Positions 1 through 64,000 of a stretch of 64,000 nt of DNA are shown in pieces. This stretch comes from Synechocystis sp. PCC 7509 (GTDB taxonomy: Bacteria; Cyanobacteriota; Cyanobacteriia; Cyanobacteriales; Chroococcidiopsidaceae), in contig NZ_ALVU02000001.1 in the NCBI RefSeq assembly GCF_000332075.2, positions 3,794,324 through 3,858,323 of the forward strand, given 5' to 3'. Numbering within the stretch: the stretch's first letter is position 1; each line of letters opens with the position of its first letter. Made by a program: the position numbers and the translations under genes. Below the pieces are notes generated by a model that had not been told where the DNA came from, searched no databases, and saw nothing but the letters and a program-made list of their open reading frames with translations.

Positions 1-21
1 ATTACCAATTACCAATTACCC

Positions 22-1608
22 TTACGGAGTCCACCAAGCGAGAGCATAAGGCTGAGTCGCTTCATTGACTTTCTGGGAATATTGGACGCGGATTTTATAT
101 TTTCCGGTAGTGGGAACAGGGCAAAAAATATGTTCTACACTATCAACTTCGCTAATAGATGTACAAATACTACTAGGTGCGTTGTTGGATTCGGTGCTAA
201 CGAGAAATAAGTCTAAGTTATTTAAACCGCGATCGCGAAATTTCTCGCCCACATCATACTGCTGATTTTTGTTGGTGTCGTTTAACTCAATTAAGCGATT
301 CCAAACTAAAGTCACCGATACAAAACTACCTTGACTTAAAGCTTTAGCTAAAATGTATTCTTGGGCTGAATTGGCGCTAACAGAACTGTAATCCCAACCA
401 ATCGCCGGGATAATTGTCTTCGGTTTCCATTCTCCCGGACTAAATTGCTGAAAGGCACGAAAAGCATTTAGTTGTCCAGTTCCCATTTGCGCGTGTAAGG
501 GAATTTTAGGATCGCTATAAGCATCCGACGCAGTCCAATCTTGATTTTGCTTATCAATAATTGTCTTAGTCATTCCTAAACGCCAAGAATTAACTGAGTT
601 TTCTTGGACTTTGTCGGCAGAATTTAGCATTACAGCTTTCATTACTTCTTGGCGACGAGCCGCTAAACTCCAATTATTGGTTTTAGAACGCAATTGTCTA
701 TCAGCATATTCTTGTAAAAGAGCCACCGTTGCTGTGACGTGAGGAGCAGCAAAGCTTGTACCCGTTACTTTTGTCAACTTCCCACTGGTATTGAGTAACG
801 AAATATTACTTCCTGGTGCAAGTAAACCAATAGCGCGGCGAATGCCAAGATTGACTTCTTTGCCGTTTAATCGTCCTGCTAACCCGACTTTTGTATCACT
901 TAAATTAGAAACATCTACTTTATTAAAAATTCCGTTTCTGCGGCTGCTAAAAGCGACATTAATACCGTTGTAATTGTCTGTAGGTATAGGAATACCCCCT
1001 TTACCCTGATTGCCAGCGATCGCATACAAAACGTTGTGAAACCGACTAGACCAGTCTATACACTGAGTCAATAAAGCATTGCCATCCAAACGAGCATTAG
1101 CGCGCGGATCTCGTTCTAAGGTTTCTCCAAAACTAAAATTTATCGCTCTCACATCGCCGCTATTTTGCATTGCTACGTGCTGCGCGGATAAGCATTCCTC
1201 TGGTTGACCGCCAGTTTTAAGAGAACCCACCGCCGCCGAATACAGCCTAGCTCCTGGTGCTACACCACGAATAGCTTTATCAGCGCTAATCATGACACTA
1301 GCAACATTTTCGGCGTGGGGATCTAAGTTTGTATTTGCTTTAGCTGGGCGATCGCGCAAAAATACTCCAGCAAGGGTAACGGCTCTATTTCCCGATGCGG
1401 CTTTATCTAAACCGTACTGTCCAGGACGACCGATTTCTACTTGTCCAATACTAATTTTTCGCCCAATTAAATCATAGGGAGCTTGGTGCAAGCGCAAAGC
1501 ATCAATCCCTGACTCGCCCGTTGATGTAGTAGTTTGTAAAGCCAAAACTGGACTATCAAAAGCGATCGCACTTAGTCCCCCAATTGTCCACGCCAGTTGT
1601 TTTATCAT
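22..1608 (-). CDS. S8 family (subtilisin-like) serine peptidase, secreted
   Basis: A 528-residue protein with a subtilase fold signature. The nucleophile motif GTSFAAPH puts Ser at residue 285, the oxyanion Asn is in AIAGN (about 200), and the catalytic His lies in DPHAENVASV (about 98). The usual first catalytic Asp motif is replaced by IGQVEIGRPG, with Glu58 at the expected place, so the triad may be unusual. Residues 1-24 form a hydrophobic N-terminus consistent with export. The C-terminal ~130 residues look like a beta-rich prepeptidase-type domain. The start at 1608 is the only Met before the hydrophobic segment. It is divergent from rpe across 119 bp. The substrate is unknown. The family call is firm; activity is uncertain because of the Asp-to-Glu position. 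Confidence 0.85.
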   Translation of the reverse strand: MIKQLAWTIGGLSAIAFDSPVLALQTTTSTGESGIDALRLHQAPYDLIGRKISIGQVEIGRPGQYGLDKAASGNRAVTLAGVFLRDRPAKANTNLDPHAENVASVMISADKAIRGVAPGARLYSAAVGSLKTGGQPEECLSAQHVAMQNSGDVRAINFSFGETLERDPRANARLDGNALLTQCIDWSSRFHNVLYAIAGNQGKGGIPIPTDNYNGINVAFSSRRNGIFNKVDVSNLSDTKVGLAGRLNGKEVNLGIRRAIGLLAPGSNISLLNTSGKLTKVTGTSFAAPHVTATVALLQEYADRQLRSKTNNWSLAARRQEVMKAVMLNSADKVQENSVNSWRLGMTKTIIDKQNQDWTASDAYSDPKIPLHAQMGTGQLNAFRAFQQFSPGEWKPKTIIPAIGWDYSSVSANSAQEYILAKALSQGSFVSVTLVWNRLIELNDTNKNQQYDVGEKFRDRGLNNLDLFLVSTESNNAPSSICTSISEVDSVEHIFCPVPTTGKYKIRVQYSQKVNEATQPYALAWWTP

Positions 1609-1727
1609 CTGCTGTCAAAAAAAGCTTTTGCACCCAAGCACTTAATTTTAGTTGTTTTTGGATTATGGATAGCAATGTCGCCCAATGTTAAAATGTTTAA
1701 CAATTGAGGACTTAGGAGAACTAATCT

Positions 1728-2435
1728 ATGACTAATACGCCGTCGCCCAAGCCGATTGTAATTGCTCCATCTATCCTATCTGCTGATTTTAGCCGTTTGG
1801 GGGATGAAATTCGGGCTATTGATGCCGCCGGAGCCGATTGGATTCACGTTGATGTCATGGATGGTCGATTTGTCCCCAATATTACCATTGGGCCATTAAT
1901 CGTTGAAGCTATTCGTCCCATTACCCAAAAACCTCTAGATGTCCACTTAATGATTGTCGAACCGGAAAAGTATGTAGCAGATTTTGCCAAAGCGGGAGCA
2001 GATCATATTTACGTTCACGCCGAACACAATGCGTCTCCTCATTTACACAGAACTTTGGGACAAATCAAAGAACTTGGTAAAAAAGCTGGTGTGGTACTTA
2101 ACCCCGGTTCGCCGCTAGAGTTGATTGAGTACGTTCTGGAATTATGCGATTTAGTTTTAATTATGAGCGTCAACCCTGGTTTTGGCGGTCAAAGTTTTAT
2201 TCCTGGCGTACTTCCCAAAATTCGCAAACTCCGCGCTATGTGTGACGAGCGCGGCTTAGATCCTTGGATTGAAGTAGATGGGGGTCTAAAGATCAATAAT
2301 ACTTGGCAAGTAATAGAAGCGGGAGCAAATGCGATCGTTGCAGGTTCGGCGGTATTTAATGCACCCGATTACGCGGAAGCAATTAAGGGGATTCGTAATA
2401 GCAAGCGTCCTACACCAGAACTTGCAACCGTTTAA
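1728..2435 (+). CDS. rpe: Ribulose-phosphate 3-epimerase
   Basis: A 235-residue TIM-barrel enzyme interconverting ribulose 5-phosphate and xylulose 5-phosphate in the Calvin cycle and the oxidative pentose phosphate pathway. Visible signatures are APSILSADF near the N-terminus, [14 protein letters not shown] with the metal/acid residues His40, Asp42 and Asp45, [15 protein letters not shown] for phosphate binding, and EVDGGL with the second catalytic Asp. The length matches the family. An AGGAG ribosome-binding site lies about 10 bases before the ATG. It is a single-gene unit followed by a strong hairpin at 2456-2490, and sits divergently to the S8 peptidase gene. Confidence 0.97.
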
Positions 2436-2455
2436 AACTTAGAAATCTATAATAT

Positions 2456-2490
2456 TAAGTCCGCCAAGAGTTAAACTTTTGGCGGACTTA
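2456..2490. terminator. Bidirectional hairpin terminator between rpe and the 175-aa gene
   Basis: A perfect 12-bp inverted repeat, TAAGTCCGCCAA and its complement, with an 11-nt loop, lies just after the rpe stop and is followed by a T-rich run. The convergent gene ends at 2552, so the hairpin may serve both strands. Confidence 0.7.
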
Positions 2491-2551
2491 ATTGTTTATT
2501 TTAAGCTTACTGATGGCGGCATACTTTGTATGCAAGCATAGCATGGGGACT

Positions 2552-3079
2552 CTATTGATGGCGGCGATCGCCTAACCATTTTGCTGCTGCTATTCCGACT
2601 ACCGCAGCTACTAAAGGATTGCTCAAAAACTTAATTACACCAGGCTTTTCGGCTAATACTTCTTGAAAAATATCGGGGTGGCTATGATAAGCAAAAGATG
2701 CCAGCTTTGTTACGTCGTCTACATTCATTTTGCTGGCGTGATGAGTAGAAAGACCTAATTGCTGCTCTAGAGCGCGATCTTTTAGTCCTCTTTTTTCCAA
2801 ATGCTTGAAGAAGGCTCTAGCAACATCATCGCGTTCGTTTGGTTTGATTTGAGAAAGCGCTTTTTGTAGTTCTGGCTCTAACTGTCCGGGGGGAATGCGA
2901 TCGTGATGCAGTGATTGTCCGAATAGTTGACGACGTTCTTCGGTAGATGAACGATTTGCAAAGTCGTCAAAATTTTCGTATTGCAACTCCGAACCCATGT
3001 CCGCATCGCCTAGACTTTCTGTATTTCCTTGTGCCAAATCGTTCATGATTTGACGTTTATATTGGTCGCTACTACTCAT
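2552..3079 (-). CDS. Conserved hypothetical protein with C-terminal hydrophobic helix
   Basis: A 175-residue protein that I do not recognise as a named family. Residues 1-65 are polar and acidic, and residues 65-150 are charged and probably helical. Near the C-terminus (about 152-168) is a single alanine/valine-rich hydrophobic stretch, NPLVAAVVGIAAAKWLG, that could be a membrane anchor. It lies upstream of the convergent rpe terminator and downstream, on the same strand, of a small lipoprotein and a CsbD-family gene, though the gaps (80-90 bp) suggest separate promoters. A function in stress response would be a guess from its neighbours only. Confidence 0.7.
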   Translation of the reverse strand: MSSSDQYKRQIMNDLAQGNTESLGDADMGSELQYENFDDFANRSSTEERRQLFGQSLHHDRIPPGQLEPELQKALSQIKPNERDDVARAFFKHLEKRGLKDRALEQQLGLSTHHASKMNVDDVTKLASFAYHSHPDIFQEVLAEKPGVIKFLSNPLVAAVVGIAAAKWLGDRRHQ

Positions 3080-3159
3080 TTAATTTATGCTCCTCTTTTA
3101 AAACTAATTTGCTTTTCAACTGCGTATTTTTGTCGGCTGTGATAAAAATCGATACCGAT

Positions 3160-3606
3160 TTATTTGTATTCAACCTGATTGGATTGAACGTCGTACTTTG
3201 CAGTCAAAATCAATTTTTTATCTGGGGCGTACATCAAAACTGTTAAGTCTTGATTGGGGAAGTTTTTATGAAAACCTTGAGCTAAAGATTTTGCTAAAGG
3301 TTTTACTTCTGCGGGGCTAACTTGCGGTGTAACTACAACTCCTAATTTGTTGTTGTCACGCACATAAGCGTCTTTGATTAATCCTTTACTTTTACTAATA
3401 ACCCAGTTACCAAAGTCTTGCCCGCCCGTGCTATTTCCTCTTTCTATTTGCCCGTAGTTACTGCTGTTGCTAACGGATGGTAAAGTTGGTTGCTTTGCTT
3501 GTACTGCGCCACTGCAAGCAACGGTTGTTGTTAACATCAATACTAAAACTAAGGCGGTTAAAATTCGGCGTAGTTGCTGAATCATGCTGAATTGAATTTG
3601 TTTCAA
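3160..3606 (-). CDS. Small predicted lipoprotein
   Basis: A 148-residue protein with a positively charged N-terminus, a hydrophobic run (about residues 16-28) and a lipobox-like TVACSG with Cys31, so it is probably lipidated and exported. The mature part has no family motif that I recognise; it contains a conserved-looking GQDFGNWV segment and ends in short beta-strand-like stretches. An internal Met at residue 8 is an alternative start with an equally good signal peptide. It lies between the CsbD-like gene and the 175-residue hypothetical gene, all on the same strand. Function unknown. Confidence 0.72.
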   Translation of the reverse strand: MKQIQFSMIQQLRRILTALVLVLMLTTTVACSGAVQAKQPTLPSVSNSSNYGQIERGNSTGGQDFGNWVISKSKGLIKDAYVRDNNKLGVVVTPQVSPAEVKPLAKSLAQGFHKNFPNQDLTVLMYAPDKKLILTAKYDVQSNQVEYK

Positions 3607-3695
3607 GTTTTACTTTATTTAGAGCAGAATATTATGTCAATATTCTGCTCATAGTTGTTTAGACGGTTAGATTTGTGCTAAGATTTATCTACTGA

Positions 3696-3878
3696 TTAGT
3701 CGAGCTTTTCTTTAACTTTATCTTTTACGTCTTCTATACCGTGACGTACTTCGCTCTCGGCTTGCTTGGCTTTACCTGCGGCTTTATCTTCTGGGTCACC
3801 AGTAACATTACCCAAAGCTTCTTGAGCCTTACCTTCTATGTTTTTAGCAGCAGCTTTAGCTCTATCTTCTATGCTCAT
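3696..3878 (-). CDS. CsbD family small stress-type protein
   Basis: A 60-residue, highly charged, Ala/Lys/Glu-rich protein. It begins MSIEDRAKAAAKNIEGKAQE and contains the typical GNVTGDPEDKAAGKAKQAE segment of CsbD-like proteins, a family often induced by general stress. The biochemical role of the family is not established. A clear AGGAG lies a few bases upstream of the ATG. The reading frame on the opposite strand over the same bases has no such similarity and was discarded. Confidence 0.88.
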   Translation of the reverse strand: MSIEDRAKAAAKNIEGKAQEALGNVTGDPEDKAAGKAKQAESEVRHGIEDVKDKVKEKLD

Positions 3879-4088
3879 AATATTCTCCTAGGCAGTCTAT
3901 TAAATAACTTCAAAACTAATTTGAAGTTAAGTTGTTATCTGTAAACAATCTATCTAGTTTTTGAAGTAATAGACTTCTGCCAGAAGACATATTAGGTATC
4001 TATACAAAAAGATGTAAAAGGGTAAAAGTGGTGCTTAGTATCAAGTTGAGATTAATGTTAATAAAAGTAAAGTTATAAAAAAGTAATT

Positions 4089-6095
4089 ATGGTAAATAAT
4101 AACTCGTTTGAACTCCACGCACCCTTTGTCCCAACAGGGGATCAACCAAAAGCGATCGCCCAATTAACAGCAAATATTCAAGCGGGAAAACGCTATCAAA
4201 CCTTATTAGGGGCGACGGGTACAGGGAAAACCTTTAGTGTTGCGTCAGTAATTGAAAAAATTGGCAAACCTACTTTAGTTTTAGCGCACAACAAAACCTT
4301 AGCCGCCCAACTATGCAACGAATTGCGCGAATTTTTCCCAGAAAACGCCGTTGAGTATTTTGTCAGTTATTACGACTACTACCAGCCAGAAGCTTATATT
4401 CCTGTTACCGATACCTACATAGAAAAAACCGCCTCAATCAACGATGAAATAGATATGCTGCGTCACTCAGCAACGCGGAGTCTTTTTGAACGCCGAGATG
4501 CGATCGTTGTAGCATCAATTAGCTGCATTTATGGTTTGGGTACGCCAAGAGAGTATTTAAAAGCAGCTATTCCTTTACAAATAGGCAGGGAAGTTAATCA
4601 AAGAGAACTATTGCGCGACTTAGTTACCGTACAATACCGCCGCAACGATTTAGAAATGAGCCGGGGGAAGTTTAGGGTACGGGGGGACGTTTTAGAAATT
4701 GTCCCAGCTTACGACGATCGCATTGTCAGAGTAGAATTTTTTGGCGACGTAGTAGAGGCGATTCGCTACGTCGATCCAGTAACAGGCGAAATTCTTAAAA
4801 GCATAGAAGCAATTAATATCTATCCAGCAAGGCACTTTGTTACCCCCGAAGAAAGGCTAGAAGGAGCTTGCGAAGCCATACAGCAAGAATTAAAAGACCG
4901 AAAACTTCAATTAGAAGCCGAAGGCAAATTATTAGAAGCGCAACGCATAGATCAGCGCACCCGTTACGACTTAGAAATGCTGCGGGAAGTTGGATACTGT
5001 AACGGGGTCGAGAACTACTCAAGGCATTTAGCCGGACGCAGCCCTGGAGAGCCGCCAGAGTGCTTGGTTGACTACTTTCCTGATGATTGGCTGTTAGTAG
5101 TGGATGAGTCTCACGTCACCATCCCGCAAACGCGGGCAATGTACAATGGCGATCGCGCTCGCAAAAATGTATTAATCGAGCATGGTTTTCGTTTACCTAG
5201 CGCCGCCGACAATCGCCCCCTAAAAGCCGATGAATTTTGGCAAAAAGTCAATCAATGTATCTTTGTGTCTGCAACTCCTGGAGAATGGGAGTTAGAGCTA
5301 TCAGAAGATCGCGTTGTGCAACAGATAATTCGCCCAACGGGGGTAATCGATCCAGAAATTTTTGTCCGTCCCACTGAGGGACAAGTAGACGACTTATTAG
5401 GGGAAATCAAAGATCGCGTTGACAAGCGCGAACGAGTGCTAGTGACGACTTTAACTAAGCGCATGGCGGAAGACTTGACCGAATACCTGCAAGATCGGGG
5501 GGTAAGAGTGCGCTATCTGCATTCAGAAATTAATTCAATTCAAAGGATCGAAATCTTGCAGGAATTGCGAGAAGCGGTTTTTGATGTTTTGGTAGGTGTG
5601 AACTTATTGCGGGAAGGTTTAGACTTGCCGGAAGTATCGCTCGTAGCGATTTTAGATGCCGATAAAGAAGGCTTTTTACGGGCAACGCGATCGCTAATTC
5701 AAACTATTGGCAGAGCAGCGCGTCACGTAAGCGGACAAGCAATTATGTACGCCGACAACCTTACCGATAGCATGGCAAGAGCCATTGAAGAAACGGAACG
5801 GCGCAGAGAAATCCAAATTGCTTACAACCAAAAGCACAATATTACGCCCAAGTCGATTATCAAAAGATCCTCTAACTCAATCTTGTCATTTTTAGAAGTA
5901 TCGCGGCGACTAAATGCCCAAGAATTAGAGATAGTTGACGAACAAGTAGATGATTTACCCTTAGATAAATTACCTGACTTAATCGTGCAATTAGAAGCCC
6001 AGATGAAAGACTCGGCTAAAAACCTAGAATTTGAAGAAGCCGCCAAATTTCGCGATCGCATTAAACGCCTGCGAGACAAGTTATTAGGGCATTAG
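4089..6095 (+). CDS. uvrB: UvrABC excinuclease subunit B
   Basis: A 668-residue nucleotide-excision-repair helicase-like protein that receives damaged DNA from UvrA and recruits UvrC. Motifs in order: Walker A GATGTGKT (41-48); the damage-probing beta-hairpin region [15 protein letters not shown] (about 97-111); Walker B VVDESH; the helicase motif QTIGRAARH; and a C-terminal UVR motif with the paired [18 protein letters not shown] segment that contacts UvrC. The length is normal. It stands alone and is convergent with ppc across a 13-bp-stem hairpin. Confidence 0.98.
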
Positions 6096-6104
6096 ACAAT
6101 ATTT

Positions 6105-6133
6105 GTAGAGACGTTGCACTGCAACGTCTCTAC
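6105..6133. terminator. Perfect 13-bp hairpin between convergent uvrB and ppc
   Basis: GTAGAGACGTTGC is followed by a 3-nt loop and its exact complement. It fills the 43-bp gap between the two stop codons and probably terminates transcription from both sides. The palindromic GTAGAGACG type of element also resembles dispersed cyanobacterial intergenic repeats. Confidence 0.7.
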
Positions 6134-6138
6134 AGGTT

Positions 6139-9100
6139 TTAACCAGTATTTCGCATTCCCGCCGCAATGCCATTAATAGTTAGCAAAGCACCTCTAAGCA
6201 ATTCTCCTTTGCTGTAACGAGAATGAATCACGCCAGAAGTTGTACTACCCGATTGACGCAGGCGCTTGAGCAAAGATACTTGTAAAAAGCCCAAGGGTAC
6301 AATCGTGCCATTTCGCAATTGTACCGACCTTTGCAACACCGGATCGCCATCCAAAAGCCGCTTGTGGGCAGTAATGGTCAATATTAAATCGCGAGTTAGG
6401 TAATACTCGTTAGCAATTTGTTCAAAAACCCTTTCTAGACGGGCTTTGTCTTCTGGGTGTGACAACTCCTCTACATAATGCTGCGCCATTTGGATATCTA
6501 CTTTGGCTAGAGTCATTTCTACTTTAGAAATCACCATTTTAAAAAATGGCCATTTCATATAAAAACACCGCAGCAATTTAATATGATCTTCGGGTTTTTC
6601 TTGCACAAACTCTTGCAAAGCCGTACCCACACCATACCAAGAAGGTAATAAAAAGCGAGTTTGCGTCCAGCTAAATACCCAAGGAATTGCTCTTAAACCA
6701 CTTATATCTTTATTCCCTGACTGACGACGAGCCGGACGAGAACTAATTTGCAACTGGCTAATTTCGCCAATTGGGGTTACTTGGTGGAAAAAGTCGATAA
6801 AGTCTGGTTGCTCGTAAATTAAGTTGCGATAATGAGAACGCGATCGCGCTGATAATTCCTCCATAATCTCATTCCAAGGCTGGATATTATCAAACCCCGT
6901 CCGCAATAAACTTGCTTGAATTACCGCCGTTGCGATCGTCTCCAAATTATAAAGCGCTAACTGGGGCAGCGAATATTTAGAAGCTAATACTTCTCCTTGT
7001 TCGGTAATTTTGATGCGCCCATTAATACTATTACCCGGTTGCGCCAAAATCGCCTCGTAAGCTGGCCCTCCACCGCGTCCTACCGAGCCACCGCGCCCGT
7101 GAAAAATTCGTAAGTGTACGTTATAGTCTTCGGCAATTTTTTGGAGTTCTTTTTGCGCTTTATGGATTTCCCAGTTACTACTTAAAAAGCCTGAATCTTT
7201 GTTGCTGTCGGAGTAGCCTAGCATTACTTCTTGTAAGTCAAAACTAGATTTCTCCTTTGAGGCATAACCACCAGCTAATAAAGCTCGATAAGATGGCATC
7301 TCAAACAGTTTTTTCATTACCGATGGAGCGCGTTGTAAGTCTTCCACCGTTTCAAATAACGGCACTACTTGCAGCGTCCCGGTGGCTGTACCAGGGTCAA
7401 ATAAACCGGCTTCTTTGGCTAGTAATAACACTTCCAGCAAGTCACTTAATTCTCGGCTCATGCTGATAATGTAAGTCTGACAAATACTAGCGCCAAACTC
7501 TTGTTGTAGGCTTCGTACTACGCGAAAAGTTTGGATTAATTCGTTTGTTACAGGGGAAAAGGGCAATTCTGTTGGTATTAAGGGACGGCGAGTTTGTAAT
7601 TCGCTCGATAGCCAAATAACTCGCTCGGCTTCTGACAAGTCGTGGTAAGGGCGGGGTAATATTTGCAGATATTCTAAAATTTCATTGAGCGCCTCTGCAT
7701 GGCGGGAAGATTCTTGACGAATATCTAAATGTGCAAGGGTAAACCCGTAAATTTCTACTTGACTAATCAAGTTTTCTAATTCTCGGCAAGTAATGCCCGT
7801 TTCTTTGAGATTGCTTTGAATTAACCGCAAGTCTGTTAAAAAATCGTCGGTAGAATGATAAATTCCTTTAGCATCAATAGCTATTACTTTTTGAGTTAAG
7901 TCTGTAATAGACAAACTAGCATTGCGATCGCGCGTATTTTCTAGTCTTTTTAGGATATAGCACAGTTTCAATCTGTAAGGTTCTTGACGATAACGCAAAG
8001 CTTGCGCCTCGTAAACCTCGTTCATCTGCGATTGTTCTTGCTCTAACGATTCCAATAAGTCGGGCAAAACATCGCTCAAATGCAACGACAAACTCAATAA
8101 ATCTGTAAGGCGTTTAACAGATTTGATATATTTTTCTAGTACCATCTGCCTTTGATAACAGGCGGTTTGCCAAGTCACTTCCGGCGTTACCGAAGGGTTG
8201 CCATCGCGGTCAGATCCTACCCACGAACCAAACTTACAAAAATTTTTGCTGGGCGGATTTAAACGCGGAAAGCTTTGAGCAATCGAGTGTTTGAGGCTTT
8301 GATACAATTTTGGGATTTCATCAAACAACACCTCTTGGAAGTAGTGCAAAGCATACTCCACTTCGTCCAAAACTGCGGGCTTAAATTGGTGCAACTCATC
8401 GGTACGCCACCACAGGCGGATTTCTTCAGTTAACTGTTCTTTTAATTCCGCCGCTTCCCAAGAACTCGCCTCGTCAACAATTGCTTTACCTTCTTCTAAT
8501 TGGTCGAGTTGCTGAAACAATTTCGCCATTCGGCGTTGCTTGTCACGAATCGTATGGCGAACAATTTCTGTTGGGTGCGCTGTAAATACTAATTGAATGT
8601 CTAGTTGATTAATTAAGTTTTGAATATGCTGGGGTGGCACATTCATATTGAGCAAGTAAGGAAACAATGTCTGAAATGTACGGGGGTTTTGAGGTTCATT
8701 ATGAAGAGCTTGCCAGTTTTTTTCTAATAAATCTGCTCCCACCCCTCCATTGACAAACTGCGGTTCTTCTGATATTGAGTCAAGTAAAATCTGTTGAGAT
8801 TTTTGGGGAAAACGGCTCAGGAGTTGTTGACGCTGTTCGTAATGCTGCTCAACAATATTAATTAGCTGGAAATACAAAGCAAAGGCACGAGCGGCGCGAA
8901 TTGCTTCATTAAAATCTAGTTGGGAAATTAACTTAGTTACCGATGACGCTTCATCGCTGTTGGCTTGTCCTTCCGGGGAACACAAATCGCGCAGTTGTCC
9001 TAAAAGATTGACTAATTCTTGACCGCATTCTTGGCGAATTACTGATTCCCACAAATCCTCTACTATTTGGAGGCGATCGCGCAAGAATAGATCGATAGGG

Positions 9101-9150
9101 GAAATCGTGACACCTAATACTTCATCAGACGAGTGGAGGAGCGAACTCAT
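6139..9150 (-). CDS. ppc: Phosphoenolpyruvate carboxylase
   Basis: A 1003-residue enzyme adding bicarbonate to phosphoenolpyruvate to give oxaloacetate, the anaplerotic entry to the incomplete TCA cycle. Signatures are [13 protein letters not shown] with catalytic His192, [23 protein letters not shown], the glycine-rich loop [14 protein letters not shown], and SSRPARRQ. It ends with the conserved RNTG tetrapeptide, showing an intact C-terminus. The length is typical of cyanobacterial PEPC, which carries a family-specific insertion. Monocistronic, with its stop next to the shared hairpin with uvrB. Confidence 0.98.
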
Positions 9151-9258
9151 AAGTATTTATTCGGGTAAAGCCGGGAATAATCTAATAATTTTAGGGTCTA
9201 ATTCTAATTAAAGTCGTTTCACAAGCAACAAAATTTTGTTCGCACTTGTGAAAGGGAG

Positions 9259-9489
9259 CTATTTCTCTTCATTTTTCTCAGGAAAAGGCAAAATAGGCAA
9301 TAACTCGCCTCTAAAAACTTCAACGCTGGCCGCAGAAATCGCTTTTAGAGTCGGGGATAAAGCCTTACTCGCTACCAGCGCCACTAATACAGGTACGGTA
9401 GCTATTTGCAATAAGGTACTATTGGCGATCGTTAGTAAACCCAAGTTTAAGCCATCTTGGGGCGATGGTTGGAAACGAGAATTAGACAT
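9259..9489 (-). CDS. Small conserved hypothetical membrane-associated protein
   Basis: A 76-residue frame with a polar N-terminus (MSNSRFQPSPQDG) followed by hydrophobic stretches covering roughly residues 15-45, suggesting one or two membrane segments, and a proline-rich acidic end. The composition is protein-like and fits a small cyanobacterial membrane protein. The overlapping plus-strand frame at 9236-9508 has lower-complexity, Ser/Lys-rich composition and was rejected. It lies upstream of ppc on the same strand, 108 bp away. No function can be assigned. Confidence 0.6.
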   Translation of the reverse strand: MSNSRFQPSPQDGLNLGLLTIANSTLLQIATVPVLVALVASKALSPTLKAISAASVEVFRGELLPILPFPEKNEEK

Positions 9490-9714
9490 TGTTAATTTTA
9501 GTAAATAACTTTAGCGAGTAATTGATTTAAGAGTCGCAATAATTTTGTTCTACTCTTAAAGTTAGTTTAGCGTTCTTAACACTCACACACCGCACAAAGT
9601 TTGTTTTTATCTTTTGCTCTACTGCCGTTAGGTCTGTCCTGGAACGGTAGACAATAGCTGGAAAAAGAACTTATACTTGAGCCTCAACTTTATCAATAAC
9701 ACCGAGAGGAAAGC

Positions 9715-10086
9715 ATTATCGCTGAACCACTAAACCTAACTGTTAGCCTAAGAGGTACTCGTGAAGTCCAGGATAACTACCAGCTATTCCGCCTCACAGG
9801 TTTATTAGATGCTTTTTCCGAACCAACATTTCGCAAGGTTATCGGCAAATATATAGAAGAAGGGCCAATACATATTATTTTGGATCTTTCTCAAATTGAT
9901 TTTGTTGATAGTTCTGGCTTAGGCGCTTTAGTGCAACTTGCAAAACTTGCTCAAAGTGCCGGAGGTACATCGCAAATTGTCACTAATGCCCGTGTTACTC
10001 AAACAGTGAAGCTGGTACGCTTAGAACAATTTTTGTCTCTACGCCCTAGTGTAGATATAGCTTTAGAAAATACTAAGCAAGCCTAA
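9715..10086 (+). CDS. STAS-domain anti-sigma factor antagonist, non-canonical start codon
   Basis: A 123-residue STAS protein of the SpoIIAA/RsbV type, a phosphorylation-controlled partner of anti-sigma kinases. The hallmark DLSQIDFVDSSGLGALVQL contains the phosphorylatable Ser of the DSSG motif. The conserved reading frame extends well upstream through LNLTVSLRGTREVQDNYQLF, back to an in-frame stop at 9697-9699. No ATG, GTG or TTG occurs between that stop and the TTG at 9880, which lies inside the domain. A ribosome-binding site AGAGGA at 9706-9710 sits just before ATT (9715) and ATC (9718), so initiation most likely uses one of these. Starting at 9880 would delete half of the fold. Confidence 0.8.
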   Translation: MIAEPLNLTVSLRGTREVQDNYQLFRLTGLLDAFSEPTFRKVIGKYIEEGPIHIILDLSQIDFVDSSGLGALVQLAKLAQSAGGTSQIVTNARVTQTVKLVRLEQFLSLRPSVDIALENTKQA

Positions 10087-10305
10087 GACGTTGTAGTAGA
10101 AGCCTTGTAATCCGCTATCCGATTGCCAAATCTGGATAGCTTAATTTTTGTATGTTTAGTGTAAAGATAACTATATTTGTCCACCAATATGAGGGGATCG
10201 AGCATAATGGTCAAAGATTGCTACTAGAGGTAAAACATTAAATAAATAGCTAAATTATGTAAGTATTATTGCCCACCCAAAAGTTGATAGAGGAATAAAT
10301 AAGCT

Positions 10306-10776
10306 GTGACGGAGGAGGAAAAGTGCTTAGTTCAAGAGCCAATAGTATTGGCAGCCCAATCTTTGCAAAAGATGGCGAACTTGATATCAATGAATCCTAC
10401 TCAAATCCAACAAGTTTCTCCCGCAGCGTTAGCTTATATTGGTGATGCGGTATACGAGCTTTATATTAGAGCCAACTACTTGTTGCCACCAAAAACTGCT
10501 CACGCCTATCACCAATTGGTAGTAGCTCAGGTACGCGCTGAAACTCAAGCATTACAACTAGCATCTTTAGTTACTTGTTTAACTGCTACAGAACTCGAAA
10601 TTGTCCGCCGGGGTCGCAATGCGGCTAATCGCCCCCCAAAACGAGTTGATGCCGAAATCTATGGACAGGCTACTAGCCTAGAAGCCTTAATTGGTTATCT
10701 TTATTTGACAAATTTCCCGCGCTTGAGTCAATTGTTGCAAAAACTCAACCTGCTTGAACCTGAAGTAAAAAAATGA
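10306..10776 (+). CDS. mrnC: Mini-ribonuclease III
   Basis: A 156-residue RNase III-type catalytic domain without a dsRNA-binding domain; in bacteria this enzyme matures 23S rRNA. The segment SPAALAYIGDAVYELYIRANYL carries the catalytic acidic residues of RNase III motif 1. The later EIVRRGRNAANRPPKR and YGQATSLEALIGYLYL are the Mini-III counterparts of the basic loop and second acidic motif. The start used is GTG 10306, giving about 28 extra residues before the domain. An internal ATG at 10390 (MNPTQIQQVSP) would give a protein nearer the usual length. It is followed by the RlmB-type methyltransferase, which suggests shared rRNA maturation. Confidence 0.88.
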   Translation: MTEEEKCLVQEPIVLAAQSLQKMANLISMNPTQIQQVSPAALAYIGDAVYELYIRANYLLPPKTAHAYHQLVVAQVRAETQALQLASLVTCLTATELEIVRRGRNAANRPPKRVDAEIYGQATSLEALIGYLYLTNFPRLSQLLQKLNLLEPEVKK

Positions 10777-10951
10777 AAGCTCTAAAATCTATTTGCTAAA
10801 GTATTTTTAGAGATAAAGTTAAGCAAATATTAAAATTTAACAATATATATCTAAAGATTAGGTAAATCAATCTTTAGATACAAAAATAAATTTTGGATTT
10901 CGATAAACTACTACTGATTCGGCTTGCCAGAATCTAAATTAACAAAAACAA

Positions 10952-12199
10952 ATGGCTGACAAACCTTATAAAAAAATAGTGCTTGGTAAACCGTATCAAG
11001 GTAAACCAAAAAATACGAGTAACAATGGATCTAAACCCGTTTTAAAAAATCCAATAGATAATAATGGTTATGCTACAGAGCATCCAAAAAAATCGCTGAA
11101 AAGCTTTAGAGTCAGCTTGCCTAAAGTTGGACAACCTAAAAGCGATCGCCCCAGAGAAGACCGTTATTCCAGCGATCGCCCCAGAGAAGACCGTTATTCA
11201 AGTGCCAAAAGCGATCGCCCCAGAGAAGACCGTTATTCCAGTGATCGCCCCAGAGAAGACCGTTATTCCAGCGATCGCCCCAGAGAAGACCGTTATTCAA
11301 GTGCCAAAAGCGATCGCCCTAGAGAAGACCGTTATTCCAGCGATCGCCCTAGAGAAGACCGTTACAATAACAACGAAGATCGCTACAAACCTTCTCTACC
11401 TTTAGCCTCTGAAAGTGGAGAAGAAGAAAGCGATTTGCTCTACGGTCGTCATACCGTACTAACAGCCTTAGAAAACGAGCGTTCCCTTCATCGGCTATGG
11501 ATTACATCGCGCCTGCGTTACGATCCCCGATTTCTTTCTTTGATTGCTCAAGCGAAGGAAAACGGCACAGTTGTTGATGAAGTTGAACCCAAACGATTAG
11601 ATCAAATTACTAATCGCGCCAACCATCAAGGGATTGCGGCTCAAATTGCTCCGTACAGTTACAGCGAACTTGGCTCACTAATTGAAAAAGCCAAGTCAAG
11701 CTCCGAGCAGCCAGTAATTATTGTTGCTGACAGTATCAACGATCCGCATAACTTAGGGGCAATTATCCGTACTGCTGAAGCAATTGGCGCTCAAGGCTTG
11801 GTAATTCCACAAAGGAGGGCTGTAGGAATTACTTCTACAGTCATGAAAGTTGCCGCCGGAGCTTTGGAAACCTTTGCTGTTGCTAGGGTGGTAAACCTGA
11901 GCCGAGCCTTGGAAGAATTAAAAACTGCGGGTTTTTGGATTTATGGTACAGCAGCAACCGGAAGTCAGCCAGTACATACCGTACAGTTTAGCGGTGCGAT
12001 CGTTCTAGTAGTTGGCTCGGAAGGCGAAGGCTTAAGCTTGTTGACTCAACGTTGTTGTGATGTATTAGTGTCAATTCCTCTTACTGGAAACACGCCTAGC
12101 TTGAATGCTTCGGTAGCTACAGGTATGGCTTTGTATGAAATTTATCGCCAACGATGGGGAACTAAACTTCATTTAGACAAATTGAAAAAAGAAGCGTAA
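10952..12199 (+). CDS. rlmB: 23S rRNA 2'-O-methyltransferase, RlmB/TrmH (SPOUT) family, with repeat-rich N-terminal extension
   Basis: A 415-residue protein. The C-terminal ~250 residues are a SpoU/TrmH methyltransferase: substrate-binding domain from [15 protein letters not shown], then [33 protein letters not shown] and [17 protein letters not shown], the three SPOUT motifs that make the knotted SAM site. Expected target is the conserved G2251 (E. coli numbering) of 23S rRNA. Residues 1-150 are a basic, disordered extension with seven near-identical [10 protein letters not shown] units (see the repeat entry). Such extensions are common in cyanobacterial homologues, but the repeat is peculiar. 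It follows mini-RNase III on the same strand. Confidence 0.93.
11141..11368 (+). repeat. Coding minisatellite in rlmB: seven 30-bp units each containing HIP1 or a near match
   Basis: Units start at 11141, 11171, 11210, 11240, 11270, 11309 and 11339. Each encodes [10 protein letters not shown] or a near match, and two 9-bp AGTGCCAAA spacers (Ser-Ala-Lys) separate them into blocks of 2, 3 and 2. Each unit starts AGCGATCGCCC, or AGTGATCGCCC in one case. Copies differ by only a few silent or terminal changes, so recent expansion is likely. Confidence 0.92.
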
Positions 12200-12266
12200 A
12201 ACAGTTTGTAAGTTACTACCGACAGAGATTTAGACAATACCCTGTAAACAGCAGTAGAGCAAAAAC

Positions 12267-12563
12267 ATGAAGAATATTTGGCACGATCTCAAAGAAATTT
12301 TAACTAACTTTTTCCAAGGCTTAGGCTGGGCATGGTGGGTAGAAGTTGTTACCCAAAATCCCCGTTGTACTTATTACTTTGGTCCATTTTTGAGCATTAA
12401 TGAAGCAAGAACTGCAATTAATGGTTATGTAGAAGACTTAGAACAAGAAGGTGCGACAGAAATAAACTTACAAGTCAAACGATGCAAACCTCAATCCTTA
12501 ACAATTGCCGAGGACTTGGGAGAAAAAAGAGAGCGCTACACCAAACCAGCTTTTAATAACTAG
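12267..12563 (+). CDS. DUF1816 domain-containing protein
   Basis: A 98-residue protein with the DUF1816 core WAWWVEVVTQNPRCTYYFGP followed by SINEARTAINGYVEDLEQEGA. In this family a compact domain resembling the CpcD/phycobilisome linker shape is proposed, and members are almost confined to cyanobacteria. The role is unknown. The C-terminal 20 residues are charged and probably disordered. It ends just before a hairpin shared with the convergent hydrolase gene. Confidence 0.82.
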   Translation: MKNIWHDLKEILTNFFQGLGWAWWVEVVTQNPRCTYYFGPFLSINEARTAINGYVEDLEQEGATEINLQVKRCKPQSLTIAEDLGEKRERYTKPAFNN

Positions 12564-12577
12564 AGGAATTTTCAGCC

Positions 12578-12594
12578 GGGGCATAATTTGCCCC
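12578..12594. terminator. Short GC hairpin between convergent genes
   Basis: GGGGCA, TAATT loop, TGCCCC, followed by TATTTTAT on the plus strand. It abuts the stop codon of the minus-strand hydrolase, so it most plausibly serves the DUF1816 gene. Confidence 0.55.
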
Positions 12595-13439
12595 TATTTT
12601 ATGACTTGGGGATGAGCCGCAAGCCAAGTTTCGATATCACGATTCATCTGCTGGGGTATTTCCCAGGGGAATAAATGGGCGGTGTTGGGGTAACATTGCC
12701 ACTGACAGTTTTTAAGATGTTGGGCAGTTTCTAAGCTAGAGGCGGCGGTAATATGTCGGTCTTCTGACCCCGCCAGCATCAAGCACGGAACTTGAATATG
12801 CTCTAGAGCTTCTAAACGGTTGTAACCAGCTTTGAGGGCATTATTAAGCGCACTGTGAGCCGCCGGGGAAGTTTGCAAAAAAGCTGACATGGCATCGGAG
12901 GCAAGATAGCGGTAGGTATCACTTGTATGTTGTTGGACGAGGTAGCGGTAAAGGGACTTTTTGCCAAAATTATCAATATTCCATTGCCAGCTAGGTTGAA
13001 TTTGGTTGATTATGGAAGCGATCGCCGTAAATAAGTTATCTTGCAAGCTAACGGGGGGATGGCTACCTCTTGGACGTGCCGCCGTAGCAATTAAAATTAA
13101 TCCTGTCACTCGTTCGGGCAACTTTAAGGCTAATTCCATTGCTAAAATGCCACCTAAAGACCAGCCCAGGATAAGACATTTTTCAATTTCTAAGCGGTCT
13201 AGTAGCGCCTCTAAGTCAATTAAATGGTCTTGCATGACGAAATTGCCCTGAAACCTACTTTTGCCATAACCGCGCAAGTCAGGAGAAACCGTTTTAAATC
13301 TTTGAGACAAGTTTTGCGTAAACACTGACATACTACTTCCCGATCCTGGATGTCCGTGCAAGCAAAGAATTGGGAAACCTTGCCCTTGAATGTAAGTATT
13401 AAGTTGGTGTGGTTTAGATGTCACGTAAATTAAGCCCAA
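12594..13439 (-). CDS. Alpha/beta hydrolase
   Basis: A 281-residue alpha/beta hydrolase fold protein. The oxyanion-side motif LCLHGHPGSG, the nucleophile elbow GWSLGG and the late PNTAHLFPWE with the catalytic His are all visible; the acid is probably Asp in LMLAGSEDRH. The substrate is unknown; similarity is to small-molecule esterases or peptidase-like members. The start shown is TTG at 13439, which overlaps the Uma2 gene stop by 10 bp. GTG 13424 is an alternative that removes the overlap. The near-contiguity with the Uma2 gene suggests co-transcription. Confidence 0.85.
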   Translation of the reverse strand: MGLIYVTSKPHQLNTYIQGQGFPILCLHGHPGSGSSMSVFTQNLSQRFKTVSPDLRGYGKSRFQGNFVMQDHLIDLEALLDRLEIEKCLILGWSLGGILAMELALKLPERVTGLILIATAARPRGSHPPVSLQDNLFTAIASIINQIQPSWQWNIDNFGKKSLYRYLVQQHTSDTYRYLASDAMSAFLQTSPAAHSALNNALKAGYNRLEALEHIQVPCLMLAGSEDRHITAASSLETAQHLKNCQWQCYPNTAHLFPWEIPQQMNRDIETWLAAHPQVIK

Positions 13440-14005
13440 ATCTCTTGTAAATCTAGCTCAAAACCCGGCAGTACATCTTCTCCAGAAAGAGAGTTAAGAG
13501 CGTTTTTAACTTCTACTGTTTGATTAGGGCGATAGATTTCTACTTGGCTTTCGGGATCGATTAACCAGCCTAAGATCGCGCCATTGTCTAAGTATTCTTG
13601 CATTTTGCTTTGTACATCAGTTAGGCGATCGCACTGAGAACATAATTCCGCTACAAAATTGGGACAAATAGGCGCAAATTTACGCTTTTGAGCAGTATTT
13701 AGGCTATCCCAACGCTCTTGTTTTATCCACGAAAGATCGGGAGAACGAATCGCACCGTTAGGGAGCGTAAAACCCGCCGAAGAATCAAAGCCTACACCCA
13801 GACGATTTTGCCGATTCCATAGCCACAACTGCCCATTCAACTCACAATTTTGCCTACCTGTATCGCTTCCGGCGGGTAACATAATTACTAATTCTCCGGT
13901 AGCAGTGCGTTCAAATCTTAAATCTCGGTTAGATTGACAAATCTGCTCAAAGCGCTCGTCGGTAAGTTCTATAGCGGAGTGGAGATTTAGAGTTAAGGCA
14001 GTCAT
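13430..14005 (-). CDS. Uma2 family (DUF820) restriction-endonuclease-like protein
   Basis: A 191-residue protein of the Uma2 family, an expanded PD-(D/E)XK nuclease-like group in cyanobacteria whose function is mostly unproven. Seen: an N-terminal ELTDERFEQICQSNRDLRFERT segment, AGSDTGRQN, the acidic RSPDLSWI strand, NFVAEL carrying the catalytic-type Glu, and MQEYLDNGAILGWLIDPE with VEIYRP near the end. These match the usual order of conserved blocks. It is translated into an overlap with the downstream hydrolase. Confidence 0.9.
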   Translation of the reverse strand: MTALTLNLHSAIELTDERFEQICQSNRDLRFERTATGELVIMLPAGSDTGRQNCELNGQLWLWNRQNRLGVGFDSSAGFTLPNGAIRSPDLSWIKQERWDSLNTAQKRKFAPICPNFVAELCSQCDRLTDVQSKMQEYLDNGAILGWLIDPESQVEIYRPNQTVEVKNALNSLSGEDVLPGFELDLQEIWA

Positions 14006-14107
14006 AGCATTTATGGGATTGACTTAGTATTAAACCTAGCAACTTTTCAAGGCGTTGGAAGATGCGATCGCCTATACTAAATTGACTTGTATTAAAAACG
14101 CGCTTTT

Positions 14108-15559
14108 ATGGCATCCATCCGCGAGTTGCACCAGCAGCTAGTTAATAAAGAACGCTCTGCTGTCGAAATTACCCAAGAAACTTTAAACCGCATTGCAGCC
14201 TTAGAACCCAAACTACATAGCTTTTTGTGTGTCACGGCGGAGCAAGCATTATCTCAAGCAAAAGCCGTTGATGCCAAAATTGCAGCCAAAGAGGACATTG
14301 GCTTATTAGCTGGAATTCCTATCGGCATTAAAGACAATATGTGTACTAAAGGCATTCCCACAACTTGCGCCTCAAAAATGTTGGAACACTTTGTACCGCC
14401 TTACGAATCTACAGTAACTCAACTCCTCGCCGAGGCGGGTGCGGTAATGGTGGGTAAAACTAACCTTGATGAGTTTGCAATGGGAAGTTCTACCGAAAAT
14501 TCTGCTTATCAAGTTACCGCCAATCCTTGGGATCTAACCCGCGTCCCTGGGGGGTCTTCTGGGGGTTCTGCCGCCGCCGTAGCCGCCGATGAATGTACCG
14601 TATCCATTGGATCGGATACGGGGGGTTCTATCCGCTTGCCTGCCTCTTTTTGTGGGGTTGTGGGGATGAAACCAACTTATGGTTTAGTTTCGCGGTTTGG
14701 TTTGGTGGCTTTTGGTTCGTCATTAGATCAAATTGGCCCTTTTGGACGCAGTGTTGAAGATACGGCAATATTGTTAAAGGCGATCGCATCTTACGATCCC
14801 AAAGACTCTACAAGCTTAAAAGTAGAGATCCCCGACTATACCCAATCTCTAAAAACCGACCTCAAAAACCTCAAAATCGGCATCATTAAGGAAACTTTTG
14901 GCGAAGGTTTAGATCCCGTAGTTGCGGAAGCCGTAAATAAAGCCATTGAACAACTTAAACAATTAGGCGCAGAAATCAAAGAGATTTCTTGTCCTCGTTT
15001 TCGCTACGGTTTACCCAGCTATTACATTATTGCGCCTTCAGAAGTATCGGCAAACTTAGCTCGTTACGACGGCGTTAAATACGGCTTGCGGACTTCCAAT
15101 CCCGAAAACCTGTTATCAATGTACACTCGCACTCGCGCCGAAGGTTTTGGTACAGAAGTCAAACGGCGGATTATGCTTGGAACTTATACGTTATCGGCGG
15201 GGTATTACGACGCTTACTATCTCAAAGCGCAAAAAGTCCGCACTTTAATTAAGCAAGACTTTGAAAAAGCTTTTGCAGAAGTAGATGTATTAGTATCTCC
15301 CACCGCGCCAACTACAGCCTTTAAAGCTGGCGAAAGAAATGCCGATCCTATGAGTATGTATTTGACCGATTTAATGACTATTCCCGTAAATTTGGCGGGT
15401 TTGCCTGGTTTAAGCTTACCTTGCGGCTTTGATAACGATGGTTTACCGATTGGATTGCAGCTAATAAGTAACGTCTTACGCGAAGATCAATTGTTTCATG
15501 TTGCCTACGCTTACGAACAATCTACTGAGTGGAAAAACCATACACCACAATTAACTTAA
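14108..15559 (+). CDS. gatA: Aspartyl/glutamyl-tRNA(Asn/Gln) amidotransferase subunit A
   Basis: A 483-residue amidase of the GatCAB complex, which releases ammonia from glutamine so that misacylated Glu-tRNA(Gln) can be amidated. The amidase catalytic triad is complete: Lys75 in GIKDN, the cis-Ser at about 150 in [10 protein letters not shown], and the nucleophile Ser174 in DTGGSIRLP. The C-terminal [10 protein letters not shown] and GLPIGLQL motifs are present. The length is typical. gatB and gatC are not in the window, as is usual for scattered cyanobacterial gat genes. Confidence 0.97.
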
Positions 15560-15603
15560 GCTGTGTTATGTAAGGGGTAATCAGCAAAAATTCCCCCTTC
15601 ATC

Positions 15604-16467
15604 ATGCGGAAAAAACCTTTATTGAAGTTGCTATTGGGTACGGGGGTTGTATTTGCGATCGCTTATTTAGCTGCTTGTACCTACTTATTTCGCCAGCAAG
15701 GGCGTTTTATCTTCTTTCCTTCCTCGGTGATTGAAACTACTCCCAAAGCCTTTAACCTTGATTTTCAAGAGGTATGGCTACCTGTAAATACTGCTTCCGG
15801 GAAGGTAGAAAAAATACATGGTTGGTGGATTCCCGCTACTACCACCAAGGCTAAAACTTTACTTTACTTGCATGGTAATGGGATAAATATCGGTGCAAAT
15901 GCGGAGCATACTAATCGCTTTCATCAGATGGGTTTTGCAGTATTAATTATAGATTATCGGGGTTATGGGCTTAGTGAGGGTAGTTTTCCAAACGAAGAAA
16001 GTGTCTATCAAGATGCAACGACAGCTTGGGATTATTTAGTTAAACAGAGACAAATTTCGCCCAATAATATTATTTTATACGGGCATTCTTTGGGAGGTGC
16101 GATCGCCATTAATTTAGCCACTCAGCACCCCGAAGCCGCCGGATTAATTGTCAATAGTTCCTTTACTTCTATTGCAGACGTTGTTAATAGTGGCGGTCAA
16201 TTTAGATTATTTCCTGTAGAGTTAATTCTCAATCAGCGCTTTGAATCTATAAAAAAAATCAAGCTTCTGCAAATGCCAGTTTTATTTATTCATGGTACAG
16301 ATGATACTGTAGTTCCTTTTAATATGAGCAAACAATTGTATGCTGCTGCACCTCAACCGAAGCAACTATTTATAGTTCCCAATGCTGGACACAATAACAC
16401 TGCACAAATTGCCGGGTTAAAATACTTTGAAACTGTAAAAAAGTTTGTTAGCCAAATAGTTAAGTAG
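15604..16467 (+). CDS. Membrane-anchored alpha/beta hydrolase (BAAT/dienelactone-type lipase fold)
   Basis: A 287-residue protein with one N-terminal hydrophobic helix (about 8-27) that anchors or exports it. Catalytic features: LLYLHGNG (oxyanion side), IDYRGYGLSEGSFP, the nucleophile elbow GHSLGG, FIHGTDDTVVPF with the acid, and NAGHNN with the His. The substrate is unknown. It starts 44 bp after gatA on the same strand and may be co-transcribed. The stop at 16465-16467 precedes the BrnT operator region. Confidence 0.85.
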   Translation: MRKKPLLKLLLGTGVVFAIAYLAACTYLFRQQGRFIFFPSSVIETTPKAFNLDFQEVWLPVNTASGKVEKIHGWWIPATTTKAKTLLYLHGNGINIGANAEHTNRFHQMGFAVLIIDYRGYGLSEGSFPNEESVYQDATTAWDYLVKQRQISPNNIILYGHSLGGAIAINLATQHPEAAGLIVNSSFTSIADVVNSGGQFRLFPVELILNQRFESIKKIKLLQMPVLFIHGTDDTVVPFNMSKQLYAAAPQPKQLFIVPNAGHNNTAQIAGLKYFETVKKFVSQIVK

Positions 16468-16484
16468 TGCGATCGCGCTTTTGT

Positions 16485-16503
16485 GCATACAATGTATGTA
16501 TGC
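16485..16503. promoter_or_regulatory. Candidate operator of the brnTA module
   Basis: The inverted repeat GCATACA-N5-TGTATGC overlaps the proposed BrnT start codon at 16500. Ribbon-helix-helix antitoxins of the BrnA type bind such short palindromes and autorepress their operons, so the position fits. This is inference from the sequence only. Confidence 0.45.
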
Positions 16504-16763
16504 TATATCAATGGGACAACAACAAAGCTGAGACAAATCGTCTAAAACACGGTGTTGACTTTGCTGATGCTGTTTCGGTGTTTGCTGATGATGCAGCAAT
16601 TACTGTCATGGATGATTATCCTGATGAAGAAAGATTTGCCACTATGGGTATAGATACACTTGGGAGAATTCTTGTAGTAATTTACACTTGGCGTAGCAAC
16701 GATATCAGATTAATCTCCGCACGAAAAGCAACTCGCTCTGAACGCCGACAGTATGAGGATTAA
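16500..16763 (+). CDS. brnT: BrnT family toxin (type II toxin-antitoxin)
   Basis: An 87-residue RelE-fold ribonuclease toxin. It shows the BrnT pattern YQWDNNKAETNRLKHGVDF near the start, then RFATMGIDTLGRILVVIYTW and IRLISARKATRSERRQYE at the end, with the Arg/Lys residues typical of the active region. A longer frame opens at 16467, but its first 11 residues do not match the family; ATG 16500 gives the canonical N-terminus. Its stop is 2 bp before the BrnA start, the usual toxin-first order. Confidence 0.88.
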   Translation: MLYQWDNNKAETNRLKHGVDFADAVSVFADDAAITVMDDYPDEERFATMGIDTLGRILVVIYTWRSNDIRLISARKATRSERRQYED

Positions 16764-16765
16764 AA

Positions 16766-17020
16766 ATGACACAAGAGTATGATTTTAGTAAAGGAAAACG
16801 CGGTGCGATCGATCCAGCTACTTCTGGTAAAACACGCATTACAATTCGTTTAGATGATGACATTTTAGAATGGTTCCGCAATCAAGTACACGCTTTAGGT
16901 GGTGGAAATTACCAAACTTTGATTAATAAAGCCTTGCGCGAATATATGCACAATAGCAAAGAGCCTTTAGAAGAAATTCTGCGCCGAGTAGTGCGCGAAG
17001 AATTACACAAATTAAACTAA
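16766..17020 (+). CDS. brnA: BrnA family antitoxin
   Basis: An 84-residue antitoxin whose central segment TRITIRLDDDILEWFRNQ is a ribbon-helix-helix-type DNA-binding region, followed by GGNYQTLINKALREYM, which is characteristic of BrnA. It neutralises BrnT and probably represses the promoter through the palindrome at 16485-16503. It lies 2 bp downstream of the toxin and 24 bp upstream of dnaE, so read-through into dnaE is possible. Confidence 0.88.
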   Translation: MTQEYDFSKGKRGAIDPATSGKTRITIRLDDDILEWFRNQVHALGGGNYQTLINKALREYMHNSKEPLEEILRRVVREELHKLN

Positions 17021-17044
17021 ATCTCACAACTATTTAATAAACCT

Positions 17045-20000
17045 ATGTCTTTTGTTGGTTTACACATTCACAGCGATTACAGCTTGCTTGATGGCGCAAG
17101 TCAACTACCTGCACTGGTAGATAGAGCGATTGAATTAGACATGAAAGCGATCGCACTTACAGATCACGGTGTCATGTATGGGGCAATTGAACTAATTAAA
17201 GTTTGTCGTAGTAGAAATGTCAAGCCAATTATTGGCAACGAAATGTATGTAATGAACGGCGATATTGAAAATAAAGATCGTCGTAAAATTCCTAAATATC
17301 ATCAAGTTGTTTTAGCAAAAAATACTCAAGGCTACAAAAATTTAGTTAAATTAACAACTATTTCTCACCTCAAAGGAATGCAAGGAAGCGGTATTTTTGC
17401 CCGTCCTTGTATTAATAAAGAATTACTTAAACAATACCATGAAGGTTTAATTGTCACCAGCGCTTGTTTAGGCGGCGAAATACCTCAAGCAATTCTTGCT
17501 GGAAGATTAGATGTAGCGCGGAAAGTAGCCAAAGAATATAAAGATATATTTGCAGATGATTATTACTTAGAAATTCAAGATCATGGTTCACCAGAAGATC
17601 GAATTGTAAATGTAGAAATTATTAAAATTGCTCGTGAATTAGATATTAAATTTATTGCAACTAACGACTCGCATTTTGTGTCTTGCTACGACGTAGAAGC
17701 ACACGACGCATTGCTATGTATTCAAACTAAAAAGCTAATTAGTGAAGACAAGCGGATGCGTTATAGCGGTACAGAGTATCTCAAATCCGCTCAAGAAATG
17801 AGAGAGTTGTTTAGAGATCATCTACCCGAAGACGTAATTAATGAAGCGATCGCAACTACTGTAGAAATTGCCGAAAAAGTCGAACCTTATCATCTTATGG
17901 GTGAATCGCGTATTCCTAATTATGAAGTTCCGGCGGGACATACGGCGGACACTTATTTAGAATACGTGACTTGGCAAGGATTATTACAAAGATTTAACCG
18001 CAAATCTCCCCAGGAAATTGAGCCAGTTTATCGAGAAAGGCTAGATTACGAACTAAAAATGATGCAGCAAATGGGTTTTGCTACTTACTTTTTGGTGGTG
18101 TGGGATTACATCAAATACGCTAGAGATAATGGTATTCCTGTAGGACCAGGTAGAGGTTCAGCCGCAGGTTCTTTAGTTGCTTACGCGCTGCGAATTACTA
18201 ATATCGATCCCGTACATCATGGGTTATTATTTGAGCGTTTTTTGAACCCCGAACGTAAATCAATGCCAGATATTGATACAGATTTTTGCATTGAAAAACG
18301 CGGGGAAGTAATAGAATATGTAACAAAAAGATATGGTGCGGATAAAGTTGCTCAAATTATTACTTTTAACCGCTTAACGTCAAAATCTGTACTCAAAGAT
18401 GTAGCAAGAGTATTAGATATTCCTTACGGCGAATCGGACAAAATGGCAAAGTTAATTCCTGTAGTTAGAGGGAAGCCAACTAAGTTAGCGGTAATGATTT
18501 CTGATGCTACACCCGCACCAGAATTTAAAGAAAAGTATGACAACGATCCAACAGTACATCATTGGATTGATATGGCAATGCGTGTAGAAGGAACTAATAA
18601 AACCTACGGCGTTCACGCTGCTGGAGTTGTGATTTCTTCCGAGCCACTAGATGAAATTGTCCCGTTACAAAAGAATAATGACGGCTCAGTAATTACTCAA
18701 TACTTCATGGAAGATTTGGAATCTTTAGGATTATTGAAAATGGACTTTTTGGGATTAAGAAATTTAACTTTAATCCAAAAAACCGTCGATTTAATTCAAC
18801 AAAATCGTCATATTACTATCGATCCTGATGCCTTACCTTTAGAAGAAAGGAGAGTACAAAAAATCCTGGCTAAAGGCGAAGTAAAAAAAATGCCTGATGA
18901 TGTAAAAAAAACCTACAAAATCTTAGAAGATGGAGAATTAGAAGGTATTTTTCAATTAGAATCTTCAGGAATGCGGCAAATAGTTAGAGATTTGCGTCCT
19001 TCTTGTATAGAAGATATTTCTTCTATCTTGGCATTATATCGCCCAGGACCATTAGATGCGGGTTTAATTCCTGAATTTATCGATCGCAAACACGGTAGAG
19101 AAAAAATAGAATATAAAACTCCATTGCAAGAGCCAATTTTAGAAGAAACCTATGGAGTTTTAGTCTATCAAGAGCAGATTATGAAACAGGCTCAAGACGT
19201 GGCTGGGTATTCTTTGGGACAAGCAGATTTACTTAGACGCGCTATGGGTAAAAAGAAAGGATCGGAGATGCAGAAACATCGAGAAACTTTTGTAGATGGA
19301 GCGGCAAAAAATGGTGTAAGACAACAAGTTGCTGAATTTTTGTTTGAGCAAATGGTCAAATTCGCAGAATATTGCTTCAATAAATCCCATTCTACAGCTT
19401 ATGCTTATGTAACTTATCAAACAAGTTACTTAAAAGCCAACTATCCCGTTGAATATATGGCGGCGCTACTAACATCAAATAGCGGCGACACAGACAAGGT
19501 GCAAAAATATATTGCTGCTTGTTTGACAATGAATATTCCCATAGAACAAGTAGATATCAATCGTTCAGTTGTAGACTTTGCGCCGTTAGATACTACAATT
19601 TTGTTTGGATTTTGTGCAGTGCGAAATCTTGGATTAGGTGCAAGCGAATGTATTTTAGAAGCAAGAAATAAGGGGGGCGAATTTAAGTCTTTAGCCGATT
19701 TATGCGATCGCGTAGATTTGCATACCGTCAGCCGTCGCGCCTTGGAAACCCTAATTTTATGTGGTGGTTTTGACAAAATTGAGCCTAATCGCAATCAATT
19801 AATCCACGACTTAGATGTAGTTTTAGATTGGTCAGCTTCTCGCCTTAAAGAACGCGCCAGTGGACAAGTAAACCTCTTTGATTGGAGTGGTTTAGCAAAT
19901 AATGAGCCAGCAAGTAATAAGTTTGATTCTGTCCCTAAAGCGGCAAAAGTAGCCGATTTTTCTCAACAAGAAAAGCTCAATAAAGAAAAAGAATTACTTG

Positions 20001-20611
20001 GCTTTTATGTTTCCGATCATCCTTTAAAATCTGTTCGTTCCGCGACGCAGGTTTTAGCACCAATTAATTTAAGTGAATTAGAAGCGCAAAGCAAAAAAGC
20101 TTTACTGTGTGCCGTGGTAATGATTAGTAGCATTAAACCAATTACTACCAAAAAAGGCGATCGCATGGCAATTGTGAAGCTTGAAGACTTGACAGGACAA
20201 ACGGAAGCTGTCGTATTTCCCAGAACCTTTGAGCAAATTGGCTCATTGCTAACGGTCGATGCGCGGCTAATTGTTTGGGGTAAACTCGATCGCAAAGATG
20301 ACGATACGCTTCAGCTAATTATTGAAAACGCTCAATTAATCGATCAAGTGCAGATGGTAATGGTAGAACTAACTATCGAACAAGCTATAGACACTTCAAA
20401 GCAAAACCACTTAAGAAGCATCTTACAAGAGCAATCTGGTGACAAAGACAAAGCCAATACTCCTGTCCTAGCAATCATTACAGCACTAAATAATCGTCAA
20501 TTAGTCCGTTTTGGTCGTCAGTATTGGGTTCAAAATTGCAATGCTGCGGTACAGTCGCTCACAAATGCAAAGTTTATGGCTTATGCTCAACCTTTAGCTA
20601 ATTTTACTTAG
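17045..20611 (+). CDS. dnaE: DNA polymerase III alpha subunit, unsplit and intein-free
   Basis: A 1188-residue replicative polymerase. The N-terminal PHP domain begins [14 protein letters not shown]. The polymerase core carries [17 protein letters not shown] and MPDIDTDF with the catalytic aspartates, followed by thumb/fingers segments, the YRPGPL motif, the tandem HhH region, and an OB domain ([18 protein letters not shown]). In many cyanobacteria this gene is split by a trans-splicing intein inserted between AEY and CFN. Here the sequence [15 protein letters not shown] runs uninterrupted (Cys777), so a single unspliced product is made. Confidence 0.97.
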
Positions 20612-20621
20612 AAGTCGCTTT

Positions 20622-20819
20622 CTATTTTGATTCTTGGATTTGGCTTTTATCTGGTTCAAGAGGAGGAATTTGATCGGCGGTTAAGGTAACAACTTTACCA
20701 TCTTGCCAAATACTAATTGATTGTCCTAGTTTGCGGTGCTTTTCTATAGCTTCAGCGATCGCTAATTTCACGTCAGCATCAATTTTTTGATGTAATTTTG
20801 TTAGATATGGCTCATTCAT
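20622..20819 (-). CDS. Small hypothetical protein coupled to the zeta-toxin-like gene
   Basis: A 65-residue protein starting MNEPYLTKLHQKIDADVKLA. It is mostly helical in its first half, then has a short SISIWQDGKVVTLTADQIPP stretch. Its ATG overlaps the stop of the upstream kinase gene by 8 bp, suggesting translational coupling. No family recognised. By position it could be the antitoxin or accessory partner of the zeta-like protein, although partners of zeta normally precede the toxin. A longer frame opens at 20894 but lies wholly inside the upstream gene, so this start was chosen. Confidence 0.72.
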   Translation of the reverse strand: MNEPYLTKLHQKIDADVKLAIAEAIEKHRKLGQSISIWQDGKVVTLTADQIPPLEPDKSQIQESK

Positions 20820-21387
20820 TAATAATTCCTCTGATTTGATTCCAGATTTTAGGTTGATAAATAATTGGTTTTTGTTCAAGTTCACAACCTGCAACTACTT
20901 GAGAATTTCCTTTAGAATTATCATATATAACCCAATTATCGCATAGCGGCATATACAACTTAAATAAGTTTTTAACACCTCTTGTATAACGGCGGCGAAT
21001 GACATCTTCAGGAATATTATGACCGCCGCTTTCTACTCGCCTGCGTACTCGCTCTATTGCTAACTCAGGACTTTGTAACCAAAAGAAAATTAAGTTTATA
21101 TTGTAGCCTTTTAACTTAAATTTTCTCAAAAAACTAGCAAAATATCTAGCCGCAAGAGTTGTTTCAAAAGCAAAATTAACACCAGAATTAGCAAGAATTT
21201 CTAATCTTTCTAACATTAACCTTCCGGCAAGAATAGCAACCGATTCTGGGTTAAACATTGAAATTCCCGCAGCAATTTCATCAGCGTTGACATATTCGAT
21301 AACTTCTAGAGAATTTGGCAAGACTCTTTTGGCTGTAGTTGTTTTCCCTGAACCATTCGCACCACCAATAACATAAATATTCGGCAT
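20812..21387 (-). CDS. Zeta-toxin-like P-loop kinase
   Basis: A 191-residue protein starting MPNIYVIGGANGSGKTT, whose Walker A lies at about residues 8-16. YVNADEIAAGIS, FAFETTLA (probable substrate-binding Glu-Thr-Thr), FFWLQSPELAIERVRRRV and HNIPEDVIRRRY are typical of the zeta toxin/UDP-GlcNAc kinase-like group. Canonical zeta toxins phosphorylate peptidoglycan precursors, but many chromosomal members are of unknown specificity. A longer frame to 21501 adds a hydrophobic leader that overlaps the divergent GH57 start and is unlikely. It is translationally coupled to the 65-residue gene downstream. Confidence 0.85.
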   Translation of the reverse strand: MPNIYVIGGANGSGKTTTAKRVLPNSLEVIEYVNADEIAAGISMFNPESVAILAGRLMLERLEILANSGVNFAFETTLAARYFASFLRKFKLKGYNINLIFFWLQSPELAIERVRRRVESGGHNIPEDVIRRRYTRGVKNLFKLYMPLCDNWVIYDNSKGNSQVVAGCELEQKPIIYQPKIWNQIRGIINE

Positions 21388-21467
21388 TACTAATACTTTC
21401 AATAAGTTTTTAGTGAGTAAAGTTAAGAATTGAGTAACATAAGCATATCTTACTAAAAACAATAAAA

Positions 21468-22922
21468 ATGGTAGCATCACAAGAAGCGCGAACCTTGCCA
21501 ACTTTGCCAGAAATAGTTGATGGATTGCCCAATATTTGCGGATCGGAATCCTTAGTTGAAGCGGTAGTTAAGAACACTCAACCAGTATTTTTACCCACAA
21601 GTAATATCAATATTCAAGATGTAAAAGCCACCTTTGCGATCGCATTACATATGCAGCAACCGATAATTCCGGCGGGAAGTAACGGCGAACTAATCAGCAA
21701 TTTGCAATATATGTTTGAGCATTCCTCGGAAGGCGATAATCATAATGCCGAGCCTTTTGCTCATTGTTACAGCCGCATGGCGGATATGATTTGCGATCTT
21801 GTTAGCCGAGGCAAAAATCCGCGCGTAATGTTGGATTATTCCGGCAATTTGCTATGGGGATTGCGGAAAATGGGACGAGGAGATGTGATAGACAATCTTA
21901 AACGGATAACGTGCGATCGCACTTATCAGCCTTATGTAGAATGGCTGGGGACAATGTGGAGTCATGCGGTAGTACCTTCTACCCCAATTCCCGATATTAA
22001 ACTGCATATTCGCGCTTGGCAACATCATTTTGCGGCAATTTTTGGCTGGGAAGCATTAGCACGAGTTAAAGGCTTTTCACCGCCAGAGATGCACTTACCC
22101 AACCATCCAGATACTTTATTTGAGTTTGTCAAAGCTTTACTAGACTGCGGCTATCGTTGGGTAATGGTGCAAGAGCATTCCATTGAAACTTTAACCGGAC
22201 AACCTATACAGCACAAGCATTTACCCCATCGTTTAGTTGCGCGTAATTCTCAAGGGGAAACTCTAAGTATTACAGCTTTAATTAAAACTCAAGGATCGGA
22301 TACTAAGTTAGTAGCACAGATGCAGCCGTACTATGAAGCAAAAACTCTGTCAAGACAAAACTTAGGCAATGTTTCAGTACCGCCAATAGTTACTCAAATC
22401 GGCGATGGTGAAAATGGTGGCGTAATGATGAATGAGTTTCCCGGCGCATTTATGAGAGCTTGGGAAGAAATGGGTAATGATGTTGTAAGCGTTACAGGGA
22501 CAGAGTATTTAGAATTAATTGAATCAATTGGTTGTACGGCTAATGATTTTCCCCCTTGTCAAGCTATAGGACAACATCAGATTTGGGAAAAAGTACAAGA
22601 TACACCGGATGGGGTTAATAATGCGATCGCGCAACTAAAACAAGACAACCCAAATTTTCATGTAGATGGCGCTTCTTGGACTAATAACCTGAGTTGGGTA
22701 AAAGGTTACGAAAATGTTTTAACTCCCATGAATCAACTTAGCGCCTTGTTTCACGAAAAAGTAGGTCCAACAAATACGCAAGATTTTAACTATCGTCAAG
22801 CACTGTTACACAACTTATTACTGCAAACCAGTTGTTTTCGTTATTGGGGACAAGGTGTGTGGACAGATTACGCACGAGAAATTTATCAGCGTGGCGAAAA
22901 GATATTGATAGATAATTTTTAA
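21468..22922 (+). CDS. Glycoside hydrolase family 57 protein
   Basis: A 484-residue protein with the GH57 (beta/alpha)7-barrel motif ALHMQQPIIPAG (family motif 1, HxxQP type), FGWEALARVKGFSPPEMHLPNH (motif region 3), YRWVMVQEHS, and GDGENGGVMMNEFPGAF, where a catalytic acid lies in the family. GH57 enzymes act on alpha-glucans such as glycogen, as amylases, transferases or branching enzymes; the exact activity is not determined here. It is monocistronic and divergent from the zeta-like gene. A palindromic repeat follows at 22935. Confidence 0.88.
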   Translation: MVASQEARTLPTLPEIVDGLPNICGSESLVEAVVKNTQPVFLPTSNINIQDVKATFAIALHMQQPIIPAGSNGELISNLQYMFEHSSEGDNHNAEPFAHCYSRMADMICDLVSRGKNPRVMLDYSGNLLWGLRKMGRGDVIDNLKRITCDRTYQPYVEWLGTMWSHAVVPSTPIPDIKLHIRAWQHHFAAIFGWEALARVKGFSPPEMHLPNHPDTLFEFVKALLDCGYRWVMVQEHSIETLTGQPIQHKHLPHRLVARNSQGETLSITALIKTQGSDTKLVAQMQPYYEAKTLSRQNLGNVSVPPIVTQIGDGENGGVMMNEFPGAFMRAWEEMGNDVVSVTGTEYLELIESIGCTANDFPPCQAIGQHQIWEKVQDTPDGVNNAIAQLKQDNPNFHVDGASWTNNLSWVKGYENVLTPMNQLSALFHEKVGPTNTQDFNYRQALLHNLLLQTSCFRYWGQGVWTDYAREIYQRGEKILIDNF

Positions 22923-22934
22923 CCGAATGTTGTC

Positions 22935-22962
22935 GTAGGGGCGCAATGCATTGCGCCCCTAC
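22935..22962. repeat. Perfect 28-bp intergenic palindrome, copy 1
   Basis: Two exact 14-bp arms, GTAGGGGCGCAATG and its complement, with no loop. The same element occurs at 37371-37398, a 22-bp core at 42805-42826 and an interrupted copy at 34374-34443. Here it follows the GH57 stop and could act as a terminator. The centre supplies the ATG that would start the antiporter frame. Confidence 0.85.
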
Positions 22963-24598
22963 TACGGTGGATGTTTATGAATTAAATAGGATTGTTGTAG
23001 AATCTGCAACAACATTTTTTTGGGTTTACACTCGTTTACAAATACTTTTAACTAACGTAGATGTGCCTGAATTAGTCCCAATTTTAATTATTCTATTGTT
23101 GATTGCTACTACCGTCGCCTTGGTTTCGCGGCGGCTAGGAATCCCTTATGTTACGGGTTTAGTTCTAGCAGGTTTGCCTATCACCGAGTTATTGTCTCGT
23201 CGTGTTGGCTTAGATCCCTACCTAGTTTTAAACCTTTTTCTGCCCATTTTAATATTTGAAGCGGGGATTAATACCGATGTCCGCCGCCTCCGCAGCACTT
23301 TTAAACCTATTGCTTTATTAGCTGGCCCTGGGGCGATATTAGCCACTGCTATTATCGCTGTACTATTAAAATTTGGGCTGAGTTTAGACTGGATACCAGC
23401 CTTGTTTTTAGGTGTAATTCTGGCAAATACCGATACGGTGTCAATGATTGCTGTATTTAAAGATATTCCAGTCCCCGCAAGGCTTTCTACTATTGTTGAA
23501 GGGGAAACTTTATTCAATGATGCCGCCGCTTTAGTTTTATTTAACCTAGTTGTAAAAGTATATTCAACGGGTTCTTTGACATTTTTAGAGGGAATCCAAG
23601 AATTTTTATTTGTGGCGGTGGGAGGTAGTCTTGTTGGCGCAGTTTTGGGCTACTTGAGTATACCCATATTTGCCCGTTTAAACGACCCTCTAAGCAGCCT
23701 GTTGTTGACTGTTGCCGTTGCTTTGGGAACGTCTCAAGCGGGGCAGTTTCTCGGCGTATCTGGCCCTGTAGCTGTGGTAGTGGCGGGGTTAATTTTCGGC
23801 AATTTGGGGCTTTCGCGGACTAATTCAGCAGGCGATCGCATTACCTTACTAAGCTTCTGGGAATATGCTGGTTTTGGGGTCAATACTTTTATATTTCTGC
23901 TCATTGGCATCGAAATAAACCCTGTAACTTTAAGTAAAATTTTACCCGCAGTTTTAATTGCAGTTTTGGCTTACCAAATCGGGCGATTGCTTACGGTTTA
24001 TCCTTTGCTGGCTGGAGTACGCTGGATCGATCGCGCTATTCCCATTCGTTGGCAACATTTACTGTTTATTGGCAATATCAAAGGTTCGCTTTCAATGGCT
24101 TTAGCGTTAAGTTTGCCCACTAACTTACCAGGGCGAGAATACTTGATTACTTTAGTTTATGGTTGCGTGTTGGTATCTTTAGTAGGTCAAGGTTTAAGTT
24201 TGCCTTGGTTAGTAAAACGTTTAAAATTAGCTAAATTTTCTGAAACTCGCCAGCAAATTGAGGAGTTGCAAGCGCAGTTAATTACAGGTAAAGCCGCTCA
24301 AGATGAATTAGATAGTTTGTTGAAGTCAGGAGTATTGCCTAAAGCTGTGTATGAGGAAATGCGATCGGGTTATCAAGTACGAATAGCCGCAGCAGAAAAA
24401 ATACTGCGAGACATCTACAATCGCCGCTCAGATACCAAGGGCGATCGCTCAAAACTTGATGCTGTTCGCCGCCGCTTGCTGCTGGCAGAAAAAGGCGCTT
24501 TAGGTGAAGCCATCCGCAAACAAATTCTTTCTGCCGAAATTGGGCGATCGCGTTTACAAGATATTGACGAGCAATTGCTAAAACTAGAAGATGATTAG
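22946..24598 (+). CDS. Cation:proton antiporter (NhaP/CPA1 type)
   Basis: A protein of up to 550 residues with about 12 hydrophobic segments in the first 430 residues and the CPA1 core motifs: LFLPILIFEAGINTD, LANTDTVSMIAVF and VEGETLFNDAAALVLF, whose acidic pair lines the ion path. The cytoplasmic tail (about 430-550) is charged and helical. It exchanges Na+ or K+ for H+ across a membrane. The start is unresolved: ATG 22946 falls inside a dispersed palindrome and its first ~39 residues look non-homologous; GTG 22967 or GTG 23063 are likelier. It is convergent with a DUF3124 lipoprotein and a TrkA-type protein, which suggests joint control of ion balance. Confidence 0.9.
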   Translation: MHCAPTTVDVYELNRIVVESATTFFWVYTRLQILLTNVDVPELVPILIILLLIATTVALVSRRLGIPYVTGLVLAGLPITELLSRRVGLDPYLVLNLFLPILIFEAGINTDVRRLRSTFKPIALLAGPGAILATAIIAVLLKFGLSLDWIPALFLGVILANTDTVSMIAVFKDIPVPARLSTIVEGETLFNDAAALVLFNLVVKVYSTGSLTFLEGIQEFLFVAVGGSLVGAVLGYLSIPIFARLNDPLSSLLLTVAVALGTSQAGQFLGVSGPVAVVVAGLIFGNLGLSRTNSAGDRITLLSFWEYAGFGVNTFIFLLIGIEINPVTLSKILPAVLIAVLAYQIGRLLTVYPLLAGVRWIDRAIPIRWQHLLFIGNIKGSLSMALALSLPTNLPGREYLITLVYGCVLVSLVGQGLSLPWLVKRLKLAKFSETRQQIEELQAQLITGKAAQDELDSLLKSGVLPKAVYEEMRSGYQVRIAAAEKILRDIYNRRSDTKGDRSKLDAVRRRLLLAEKGALGEAIRKQILSAEIGRSRLQDIDEQLLKLEDD

Positions 24599-25134
24599 TT
24601 AGGCGCTTTCTGTTGATTAGTTTGTTTAATTACCTTACCCGGACTAATCCAAGAAATGCCTTGTTGTAAAGCACTACCAATCATTACAGCTTCTACTATG
24701 GGTTCGGAAATTTCTGTCTTTGCTACCCATTCCACAATAAAATTTGCCCCACTACCGCCACTGGTATCGTTTTTATCTACTACAAAATCTGTGGAAGCTA
24801 AAGCCTCAAGTTGAATGGGCTTTTCTACATACTGTCGCAGTAATTTACCATTGGTGTCGTAGTAGCGTACCGCCGTAACAATCATGGGACTTGTCAAATC
24901 TGTATTGCGAATGCTTAATGTAGCTGCTAAATCGAAAGTCTTTTGCCGATTTTCATAATAAATATGCGAATAAATCGGCACGTAAATAGTTTGTCCGATT
25001 GCTGCTTGAAAATTTTGCTCTAAAGTCACCACTTTAGGCGATGCAACGATTGGCAACGGTGGCATTTCCGAAGCAGTACAAGCCGTTAGAAAAATTAGCG
25101 CCACTACTAAACAAATTATTCGGTATAGCTTCAT
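24595..25134 (-). CDS. DUF3124 lipoprotein
   Basis: A 179-residue protein with a lipoprotein signal: hydrophobic residues 6-17, then the lipobox LTAC with Cys19. The mature part has the DUF3124 pattern with YVPIYSHIYYENRQKTFDLAATLSIRN and VRYYDTNGKLLRQY, a beta-sandwich-like domain of unknown function. Its stop overlaps the convergent antiporter stop by 4 bp. It lies 5 bp after the TrkA-type gene, so the two form an operon. Confidence 0.88.
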   Translation of the reverse strand: MKLYRIICLVVALIFLTACTASEMPPLPIVASPKVVTLEQNFQAAIGQTIYVPIYSHIYYENRQKTFDLAATLSIRNTDLTSPMIVTAVRYYDTNGKLLRQYVEKPIQLEALASTDFVVDKNDTSGGSGANFIVEWVAKTEISEPIVEAVMIGSALQQGISWISPGKVIKQTNQQKAPN

Positions 25135-25139
25135 GCAAA

Positions 25140-25817
25140 TTATTTACAACCTTCAATAAAATCAATAACTTGATGCAGCGAACCGGGCTTTGTGACGATT
25201 AACACCGTCGAACTTGGTTCTAATACCGTACTACCATTAGGAATTATCAAGTCTTCATGAGCGTGAGCTTGATAGCCAATAATTAAAGAGCCATTAGGAA
25301 ACCGGGAGTCTTGAGCAATTTCGGCAACGCTACGCCCAACAACATAACAATTTTCGGCGATCGCCAGTTTCAACACTTCAATTTGTCCCTGTTCAAAGTG
25401 CATCATTGACTCTACTTGAGGATAGGCGATCGCATTTACCATTGTTGATACGGCTAGTTCTACCGTACTAACTATATGATTTGCGCCAACTATGCGTAAA
25501 GGTTCGGCAAAATCGCGGTGACGCATCCGAGTAACAATATGCGGCGCTCCGTAGTGTTTGGCAAGCGTCACCATTGCTAGATTTAAAGCATCGCTCCGCA
25601 AAGCCGCAACTACCGAATCTGCTTTACGAATCCCTGCTTCTAGCAACACTTCGGTACTTACCGCACTGCCTTCAAAAGCCATCGCTCCTACTTGTTCACG
25701 GGCATAACGGCAAGCAACGGCATTAATGTCAATTACCGCCACTGTATGACCTAATTCTACAAGTCTCTGTGCCAAACTCAGCCCAATTAAACCGCCGCCA
25801 CCAATTAGCACGTACAT
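25140..25817 (-). CDS. TrkA-type NAD-binding potassium channel/transport regulator
   Basis: A 225-residue RCK protein. The N-terminal Rossmann motif GGGGLIGLSLAQRLVELGH with Asp in AVIDIN binds NAD(H). The C-terminal half has a TrkA_C domain (SVAEIAQDSRFPNGSLIIGYQ; STVLIVTKPGS). Such subunits gate K+ uptake or efflux systems from the cytoplasmic face. The partner membrane protein is not adjacent on this strand; the convergent CPA1 antiporter is a candidate partner by context only. First gene of a two-gene unit with DUF3124. Confidence 0.88.
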   Translation of the reverse strand: MYVLIGGGGLIGLSLAQRLVELGHTVAVIDINAVACRYAREQVGAMAFEGSAVSTEVLLEAGIRKADSVVAALRSDALNLAMVTLAKHYGAPHIVTRMRHRDFAEPLRIVGANHIVSTVELAVSTMVNAIAYPQVESMMHFEQGQIEVLKLAIAENCYVVGRSVAEIAQDSRFPNGSLIIGYQAHAHEDLIIPNGSTVLEPSSTVLIVTKPGSLHQVIDFIEGCK

Positions 25818-25845
25818 TTAATTAACCTAACTTATATCATTATCC

Positions 25846-25887
25846 TGTAATGCTTCGCCTACTCTTAATTTAGCCGAACGTGATCGC
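25846..25887 (-). pseudogene. Duplicated fragment of the rsmH 3' end
   Basis: These 42 bases match the 3' end of rsmH (26652-26693) at 37 positions by eye. On the minus strand they encode [14 protein letters not shown] against [14 protein letters not shown] in RsmH. Upstream similarity stops abruptly. The copies flank about 760 bp holding the toxin-antitoxin remnant and the tandem array. Confidence 0.75.
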
Positions 25888-26125
25888 CCTTGGGACTGTA
25901 TTTTAGTGGATAGGTGATCGCACATTTGTAATAAATTTAGCCAGGAAAGCGATCTCACAACTCATCGATTTTAGTTAGGAAGGCGATCGCACGTTTGTAA
26001 TTTAGCCAGAAAAGCGATCACACTCGTAATATATTTTAGATAATCTGGCGATCTCATTGGGTCTTTTAGTTGGATAGGCGATCGCACTTCTAATATATTT
26101 GAGATCATCCGGTGATCGCTATCCT
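25881..26125. repeat. HIP1-phased degenerate tandem array, ~33-bp period
   Basis: Eight CGATCGC-like or TGATCGC-like cores start at 25881, 25915, 25950, 25984, 26015, 26049, 26079 and 26113, spaced 30-35 bp. The AT-rich linkers share TAATATATTT, TTTAGCCAG and TTTTAGT segments, and several cores are preceded by GGATAGG or close variants. This accounts for most of the ~480-bp gene-free stretch from 25818 to 26295; no convincing gene is seen in it apart from the PIN tail. Confidence 0.7.
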
Positions 26126-26212
26126 ATACTGAGTAGAGATAACACTTTCGTTGTTTAGTTCAGTGGATTTGTTAGCGATCGCATAGACAAAAAAGTAAAA
26201 AGTCTTCTCTCT

Positions 26213-26305
26213 TTACCAAATACGTTTGATAGGATAAGCATCAAAAGCTATATCTACGCTCAATATTGAAATATTCTCTACTAATACTTGAGAAATTAAA
26301 CCATA
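26213..26305 (-). pseudogene. C-terminal remnant of a PIN-domain toxin
   Basis: Read in the frame overlapping the antitoxin stop, the minus strand gives an open stretch ending LSVDIAFDAYPIKRIW and a TAA at 26213. The pattern of a hydrophobic strand, Asp, then FDAY and a final basic-hydrophobic-Trp is the C-terminus of VapC-type PIN toxins. The first ~100 codons that should lie between antitoxin and this tail are missing, so the toxin is deleted. Confidence 0.65.
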
Positions 26306-26520
26306 TATTCTCTAAATTCTTCTAGCGGCTCATCGAAATCATCAGATATCCAAATCGCTCCTTTGGCACTACCAGGCTGACGATTAGGCTTTACTGATTC
26401 TATTGGCGTTAATCTAATTACAGGGCGATCGCCATCAAGCAAAATCACTTCTTCGCCATTGATAGCAGCTTCAACTAAATCATTTAAACTGGTGGCAGCT
26501 TCGATTAAAGATACTTGCAT
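26296..26520 (-). CDS. Phd/YefM family antitoxin, orphan
   Basis: A 74-residue protein starting MQVSLIEAATSLNDLVEAA, with NGEEVILLDGDRPVIRLTPIE, the standard Phd/YefM N-terminal DNA-binding fold, followed by a toxin-binding tail with DDFDEPLEEFREYM. ATG 26520 was preferred over the frame start at 26544 because it gives the family N-terminus. The normal downstream toxin is reduced to a short remnant. It lies in accessory DNA next to rsmH. Confidence 0.85.
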   Translation of the reverse strand: MQVSLIEAATSLNDLVEAAINGEEVILLDGDRPVIRLTPIESVKPNRQPGSAKGAIWISDDFDEPLEEFREYMV

Positions 26521-26641
26521 AGTTTTAACTCCAATTAGATTCAATCCCGTTTGTATGCGATCGGAATCTTCCCGTGCGATTCCTCAGTTCCAAAACTCCA
26601 CAGGCACAGTTTTGATGATTATTCACAAGCAGTTTAGGAAA

Positions 26642-27535
26642 TTAATTAATTTGTAACGCTTCTGCTACTCTTAATTTAGCCGAGCGCGATCGCACATTAT
26701 TTTCTAATTCGTCACTTTGAGCGGTAATTGGCTTTTTAGTAATTACTTGTAATAACGATGATTCTCGTAAAGTATGCTTGACTATGCGATCTTCCAAGCT
26801 ATGAAAACTAATTACAACAATTCTCCCCCCAGGTACAAGAGAAATGGGAGCGCGATTTAAAAAATTCTCTATAGCGGTTAATTCTTCATTGACGACAATT
26901 CGCAAAGCTTGAAATACGCGGGTAGCCGGGTGAATCCTACCATAACGATACTGCTTTGGGACGGAATAGGCGATCGCCTCTGCTAATTCTGTAGTTGTTG
27001 TAAAAGGGCGTTTTTCTACTATCCGTCTAGCTATTCGCCGTGATAATCTCTCCTCACCGTACTTAAAGAAAATATTTGCAAGCTCGTTTTCATCCCAATC
27101 ATTAATTATCTCGGCGGCGGTCAAATCTCGTCGCCTGTCCATCCGCATATCCAAGGACGCTGTATTGCGAAAACTAAAGCCTCGCTCTGCGGTATCGAGA
27201 TGGTAAGAGCTAACGCCCAAATCTGCAATTATGCCATCAAAGGAGGCTTTTTTATAGTCAAAATCGGCGAAACTGGTTAAAACAAATTGAATGCGGCTTT
27301 CATATTCCCCAAGACGTTGTTTAGCGGCGGTTATTGCCTGTTCGTCCCAATCTAAGGCTGTAACCTTGACATCGGGATACGCCTGTAAAATCGCCTCGCT
27401 ATGACCGCCACCGCCTACCGTTGCATCCAAATAATGCCCCCCAGGACGAATAGCTAAAGCAGAAATTACCTCTTGACTTAAAACAGGTATATGAAAAAAT
27501 GCCTGTAACTCGTTTTCCTCAACACCAAGCTCCAT
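26642..27535 (-). CDS. rsmH: 16S rRNA (cytosine(1402)-N(4))-methyltransferase
   Basis: A 297-residue enzyme methylating N4 of C1402 in 16S rRNA. It has [14 protein letters not shown] at the N-terminus, the SAM motif [46 protein letters not shown], and the C-terminal [18 protein letters not shown]. The length is typical. It is divergent from ndhH across about 140 bp. Unlike in many bacteria there is no ftsL/ftsI neighbour, as is common in cyanobacteria. Part of its 3' end is duplicated at 25846-25887. Confidence 0.97.
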
Positions 27536-27674
27536 ATAATTAAAAAAGCGCTTACAAAATTACACATCAAGCACTTAATATCTATAGTGCCTACTTCCTT
27601 CAACTTACCGCTAATTTATAAGTATTTTTGGCGGTTTCATCTAAATAAGCACTTTAATCGTAAATTAACCACCT

Positions 27675-28859
27675 ATGGCAAGAATCGAAACTAGAACAGA
27701 ACCCATGATTCTCAACATGGGCCCTCATCACCCCTCAATGCATGGAGTGATGAGGCTAATCGTTACCCTAGATGGGGAAGATGTAGTAGATTGCGAGCCT
27801 GTAATGGGCTACCTACATCGCGGCATGGAGAAAATAGCCGAGAATCGCACAAATATCATGTACGTCCCCTACGTGAGTCGCTGGGACTACGCAGCCGGGA
27901 TGTTTAATGAAGCGGTTAGCGTCAATGCGCCGGAAAAATTGGCAAATATTCCCGTTCCCAAACGCGCCAGTTATATTCGCGTGATTATGCTGGAATTAAA
28001 CCGGATTGCTAATCATTTGCTATGGTTAGGGCCATTTATGGCAGACGTAGGCGCTCAAACTCCCTTTTTCTACATTTTCCGCGAACGAGAGTTGATTTAC
28101 GACTTGTGGGAAGCTGCTACAGGCTATCGGATGGTAAATAATAACTACTTCCGGATTGGTGGGGTTGCAGTAGATTTACCTTACGGTTGGGTAGATAAAT
28201 GCGTAGAATTTATTGAGTATTTTTACCCCAAAGTTGACGAGTACGAGCGCTTGATTACCAATAACCCCATTTTTAGAAGACGGGTTGAAGGTATTGGGAC
28301 AATTGGCCGCGAAGATGCGATTAATTGGGGACTTTCGGGTCCGATGTTACGGGCTTCGGGGGTGAAGTGGGACTTGAGAAAAGTTGACCATTACGAATGT
28401 TACGACGATTTTGATTGGGACGTACAGTGGGAAACGGCGGGAGATTGTTTTGCTCGTTATTTGGTGCGGATTCGAGAAATGCGCGAATCGGTGAAAATTC
28501 TGCGTCAAGCAATTAAAGCCCTTCCTGGTGGCCCATTTGAAAACTTAGAAGCAAAACGCCTAACTGAAGGTGCTAAGTCTGAATGGAATGGTTTTGACTA
28601 TCAGTACATTAGTAAAAAAGTTGCGCCGACATTTAAAATTCCTAAAGGCGAACATTATGCGCGAATTGAAAGCGGTAAAGGTGAATTAGGTATTTATTTA
28701 GTTGGCGATGATAATGTTTTCCCTTGGCGTTGGAAGATTCGCGCGGCGGACTTTAACAATTTGCAAATTTTCCCTCACATTGTCCGAGGCGTAAAAGTTG
28801 CGGATATTGTGACAATTTTGGGTAGCATTGACATCATTATGGGATCGGTAGATCGTTAA
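27675..28859 (+). CDS. ndhH: NAD(P)H-quinone oxidoreductase subunit H (NDH-1)
   Basis: A 394-residue 49-kDa-type subunit of the thylakoid NDH-1 complex, which takes part in respiration and cyclic electron flow around photosystem I. Visible are [18 protein letters not shown] at the N-terminus, [26 protein letters not shown], and the C-terminal [17 protein letters not shown] end typical of cyanobacterial and plastid NdhH. It is a single-gene unit followed by a hairpin. Confidence 0.98.
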
Positions 28860-28864
28860 AAAGG

Positions 28865-28890
28865 TTGGGGCGTAAGCAGTTGCGCCCCAA
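28865..28890. terminator. Hairpin after ndhH
   Basis: TTGGGGCG and CGCCCCAA arms flank a 10-nt loop immediately after the ndhH stop, followed by AT-rich sequence. It resembles a diverged relative of the GGGGCGCAA palindrome family in this window. Confidence 0.5.
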
Positions 28891-28914
28891 TATATTCAAG
28901 AAAATAATTCTAAT

Positions 28915-30051
28915 TTGTTATTAACTGACATTATTGTTAATCGGATTAAGGCAAAATGCGATCGCGCTATTACCTTTGCCGAATTTATGGAGTTGGCGCT
29001 ATACCATTCCCAGTATGGCTATTACACTACAAAAGCTGTAGATATTGGGGCGCAAGGTGATTTTTTTACGTCTCCGCATCTGGGAAAAGATTTTGGCGAA
29101 CTATTAGCAGTGCAATTTGCCCAAATGTGGGACATTATGGGGCAACCTGTACCGTTTACCCTGGTAGAAATGGGCGCGGGACAAGGTATTTTAGCGGTAG
29201 ATATTCTTAAATACTTATACAAGCACTACCGCGAGTTTTTTAACGCCTTACAGTATGTAATTGTTGAAGTTTCTCCAGGTTTAAAGCAGCAACAACAGCA
29301 GCTTTTGCAAGGTGTAGCCGATAAAGTTAAATGGTGCAGCTTAGAAGAAATACCAGCTAATTCAATTATTGGCTGTTTTTTTTCTAATGAACTTGTCGAT
29401 GCCATGCCTATTAATTTATTTTCCCTGCAAGATGGGAAATTAGGGGAAATATATATAACTCTTGCTGAAGACGACAGTTTTATAGAAGTCTGTAACGCTC
29501 CCTCTACGCCGAAAATAGCTGAGTATTTCGATTTGGTAGGAGTAAACTTAGCGCAATTAGCAGGAAATTATCGCAGCGAGATTAATTTAGCCGCTTTGGA
29601 ATGGTTGAGTACAATAAGCCAAAAATTGCAGCAAGGGTATTTGTTAACTATCGATTATGGCTACACGGCGGCGCGTTATTACAATCCGATGCGAAGTCAA
29701 GGAACTTTACAGTGTTACTATCGCCACCAATACCATAACAACCCTTATATCAATATTGGTGAGCAAGACATCACGGCTCATGTAGATTTTACTGCTTTAG
29801 ACCTTTGGGGCGATCGCTGTGGCTTACAAAAAGTAGGATTTACTCAGCAAGGATTATTTTTGATGGCGTTGGGGTTGGGAGAAAGAATAGCGGCAATTTC
29901 TACCGATAACGCCAATAATTTATCCCAACTACTTCAACGCCGCGAAACCTTACATCAACTAATAAATCCTCAAGGATTAGGCGGGTTTGGCGTTTTAGTC
30001 CAATCTAAAGGATTATTGCCTAGTATTCCCTTAACAGGCTTAACGGCTTAA
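28915..30051 (+). CDS. Class I SAM-dependent methyltransferase, MidA/NDUFAF7 family
   Basis: A 378-residue protein of the MidA (DUF185) family. Characteristic are ITFAEFMELALYHSQYGYYT, GDFFTSPHLGKDFGELLA, the SAM motif LVEMGAGQGILAVDIL, FSNELVDAMPI, and LTIDYGYTA. In mitochondria the family methylates an arginine of the complex I subunit NDUFS2, the homologue of NdhH. The gene immediately upstream here is ndhH, which makes an NDH-1 substrate attractive but unproven. The start is TTG 28915. Confidence 0.85.
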   Translation: MLLTDIIVNRIKAKCDRAITFAEFMELALYHSQYGYYTTKAVDIGAQGDFFTSPHLGKDFGELLAVQFAQMWDIMGQPVPFTLVEMGAGQGILAVDILKYLYKHYREFFNALQYVIVEVSPGLKQQQQQLLQGVADKVKWCSLEEIPANSIIGCFFSNELVDAMPINLFSLQDGKLGEIYITLAEDDSFIEVCNAPSTPKIAEYFDLVGVNLAQLAGNYRSEINLAALEWLSTISQKLQQGYLLTIDYGYTAARYYNPMRSQGTLQCYYRHQYHNNPYINIGEQDITAHVDFTALDLWGDRCGLQKVGFTQQGLFLMALGLGERIAAISTDNANNLSQLLQRRETLHQLINPQGLGGFGVLVQSKGLLPSIPLTGLTA

Positions 30052-30137
30052 AAAGTTCTATTATCCTTCGACAACACGAGCTTTTTTTACTCCAAAGTAA
30101 TTAAATTAAAACTGATACCGTAACAAAAAAGCTAATT

Positions 30138-30233
30138 ATGACTCCCCACGATTTATTTATGCTGGTACTGCTACTTTCCCCTGGGATTTTGCTATCGGTG
30201 ATCATTATGGCGACTTTTGCGGCTGGCGGTTAA
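30138..30233 (+). CDS. 31-residue predicted single-pass membrane protein
   Basis: The frame encodes MTPHDLFMLVLLLSPGILLS followed by VIIMATFAAGG, then stop. It is one hydrophobic helix with a short polar N-terminus, like the tiny subunits of thylakoid complexes, but I do not recognise it as a named subunit. It lies alone in the 237-bp gap between the MidA-like and dehydrogenase genes, with no strong ribosome-binding site visible. Confidence 0.45.
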   Translation: MTPHDLFMLVLLLSPGILLSVIIMATFAAGG

Positions 30234-30288
30234 TTTAACTACAGATATTTTTACGTGACATCTACAACAATAAGCTGGAGGTACACAA

Positions 30289-31278
30289 GTGAAAGTTGCT
30301 GTCTTCAGCACCAAGTCTTACGATCGCACTTTTCTAGAAGCTGCTAACACGCAAAGTAAACACGAGTTAGTTTTTCTTGAACCCCGTTTAAGTTGCGAAA
30401 CTAGCGTATTAGCTACAGGTTCGCAAGCGGTTTGCGCTTTTGTCAACGATGAATTAAACGCTCAAACTCTTAGCAAATTGGAAAGTTTGGGCGTAAAATT
30501 GATTGCTTTGCGATCGGCGGGTTTCAACAATGTAGATTTAGTAAAAGCCGAGGAGTTAGGACTAACTGTTGTCCGCGTACCCGCCTATTCTCCCTATGCT
30601 GTCGCCGAACATACTATAGGTTTAATTCTCGCTCTCAATCGGCGCATACCTCGCGCTTACAACCGCGTCCGCGAGGGAAATTTTTCTTTAGAAGGGCTTT
30701 TAGGCTTCGATCTTCATGGTAAAACAGTGGGGATCGTAGGTACAGGCAGAATTGGCACTATTACAGCCCAAATATTGCTTGGTTTTGGTTGCAAAGTGTT
30801 GGCTTACGATAATTCGCCTCCAGATAACAAAATTCTAGAATATGTATCGTTTTCTGAATTACTAGCGGCGGCGGATATTATTAGTTTGCATTGTCCTTTA
30901 ACTGCTGATACTCATCACCTAATCAACGCCAAAACTATAGCGCAAATGAAAACAGGTGCTATGCTAATCAACACAAGTCGCGGCGCTTTAATTGACACCA
31001 AAGCGGTAATTATTGGCTTAAAATCAGGTAAAATCGGCTATCTTGGCTTAGATGTTTATGAAAAGGAGGGAGATTTATTTTTTGAGGACTTCTCAAGTGC
31101 GGTGATTCAAGACGATCTTTTTGAGCGTCTATTAACCTTTCCCAATGTTCTAATCACCGGACATCAGTCGTTTTTCACTGCTGAAGCCTTAAAAAGTATT
31201 GCTGAAACCACTTTGTCAAATATCTCTGACTTTGAACAAGGACTACCATGCTCTAATCAAATTAAGATTCAAGACTAA
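30289..31278 (+). CDS. D-2-hydroxyacid dehydrogenase (D-lactate dehydrogenase-like)
   Basis: A 329-residue NAD-dependent dehydrogenase, probably reducing pyruvate to D-lactate. Seen: [36 protein letters not shown], the nucleotide-binding [20 protein letters not shown] with the substrate-binding Arg, DVYEKE, and [13 protein letters not shown] with the catalytic His. The residue set matches the D-lactate dehydrogenase subgroup (FFxxDhS-type region). It starts with GTG after a GGAGG-type ribosome-binding site. The substrate is inferred from the family. Confidence 0.9.
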
Positions 31279-31490
31279 GGTACTGGCATTCACTCTAGGA
31301 ATAGAAACTTTAGTTTTTACTACTAGCGCTATCTACCTTGAAGTTGATGAATCCTTTTTTGAGAGCAAGTAAGGTAAAACAATAGTTAAAACCGTTTTGT
31401 CTCTTTTCGAGGCGGTGCTGATAGCCAAGATATCGCCTACTAAACGATCTGGGCGTTGTCCCTATCCAAAAATCAACCTAGTAAAAAATT

Positions 31491-31910
31491 ATGGAATCCC
31501 AACTGCAACAACAAGAATACACCGATACCCAAAATATTAAGGTATCAGCCCCAGGAACTATGGTTACTATAGAGCCAAATACAGAAGATAAATGGACAGA
31601 GGTAGGCTCTCAAGTTTCAGGATTTTTAGCTCAATTACCCGAAATAATCGGCAATTTTTGGGAAAGTTACAAGCAACCAATCACTAGCTTGGGATTAATT
31701 TTTGCGGCAATTATTACTGTTAAAGTTGTACTTGCAGTAATTGACGCTCTAAACGATATTCCCCTCTTAGCACCAACTTTTGAACTAATTGGAATTGCTT
31801 ATTCTGCATGGTTTATCAACCGCTACTTGCTTCAAGCCTCAAATCGTCAAGAATTGGCGCAAGAAATTGAAAAATTGAAAGGAAAAGTAGTTGGCAGTCA
31901 ACAAGTGTAA
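31491..31910 (+). CDS. CAAD domain membrane protein
   Basis: A 139-residue protein with two central hydrophobic segments (about 63-82 and 90-112) flanked by amphipathic helices and a charged C-terminal helix. It shows the CAAD pattern WESYKQPITSLGLIFAAIITVKVVLAVIDALNDIPLLAPTFELIG, abbreviated here by key residues Pro-Leu-Leu-Ala-Pro. CAAD domains are found in cyanobacterial aminoacyl-tRNA synthetases and in stand-alone and plastid CURT1 proteins, which anchor to or curve thylakoid membranes. The stand-alone form here is of the CURT1-like type. Confidence 0.85.
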   Translation: MESQLQQQEYTDTQNIKVSAPGTMVTIEPNTEDKWTEVGSQVSGFLAQLPEIIGNFWESYKQPITSLGLIFAAIITVKVVLAVIDALNDIPLLAPTFELIGIAYSAWFINRYLLQASNRQELAQEIEKLKGKVVGSQQV

Positions 31911-31933
31911 TAAATAGCGTACTTTTTTAAATA

Positions 31934-31972
31934 AATAAGCGATCGCACATACAATAAGTGCGATCGCTTATT
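31934..31972. terminator. Bidirectional hairpin whose arms contain HIP1
   Basis: AATAAGCGATCGCAC and its complement, 15 bp, with a 9-nt loop and a T-rich run, lie between the convergent CAAD and SLH genes. Each arm carries the octamer GCGATCGC. Confidence 0.75.
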
Positions 31973-31973
31973 T

Positions 31974-32921
31974 TTATTTAGTATTCCCTACATAGGGCGA
32001 CTCTATTGGCTGTAATTTCCCCTGTTGTACCATTGCTTGATAAATTATCGCCGCCACTTCAGCGCGGGTAGCATTACGGTTAGGTGCTAGGATATTGCGA
32101 TCGGGATAATTGGCTATAAGTCCGGCATTTGTTGCGGCAGCTACTTTATCTTTCGCATAATTGGGAATTTCGTTAGCATCCCCGTAAGATGGCAAAACTG
32201 ATTGAGAATTAGCAGCAGCCGGAAGTTTTAAACCACTAGCAATCGCTACCAAAACTTGCACTCTGGGAATTTCTTGAGTTGGGCGGAAAACATCTCCCGG
32301 ATAGCCTTGTAAAAACCCGGTATTTGTGGCGCTATTAATTGCCGGAATCCCCCAAAAATTAGACTCAATATCTTGATATTTCGTTATCCCTGGGACAGAC
32401 TGATTATCAAAAGCATCTTGCAACAATGCGGCAAATTCCGCACGAGTTATGGTTTGATTCGGGCGAAAATAGTCCCCAGCATAGCCATTAACAACCCCAC
32501 TGGCGGCTAAAGCATGAATATAGGGACGCGCCCAGTAATCCGGGGGAACATCAATAAAAGTAACCGCCGTCCCTTCTCTTGGAGTTGGAGAGGCTGCAAC
32601 GGTTGTATTGGGTACGACTACAACTGGAACTTGCGATCGCATCTGTGGGACTTCAACAGGGGCAATAGAAGAGCTAACACTAGGTGCTAAGGTCGGTACA
32701 GGAATACTTTCGTCATTGGGAGACGGTACAAGTAAAGGAATGGTATTGACTTCGCTACCTGATAATATGCGATCGAGGTTTAAAGTTTCGGGGTTGCGAG
32801 ATAGCGACCACCAGAGAATCCCGCCTATAGCGCTAAAAGCAACCAAAATTCCGATAAAATCATCAAAGCCTAAAGGTGTTTTGTCCGATGACGAAGGATC
32901 GGGCGGTAAAGAATTTGTCAT
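31974..32921 (-). CDS. S-layer homology (SLH) domain protein with N-terminal membrane anchor
   Basis: A 315-residue protein. A hydrophobic helix at about 23-42 follows a short cytoplasmic N-terminus; then comes a Pro/Val/Ser-rich linker (55-115). Three consecutive SLH repeats follow, each with the pattern of an aromatic, a hydrophobic helix and GYxGDxFRPNxxITRAE: near 124-165, 185-225 and 240-300. SLH repeats bind cell-wall polymers. It is convergent with the CAAD gene and 75 bp downstream of hom. Confidence 0.88.
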   Translation of the reverse strand: MTNSLPPDPSSSDKTPLGFDDFIGILVAFSAIGGILWWSLSRNPETLNLDRILSGSEVNTIPLLVPSPNDESIPVPTLAPSVSSSIAPVEVPQMRSQVPVVVVPNTTVAASPTPREGTAVTFIDVPPDYWARPYIHALAASGVVNGYAGDYFRPNQTITRAEFAALLQDAFDNQSVPGITKYQDIESNFWGIPAINSATNTGFLQGYPGDVFRPTQEIPRVQVLVAIASGLKLPAAANSQSVLPSYGDANEIPNYAKDKVAAATNAGLIANYPDRNILAPNRNATRAEVAAIIYQAMVQQGKLQPIESPYVGNTK

Positions 32922-32996
32922 ATTAACAGCAAAAGAATATAGCCAAATTAAGCCACTATCTAGGGCTTCGGCGATACCTCTTTTGGGTAGGTTTTT

Positions 32997-34283
32997 CTAC
33001 AATACTCTTAATAAACTAGCAATGCTACTTATGGCGGGTAAAGCCCGAATTTCTGCTAAAGAAGCGTTAAAATCGCCTTCACGGACATCATGAGTTACAA
33101 CCACAATTTCCGCCAAATTATCGTGAATACCTGTTTGTACCACTGATTCTAAACTAACACCACAGTTACCGAAACAAGTACCTAATTTTCCAATTACACC
33201 CGGATGATCTTGAGTGAGAAAACGAGCATAAAAGCGCGTTACAAGGTCTTCCATCGGTGCTTTTTCACAATATTCTTGATGAGAGCAACTCATCAAAGGA
33301 TGGGGTTTAGTAGTACCAGTTTTTAATGTTGCAGCGATCGCCAATATATCCGATACTACTGCACTAGCCGTTGCTCCCGCCCCCGCTCCTGGCCCAAAAA
33401 ACATTACTTGTCCCAGAGGTTCGCCTTCTACCAAAATGGCGTTGTACACCCCGTTAATGCTGGCTAAAGGGTGGCTTTGCGGTACTAAAGTCGGATGGAC
33501 GCGCAAAGATAAACTGTTGCTAGAGTGGGCTTTTTTGGCAATGGCAAGTAATTTAATTACAAAACCTAGTTTTTCAGCATAATTTATATCTGCTTTGCTG
33601 ACATTGCGGATACCTTCACAGTAAACATCTTGTAACTTTATGCGTCCGCCAAAGGCTAAAGAAGCCAAAATCGCAATTTTATCGGCGGCATCTAATCCAT
33701 CTACATCGGCGGTTGGATCGGCTTCAGCGTATCCTAGTTGTTGAGCTTCGGCTAATACTTCGGCAAAATCACTACCGCGATCGCGCATTGCCGTCAAAAT
33801 ATAATTTGTCGTCCCGTTAACAATGCCTGTAACTGCCGTAATCCGATTTACACTCAAAGATTGCTTTAATGGTTGAATAACTGGGATGCCGCCCCCTACA
33901 GCCGCCTCTAACATCACATATACCCCGGCGGCATTGGCTGCTGTAAAGATTTCATCGCCAAAACGGGCAATTACGGCTTTATTGGCGGTAACAACGTGCT
34001 TGCCGTTATTGATTGCTTGTAAGATTAGACTTCGCGCAGGTTCTAAGCCGCCAATCAACTCTACAACTATATCTACGGCTGGATCTTTAACAATTGCCTC
34101 TAAGTCTGTAGTAACTACTGCCGTTGGCAAACTTACAGCACGGGTTTTATCTGGGGATTTTACCCCAACTTTGTATACTTCTACTTCTTTTAGCAACGCC
34201 TGACGACCAGTAGGATCTAATAGCAGTTGAACTGTACCTGTACCTACCGTCCCTAAGCCCAAGATTCCTACTTTAAAAGCCAC
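32997..34283 (-). CDS. hom: Homoserine dehydrogenase
   Basis: A 428-residue enzyme reducing aspartate semialdehyde to homoserine in threonine and methionine synthesis. It has the N-terminal NAD(P) motif GILGLGTVGTGTVQLL, VVELIGGLEPA, VTANKAVIA, GGGIPVIQPL, GIVNGTTNYIL, and a catalytic-region AEADPTADVDGLDAADK. A C-terminal ACT domain (DHPGVIGKLGTCFGNCGVS) provides threonine feedback. Length and domain order are standard. Confidence 0.97.
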   Translation of the reverse strand: MAFKVGILGLGTVGTGTVQLLLDPTGRQALLKEVEVYKVGVKSPDKTRAVSLPTAVVTTDLEAIVKDPAVDIVVELIGGLEPARSLILQAINNGKHVVTANKAVIARFGDEIFTAANAAGVYVMLEAAVGGGIPVIQPLKQSLSVNRITAVTGIVNGTTNYILTAMRDRGSDFAEVLAEAQQLGYAEADPTADVDGLDAADKIAILASLAFGGRIKLQDVYCEGIRNVSKADINYAEKLGFVIKLLAIAKKAHSSNSLSLRVHPTLVPQSHPLASINGVYNAILVEGEPLGQVMFFGPGAGAGATASAVVSDILAIAATLKTGTTKPHPLMSCSHQEYCEKAPMEDLVTRFYARFLTQDHPGVIGKLGTCFGNCGVSLESVVQTGIHDNLAEIVVVTHDVREGDFNASLAEIRALPAISSIASLLRVL

Positions 34284-34373
34284 AATCTGTTACCAATATC
34301 ACCAAAAACTATTGTAGAGGCGTATTTACCATACACCCCTACAAATTCAATAATTAGATCGATTGCGAACGTT

Positions 34374-34443
34374 GTAGGGGGCGACATTTTTGGGAAGAAA
34401 GATTCTTCCCAAAAGATGCCTTCGCAATGCCTTGCGCCCCTAC
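34374..34443. repeat. Interrupted copy of the GTAGGGG palindrome with a nested hairpin
   Basis: The outer arms GTAGGGGGCG and GCGCCCCTAC match the 28-bp palindrome family. Between them sits a second inverted repeat, TTTTGGGAAGAA and its complement with an AGA loop (about 34388-34414). It lies between hom and petH. Confidence 0.65.
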
Positions 34444-34471
34444 GGTTAATGTTTGTGAATCTGCTAAGGAT

Positions 34472-36296
<1,825 letters not shown>

Positions 36297-37301
36297 ATGA
36301 CAAGTTCGCCGGATAGAGTGGTATTAATTGGAGTTGCGGGGGATTCAGGGGTTGGTAAATCCACCTTTTTGCGTCGGTTATCTGACTTATTTGGGGAAGA
36401 ATTTTTGACGGTAATCTGTTTAGATGACTATCACAGTTTGGATCGCAAACAGCGCAAAGAGACAGGAATAACTGCCTTAGATCCTAGAGCAAATAATTTC
36501 GATTTGATGTACGAGCAACTCAAAGCGCTCAAGCACGGTCAAGCAATCAATAAGCCCATATACAACCACGAAACCGGAGAAATAGATCCACCAGAGCATA
36601 TAGGGGCAAATCACATCATCGTAGTAGAAGGGTTACATCCTTTGTACGATGAGAGAGTCAGAAGCTTGTTAGATTTCAGCGTGTATTTAGATATTAGCGA
36701 TGAAGTCAAAATTGCTTGGAAAATTCAGCGCGACATGGAAGAAAGAGGTCATCGCTACGAAGACGTACTAGCGGCGATCAATTCTCGTCGTCCAGACTTT
36801 ACAGCCTACATTGAACCACAGAAAAAATTTGCTGACGTAGTAATTCAAGTATTGCCTACCCAACTACTAAAAGAAGACAAAGATCGCAAAGTATTGCGTG
36901 TCAGAATGATTCAGCGTGAAGGGATAGAAGGCTTAGAGCCAGTTTACTTGTTTGACGAAGGTTCAACTATTCATTGGACACCTTGTGGACGCAAGCTTAC
37001 TTGTTCTTACCCAGGGATGCAAATGTATTATGGGCCAGATCCTTACAGTCAAGATAATGTGTCTGTTTTAGAAGTAGACGGTCAATTTGATAACTTAGAC
37101 GAAGTAATTTATCTAGAAACTCACTTGAGCAAAACTTCTACCAAGTATCAAGGAGAAATGACCCATTTATTGCTGCAACACCGCGAATATCCAGGTTCAA
37201 ACAATGGAACGGGATTATTTCAAGTATTGACAGGTTTAAAAATGCGGGCAACTTACGAACGATTGACCGCCACAGAAGCCAAAATTGCCGCCCAAGTGTA
37301 A
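36297..37301 (+). CDS. prk: Phosphoribulokinase, with P-loop Cys replaced by Val
   Basis: A 334-residue Calvin-cycle kinase phosphorylating ribulose 5-phosphate. The P-loop is GVAGDSGVGKST, with Asp/His residues in CLDDYHSLDRKQR and the ribulose-5-phosphate binding set PIYNHETG and VVEGLHPLYDERVR. Light regulation in the family uses Cys19-Cys41 (in the P-loop and in ICLDDY) and Cys230-Cys236. Here Cys41, Cys230 and Cys236 are present but residue 19 is Val, encoded by GTT in GGG-GTT-GGT. The enzyme should still be active, but the N-terminal thioredoxin-controlled disulphide cannot form. Divergent from petH. Confidence 0.97.
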   Translation: MTSSPDRVVLIGVAGDSGVGKSTFLRRLSDLFGEEFLTVICLDDYHSLDRKQRKETGITALDPRANNFDLMYEQLKALKHGQAINKPIYNHETGEIDPPEHIGANHIIVVEGLHPLYDERVRSLLDFSVYLDISDEVKIAWKIQRDMEERGHRYEDVLAAINSRRPDFTAYIEPQKKFADVVIQVLPTQLLKEDKDRKVLRVRMIQREGIEGLEPVYLFDEGSTIHWTPCGRKLTCSYPGMQMYYGPDPYSQDNVSVLEVDGQFDNLDEVIYLETHLSKTSTKYQGEMTHLLLQHREYPGSNNGTGLFQVLTGLKMRATYERLTATEAKIAAQV

Positions 37302-37370
37302 TTAGGTGCAAAGCCCCGCGTGCGCGCTTGCGCTATCGCGTTAATGAAAAGGTTTTAAAAAGCCACAATT

Positions 37371-37398
37371 GTAGGGGCGCAATGCATTGCGCCCCTAC
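37371..37398. repeat. Perfect 28-bp intergenic palindrome, copy 2
   Basis: Identical to the element at 22935-22962, with 14-bp arms GTAGGGGCGCAATG. It lies between prk and valS and is followed by TTTTTG, so it could end prk transcription. Confidence 0.85.
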
Positions 37399-37481
37399 TT
37401 TTTGCGCCTCTTTACCTTAATGTCTGCCTAGCGTATATGTCAAAATCTTAATAACAGCTTTTTTAACTTAGTATTTCTGCC

Positions 37482-40211
37482 ATGACCGCCAGTATTAACG
37501 ACTTACCCATCATTTACGACCCCAAAATCGCCGAACCCAAATGGCAGAAGTATTGGGACGATTATCAAGTGTACAAAGCTGACCCTAACCACGGGGGCGA
37601 ACCCTACTGTATTGTGATTCCACCACCGAATGTGACGGGAAGTTTGCATATGGGTCATGCGTTTGAAAGTACCTTAATTGATGTTTTAATTCGCTTCCAC
37701 CGAATGCAGGGGCGTAATACTTTGTGGCTTCCTGGAATCGATCACGCTAGTATTGCTGTCCACACAGTTTTAGAAAAACAGTTACAAGCGGAAGGTAAAA
37801 CTCGTCAGGAGTTGGGACGGGAAAAGTTTTTAGAAAAAGCTTGGGCGTGGAAAGCCCAATCCGGGGGAACGATTGTTAATCAACTCAAGGGTTTGGGCGT
37901 TTCGGTAGATTGGTCGCGCGAACGTTTCACTATGGATGAAGGGTTATCCAAGGCGGTAATAGAAGAATTTACGCGGTTGTTTGAGGAAGGGCTGATTTAT
38001 CGCGGTAAGTATTTGGTAAATTGGTGTCCCGCAACGCAATCGGCGGTCTCAGATTTGGAAGTAGAAAAGCAAGAAGTAGACGGTCATTTATGGCATTTCC
38101 GCTATCCGTTTGTAGATGATTCAGGTTTTGTGGAAGTAGCTACAACTCGCCCAGAAACCATGTTAGGCGATACGGCGGTAGCGGTCAATCCCAATGACGA
38201 TCGCTATAAACATTTAATTGGCAAAATGTTGAAGTTACCCATTGTCGGGCGCGAAATTCCCATCGTTGCAGATGAATTTGTCGATCCTACTTTTGGTACT
38301 GGCTGCGTGAAAGTCACTCCCGCTCACGATCCTAATGATTTTGCTATGGGTCAGCGTCACGAATTGCCAATGATAAATATTATGAATAAAGACGGGACGC
38401 TAAATGAAAATGCGGGAGATTTTCAAGGTCAAGATCGATTTGTAGCTAGAAAAAAAGTAGTAGAACGTTTAAAAGCTGAGGGTTTTCTAGTCAAGGTAGA
38501 AGATTACAAGCATTCTGTACCTTATAGCGATCGCGGTAAAGTACCGATTGAACCATTACTATCTACTCAGTGGTTTTTAGAAATCCGTCCTTTAGCTGAC
38601 AAAACTCTAGAGTTTTTAGACAATAAATCTTCTCCTCAATTTATCCCCGAACGCTGGACGAAAGTTTACCGCGATTGGTTAGTTAAATTAAACGATTGGT
38701 GCATTTCTCGTCAACTATGGTGGGGTCATCAAATCCCCGCTTGGTATGCTGTTAGCGAGACAGGTGGCGAAATTGCCGATAATACGCCCTTTGTAGTCGC
38801 TAAAACTGAAGCTGAAGCGCAAGAAAAAGCTATTTCTCAGTTTGGGCAAAATGTGCAATTAAAGCAAGATCCTGATGTGTTGGATACTTGGTTTTCCTCT
38901 GGATTATGGCCTTTTTCAACCTTGGGATGGCCAGAACAAACTCAAGACTTAGCCACTTATTACCCTACAGCTACCTTAGTTACAGGCTTTGACATTATCT
39001 TTTTTTGGGTGGCGCGGATGACTATGTTAGGCGGCCATTTTACTGGGGAAATGCCGTTTAAAGATGTTTATATTCACGGGCTAGTATTGGATGAAAACGG
39101 TAAAAAAATGTCCAAGTCATCCAATAATGGCATCGATCCATTATTGCTAATTGATAAGTACGGTACGGATGCTTTGCGCTATACGTTGGTTAAAGAAGTC
39201 GCCGGAGCGGGTCAAAATATCCGCCTAGAATATAACCGCAAAACTGACGAATCTCCCGCCGTAGAAGCAAGTCGCAACTTTACTAACAAGCTATGGAATG
39301 CTTCAAGGTTTGTGATGATGAATTTGGACGGTTTGACCCCGCAGCAGTTGGGACAACCGGAGACGGGCTTAGAAAGCGCCGATAAGTGGATATTGTCGCG
39401 TTTCCATCAAGCAGTAATTGAAATAAGTAATCGCATTAACAATTACGGTTTGGGAGAAGCTGCAAAAAGTTTGTACGAATTTATCCGGGGGGACTTTTGC
39501 GACTGGTATATTGAATTAGTCAAATCTCGCCTGCAACCGGAATCAACTTCCCGTAAAGCAGTACAACAAACTCTTGCTTACGTTTTAGAGGGGATTTTAA
39601 AACTACTACATCCCTTTATGCCCCATATTACCGAAGAAATTTGGCATACTCTGACTCAAAGTAGCGATCGCAACTTCTTAGGATTACAGTTGTATCCTCA
39701 ACCAGATCAGGCGCTAATCGACTTGGAATTAGAACATAATTTTGAACTAATTACTACTACTATTAGCAAAATTCGTAACCTCCGCGCCGAAGGAGATATC
39801 AAGCCAGGGGCAAAAATTCGGGTAATATTGCAAAGTGAAAATGCCAGCGAAATCGATACCCTAACTCGCATCGGACAAATTCACATTTTGGACTTAGCCA
39901 AAGCCGAAAGCTTGGAAGTTCTACCAAAACAAGCTACAGACTCTTTAGGAAATGTCATTTCTGGAGTAGTGGGGACGGTAGAACTCTTAATTCCTCTAGC
40001 AGGTGTTGTAGATACCGAGGCATTGCGAGGAAAATTGAGAAAAGCATTGGCTAAAGTAGAAATAGAAATACAATCTCTTTCTAATCGCCTAAATAACCCT
40101 AAATTTGTCGAAAAAGCCCCGGAAGAAGTAGTTAAGACTATCCGAGACAACTTACAAGAGGCTGAAAAACAAGCCCAAATACTGCGCGATCGCCTTGGCA
40201 ACTTAGACTAA
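37482..40211 (+). CDS. valS: Valyl-tRNA synthetase
   Basis: A 909-residue class I synthetase. The HIGH-type motif is [13 protein letters not shown], an editing domain contains [15 protein letters not shown] and TPAHDPNDF, the KMSKS motif is in [11 protein letters not shown], and [15 protein letters not shown] lies between them. The anticodon-binding domain is followed by a C-terminal coiled coil (about 840-905) rich in Lys/Glu that contacts tRNA. The length is normal for cyanobacteria. Confidence 0.98.
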
Positions 40212-40245
40212 ACCACTATGGGCGCACCTAGCGCCCCCAAAACCT

Positions 40246-40686
40246 ATGTTATACCTAGCCCAAGTTCTCAAACCAAAATTGTCGGGAAAAGTAGAATTAC
40301 GTCTAATCGCTCATCAACAAAGCACCTACAAATGGGAAGTAGACGAACAAGGAAAAATAATTAGTGTTGTTGAAGACTTCCCATTACAAGAAGGCGTGTT
40401 AGTTTTAGTTGAACTATCTCCTAATGGAGAAATGCAAAGCATTCAAGATGCTAAAAGTTGGGTGTTAGAGTTAGTCAAAACTTACCTAACAAGCGGCGTT
40501 ACTCCAGCTTTTTTAAAAGCCGAAACCGAAAGAGCCGAACAGTGGCGACAGTCCTTAACACTGCAAAATCAGGATTTGGCGCGACGTTCTCTAGAGGTAG
40601 AAGCTAGGCGCGAACAAATCCAGGCGTTAGAGGAAAGTTTTAAACGCGATAAAGAGAATGAAAATTCTGCTGAAGCTAATGGGTAA
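40246..40686 (+). CDS. Conserved hypothetical protein with C-terminal coiled coil
   Basis: A 146-residue protein. Its first ~75 residues look like a compact beta-rich domain (AQVLKPKLSGKVELRLIAHQ and following), and the last ~60 are charged, helical and probably coiled coil. I do not recognise a named family, but a gene of this kind next to valS is plausible in cyanobacteria. It starts 34 bp after valS on the same strand, so co-transcription is likely. Function unknown. Confidence 0.7.
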   Translation: MLYLAQVLKPKLSGKVELRLIAHQQSTYKWEVDEQGKIISVVEDFPLQEGVLVLVELSPNGEMQSIQDAKSWVLELVKTYLTSGVTPAFLKAETERAEQWRQSLTLQNQDLARRSLEVEARREQIQALEESFKRDKENENSAEANG

Positions 40687-40701
40687 TTGGTAATGACTCT
40701 A

Positions 40702-42717
40702 TTAGGTTTTAACAATTACCGCAGTTTTGGCAACTCCGTTAGTTTCGCTTTTAACTAAGGTTTCTCGAATCAAACGCGCGATCGCTTTACTCGCCAAACG
40801 CCCCGCAACTTGTCTCCCTATTTGCTGTACTCCTGGATTAGATAGCAATTGCGGAATTTGAGAACTAACTTTTGTCGCGTCAAAGCCGCGTGTTTCTTGC
40901 AAAATACTCCAAATGCGCTTGATATGTTCAAGGGTTTGTTCTTGTTCGATATTAGCGGGGGGAGTGGGGATAATTGCCATAGCGACAGGTTTAGCCCAAG
41001 GAGTATTAAATAAGCGATCGCGCAAATTGTTAGTAACACTATTCAAAGCGTCTTTACTCAAAGCATCTACGCTTTTAGCTAGTTCATCTATTAAGTTATT
41101 GCGAATTAAAGCCCCGCGTTCAGAAGACAAAAACTCTAAAGTCTCATCAAGTACCTTATTTAAGTTATATTCGTCACTGCTACGAGCATTTTTGAGCAAG
41201 TTTTCCAACCGATTCCAACGAAAACGTCCATCTTTAAACAGCAAATCCCGCAACGATTCCCGCAACTCTGGAGCAGGATCGGTCAATAATCGCTTAGAAA
41301 TATAAGGGTAGGCTTCGCTAAGGACTTTAAAGTTGGGGTCAATATAAATTGCAATCCCTTCTAACGTAACGAGACTTCGGATAATCAAAGCGTAGTAAGC
41401 GGGTACGCGGAAAGGATACTCATACATCAACGCTGACAATTGATCGGTAATGCTTTTAAAGTTTAATTCCGCCACACTAGCGCCTAAAGCATTACCAAAA
41501 ATCTGCGCCAAAGCTGGAATAATTGGCGTTAAATCTGTATCTGGTGTCAAAAAGTCGAGCTTTACATAATCACGGGCTAAACCTTCAAAGTCGCGGTTTA
41601 CCATGTGAACTACTGCTTCAATCAATCCATAGCGTTGATAGGGCTTAATTTCGCTCATCATCCCAAAATCTAAATAAGCTAATTGTCCGTCAGGAGTAGC
41701 TAACAAGTTTCCTGGATGAGGATCGGCGTGAAAAAAGCCATGTTCTAACAACTGACGCAAAGAACACTGCACCCCAACTTCAATAATGTATCTAGCATCA
41801 ATTCCTTGCGCGCGGATGGCATCTACTTGAGTTAGTTTAGTACCAACTACCCATTCCATCGTTAAAACGCGACGGTGGGTATATTTCCAATAGATTCTTG
41901 GCACGTAAACGTCTTTTAAGTGTCCGTAAAGCTTGGCAAATCGTTCGGCGTTTTCACCTTCGTTGATGTAGTCCATCTCCTCAAAGATGCGCTCGCCAAA
42001 CTCATCTAAAATTGCAACTAAATCGCTCCGCAAGCGTTTAATATTATTATTTGCCCAAGTTGCCATCCGGCGCAAAATATACAAGTCTACAGCAATAGTT
42101 TCTTGTAAGTCGGGACGTTGGACTTTAACCGCCACAACTTCGCCAGTTTTTAGCTTACCTTTGTATACTTGCCCCAAAGAAGCTGCCGCGATTGGTTCGG
42201 GTGACAATTCAGCATAAATGTTTTCTGGGCGATCGCCTAATTCTTCTTCAATAAACTGGTAAGCAATTTCATTTGCAAAGGGCGGTATCTGGTCTTGCAA
42301 GAGTGTCAATTCTTCCAAATAGGCGGGGGACACCAAATCGGGACGAGTAGACAGTGCTTGCCCGATTTTGATATAAGCTGGGCCTAATTTTGTTAATAAT
42401 TCTTTTAGCTGAACGGCGCGCTTTTGTTGATTGCGATCGCCTACTCCTCTTTTTTTATCCCCCCATACGCCCAGCGCAAAGCTTACAGAAGGAAATATAA
42501 CTGTAAAAATCCGTCCTAATACTTCTAGCGGTTTTTTTTTGTAATGGGCGGCTATGGCTTCCGGGTCATAGCGTAACAACTCTGGCTTAACTACTTCAAT
42601 TTCAGGTTCTAAGCTTTTATGCCCGTTTAAATCTGCCTCAAGTTCTGATGGTTTAACTAAAACTAATTGTCCTGGTGCATCAACTGGAAGCTCTACTAAA
42701 TCGTTCTTAACATTCAT
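40702..42717 (-). CDS. AarF/UbiB (ABC1) family atypical kinase
   Basis: A 671-residue protein of the UbiB/ABC1K group. The signature KxGQ motif is in YIKIGQALSTRPDLVSP, followed by the Ala-rich loop IAAASLGQVYKGKL, the Lys in VAVKVQRP, ERIFEEMDYINEGENAERF, the catalytic-loop HADPHPGNLL, and the metal motif YLDFGMM. ABC1 kinases support quinone or plastoquinone/tocopherol biosynthesis and homeostasis. The C-terminal ~200 residues form a helical region. It is convergent with the 146-residue gene and divergent from mnmG. Confidence 0.93.
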   Translation of the reverse strand: MNVKNDLVELPVDAPGQLVLVKPSELEADLNGHKSLEPEIEVVKPELLRYDPEAIAAHYKKKPLEVLGRIFTVIFPSVSFALGVWGDKKRGVGDRNQQKRAVQLKELLTKLGPAYIKIGQALSTRPDLVSPAYLEELTLLQDQIPPFANEIAYQFIEEELGDRPENIYAELSPEPIAAASLGQVYKGKLKTGEVVAVKVQRPDLQETIAVDLYILRRMATWANNNIKRLRSDLVAILDEFGERIFEEMDYINEGENAERFAKLYGHLKDVYVPRIYWKYTHRRVLTMEWVVGTKLTQVDAIRAQGIDARYIIEVGVQCSLRQLLEHGFFHADPHPGNLLATPDGQLAYLDFGMMSEIKPYQRYGLIEAVVHMVNRDFEGLARDYVKLDFLTPDTDLTPIIPALAQIFGNALGASVAELNFKSITDQLSALMYEYPFRVPAYYALIIRSLVTLEGIAIYIDPNFKVLSEAYPYISKRLLTDPAPELRESLRDLLFKDGRFRWNRLENLLKNARSSDEYNLNKVLDETLEFLSSERGALIRNNLIDELAKSVDALSKDALNSVTNNLRDRLFNTPWAKPVAMAIIPTPPANIEQEQTLEHIKRIWSILQETRGFDATKVSSQIPQLLSNPGVQQIGRQVAGRLASKAIARLIRETLVKSETNGVAKTAVIVKT

Positions 42718-42804
42718 GAATATATAACCGCACTACCGCGACCATTAAGTATTGTAACAAATTACTGCTATAAGTTGATTTTTACTCGGCTCTATTTTAT
42801 TGAA

Positions 42805-42826
42805 GGGGCGCAATGCATTGCGCCCC
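42805..42826. repeat. Palindrome copy 3 (22-bp core)
   Basis: GGGGCGCAATG and its complement without a loop, identical to the core of the 28-bp elements at 22935 and 37371. The outermost arm bases no longer pair. It lies between the divergent UbiB-type and mnmG genes, so terminator function is not obvious here. Confidence 0.8.
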
Positions 42827-42930
42827 TACTTATTCTCCCTTGCGGCGATCGCAATTTAGTCTAGCTGGAGATTGATTCCTACTCTTGGTTGTGCCTGGTT
42901 TAAAATTAAAAATAAGTCTCCTTTAGAAAA

Positions 42931-44838
42931 ATGACGCTCCCTGAATTTCAAGATACTTTTGATGTCATCGTAGTTGGCGGCGGTCATGCAGGCTGTGAAG
43001 CCGCCCTAGCCTCTGCCCGTTTGGGCTGTCGTACCCTATTACTTACTCTTAACTTAGACAAAATTGCTTGGCAACCTTGCAATCCCGCCGTCGGTGGCCC
43101 AGCTAAATCACAATTAACCCATGAAGTAGATGCTTTAGGCGGCGAAATTGGGAGAGTAAGCGATCGCACCTACCTACAAAAGCGCGTCTTAAACGCCTCT
43201 CGCGGGCCTGCGGTGTGGGCATTACGGGCGCAGACAGACAAGCGCGAATATGCCCAAGTAATGAAAGGGATTGTTGAAAACCAGGAGAATCTCACCATCC
43301 GCGAAAGTATGGTAACGGATTTAGTTATTGGCGCTAATGATGAAATAGTCGGCGTTGAGACTTATTTTGGTGTAGCTTTTCAAGCGAGTGCCGTTATTTT
43401 GACTACAGGGACATTTTTGGGCGGAAAAATTTGGGTAGGTAATAAATCAATGGCTGCGGGAAGAGCGGGAGAATTTGCCGCCGAAGGATTGACCGAAACC
43501 TTGAATAAACTAGGGTTTGAAACTGGAAGGTTAAAAACTGGGACTCCCGCAAGAGTAGATAAAAAGTCTGTCGATTACAGCAAGTTAGAACCCCAACCCG
43601 GCGATGAGGAAGTACGCTGGTTTAGTTTTGACCCTGATGTATGGGTAGAAAGAGAGCAAATGCCTTGTTATCTTACTCGTACTACTGCCCAAACTCACCA
43701 AATAATTAGAGATAATCTGCATTTATCCCCAGTTTACGGCGGTTGGGTGGATTCTAAAGGGCCGCGATATTGTCCCAGTATTGAAGATAAAATTGTCCGT
43801 TTTGCCGATAAAGAAAGCCATCAAATTTTTATCGAACCTGAAGGGCGCGACATTCCCGAACTTTATATACAAGGCTTTTCTACAGGTTTGCCCGAACCTA
43901 TCCAGTTGCAAATGCTGCGGACTTTGCCAGGATTAGAAAACTGCGTCATGCTACGCCCAGCTTACGCGGTGGAATACGACTATTTACCTGCAACCCAGTG
44001 TTATCCAACTTTGATGACCAAAAAAGTTCAAGGTTTATTCTGTGCGGGGCAAATTAACGGGACTACAGGCTACGAAGAAGCAGCAGCGCAAGGGATTGTG
44101 GCGGGAATTAATGCGGCGAAATATTCGCAACATCAAGAAATGGTGATTTTTCCCCGCGAACACAGTTATTTAGGTACATTAATCGACGATTTGTGTACTA
44201 AAGATTTAAGAGAACCTTACAGAATGCTGACAAGTCGCTCGGAGTATCGGTTATTATTGCGATCGGATAATGCCGACGAACGTATGACACCTGTAGGAAG
44301 AAAAATTGGTCTAGTTAGCGATCGCCTTTGGGAATTATTCACCCGCAAACAAGCTAACATTACCGCCGAAAAAGAACGGTTGCACTCAACGCGCCTTAAA
44401 GAACATAGCGATATTGCTAAATTAATTGCCTCAGACATCCAACAAGCAATCAAAAACTCAATTACTTTGGCTGACTTGCTGCGTCGTCCCGGCTTCCATT
44501 ACGCTAATTTGGCAACCTACGGACTAGATAACCCCACCCTTACCACCGCCGAAAAAGCAGGCGCAGAGATTGATATTAAGTATTCTGGTTATTTGCAACG
44601 CCAGCAACACCAAATAGATGCAATTTCCCGTCATGCCAATCGCCCGTTAAAAGAAGATTTGGATTACTCAACCATTGAAACTCTTTCTAAAGAAGCAAGA
44701 GAAAAACTATCTAAAGTCAAACCTTTAACTATCGGTCAAGCTTCTAGAATTGGTGGAGTTAACCCCGCCGATGTGAATGCTTTGCTTGTTTATTTAGAGT
44801 TTCGCGATCGCAAAGCACATTCAACCGTTTTAGCCTAA
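42931..44838 (+). CDS. mnmG: tRNA uridine-5-carboxymethylaminomethyl modification enzyme subunit
   Basis: A 635-residue FAD enzyme that with MnmE modifies U34 of certain tRNAs. Motifs are the dinucleotide fold [23 protein letters not shown] (key glycines at 16-21), [52 protein letters not shown], and [12 protein letters not shown]-terminal helical domain (about 550-635) contacts MnmE. The length is typical. It is followed after 26 bp by the TIGR04376 gene. Confidence 0.98.
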
Positions 44839-44864
44839 AATATTTACTCTGAGGAGTCCTAAAA

Positions 44865-45437
44865 GTGGGATTATTTGATGATTTCAGCCGTTTTCTTGAA
44901 AGTCGTTTAGAAGAATTTTTAAAAAATAATCCTCACTTAGAGTTAGAAGCACTTTTAGAACAGTTGCGCGAACAGGAAGAAGATACTTTAAGGCTAATAG
45001 CTGAATTACAGTTGCAAGAAAAGCGCAGCCAAGATGAAATTCTCTCCAAAGCGCAAGATATTCAACGCTGGCATATTCGGGTAGAAAAAGCAAAAACCGC
45101 TAATAGGCTAGATTTAGCCGAAGCCGCCCAGCAAAGAGAAGCAACCTTACTAAGAGAAGGAAATCAACGATGGGGACAAATGCAAGGCATAAAAGAGCGC
45201 ATCACTCAAGCAAAAGAACTCCTAAAACGCATCCAGCAGCGCCGCCAAGAGGTGCAAACTAAAATAACTGAGTCTCAAGCAACGCGCAATAGTTACGGGG
45301 CTTCTCAGCGCCTAGAAACCGCCGGATGGAATCAAGCCCGTACACCCTACGGCGCACCAGATGATTTAGATGATGCTTTTCGCCGTTGGGAAACTCAAGA
45401 CGAATTAGAGCAGATGAAGCGAAATATGGGACGGTAG
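44865..45437 (+). CDS. TIGR04376 family coiled-coil protein
   Basis: A 190-residue, mostly helical, charged protein starting at GTG with GLFDDFSRFLESRLEEFL, which is the conserved start of the TIGR04376 family. The family is limited to cyanobacteria and has no known function. Long heptad-like stretches at 25-150 suggest a coiled coil; the last 30 residues (DDLDDAFRRWETQDELEQMK) are a conserved tail. It follows mnmG and is probably in the same transcription unit. Confidence 0.82.
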   Translation: MGLFDDFSRFLESRLEEFLKNNPHLELEALLEQLREQEEDTLRLIAELQLQEKRSQDEILSKAQDIQRWHIRVEKAKTANRLDLAEAAQQREATLLREGNQRWGQMQGIKERITQAKELLKRIQQRRQEVQTKITESQATRNSYGASQRLETAGWNQARTPYGAPDDLDDAFRRWETQDELEQMKRNMGR

Positions 45438-45439
45438 AA

Positions 45440-45646
45440 TTATTCGGGCTTTTTGGGATGTAGGAGCGCCAATACTTCATCTTTTAACGGCAACAAAAAG
45501 CCCAGGCGCTTATCTGTGTTAGAAGCCACTGCCAAAACTGCCCCGCCTAAAATATAAAAAGGCAGTGGTAAAGTTACATTTTGCGCCCATTGATAGAGTT
45601 CAGCGATCGCAAACAACACTAAAAAACAAGATAACCAAACTTTCAT
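45440..45646 (-). CDS. Small two-helix membrane protein, hypothetical
   Basis: A 68-residue protein with two hydrophobic segments (about 3-18 and 26-43) and a short polar C-terminus. No family recognised. It is convergent with the TIGR04376 gene, 2 bp apart, and its start lies 78 bp from the leader-distal end of the CRISPR array. Confidence 0.65.
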   Translation of the reverse strand: MKVWLSCFLVLFAIAELYQWAQNVTLPLPFYILGGAVLAVASNTDKRLGFLLPLKDEVLALLHPKKPE

Positions 45647-46411
45647 ATTGACAGGTGGGAAAGGTTTTGTTGAGCTTGTAAGCTCACTGTTGAAGATAAT
45701 AGCGGTATTTGACTGTAAGCTTATGTTTCAATCCCTGATAGGGATTTGGATTAATTGAAATTAGACGTTGGATTAGAGTTTTTCTACTCAGATTCGTTTC
45801 AATCCCTGATAGGGATTTGGATTAATTGAAATGATTGGGAGTTAGCCGCAATGCGATCGCGTAATGTTTCAATCCCTGATAGGGATTTGGATTAATTGAA
45901 ATAAAAGTTAAATGCGATCGCACATTTTTTAGAGCGGGTTTCAATCCCTGATAGGGATTTGGATTAATTGAAATCCCAACTTCCCGGTGGTTGCGCTCCC
46001 AAAATTAGTTTCAATCCCTGATAGGGATTTGGATTAATTGAAATAAGTTATACGAACCCCAGCGTAAATTATGCCGGTTTCAATCCCTGATAGGGATTTG
46101 GATTAATTGAAATAAAGAATGAAATTTTAATGAGTCAGGAGACAACAGTTTCAATCCCTGATAGGGATTTGGATTAATTGAAATACGGATCTCAAAAGCA
46201 ATCGGCAAGAATAACTGAAGTTTCAATCCCTGATAGGGATTTGGATTAATTGAAATTTGCTGCTATATCTCCCAAGCACAGTTTTAAAATACGTTTCAAT
46301 CCCTGATAGGGATTTGGATTAATTGAAATTTCGGCTGACTGCCCATTGATAACCCGTTTAACAGCAGTTTCAATCCCTGATAGGGATTTGGATTAATTGA
46401 AATAATTGATA

Positions 46412-47360
46412 TAGCGCTACGGGAACACGTTAGGACAGTGTTTAAAGGCGGCATCTACACAATCATGAAAGTTGTCAAATTCGTTCCACCGCTGCCGCAT
46501 CCAGTTCTTGAGTACAAACCACCAATGTTCGATCTTGTTCAAGTCTGGAGAATAGGGGGGAAGATACCATAACTCACATCCCGCCTCTGCTACAATCTCG
46601 TCAATTGCCTGGGAGTGATGAAAACTTGCATTGTCAATGACGATAACATCACCTGGTCGCAATTGAGGGATAAGACACTGCTCTAACCACATCTCGAATA
46701 AGTTACGGTTACAGGAACCCACAAATGTCATTGGTGCAAACACTTTCCCTTGGCGTAGTGCTGCGATCCAACTGACACGCTCAGTACGCTTACCAGGTTT
46801 GAGAGCATAGAAGCGTTGTCCAACCTCACAATAACCATAGGGATAGTCATCTCGGTTGTCAATCCCTGCTTCATCAACATAGATGATTTGAGCAGCAGAT
46901 AAGGTCTGTAGTTGCTCCTGAAATCCTTGACGTTTTAACTCATCCCGCTCTCGGTATCCATAGGTTTTTTTTTTCGACTTGAGCCAAGCTTACGCAAGGC
47001 ATCACTGATGTTCTGCTGACTCACCCCTTCGCCCCACAACACAGCCATTTGCCCTTGAGTCTTGCCTCCATGTTGCTTCGCAAATTCACGAAACCTCTGC
47101 CAATCACTGATTTTATGTCGATTTCCCTGTTGATAGTGAGTAATCGCTTGACAGTTGCCAGTTTGTTCCTTGCGCTTCAGCCATAGGTCGAGTGTGTTGC
47201 GACTAATGTGCAACATCCGGCTCACATCACTTTTGCGTTCTCCTCTCTCAACTGCTGCAATCGCCTTTTGGCGCAGGTCTTCACTGTAAGGGGCGGGCAT
47301 AGGTATTGTTTGATACTCTCGTTTTTCTATTATATGTCTTAATATGAATTTGTAGGGCTA
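46412..47360 (-). mobile_element. IS630-family insertion sequence inside a CRISPR spacer
   Basis: About 949 bp with imperfect terminal inverted repeats (TAGCGCTAC at the left, the complement of TAGCCCTAC at the right) and a TA duplication at 46410-46411 and 47361-47362, the IS630/Tc1 target. Removing the element and one TA leaves AATTGA-TA plus 26 nt, a 34-nt spacer of normal size. The transposase appears intact, so the insertion is probably recent and possibly mobile. Confidence 0.9.
46417..47300 (-). CDS. IS630-family transposase, two frames joined by -1 frameshift
   Basis: ORF A (46935-47300, 121 residues) starts MPAPYSEDLRQKAIAAVERG, a helix-turn-helix domain with HISRNTLDLWLKRK. It runs into a stretch of ten A on the minus strand (T at 46965-46974). 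A -1 shift there continues into ORF B, which reads TYGYRERDELKRQGFQ, then IIYVDEAGID (first Asp), VIVIDNASFHHS (second Asp), LPPYSPDLNKIEHWW (Glu) and stops at 46417. The full DDE triad is present only in the fusion. This A-run frameshift is known for IS630 elements. No other disabling mutation is visible. Confidence 0.88.
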
Positions 47361-50300
47361 TAGCAATCCAAGACTCCCCAAAGAAAAGGTTTCAATCCCT
47401 GATAGGGATTTGGATTAATTGAAATACTTGAATTAATCTCTGATTATTTGATAATTGGTGAGTTTCAATCCCTGATAGGGATTTGGATTAATTGAAATTG
47501 TAGGCGGTCAGGCTGCAACTATCGATATAGTAGTTTCAATCCCTGATAGGGATTTGGATTAATTGAAATAAATCCCAGTGTTTGGATCTAAGGTTTGACG
47601 CTCAATGTTTCAATCCCTGATAGGGATTTGGATTAATTGAAATTACCATGCATCCTTCTAATGCCGATATAGACAAGTTGTTTCAATCCCTGATAGGGAT
47701 TTGGATTAATTGAAATAATTGGCGCTGATGAATATCTCCCTGAGTTGCACTAAGTTTCAATCCCTGATAGGGATTTGGATTAATTGAAATCATTGGTTAA
47801 AGTCTTAGTAAAAATAGCACTGCCTGTGTTTCAATCCCTGATAGGGATTTGTAGTAATTGAAATTACCGTTATGTCTGGATGGAGGGCAGGCAGCTAAGT
47901 TTCAATCCCTGATAGGGATTTGTAGTAATTGAAATCAGGCTACGATTCTGGTTTCCCCGGCGCTGCACCTTACGTTTCAATCCCTGATAGGGATTTGTAG
48001 TAATTGAAATTTGCGCCGAAAGTAGGTAGCGTATCCAAGTCTAGAAGTTTCAATCCCTGATAGGGATTTGTAGTAATTGAAATGATTTTCTAATCTTGTA
48101 AAGGAATCAAAAGCAGAGGTTTCAATCCCTGATAGGGATTTGTAGTAATTGAAATGCTCATCTATTAATTCGGTATAAGGCGAAGAATTGTTTCAATCCC
48201 TGATAGGGATTTGTAGTAATTGAAATTTTCTGGTGTTCCTGCTGCTGCTATGGCTATAGCTCTGTTTCAATCCCTGATAGGGATTTGTAGTAATTGAAAT
48301 ACATTTATATGCTAAAAATGGCAATTGGGCATAGCGTTTCAATCCCTGATAGGGATTTGTAGTAATTGAAATTTTCCCGATGAAAGTTTATACAGTTCTT
48401 TTAGGTGATGTTTCAATCCCTGATAGGGATTTGTAGTAATTGAAATGCTGGAAAAGCCAGATTTAGCGTACTTTTTGCCACGTTTCAATCCCTGATAGGG
48501 ATTTGTAGTAATTGAAATTTGTTTTCTTCTCCACTTAAAATTTCTTTTGTACGTTTCAATCCCTGATAGGGATTTGTAGTAATTGAAATTAGAGTAGACA
48601 TTAATATTATTCCTAGATTTGCAAGTTTCAATCCCTGATAGGGATTTGTAGTAATTGAAATCGAACTTTTGCAGTATTATAGAAATCATGGATCTGTTTC
48701 AATCCCTGATAGGGATTTGTAGTAATTGAAATATTTTGGAATCCACGCAGATATGAATGTTCAAGGGTTTCAATCCCTGATAGGGATTTGTAGTAATTGA
48801 AATCAAGTAGTTTACGCGATGCGCTTTCGCTTGCTCGTTTCAATCCCTGATAGGGATTTGTAGTAATTGAAATAGTGCGATCGCGTACCTTATTTAATAA
48901 AGTAGCTGTTTCAATCCCTGATAGGGATTTGTAGTAATTGAAATTTGAATACGATCCATAATTACTGCCTCAATTATTTGTTTCAATCCCTGATAGGGAT
49001 TTGTAGTAATTGAAATCAACTATTGGCTATTCTGTAAATGCGGTTATCAATGTTTCAATCCCTGATAGGGATTTGTAGTAATTGAAATGCTAACGCGAGA
49101 CATAAAGACTTTTCATCAAAGCACGTTTCAATCCCTGATAGGGATTTGTAGTAATTGAAATGAGAATTACCCCTAGCCGGTAATTATCAAAAGTGCTGTT
49201 TCAATCCCTGATAGGGATTTGTAGTAATTGAAATCATATCGTCATGAGGCGAAATCGGAATATTATGCGTTTCAATCCCTGATAGGGATTTGTAGTAATT
49301 GAAATCATTTACTCTTTGTTTATTAGCAACAGCAAAGCTCGTTTCAATCCCTGATAGGGATTTGTAGTAATTGAAATAATATTGAATAGCTATTTGCTTG
49401 TTATCTTTGCCCTGTTTCAATCCCTGATAGGGATTTGTAGTAATTGAAATTTCCATTGGCTCAGTAGATGGAAAAAAGGGAATTGGTTTCAATCCCTGAT
49501 AGGGATTTGTAGTAATTGAAATACTCATGCCCCAAATGCAAGTTAGAGATATGCAGAGTTTCAATCCCTGATAGGGATTTGTAGTAATTGAAATCTTAAA
49601 AATTTTACAAGAAATCCAGGCGATCGCTTTTGTTTCAATCCCTGATAGGGATTTGTAGTAATTGAAATGCTTTTTTATAAGCTTTTTATTTGTACCTCAA
49701 AAAATGTTTCAATCCCTGATAGGGATTTGTAGTAATTGAAATAATCTTGCATACACTTCGTGGGATTGAATGCCTTTGTTTCAATCCCTGATAGGGATTT
49801 GTAGTAATTGAAATACACGAACATATATATAGATCGCGCGCGTGTATTAAGTTTCAATCCCTGATAGGGATTTGTAGTAATTGAAATATTAGCTATAACC
49901 CTTATTAATTACGCACCTTAAGTTTCAATCCCTGATAGGGATTTGTAGTAATTGAAATCTGTTTGCGGCCCAACTTGTGGTTCTGGCAATTGACGTTTCA
50001 ATCCCTGATAGGGATTTGTAGTAATTGAAATAGTAAACTAATGAGAAACAACAACCCAGCACACCACGTTTCAATCCCTGATAGGGATTTGTAGTAATTG
50101 AAATTTACAGACTTTTGGTGGTATTTCTTCAGTTAACAAGTTTCAATCCCTGATAGGGATTTGTAGTAATTGAAATCTGGAGTTACATTTTCATCGCATT
50201 GTATATCATTTAAGTTTCAATCCCTGATAGGGATTTGTAGTAATTGAAATTGGTAAGTATGGAGATAAGTTGGTATACAAAATCCGTTTCAATCCCTGAT

Positions 50301-53300
50301 AGGGATTTGTAGTAATTGAAATATATATATTGAAGAATTAAGAGAATGGAAATTCAGCGTTTCAATCCCTGATAGGGATTTGTAGTAATTGAAATAAAAG
50401 GGTCACATACTTTTTCTTCAAGCATCGCATGTTTCAATCCCTGATAGGGATTTGTAGTAATTGAAATCCAAAGTATCCAAAGCTTTTCGATGGTTTCTGC
50501 CCCGTTTCAATCCCTGATAGGGATTTGTAGTAATTGAAATAATTGCTTCAATCTTTGAGCAATTCACTGAAAAAAAGGTTTCAATCCCTGATAGGGATTT
50601 GTAGTAATTGAAATAGGTATTGGTAGCGCTAATAATTGCTGCTTCTTTATTGTTTCAATCCCTGATAGGGATTTGTAGTAATTGAAATAGCCCCAGACGC
50701 AAATAAGCCTTTACTGTTTATAGGTTTCAATCCCTGATAGGGATTTGTAGTAATTGAAATGATGCCATGTACAACCCATAGTTGCTATCACTGCCAGTTT
50801 CAATCCCTGATAGGGATTTGTAGTAATTGAAATCTTTAAGATGCCTTTATTAAGGGCTAATTGCTCCGGTTTCAATCCCTGATAGGGATTTGTAGTAATT
50901 GAAATGTTTTTCGACTATTGCTTGCAGCATTTAAAATGGGTTTCAATCCCTGATAGGGATTTGTAGTAATTGAAATCTGAAAGAGTAAAGAAACGAAAGC
51001 ACACCAACACGTTTCAATCCCTGATAGGGATTTGTAGTAATTGAAATGTAGAGCTACCATGAGATTTAATATTACTATCTAAAGGTTTCAATCCCTGATA
51101 GGGATTTGTAGTAATTGAAATTTTTTAACAATTCTACCTATTTTAAGCCAATCTTGATGTTTCAATCCCTGATAGGGATTTGTAGTAATTGAAATTTTAC
51201 TCCACATAGTTGAGAGTATTCAGGATCAAAGTTTCAATCCCTGATAGGGATTTGTAGTAATTGAAATTACTAGCTAATACAGCTAATTGTTTAAGAACAT
51301 TAGTTTCAATCCCTGATAGGGATTTGTAGTAATTGAAATGTCTATCGCCCGTACTACGTAGCTGCTTACTTTATGTTTCAATCCCTGATAGGGATTTGTA
51401 GTAATTGAAATAGCTAGTTATTCGTCTGTGACTTCTACTGCTGCAATGTTTCAATCCCTGATAGGGATTTGTAGTAATTGAAATTAAGCTTCACTTATTA
51501 AGGCTTCCATCCCGATAGGGTTTCAATCCCTGATAGGGATTTGTAGTAATTGAAATGATGATCCCAACTGGCTTACCAGGAGGCGGTACAGGTTTCAATC
51601 CCTGATAGGGATTTGTAGTAATTGAAATCAGTGCAAGCTCTGTAACACCAAAGCTTGCACCTTAACGTTTCAATCCCTGATAGGGATTTGTAGTAATTGA
51701 AATCCTTGGGCGGCTAATTGATGACTTTCTGTCCATTGGTTTCAATCCCTGATAGGGATTTGTAGTAATTGAAATCTTGAATCACGAATTGCCGAGATTA
51801 AAGCAAAGCGTTTCAATCCTTGATAGGGATTTGTAGTAATTGAAATTAGGAAGTATTACCTTAGTTCTTTGTGTAAAGAAGTTTCAATCCCTGATAGGGA
51901 TTTGTAGTAATTGAAATCTTTCAAATAGATTATAGAACCGGTACAGGCGATCAGTTTCAATCCCTGATAGGGATTTGTAGTAATTGAAATTATCGTATAT
52001 ACTTGGATGGTGTTCTGGTACAGACGTTTCAATCCCTGATAGGGATTTGTAGTAATTGAAATTATAATCGATCTTCCCTTTGAAGTTCAGCAGTACGAGT
52101 TTCAATCCCTGATAGGGATTTGTAGTAATTGAAATCTTTTCTGTAGCCTTTCAGTATTGTATTAAACCCGTTTCAATCCCTGATAGGGATTTGTAGTAAT
52201 TGAAATTTTCAAAACTTTAGTTTGCTTTACTCTAGTAGTCTCGTTTCAATCCCTGATAGGGATTTGTAGTAATTGAAATCTGCGCAGTATTCACATATCC
52301 TAGAATCCTCTGTAGCGTTTCAATCCCTGATAGGGATTTGTAGTAATTGAAATACCTAATTGTGGAGTTTGAGCCAGCTTTGACAAAGTTTCAATCCCTG
52401 ATAGGGATTTGTAGTAATTGAAATGCTTTTTTGAGCCGTTGCAGCGCCGCCGGAAAATTGTTTCAATCCCTGATAGGGATTTGTAGTAATTGAAATTTGG
52501 TTTGCAGCCTTTACATTTTTGTCAAACCTACTGTTTCAATCCCTGATAGGGATTTGTAGTAATTGAAATGCAGTGCAAGGATTAGAATTTGTGAGCTTGT
52601 CATCAGTTTCAATCCCTGATAGGGATTTGTAGTAATTGAAATTGTTCCCTCATTTTTACGGTGCTACCTAGAGGCAGGTTTCAATCCCTGATAGGGATTT
52701 GTAGTAATTGAAATCTCACGAACGCGATCGCAAGATTAAAGAGGTATTCGTTTCAATCCCTGATAGGGATTTGTAGTAATTGAAATTACTTAATACCGTC
52801 ACTGTCAGTGGCGGTTATGTGTTTCAATCCCTGATAGGGATTTGTAGTAATTGAAATCTCATTACTCATTGGCGAATCAGCAAGAATTACTCCGTTTCAA
52901 TCCCTGATAGGGATTTGTAGTAATTGAAATCTTAGTAGAGGCTTTGCAAGCAGCTTGGGCATTTGTTTCAATCCCTGATAGGGATTTGTAGTAATTGAAA
53001 TTTGAGCAAGGAGCAGAGTACACGGGGAAAATAGGTGTTTCAATCCCTGATAGGGATTTGTAGTAATTGAAATCTTATCCTTTGATTGATTTAGGTATCA
53101 CCAAAGAAGTTTCAATCCCTGATAGGGATTTGTAGTAATTGAAATAGGAATAAACGGAAGATTGGTAACAAAATTGCTGATGGTTTCAATCCCTGATAGG
53201 GATTTGTAGTAATTGAAATCTTAATAGATGACCTAGAGAATAGCAAACTAAAAGTTTCAATCCCTGATAGGGATTTGTAGTAATTGAAATAGGAAACCTT

Positions 53301-55961
53301 TGGGGGTAATCAGCTAAAAAGGGAGTTTCAATCCCTGATAGGGATTTGTAGTAATTGAAATTTTCGACAATGAATACAAGGCGCTTCTTTTGTGTTTCAA
53401 TCCCTGATAGGGATTTGTAGTAATTGAAATCTTATTGCCGCCGCGATCGCCTATGCCGCAATCGAGTTTCAATCCCTGATAGGGATTTGTAGTAATTGAA
53501 ATATTGTGCTACTCACATATTCAGCTTTAACTGCACCTGTTTCAATCCCTGATAGGGATTTGTAGTAATTGAAATTTGCAAGTGGTGCAACAAATCCCTT
53601 GAGTTTCAGTTTCAATCCCTGATAGGGATTTGTAGTAATTGAAATGCCTTTAAGAGCGGCATCGTAAGCGCCTGAGATGTTTCAATCCCTGATAGGGATT
53701 TGTAGTAATTGAAATCTTTTCAAACACGATTTTCCCCTAAATTCAATATCGTTTCAATCCCTGATAGGGATTTGTAGTAATTGAAATGTAAAGAGCGTTT
53801 AGTTGATTCATTTGAATCGGCAAGTTTCAATCCCTGATAGGGATTTGTAGTAATTGAAATAAAAGCCTAGACTTCAGTTAAAAATCCACTATGTCGTTTC
53901 AATCCCTGATAGGGATTTGTAGTAATTGAAATCTGTCACTCAAAATCGCATAGTTCACGACTTAGGTGTTTCAATCCCTGATAGGGATTTGTAGTAATTG
54001 AAATTTCACCCCATCAGCTTCTAGTAAGTTGTTACTAGTTTCAATCCCTGATAGGGATTTGTAGTAATTGAAATATCTCTTGTTCACTGTTCAACTCGCA
54101 CCAAATAATAGTTTCAATCCCTGATAGGGATTTGTAGTAATTGAAATATTATCCCAATCAAAACGGGGATCGCTTATTTTGTACGTTTCAATCCCTGATA
54201 GGGATTTGTAGTAATTGAAATAGCTGATAGTGCAACAGTTCACCTTGGGGATTATGTTTCAATCCCTGATAGGGATTTGTAGTAATTGAAATCATTCCTG
54301 TTGTATGGCAATGATCTATCATCGGAGTTTCAATCCCTGATAGGGATTTGTAGTAATTGAAATATTTAGAGCCGAATAGAAGCCGCCTATCTTTTGCAGT
54401 TTCAATCCCTGATAGGGATTTGTAGTAATTGAAATTAAAGAAGAAGCAAGCAAGGAAATTAAAAACTGATGTTTCAATCCCTGATAGGGATTTGTAGTAA
54501 TTGAAATTGAAGTGCGCGATCGCCTTGGTAGTTTGAGCGATCCGTTTCAATCCCTGATAGGGATTTGTAGTAATTGAAATTTTTCCCCTCACCCACTTCA
54601 TCGTCTGTACGTCAAGTTTCAATCCCTGATAGGGATTTGTAGTAATTGAAATAAACGGCAAAGACTACACTTCTGCCCTAATTGAAAGGTTTCAATCCCT
54701 GATAGGGATTTGTAGTAATTGAAATTTGTCAATTGATGAGGAACGCGATCGCCAACACCTGGGTTTCAATCCCTGATAGGGATTTGTAGTAATTGAAATT
54801 TTACCTCAAAGCCCTATGTTTCTACTTAAACCTGTTTCAATCCCTGATAGGGATTTGTAGTAATTGAAATGGATACCATTTGATTGCGCCTTTATTTAAT
54901 AATGCCATGTTTCAATCCCTGATAGGGATTTGTAGTAATTGAAATAGTTGAACTTCCGCCAAACCCGTTAGCGCATCCTTGTTTCAATCCCTGATAGGGA
55001 TTTGTAGTAATTGAAATTTGTTGATAATTCTTGATTATTGCCTAACCTTTTGTTTCAATCCCTGATAGGGATTTGTAGTAATTGAAATTTTTTCTAGTTC
55101 CTTTGCCTTTTGGATTAAAGAATTGTTTCAATCCCTGATAGGGATTTGTAGTAATTGAAATAGATTACAGGCTTACTTTACGATGGTTCTAAATACGTTT
55201 CAATCCCTGATAGGGATTTGTAGTAATTGAAATCTTTTTGGGGGCATGGGAGGATCTAAAGATATTAGTGTTTCAATCCCTGATAGGGATTTGTAGTAAT
55301 TGAAATGGAAGTACAGAGATACTTTACATCTAATACCCTAAGTTTCAATCCCTGATAGGGATTTGTAGTAATTGAAATTAGCGGGTAGAACTGTTTGCCC
55401 ATTGCAAGCAGCGAGTTTCAATCCCTGATAGGGATTTGTAGTAATTGAAATAAATTACATTTTGTCTCAATTAGGTACTGCTATCGAAGTTTCAATCCCT
55501 GATAGGGATTTGTAGTAATTGAAATATCGCCTCTGATACCCTTGGCGACTCTTTGACCTTAGTTTCAATCCCTGATAGGGATTTGTAGTAATTGAAATGA
55601 CAGTTTTATACGCACTCGGTTATAGGCTACCAGTTTCAATCCCTGATAGGGATTTGTAGTAATTGAAATAGTTCCATACACCGATACAGCAACACCCAAG
55701 GACACGTTTCAATCCCTGATAGGGATTTGTAGTAATTGAAATCTGCTCTTAACGCCATGAAGGATGCCGATGATGCTGGGTTTCAATCCCTGATAGGGAT
55801 TTGTAGTAATTGAAATCGAAAGCGATCATGTATAAGCAGCAAAGGTAAATTAGTTTCAATCCCTGATAGGGATTTGTAGTAATTGAAATTAGGAGAACTC
55901 AAAACACTGCTTTTCGCCTATCTCGTTTCAATCCCTGATAGGGATTTGTAGTAATTGAAAT

Positions 55962-56190
55962 AACGGAAACCTGAAAATCTTACTATATTTGATTTTCAAG
56001 GTACAGTTGCGCGATATTAAATAATTATACCATTCAAAACGATAAAGGTTGTCAATATCCATAAGAACGATCGCCTAAAAACCTTACCATCACCAGTTAT
56101 CAAACACTGCGCGATCGCCCATCCGCCTCCTTGTACCATCAAACTACTATAGAGAAAGACTTTCAGCGATTTTTAGCTTCATCTCAATTA
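55962..56190 (-). promoter_or_regulatory. CRISPR leader between cas2 and the array
   Basis: About 230 bp, AT-rich near the array, lacking a gene in either direction. It abuts the leader-proximal repeat at 55961 on one side and ends just before the cas2 stop at 56197. It should hold the promoter and the integration signals for Cas1-Cas2. Confidence 0.75.
56024..56055 (-). promoter_or_regulatory. Candidate crRNA-precursor promoter in the leader
   Basis: Minus-strand TTGACA (56050-56055) and TATAAT (56024-56029), both perfect consensus, are separated by 20 bp, a little long. Transcription would start near 56015, about 55 bases before the first repeat. No better pair was seen in the leader. Confidence 0.5.
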
Positions 56191-56196
56191 AAACAA

Positions 56197-56487
56197 CTAC
56201 CCCTCCGCGCTGGAGGCAAAAAATATAGTCTCGTCGCGGGGTTGTTCTCCACCAATTCGCTCTACTTTACCTTGACAACAGGCACACAGAAAATAAAAGC
56301 GGATACTGTCAGAATCTGGCTTAATTAACTTACTTAAACGCGATCGCAATTTAGCATATTGCGTATCTGTCAAACTCGGACACTCAAACACGCTCAACTG
56401 CACCCATTGACCGTAAGATTTCAAAATATTGAATATCTTAGTTCGTCGCTTATTCTCCGTTATGTCGTAAGTAATCAAAACATTCAT
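56197..56487 (-). CDS. cas2: CRISPR-associated endoribonuclease/adaptation protein Cas2
   Basis: A 96-residue ferredoxin-fold protein that scaffolds the Cas1 integrase. The N-terminal strand MNVLITYDITENKRRTKI carries the conserved Asp8; YGQWVQLSVFEC and SDSIRFYFLC follow in the Cas2 order. The C-terminus ends FFASSAEG. It starts 6 bp after cas1 and is the last gene before the leader. The plus-strand frame at 56131-56328 overlaps it and was discarded. Confidence 0.95.
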   Translation of the reverse strand: MNVLITYDITENKRRTKIFNILKSYGQWVQLSVFECPSLTDTQYAKLRSRLSKLIKPDSDSIRFYFLCACCQGKVERIGGEQPRDETIFFASSAEG

Positions 56488-56493
56488 GGCTGT

Positions 56494-57498
56494 TCACTTC
56501 AAAATTAAAGGTGGATATTTCTCTATTTCTCCCATCAAATATTTGGCTAATAATCTTGCCTGAATTTCAAAGGCTTCTCGATAGGTACATTGTTTCTGCA
56601 AAACTGGATGCTTAAACTTTGACTGCTTTTTGAGTTCGTAAAGACGCAAAAAAGTTCGCAATCCTTCTTTCGTTAAAGAGACAGCATTGCTTAAGGGTTC
56701 GGTTGTAAAATCGGTGGGTACAAGACTTCGCTTATTTAACGCCGCTAGAACCACTGCATCGACTACCAAAGGGCGAAACTCCTCCATTAAGTCTAAGGCT
56801 AGGGAAGGACGACCATAACGCTCGACGTGCAAATAACCTAAATAAGGGTCAAAGCCTACAATATTGATTGCTCCTTGAACATCGTGACGCAGTAAAGAAT
56901 AACCAAAGCTGAGTAAGGCATTGACGGGATCGGTAGGTGGGCGACGATTTCTATTTTTAAATTCAAATTCTGAACCTTTAATTAATTGGTCAAAACAACC
57001 AAAATAAGCCGCACTCCCCGCGCCCTCTAAGCCTCGCAGCGAATCAATGGCATTTGTTTGGTCAATAGGCGCGATCGCACTTTCTAAACGAGTTATATTA
57101 ACTTGCAAATCAATTTCGCTACATTCTCTTTGTCTGCGTAAGAGTGTATGACGATAGTTTTTGAGTTTACCTCGCACAAAACCCCGAACTCCATGCACTG
57201 CTTGGGGTGATTCGCCTATAGCTTGCCATTGCGCTTTCCTGACAAAGATGTTTTTTGTTACTTCTGGTTCTAAACGTCCCAAATAGCGCCCGTTGGTTGT
57301 CAGAAAAGTTAATGGAATGTGTCGCTCTAAAAGTTCATAAATGGCTGCTGGCGAAACTGTAGCCCGTCCGATAACAACTACACCATCTATTTTAATTAAA
57401 GGTACGTCTAATAACGTTTCTTTGTTGGCTTTGACACTGAGGCGCTCGTCTATTTTGCCAATAAAAGCATCTTGTTCGGTTATATAAACTGTTCCCAC
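56494..57498 (-). CDS. cas1: CRISPR-associated integrase Cas1 (type I-D)
   Basis: A 334-residue integrase that inserts prespacers at the leader-repeat junction. Beta-rich N-terminal domain to about 80, then the helical catalytic domain with metal residues Glu158 in LRGLEGAGSAAYF, His224 in YLHVERYGRPSLALDL and Glu239/240 in MEEFRP. The length fits the subtype I-D group. It lies 20 bp after cas4 and 6 bp before cas2, so the three adaptation genes form one block. Confidence 0.97.
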   Translation of the reverse strand: MGTVYITEQDAFIGKIDERLSVKANKETLLDVPLIKIDGVVVIGRATVSPAAIYELLERHIPLTFLTTNGRYLGRLEPEVTKNIFVRKAQWQAIGESPQAVHGVRGFVRGKLKNYRHTLLRRQRECSEIDLQVNITRLESAIAPIDQTNAIDSLRGLEGAGSAAYFGCFDQLIKGSEFEFKNRNRRPPTDPVNALLSFGYSLLRHDVQGAINIVGFDPYLGYLHVERYGRPSLALDLMEEFRPLVVDAVVLAALNKRSLVPTDFTTEPLSNAVSLTKEGLRTFLRLYELKKQSKFKHPVLQKQCTYREAFEIQARLLAKYLMGEIEKYPPLILK

Positions 57499-57518
57499 TG
57501 GGTAATCTCCTTAAAAAC

Positions 57519-58112
57519 TTATGAGTTGGATTCTTGATAGCGTTTTACTTTGTCGGCGGCTTGGGGTAAACATTGCTCGTAAAGGCTGCATCCCTGACAG
57601 CGCTTGCTATAAATAGCTTTGGGCATTGTTCCTGTTTGCAGTAAAGTTTGGACTAATTTGATAGTTGCGATCGCACTATTGCGTAATTCGGCGGTTATTG
57701 GTACAGTTTGGCGTTGATGAGAATGGGTGTAGTACAAATATCCTTGAGTAACGGTTTTGCCTGTCATTTCCTCTAAACACAAGGCTTGAGCGCAGACTTG
57801 CAACTCGTCGTTATCCCATTCTCCTCGATGTCCGCGTTTGTATTCGATGGGATACCAAACGCCGTTATTTTCTTCGATTAAATCCGCTTTACCAATCAGG
57901 CGATATTGCTCGGATTTTAACCAAATTGCCCGAATTTGCCTGATTTCTTCCCGGTGTCCTTCTCCTAAAGTGTGGATGCGATCGTGTAAGCTAGTACCTT
58001 CAATGGTGTATTGGTTGTCAGTAAACTCTCCGGCGCAAAACATCCGCCAGCAACGATGAGGACAGTAGGAGTATTGATTTAGGGCGGCAATGGAGATATA
58101 TTCGTTATCCAT
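57519..58112 (-). CDS. cas4: CRISPR-associated Cas4 nuclease (Fe-S)
   Basis: A 197-residue RecB-type nuclease that trims prespacers and selects the PAM. It has YSYCPHRCWRMF with the first Cys residues (17 and 21) and RCQGCSLYEQCLP with the remaining cluster Cys near the C-terminus. The nuclease motif is IGKADLIEENN with the acidic metal residues, followed by YPIEYKRG (QxxxY/Lys part). It lies between cas6 and cas1. Confidence 0.95.
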   Translation of the reverse strand: MDNEYISIAALNQYSYCPHRCWRMFCAGEFTDNQYTIEGTSLHDRIHTLGEGHREEIRQIRAIWLKSEQYRLIGKADLIEENNGVWYPIEYKRGHRGEWDNDELQVCAQALCLEEMTGKTVTQGYLYYTHSHQRQTVPITAELRNSAIATIKLVQTLLQTGTMPKAIYSKRCQGCSLYEQCLPQAADKVKRYQESNS

Positions 58113-58137
58113 AGATAGTTTTTTTAGTTTTTAATTG

Positions 58138-58965
58138 TCAGATAGTTTTACGGGGGGCAGTTTTTAGCCTTCTTACCATTCCCATTCCCATTGGTGTTTT
58201 TCGTCCAACCCCACTAAATAAAGCAAAATCTGTGATCGCATTAATCTGTTTAATTTTCAATGGTTCGACTTCGCCTAAAATCCGATAACAAATATTGCCA
58301 ACACAGCCGATAAACTTGCTGCGAGCATCGGCAACTATTTCGGTGCGAATATCAAAATAGCTAGGAAAGATAGCTTGGGTAATATCTGGAGATAATTCAA
58401 TGTTGCTGTATTTATGCCAACGGTTAATTAAACTGCTAAAAATACATTCTCTAGTGGGTAAAGCGCTGTCAAACTCCTGTTGGCGAAAGGCGGTAGGAGT
58501 ATAAAAACAAAAATTGATTTGGCGATCGCTTTCTGAGGCTTGCTCGTATAGTTGACTGTAAGAACAATAATTTGCCCAAGGTTGCGTTGATTGGGGAGTA
58601 CCTAAAACGCTAGTAATCTTTAAATCCGCCGCTCCCAGATGCCAAGCACGGGTAGGATTGAGGTTAAGCCAAAGTTGAGTAAGGTTACTAAATAAACCTT
58701 CATCTAACAGAGAAATTCTTAGCCAACAAGGTGTACCAGCTTCAATAGTTTTAGTATGTTCCCATTGCAGTTTAGGGTTGCTAGATACTTGTAACGGGCT
58801 GAGGGTAAAGGCTTTGTGGGTTTTGTCAGCGTGGAGGCGATCGCCCAGGGTTTTATCTACAGAACTAACTAAGGTTAAAAACAAGGCGTGTACGTGCTTT
58901 CCACTCAGATAGCCAGGAGAAATAGGTGATTGAGGAATGATATTAAGGACTAAACTATGTGGCAT
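58138..58965 (-). CDS. cas6: CRISPR RNA endoribonuclease Cas6 (type I-D)
   Basis: A 275-residue RAMP-fold processing enzyme that cuts the repeat 8 nt before each spacer. The C-terminal glycine-rich loop GVGRKTPMGMGMVRRL is diagnostic. The N-terminal half has the first ferredoxin-like fold, including HVHALFLTLVSSVD. The substrate should be the AATCCCT-ATC-AGGGATT hairpin. It starts 173 bp after cas3', and that gap holds a large palindrome, so cas6 may have its own or a regulated transcript. Confidence 0.93.
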   Translation of the reverse strand: MPHSLVLNIIPQSPISPGYLSGKHVHALFLTLVSSVDKTLGDRLHADKTHKAFTLSPLQVSSNPKLQWEHTKTIEAGTPCWLRISLLDEGLFSNLTQLWLNLNPTRAWHLGAADLKITSVLGTPQSTQPWANYCSYSQLYEQASESDRQINFCFYTPTAFRQQEFDSALPTRECIFSSLINRWHKYSNIELSPDITQAIFPSYFDIRTEIVADARSKFIGCVGNICYRILGEVEPLKIKQINAITDFALFSGVGRKTPMGMGMVRRLKTAPRKTI

Positions 58966-59029
58966 AGGTTTTTAAAATTAAGTTGTCAATTTGCTGAGAA
59001 ACAATAGACTTCTTGCGTAATAATATTTT

Positions 59030-59099
59030 GCCCCCCTAACCCCCCAATCCTGGGGGTAACCGGAGTTTAAAGTCCCCAAACTTGGGGGATTTAGGGGGC
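59030..59099. repeat. Large palindromic intergenic repeat within the cas operon
   Basis: The left arm GCCCCCCTAACCCCCCAA and the complementary right arm TTGGGGGATTTAGGGGGC flank a ~35-nt centre that itself contains short GGGGG/CCCCC pairs. This type of element is dispersed in cyanobacterial genomes. It falls between cas3' and cas6. Confidence 0.75.
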
Positions 59100-59138
59100 G
59101 CTCCTGGATTTATATAAGAGGTCTAATGTCCTAAATGC

Positions 59139-61415
59139 CTAAGCGATGAAACATTCATCATCAGGAAGGCGCAACTGTTTACTTTTCATTGATATAGCTA
59201 AGATTCCTGCTAGTTCTGGTAGAAAGCAGTATTCTTTCTCCATGTCGTTGCAAACAACCGTAATTGGGTAGGATACAAGCCTTTCTTTGCGGAGTTGGTA
59301 AATAGCCGCAGCATTAGCAATCGGGCAAATAATCACGCCAGCTATTAAATGTTGTTCGAGTTCCTTTAATAAAGGCGTTGGTGCGATCGCTCCTCCCTGT
59401 TTGCGGATAATTCGGCAATTAGAAAAAGCAGTTAGCTTGTTGAGTTCTGTGTTAATAAAGTTCTGCCAGGTATCAAGATAACGTAAGCGAAAACTTAATT
59501 CATAAGTAGCTTTAGCTCGATCTGTTACTTCAATAAATTCACCATCTTTCTCAAATTCGTAGTATCGCAACAAGTGAATAGGATCTAAAACGGTTTCATC
59601 AGATTCATCTAATAACAAGCCTTTAGGATCGCGGATAGGCAAACTATTAAACAAACCAGAGCGGAATTTAAACAAAGGTGCATAACTAGCACTCCAAACT
59701 TCAGCAAAGTTTTTTAGTTCTTTAGCAGCTTCAGCATCTTCAAGAAAAAGCTGTTCGTATTCTTCTATCTTTGTCTGTTCTGCTTTCAATTGCTCGGCTT
59801 CAGCAGGATAATAGACTTCTAAAAATTTTCTAACAAAAGCCTGACCACCCTTGATATATTTCCACTTAGTTTTTAAAGACTTTTCCGATTCGCGGGCAAT
59901 GTTTTCAGCACCTATTAAAACTCGCATTCTACGGCGGCAATAATTCCAATCATGACTTCCGCCTAAAGTCATTTTTAGCGTGTCAAAAAGCTGTGAAATA
60001 AACTCGTGACTAGATAAACCTGTAAGCAATTCCTCTATTTCTAAGAGGGGGCGCGCAATTTCTAAAAGTGCTTCTGAACGCCAGTAAGCTTGCAAAAAAG
60101 GCTTGTCCAGACACGGAATGTTATCGAGAGTGCGTTGAAGGGCTTCCCGTCCTCCCGAACAGTCAAGAGATGATAAGCCTTCGTCCCAGGCGCGATCGCT
60201 TAAATAGGCGATCGCATCTGAAGATATATTAGTCTCAGTTTTGCCTAATACCCGTCCCACTCGTCCCAAACGTTGCCAAAATGAAAAGCGATCGCGGGCT
60301 GAAAAAATTAACCAATCTAGATTTTGTCTTGTAGGTTGAGGATTTCTCTCAAAGTTAAATCCCACGTCTACGGTACTTGTTGCTAATATAATTGGTTTTT
60401 GGGCGGCGGATTTGCGTTCAGCAGAGGGCGTAGAACCTGTAATTCGTCCAAACTTACCGCCGAGTCCTTTTGCATACAATAAATCTGCCAAGCGATTGAT
60501 ATGGTCTTTAGCGTCAAGAATAACAGCACCGTTGCGATCGGGGTGTTTTTGGAAACGTTCGGCTACTTCGTTTGCTAACTCTGTTAACCACTGTTCCTTG
60601 TCAGTTTGCGATCGCAATTCAAGATTTACCGATGTCTGCGATGGTAAAAGATGAGAGTTGCAAGTCTCGCCATCAATACGAGCGATCTTGACTCCTTGGG
60701 CTTCTAAAGTTTGAAGTGCTGCTGCACAAGCGGGTTCTGGTGTAGCTGTCAACAGGACAACTCGCCGCCCATTTTTAAAGAAGCCAAAAATATGAGAATA
60801 AGCTAAATAAAATAGCAACCCAACTAGCTGTTTAGCATCATAAAGATGAAATTCATCGAAAATGACAGTAGCAAACTTACTGTAAAAACTACTAGCTAAA
60901 TTAACGCGATCGAGCTTGTTATAAGCAAAAAATGTAGCGTAGTAAAAAATATCAGGGTTAGTAATTAAAAGAATTGGCTGATTAGCACCTACATCGGAGA
61001 AAACAGTAGCCGGATTGCGAAGAACATTGTATAGTTTTTCTCCAGGACGATTACCAACTTTATCGTTAGCCCATGCTTTAACTTCTTTGGCAGAGGCAGA
61101 TTTAACTATATGAGGTAAACCCGCTTCTTTGACAAACTTTTCGGCGGCTTCCTTTTGCTGTTCTACTAAAGCATTTGTCGGCGCAATGTAGATAGCATTT
61201 TGCTGTGGTTCGTGTAATAAAACTGCTAATCCTGAGTCGGTTTTTCCTGTGCCAGTTGGGGCTATGTTGATGATAATGTCGGCGTTACGAGATTTTTCAA
61301 ATACTTCTACTTGGTGCTGAAGTGCATTATTTTTAAAAGCCAGTTCATCAGGTAAAGATGCACAGCCGGAAATACTGCGAGGTTCAAGTTTAGTAAATAG
61401 GGTTTTATTGGTCAT
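59139..61415 (-). CDS. cas3: Cas3' helicase of type I-D (no HD nuclease domain)
   Basis: A 758-residue SF2 helicase that unwinds target DNA. Motifs are NIAPTGTGKTDSG (Walker A), FDEFHLYD (DExH), LLTATPEP (motif III), ILDAKDHINRLADLL, ATSTVDVGFNFE, and RLGRVGR (motif VI). No HD motif is present, as expected since in I-D the HD nuclease is in Cas10d. The start ATG 61415 (MTNKTLFTKLEPRS) was chosen over 61484, which would run 80 bp into csc1. Overlap with csc1 is then 11 bp. Confidence 0.93.
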   Translation of the reverse strand: MTNKTLFTKLEPRSISGCASLPDELAFKNNALQHQVEVFEKSRNADIIINIAPTGTGKTDSGLAVLLHEPQQNAIYIAPTNALVEQQKEAAEKFVKEAGLPHIVKSASAKEVKAWANDKVGNRPGEKLYNVLRNPATVFSDVGANQPILLITNPDIFYYATFFAYNKLDRVNLASSFYSKFATVIFDEFHLYDAKQLVGLLFYLAYSHIFGFFKNGRRVVLLTATPEPACAAALQTLEAQGVKIARIDGETCNSHLLPSQTSVNLELRSQTDKEQWLTELANEVAERFQKHPDRNGAVILDAKDHINRLADLLYAKGLGGKFGRITGSTPSAERKSAAQKPIILATSTVDVGFNFERNPQPTRQNLDWLIFSARDRFSFWQRLGRVGRVLGKTETNISSDAIAYLSDRAWDEGLSSLDCSGGREALQRTLDNIPCLDKPFLQAYWRSEALLEIARPLLEIEELLTGLSSHEFISQLFDTLKMTLGGSHDWNYCRRRMRVLIGAENIARESEKSLKTKWKYIKGGQAFVRKFLEVYYPAEAEQLKAEQTKIEEYEQLFLEDAEAAKELKNFAEVWSASYAPLFKFRSGLFNSLPIRDPKGLLLDESDETVLDPIHLLRYYEFEKDGEFIEVTDRAKATYELSFRLRYLDTWQNFINTELNKLTAFSNCRIIRKQGGAIAPTPLLKELEQHLIAGVIICPIANAAAIYQLRKERLVSYPITVVCNDMEKEYCFLPELAGILAISMKSKQLRLPDDECFIA

Positions 61416-62166
61416 TGCTTGTACTTCCCGCGCAAAAATGTAAGTTAGCAGGAACAATCTTTTCTCCAACTTGCCAAGCTGCACCTCGGAAGTGAAGATT
61501 TTTTAGTAAAGGTGCAGGAGGCATAGAAATTAAATCGAAGGATAAAAGCTCTAAGTTTGGTGGTATATCGGCGGCGCTTAGGTAGTGTTGACTTTGATAA
61601 TCACCATCTGGTAATAAAGTTATGTCAAATTTAGAGATAACATCTACTCTAACTTTGCTCATGAATTTACCCACCCGAATATAGTTTGGTAGTTCTCGAT
61701 TACCAAATACCAAAGTTTGAAATTTATTGCCACGCGCGATCGTTCTTAATCGTCCAGTTTGAGGAAAATTGCTTGCTCTAAATGAGTTTGGTTTCTTCCC
61801 TTGTCTTTGAATTGGTACATCTTCCCGCGCGGTAGCAACACGGTTATTAGTCATTGCGTACCAATAGGAATCAGAAAGAGCATTAAATCGTTCAAATCTG
61901 TAATTAATACCGTTTACAGGTGAAGCGGGTAATACATAACATTCTTGTGCCAAAGGGATTAAATCTTCTTTGTAGGTTGGTCGTCCTGTAGCCATACCTT
62001 GAAGGCGATAAGGGGAATTTACCCAGCCAAAAGCATAGGCTAAAGCATAATTCCCGATCGCTCCTTCAGTGTAATAGGTATCTGACAACTCCCTAGAGGC
62101 AAAAAATACTGGTTCTGCACACCATAACTCAATAAGTCTTGCCTGTTGAAAGGGAAGTGTTGACAT
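61405..62166 (-). CDS. csc1: Cas5-type subunit Csc1 (type I-D)
   Basis: A 253-residue RAMP-fold protein that caps the 5' end of the crRNA. It matches the Csc1 pattern ELWCAEPVFFASRELSDTYYT at the start and, later, FGWVNSPYR, NFPQTGRLRTIARGN and GKFMSKVRVDV. Its stop overlaps the cas3' start by 11 bp; its start is 3 bp after the csc2 stop. Together these indicate tight co-translation of the Cascade genes. Confidence 0.93.
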   Translation of the reverse strand: MSTLPFQQARLIELWCAEPVFFASRELSDTYYTEGAIGNYALAYAFGWVNSPYRLQGMATGRPTYKEDLIPLAQECYVLPASPVNGINYRFERFNALSDSYWYAMTNNRVATAREDVPIQRQGKKPNSFRASNFPQTGRLRTIARGNKFQTLVFGNRELPNYIRVGKFMSKVRVDVISKFDITLLPDGDYQSQHYLSAADIPPNLELLSFDLISMPPAPLLKNLHFRGAAWQVGEKIVPANLHFCAGSTSNDQ

Positions 62167-62169
62167 AGA

Positions 62170-63186
62170 TTAGCTTTCTGCCTCAACAGTTTTTTTGTTC
62201 TTAGCTTTGCTCTTTTTCGACTCCGCCGCAGGTTGGCGAAAAGGCTCGTAGGATTGACTTAATCGCTTTAAAAACTCATCCCGTTGACTTTCCGACCAGT
62301 TATTATCTACATCTGCAATCAAATTTGTTATTTCTTCTTCAGATAACTGCACAGAAACACCTCGTTTATTAGTCCAAGTTGAAATTACTTGCTTGGTTGC
62401 TTCAATGAGCAAATCGATATTTAGCGGGTGTTCTAATGGTTGTGCTAAAACATCATAGGTAGCTTGTACCAATTCCAGAGAACTAGGAAGTTCGCTGGTA
62501 CTGCCAAATATGCCTAATATTTGGTTTTCCATACGTCCAACTCGACTAGAAACCGCACCATAGCGGCTTGTGCGATGAATAATCCCAATTACATAACGCA
62601 ACTCATCGGCGGTTACATCTTTAAGGGTGACTACATCAAGAAAATGAACTCCTGGCTTGATGTATTCGCTGGTATTTAAGGCAGTGGAGGCATTACCATT
62701 TTGATCGCGCATAGTGCCATTTTCGTAAATAGCGTTAATAGTGCGATCGCCTAAAATATCCGTAGCAGGTAAAACACTAAAAGCGTCTTCCGTCCAAATT
62801 CGGCTTTTTTGAGCGCCACCGCCACCAGCCGCGAAGCCGTAGAGAAAACAATCTACGCACATTTCGCAGGGTGCATTAGTATTTAATGAGCAAAGAGAGC
62901 CTTCTTTGGGGCTAGTGTAAAAAAGTTCGTGCGCTCTTAAAAATTCTCGTCCATACCGCCGTTCTGGTGCTACTTGTTTGCGTTTAGTCATTACCAAACG
63001 CTGAATTACAGATTTGTCTACTAATCCAGCTTGGACAAATTCACTACACATTGGTTCGCCAGAGCCTTCAGTACGAAAAATTGTTTCAGACTCGGTTTTT
63101 CTGAGAATAATTAGACTAATAAACCGTCCTTTGGGGAAGTTTTCGTAAGTTTGGGCAAGGACGGGGGATAGTTTGTTAATTGACAT
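62170..63186 (-). CDS. csc2: Cas7-type backbone subunit Csc2 (type I-D)
   Basis: A 338-residue backbone subunit that coats the crRNA spacer. It begins MSINKLSPVLAQTYENFPKG, includes the zinc-type Cys set CSLNTNAPCEMCVDCFLYGF, and the GFAAGGGGAQKSRIWTEDAF loop. LEHPLNIDLLIEATKQV is in the C-terminal half, and the tail is Lys/Ser-rich. The length fits the family. It lies 13 bp after cas10d and 3 bp before csc1. Confidence 0.94.
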   Translation of the reverse strand: MSINKLSPVLAQTYENFPKGRFISLIILRKTESETIFRTEGSGEPMCSEFVQAGLVDKSVIQRLVMTKRKQVAPERRYGREFLRAHELFYTSPKEGSLCSLNTNAPCEMCVDCFLYGFAAGGGGAQKSRIWTEDAFSVLPATDILGDRTINAIYENGTMRDQNGNASTALNTSEYIKPGVHFLDVVTLKDVTADELRYVIGIIHRTSRYGAVSSRVGRMENQILGIFGSTSELPSSLELVQATYDVLAQPLEHPLNIDLLIEATKQVISTWTNKRGVSVQLSEEEITNLIADVDNNWSESQRDEFLKRLSQSYEPFRQPAAESKKSKAKNKKTVEAES

Positions 63187-63199
63187 AAAAATCTCCTAA

Positions 63200-64000
63200 T
63201 TAATTAGATGTGGTAGTTTCGTCGGCATCGTCTTCGGATTTTTTCTTTAACTGCTGTTGCGCTTCTTGAAAAAAGAACAGATAAGCAGCTTCAAGAGTGT
63301 CTTTATCGTTCAAAAGCTTTTCAGGACGAGAGTTATATACATCTTCGTAAAGATTGCGTAGAACTTGGTAATATTGCTTGACTTGCTCATATTTAGTAGA
63401 ACCAACACCATGTTCGCGGATACGGTCTAAGCGAGTATGATATTGCTGAACTAAAGCAGCAAAAAGTAAGTCTAAGTCCATGTGAGATTTTTGAGAACGC
63501 ACTGCGGCTGTAAAAGCCGTAAAAGGTTCAGATAAAGAGGTACGTTTAAACGAACTTCCCCGCAAACTAGCAGTAGCAGCAATTTGGCTTGCTTCTCGCA
63601 AATACTTAGTTAAAAGTGTATTTTCAGTAGACATAAAACTCTCCAGTAAAGTATTTAAAGGTTCACGAATCCGAATCCAGTTATGTTCTAGATTTGGTTC
63701 ATTTTGTTCGCGCAAAATCCAGCGCAAGAGAACATAATAAAGTTCAATTGGTCGTGTAGCAGCACGGGCTAAATCGTATAAACAATCATCCGCTTTCTGA
63801 ATGCTGGCAACAGTTATAGCAAGTTTTCCTATGCAGCGCAGTCTAGTAAGAATCTTCTCCGCATCTTGACGTTTGACATATTGTCCATCGCCAAGTAAAG
63901 ATTGAAGTGAAGCTGGAATCCTGCTAACTTGACCATACATATTGTTAGCTGAATCTATTTCTAAACTTGAACCTAGAATAAAAGGAAAACCAAATTCTAA
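63200..64000 (-). CDS. cas10d: Cas10d (Csc3), C-terminal part, cut by the window end
   Basis: The frame is open to the window edge on the minus strand (64000), giving at least 266 residues: LEFGFPFILGSSLEIDSANN, then MYGQVSRIPASLQSLLGDGQY and a helical C-terminal region. The cas position upstream of csc2 and this sequence fit the C-terminal portion of Csc3/Cas10d, the large subunit that carries the HD nuclease in its missing N-terminal part. The apparent Met at 63940 is internal, not the start. The family call rests on gene order and the helical C-terminus. Confidence 0.85.
   Translation of the reverse strand, partial: LEFGFPFILGSSLEIDSANNMYGQVSRIPASLQSLLGDGQYVKRQDAEKILTRLRCIGKLAITVASIQKADDCLYDLARAATRPIELYYVLLRWILREQNEPNLEHNWIRIREPLNTLLESFMSTENTLLTKYLREASQIAATASLRGSSFKRTSLSEPFTAFTAAVRSQKSHMDLDLLFAALVQQYHTRLDRIREHGVGSTKYEQVKQYYQVLRNLYEDVYNSRPEKLLNDKDTLEAAYLFFFQEAQQQLKKKSEDDADETTTSN

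Follow-up and report, generated by a model that had tools for sequence, protein, structure and literature searches.

The closest described systems for the enzyme considered here are the class IA phosphoribulokinases (PRKs) of beta-cyanobacteria, among them that of Anabaena 7120 and those solved as PDB 6gve, which we take to be from T. elongatus, and as 6kev and 6hzk. The latter two are from S. elongatus (PMC9978339; this and the other papers named by accession are cited from excerpts). The N-terminal cysteine pair, Cys19 and Cys41, is described as widely conserved in class IA PRK, an exception being the red alga Cyanidioschyzon merolae, whose class IA enzyme is reported to lack one N-terminal cysteine (PMC9199185). 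Thioredoxin reduction of this pair has been described for plant-type PRK in Chlamydomonas numbering (PMC9978339), and a review regards the 19/41 pair as the basis of thioredoxin regulation and gives Cys19 and Cys41 as bridged in the structures of Synechococcus 6301 PRK and of the T. elongatus complex (PMC9025218). In Anabaena 7120, the thioredoxin target is reported to be the C-terminal pair, which Trx-m1 both oxidises and reduces; one of the cysteine pairs, the N-terminal one by the authors' reasoning, reportedly stays reduced in living cells, darkness included, and it is the C-terminal and not the N-terminal disulphide on which assembly with CP12 and GAPDH depends (PMC9199185). For Synechocystis, TrxA is reported to reduce the C-terminal pair but to act only minimally on the N-terminal one, although the latter showed potential-dependent redox behaviour in lysate (PMC13214033). 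The role of the N-terminal disulphide in cyanobacteria is therefore unsettled, as its cysteines are near-universal in the loci surveyed here and are reported as bridged in two structures, yet it is reportedly not the main thioredoxin target in Anabaena or Synechocystis. A laboratory mutant, A.7120_PRK-SCCC, is of particular relevance; by its name it lacks the first N-terminal cysteine and keeps the other three, and we infer that it is C19S. This mutant is less active than the wild type, yet it is oxidised and deactivated by Trx-m1, and in diamide it retains residual activity where the wild type has none, whereas the double mutant SSCC is inactive (PMC9199185).

The window, a stretch of 64,000 nucleotides of the Synechocystis sp. 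PCC 7509 genome, carries a prk gene whose product belongs with these enzymes and departs from them at one residue (Table 1). The protein matches NCBIfam PRK07429.1 with 490.6 bits against a cut-off of 236, also matches Pfam PF00485, and aligns to PDB 6gve with 602 bits across residues 1-329, so that full-length homology to cyanobacterial and plant PRK is evident from both the NCBIfam and PDB matches. It shares with the beta-cyanobacterial enzymes the frame of the P-loop (a Walker A motif GxxxxGK[ST], here GDSGVGKS), Cys41 and the C-terminal pair Cys230/Cys236, but it has Val19 where they have Cys19, the best three PDB matches (6gve, 6kev and 6hzk) all aligning a cysteine in this column; of the N-terminal pair only Cys41 remains, so the enzyme lacks the N-terminal disulphide. 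Valine would be expected to fit this P-loop position, as it does in other P-loop proteins, for example Rab GTPases. In its set of cysteines the PCC 7509 enzyme resembles the SCCC mutant, although a serine introduced by design there contrasts with a natural valine here, and it resembles the C. merolae enzyme in being a class IA PRK without one N-terminal cysteine, C. merolae being a red alga. Searches of the literature, which was available in part, did not bring to light any cyanobacterium whose class IA PRK lacks Cys19.

Table 1. Features of the prk locus, in coordinates of the window.
Feature	Position	Strand	Basis or comparison
prk, encoding a class IA (plant-type) PRK of 334 aa	36297..37301	+	ORF; NCBIfam, Pfam and PDB matches
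P-loop GDSGVGKS, residues 15-22	36339..36362	+	translation
Val19 codon, GTT	36351..36353	+	five sampled genus-mates: TGT in four, TGC in one
Cys41 codon, TGT (remaining partner of the N-terminal pair)	36417..36419	+	Cys in 223/223 loci
Cys230 codon, TGT (C-terminal pair)	36984..36986	+	Cys in 223/223 loci
Cys236 codon, TGT (C-terminal pair)	37002..37004	+	Cys in 223/223 loci
gene (presumably petH) for a ferredoxin-NADP reductase-like protein that has a CpcD linker domain, prk neighbour	34472..35770	-	context
valyl-tRNA synthetase gene, prk neighbour	37482..40211	+	context

An earlier note on this DNA had read the P-loop as GDSGVGKS with Val19 and the other three cysteines as kept. The translation bears out both readings, and Cys41, Cys230 and Cys236 are the only cysteines in the 334 residues; the interval that the note gave for the motif, 36342-36359, covers residues 16-21 only. 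The note had also held that this PRK cannot form the N-terminal disulphide by which thioredoxin controls the enzyme of plants and of most cyanobacteria. A Cys19-Cys41 disulphide is indeed impossible without Cys19, but the statement on thioredoxin control is not supported in that form, since work on Anabaena and Synechocystis, as excerpted, puts that control mainly at the C-terminal pair (PMC9199185, PMC13214033). Its suggestion that regulation of the CP12 type may be kept is plausible; the C-terminal pair is intact, and among the genes of this genome are those for a CP12 (an ORF of 73 aa whose four cysteines, inspected by eye, form one pair near each terminus), a GAPDH and the catalytic subunit of ferredoxin-thioredoxin reductase (FTR), so that the partners of a GAPDH/CP12/PRK system are present.

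Position 19 was compared across 223 class IA PRK loci, made up of 127 strong matches in 386 genomes sampled across the phylum (30 plus 97 taken by place), the best 80 of 548 named loci and 16 loci from the family of the window. L001 and L141, which duplicate the PCC 7509 gene, were excluded before this count, and 13 weaker paralog loci were set aside; the 223 still contain duplicates, since the contigs of certain named loci also occur in the genome sample. Cys19 is present in 222 of the 223 loci, the sole exception being the valine of the PCC 7509 gene, and, after removal of duplicates, in 208/208 distinct other PRK proteins; Cys41, Cys230 and Cys236 are each cysteine throughout, and P-loop residues 15-18 and 20-23 are identical across all 223 loci. 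Between residues 6 and 329, 116 columns are invariant in the other PRKs and the PCC 7509 protein breaks position 19 only; because 16 other proteins of the set break one or two invariant columns of their own, a departure at one column is in itself unremarkable. An additional cysteine, Cys47, lies six residues past Cys41 in 76 of the 223 loci, the residue being serine in 146 and asparagine in one.

Pattern searches extended this comparison to genomes. The P-loop with a Val codon was found in one of 388 genomes of the class, that of PCC 7509, and the P-loop with any codon at this position in 304/388 class genomes and 370/388 genomes of the order sample. Codons were inspected by eye among the roughly 150 matches listed per any-codon survey, and among these they were TGC or TGT except in PCC 7509, in three genomes with Ser19 and in extra matches from G421, G467, G522, G657 and G697. 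Genomes without an any-codon match (18/388 in the order and 84/388 in the class, family f25 among them) are uninformative on position 19, and the order, class and phylum samples overlap each other and the 223 loci. The earlier note had proposed an alignment of cyanobacterial PRKs as a measure of how widespread Val19 is; in the samples searched, it occurs in PCC 7509 alone, and Ser19 occurs in one other genus.

The second substitution emerged from a further pattern, in which the codon for P-loop residue 19 was required to start with a base other than T; this pattern is blind to T-first codons for residues other than cysteine, such as TCN for serine. It matched in 12 of 388 class genomes, and four of the 12 matches are class IA PRKs, namely that of PCC 7509 and those of G435, G520 and G622 (loci L277, L278 and L279), three genomes of genus g169 in family f22 in which AGC encodes Ser19. 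The Ser19 proteins are 333 aa long, and their cysteines, which they number 40, 229 and 235, correspond to Cys41, Cys230 and Cys236; a fourth sampled genome of g169, G557 (L280), has Cys19. The other matches were rejected as class IA PRKs, those of G581, G619 and G623 being PRK-family proteins about 45% identical across 182 residues, and those of G421, G467, G522, G624 and G629 showing no match to PRK. When 213 PRK proteins are placed on a tree, the Ser clade lies away from the Aliterella-like group that contains PCC 7509, and parsimony gives two changes at position 19. Thus, if the Val codon is real, the sequences indicate that Cys19 was lost at least twice, independently, and that Cys41 and the C-terminal pair were kept both times. 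The three Ser19 genomes show that loss of Cys19 is tolerated; with them, the N-terminal cysteine pair is a usual, not an absolute, feature of class IA PRK. Their serine is also the residue of the SCCC mutant itself.

Whether the GTT codon is real deserves attention, as the two- or three-base codon difference counts against a genuine substitution. GTT differs from the TGT of four genus-mates at two adjacent bases and from the TGC of the fifth at three; compared with the genus-mate locus L115, neighbouring bases are exchanged after a run of G, which can be written as one base gained and one lost a few positions away, as error-prone reads could give. A sequencing or assembly error, with TGT as the true codon and no Val19, would also fit the occurrence of valine in PCC 7509 alone among the genomes searched. 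Against such an error, the 14 ORFs compared in the surrounding 19 kb are open, and the assembly comprises 4.9 Mb in 4 contigs with 100% completeness. Codons of the 14 ORFs were compared with G387, and those of the 11 that could be aligned with G389. Two-base differences are common (125 of 366 non-synonymous codons versus G387), and within-codon base exchanges occur elsewhere (3/5566 codons versus G387 and 9/4473 versus G389, the Val19 codon included in both). Non-triplet gaps versus G387 occur as near-by pairs, in three ORFs; versus G389, one ORF has a near-by pair and the ORF at 30289-31278 has a single 14-base gap. The loss of Cys19 in three genomes of another genus likewise argues against an artefact. 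The comparison of neighbouring ORFs does not indicate an error at the Val19 codon, and we consider one unlikely.

The nearest named PRKs, among the best 80 of 548 named loci, are 94-97% identical in protein to that of PCC 7509 and come from an uncultured Aliterella sp., a bin labelled Tatlockia sp., Chlorogloea sp. CCALA 695, Chroococcus sp. CMT-3BRIN-NPC107 and Aliterella atlantica CENA595 (L033-L037). The Tatlockia bin (L034, JACCVJ010000145.1), with an Aliterella-like PRK at 97% identity, is probably mislabelled or mixed. By these PRK neighbours, the host appears to be an Aliterella-like cyanobacterium. In the tree the Val branch lies inside an Aliterella-like group of six proteins (support 0.99), and, because all five sampled genus-mates have Cys19, Val19 would have arisen on the PCC 7509 branch. 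For the same reason Val19 was rejected as a marker of the genus. Gene conversion from a paralog was rejected as well; the 13 paralog loci have alanine in this column, and the P-loop of the host's own paralog differs.

The presence of that paralog raises the possibility that the prk gene is decaying or being replaced, the main kinase activity having moved to a second PRK-family protein. The genome does encode such a protein (L002, 311 aa), and PDB 9qko, of similar size, was deposited as a 'cyanobacteria specific phosphoribulokinase'. However, prk has an uninterrupted reading frame on which purifying selection is strong, comparison with the five genus-mates giving dN values (0.017-0.040) far below dS (0.31-1.51), and just one of the 116 otherwise invariant columns is changed. 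Moreover, a second PRK-family match is found in 15 of the 19 genomes of the family, so PCC 7509 has no special back-up, and we hold a decaying prk to be most improbable. The paralog itself, an ORF at 1483-2418 of L002 about 138 kb from prk, has the P-loop GDSAAGKT and is probably the kind of protein solved as 9qko; a literature search on the 'cyanobacteria specific' PRK paralog found no paper.

We favour, as the probable explanation, a genuine lineage-specific change of Cys19 to valine in an otherwise normal and functional class IA PRK. The substitution, the remaining cysteines and the partner genes are read from the DNA, and the enzymatic and regulatory behaviour that follows is our inference. 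Without Cys19 the Cys19-Cys41 disulphide cannot form, and in the absence of this P-loop disulphide strong oxidation would leave the enzyme partly active and would not turn it off altogether. Because thioredoxin is reported to act mainly on the C-terminal pair in Anabaena and Synechocystis, loss of Cys19 need not end thioredoxin control, which would persist at Cys230 and Cys236, and the enzyme should still be inhibited when bound in a GAPDH/CP12/PRK complex. Given this work and the partner genes, the enzyme most likely still answers to thioredoxin and CP12, and what it would have lost is no more than the full oxidative stop at the P-loop; the PCC 7509 enzyme would then in effect be a natural counterpart of the laboratory SCCC mutant. 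Cys41 was probably kept for catalysis, by analogy with Anabaena. The inactivity of SSCC would explain its retention, and its presence is uninformative on a redox role.

Several points weigh against a genuine and functionally mild substitution. The near-invariance of Cys19 speaks against it, as the residue must matter for something and a neutral loss is not predicted. Valine differs from serine, and SCCC had reduced activity, which counts against reading Val19 from that mutant. In addition, the Cys19-Cys41 bridge that a review gives for two structures (PMC9025218, in excerpt) would assign the N-terminal pair a part in the inhibited complex, and the response of this pair to redox potential in Synechocystis lysate (PMC13214033) points the same way.

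The loss might alternatively be adaptive, protecting PRK from full oxidative inactivation in a lifestyle exposed to stress such as desiccation, high light or a lithic habitat. The behaviour of SCCC in diamide (PMC9199185) and two independent losses of Cys19 in cyanobacteria are in keeping with this, and some Aliterella are reported from desert stones and an Antarctic endolith, but others from ocean and fresh water (PMC12587747, both from excerpts), and Cys19 is kept in all five sampled genus-mates. We regard adaptive protection as improbable. A broader speculation, which is tentative and on the doubtful side, is that beta-cyanobacterial PRK does not need its P-loop cysteine for day/night control and retains it almost everywhere for a separate purpose, an emergency shut-off under oxidative stress, and that PCC 7509 (Val) and g169 (Ser) independently discarded it. 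If this were true, lineages that discarded the emergency switch would carry a PRK that is not fully switched off by oxidation. Natural PRKs without Cys19, together with their Cys19-keeping relatives in Aliterella and in g169, form matched pairs with which the role of the residue is directly testable. Although Val19 is a single residue in one genome, it offers, with the second genus, a clean natural test of the N-terminal switch.

The P-loop cysteine is also absent from PRKs of another type. Members of family f25, which we infer to be alpha-cyanobacteria, have a bacterial-type (class III) PRK with the P-loop GSSGAGT in 13/13 loci or genomes examined. These enzymes resemble that of PCC 7509 in lacking the P-loop cysteine, but they are a different PRK type and have no 230/236 pair, and the absence of the cysteine in f25 is unrelated to the loss in PCC 7509. 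A bacterial-type PRK with GSSGAGT, and no strong class IA match, was also observed in G282 (L251) of genus g75 in family f28, unlike G193 and G344 of the same genus, which have a class IA PRK. The class IA P-loop pattern was likewise not found in eight further g75 genomes (G482, G525, G540, G549, G573, G594, G602 and G614), whereas other g75 genomes match. Replacement of the redox-regulated PRK within g75 is possible, the alternatives being contamination, incompleteness or divergence.

Elsewhere in the window, a CRISPR array with 129 repeats of Rfam RF01318 (CRISPR-DR5) occupies 45725-55961 on the minus strand. It is interrupted at 46404-47388 by a transposase, presumably IS630-like, in two minus-strand ORFs (46417-46743 and 46935-47300).
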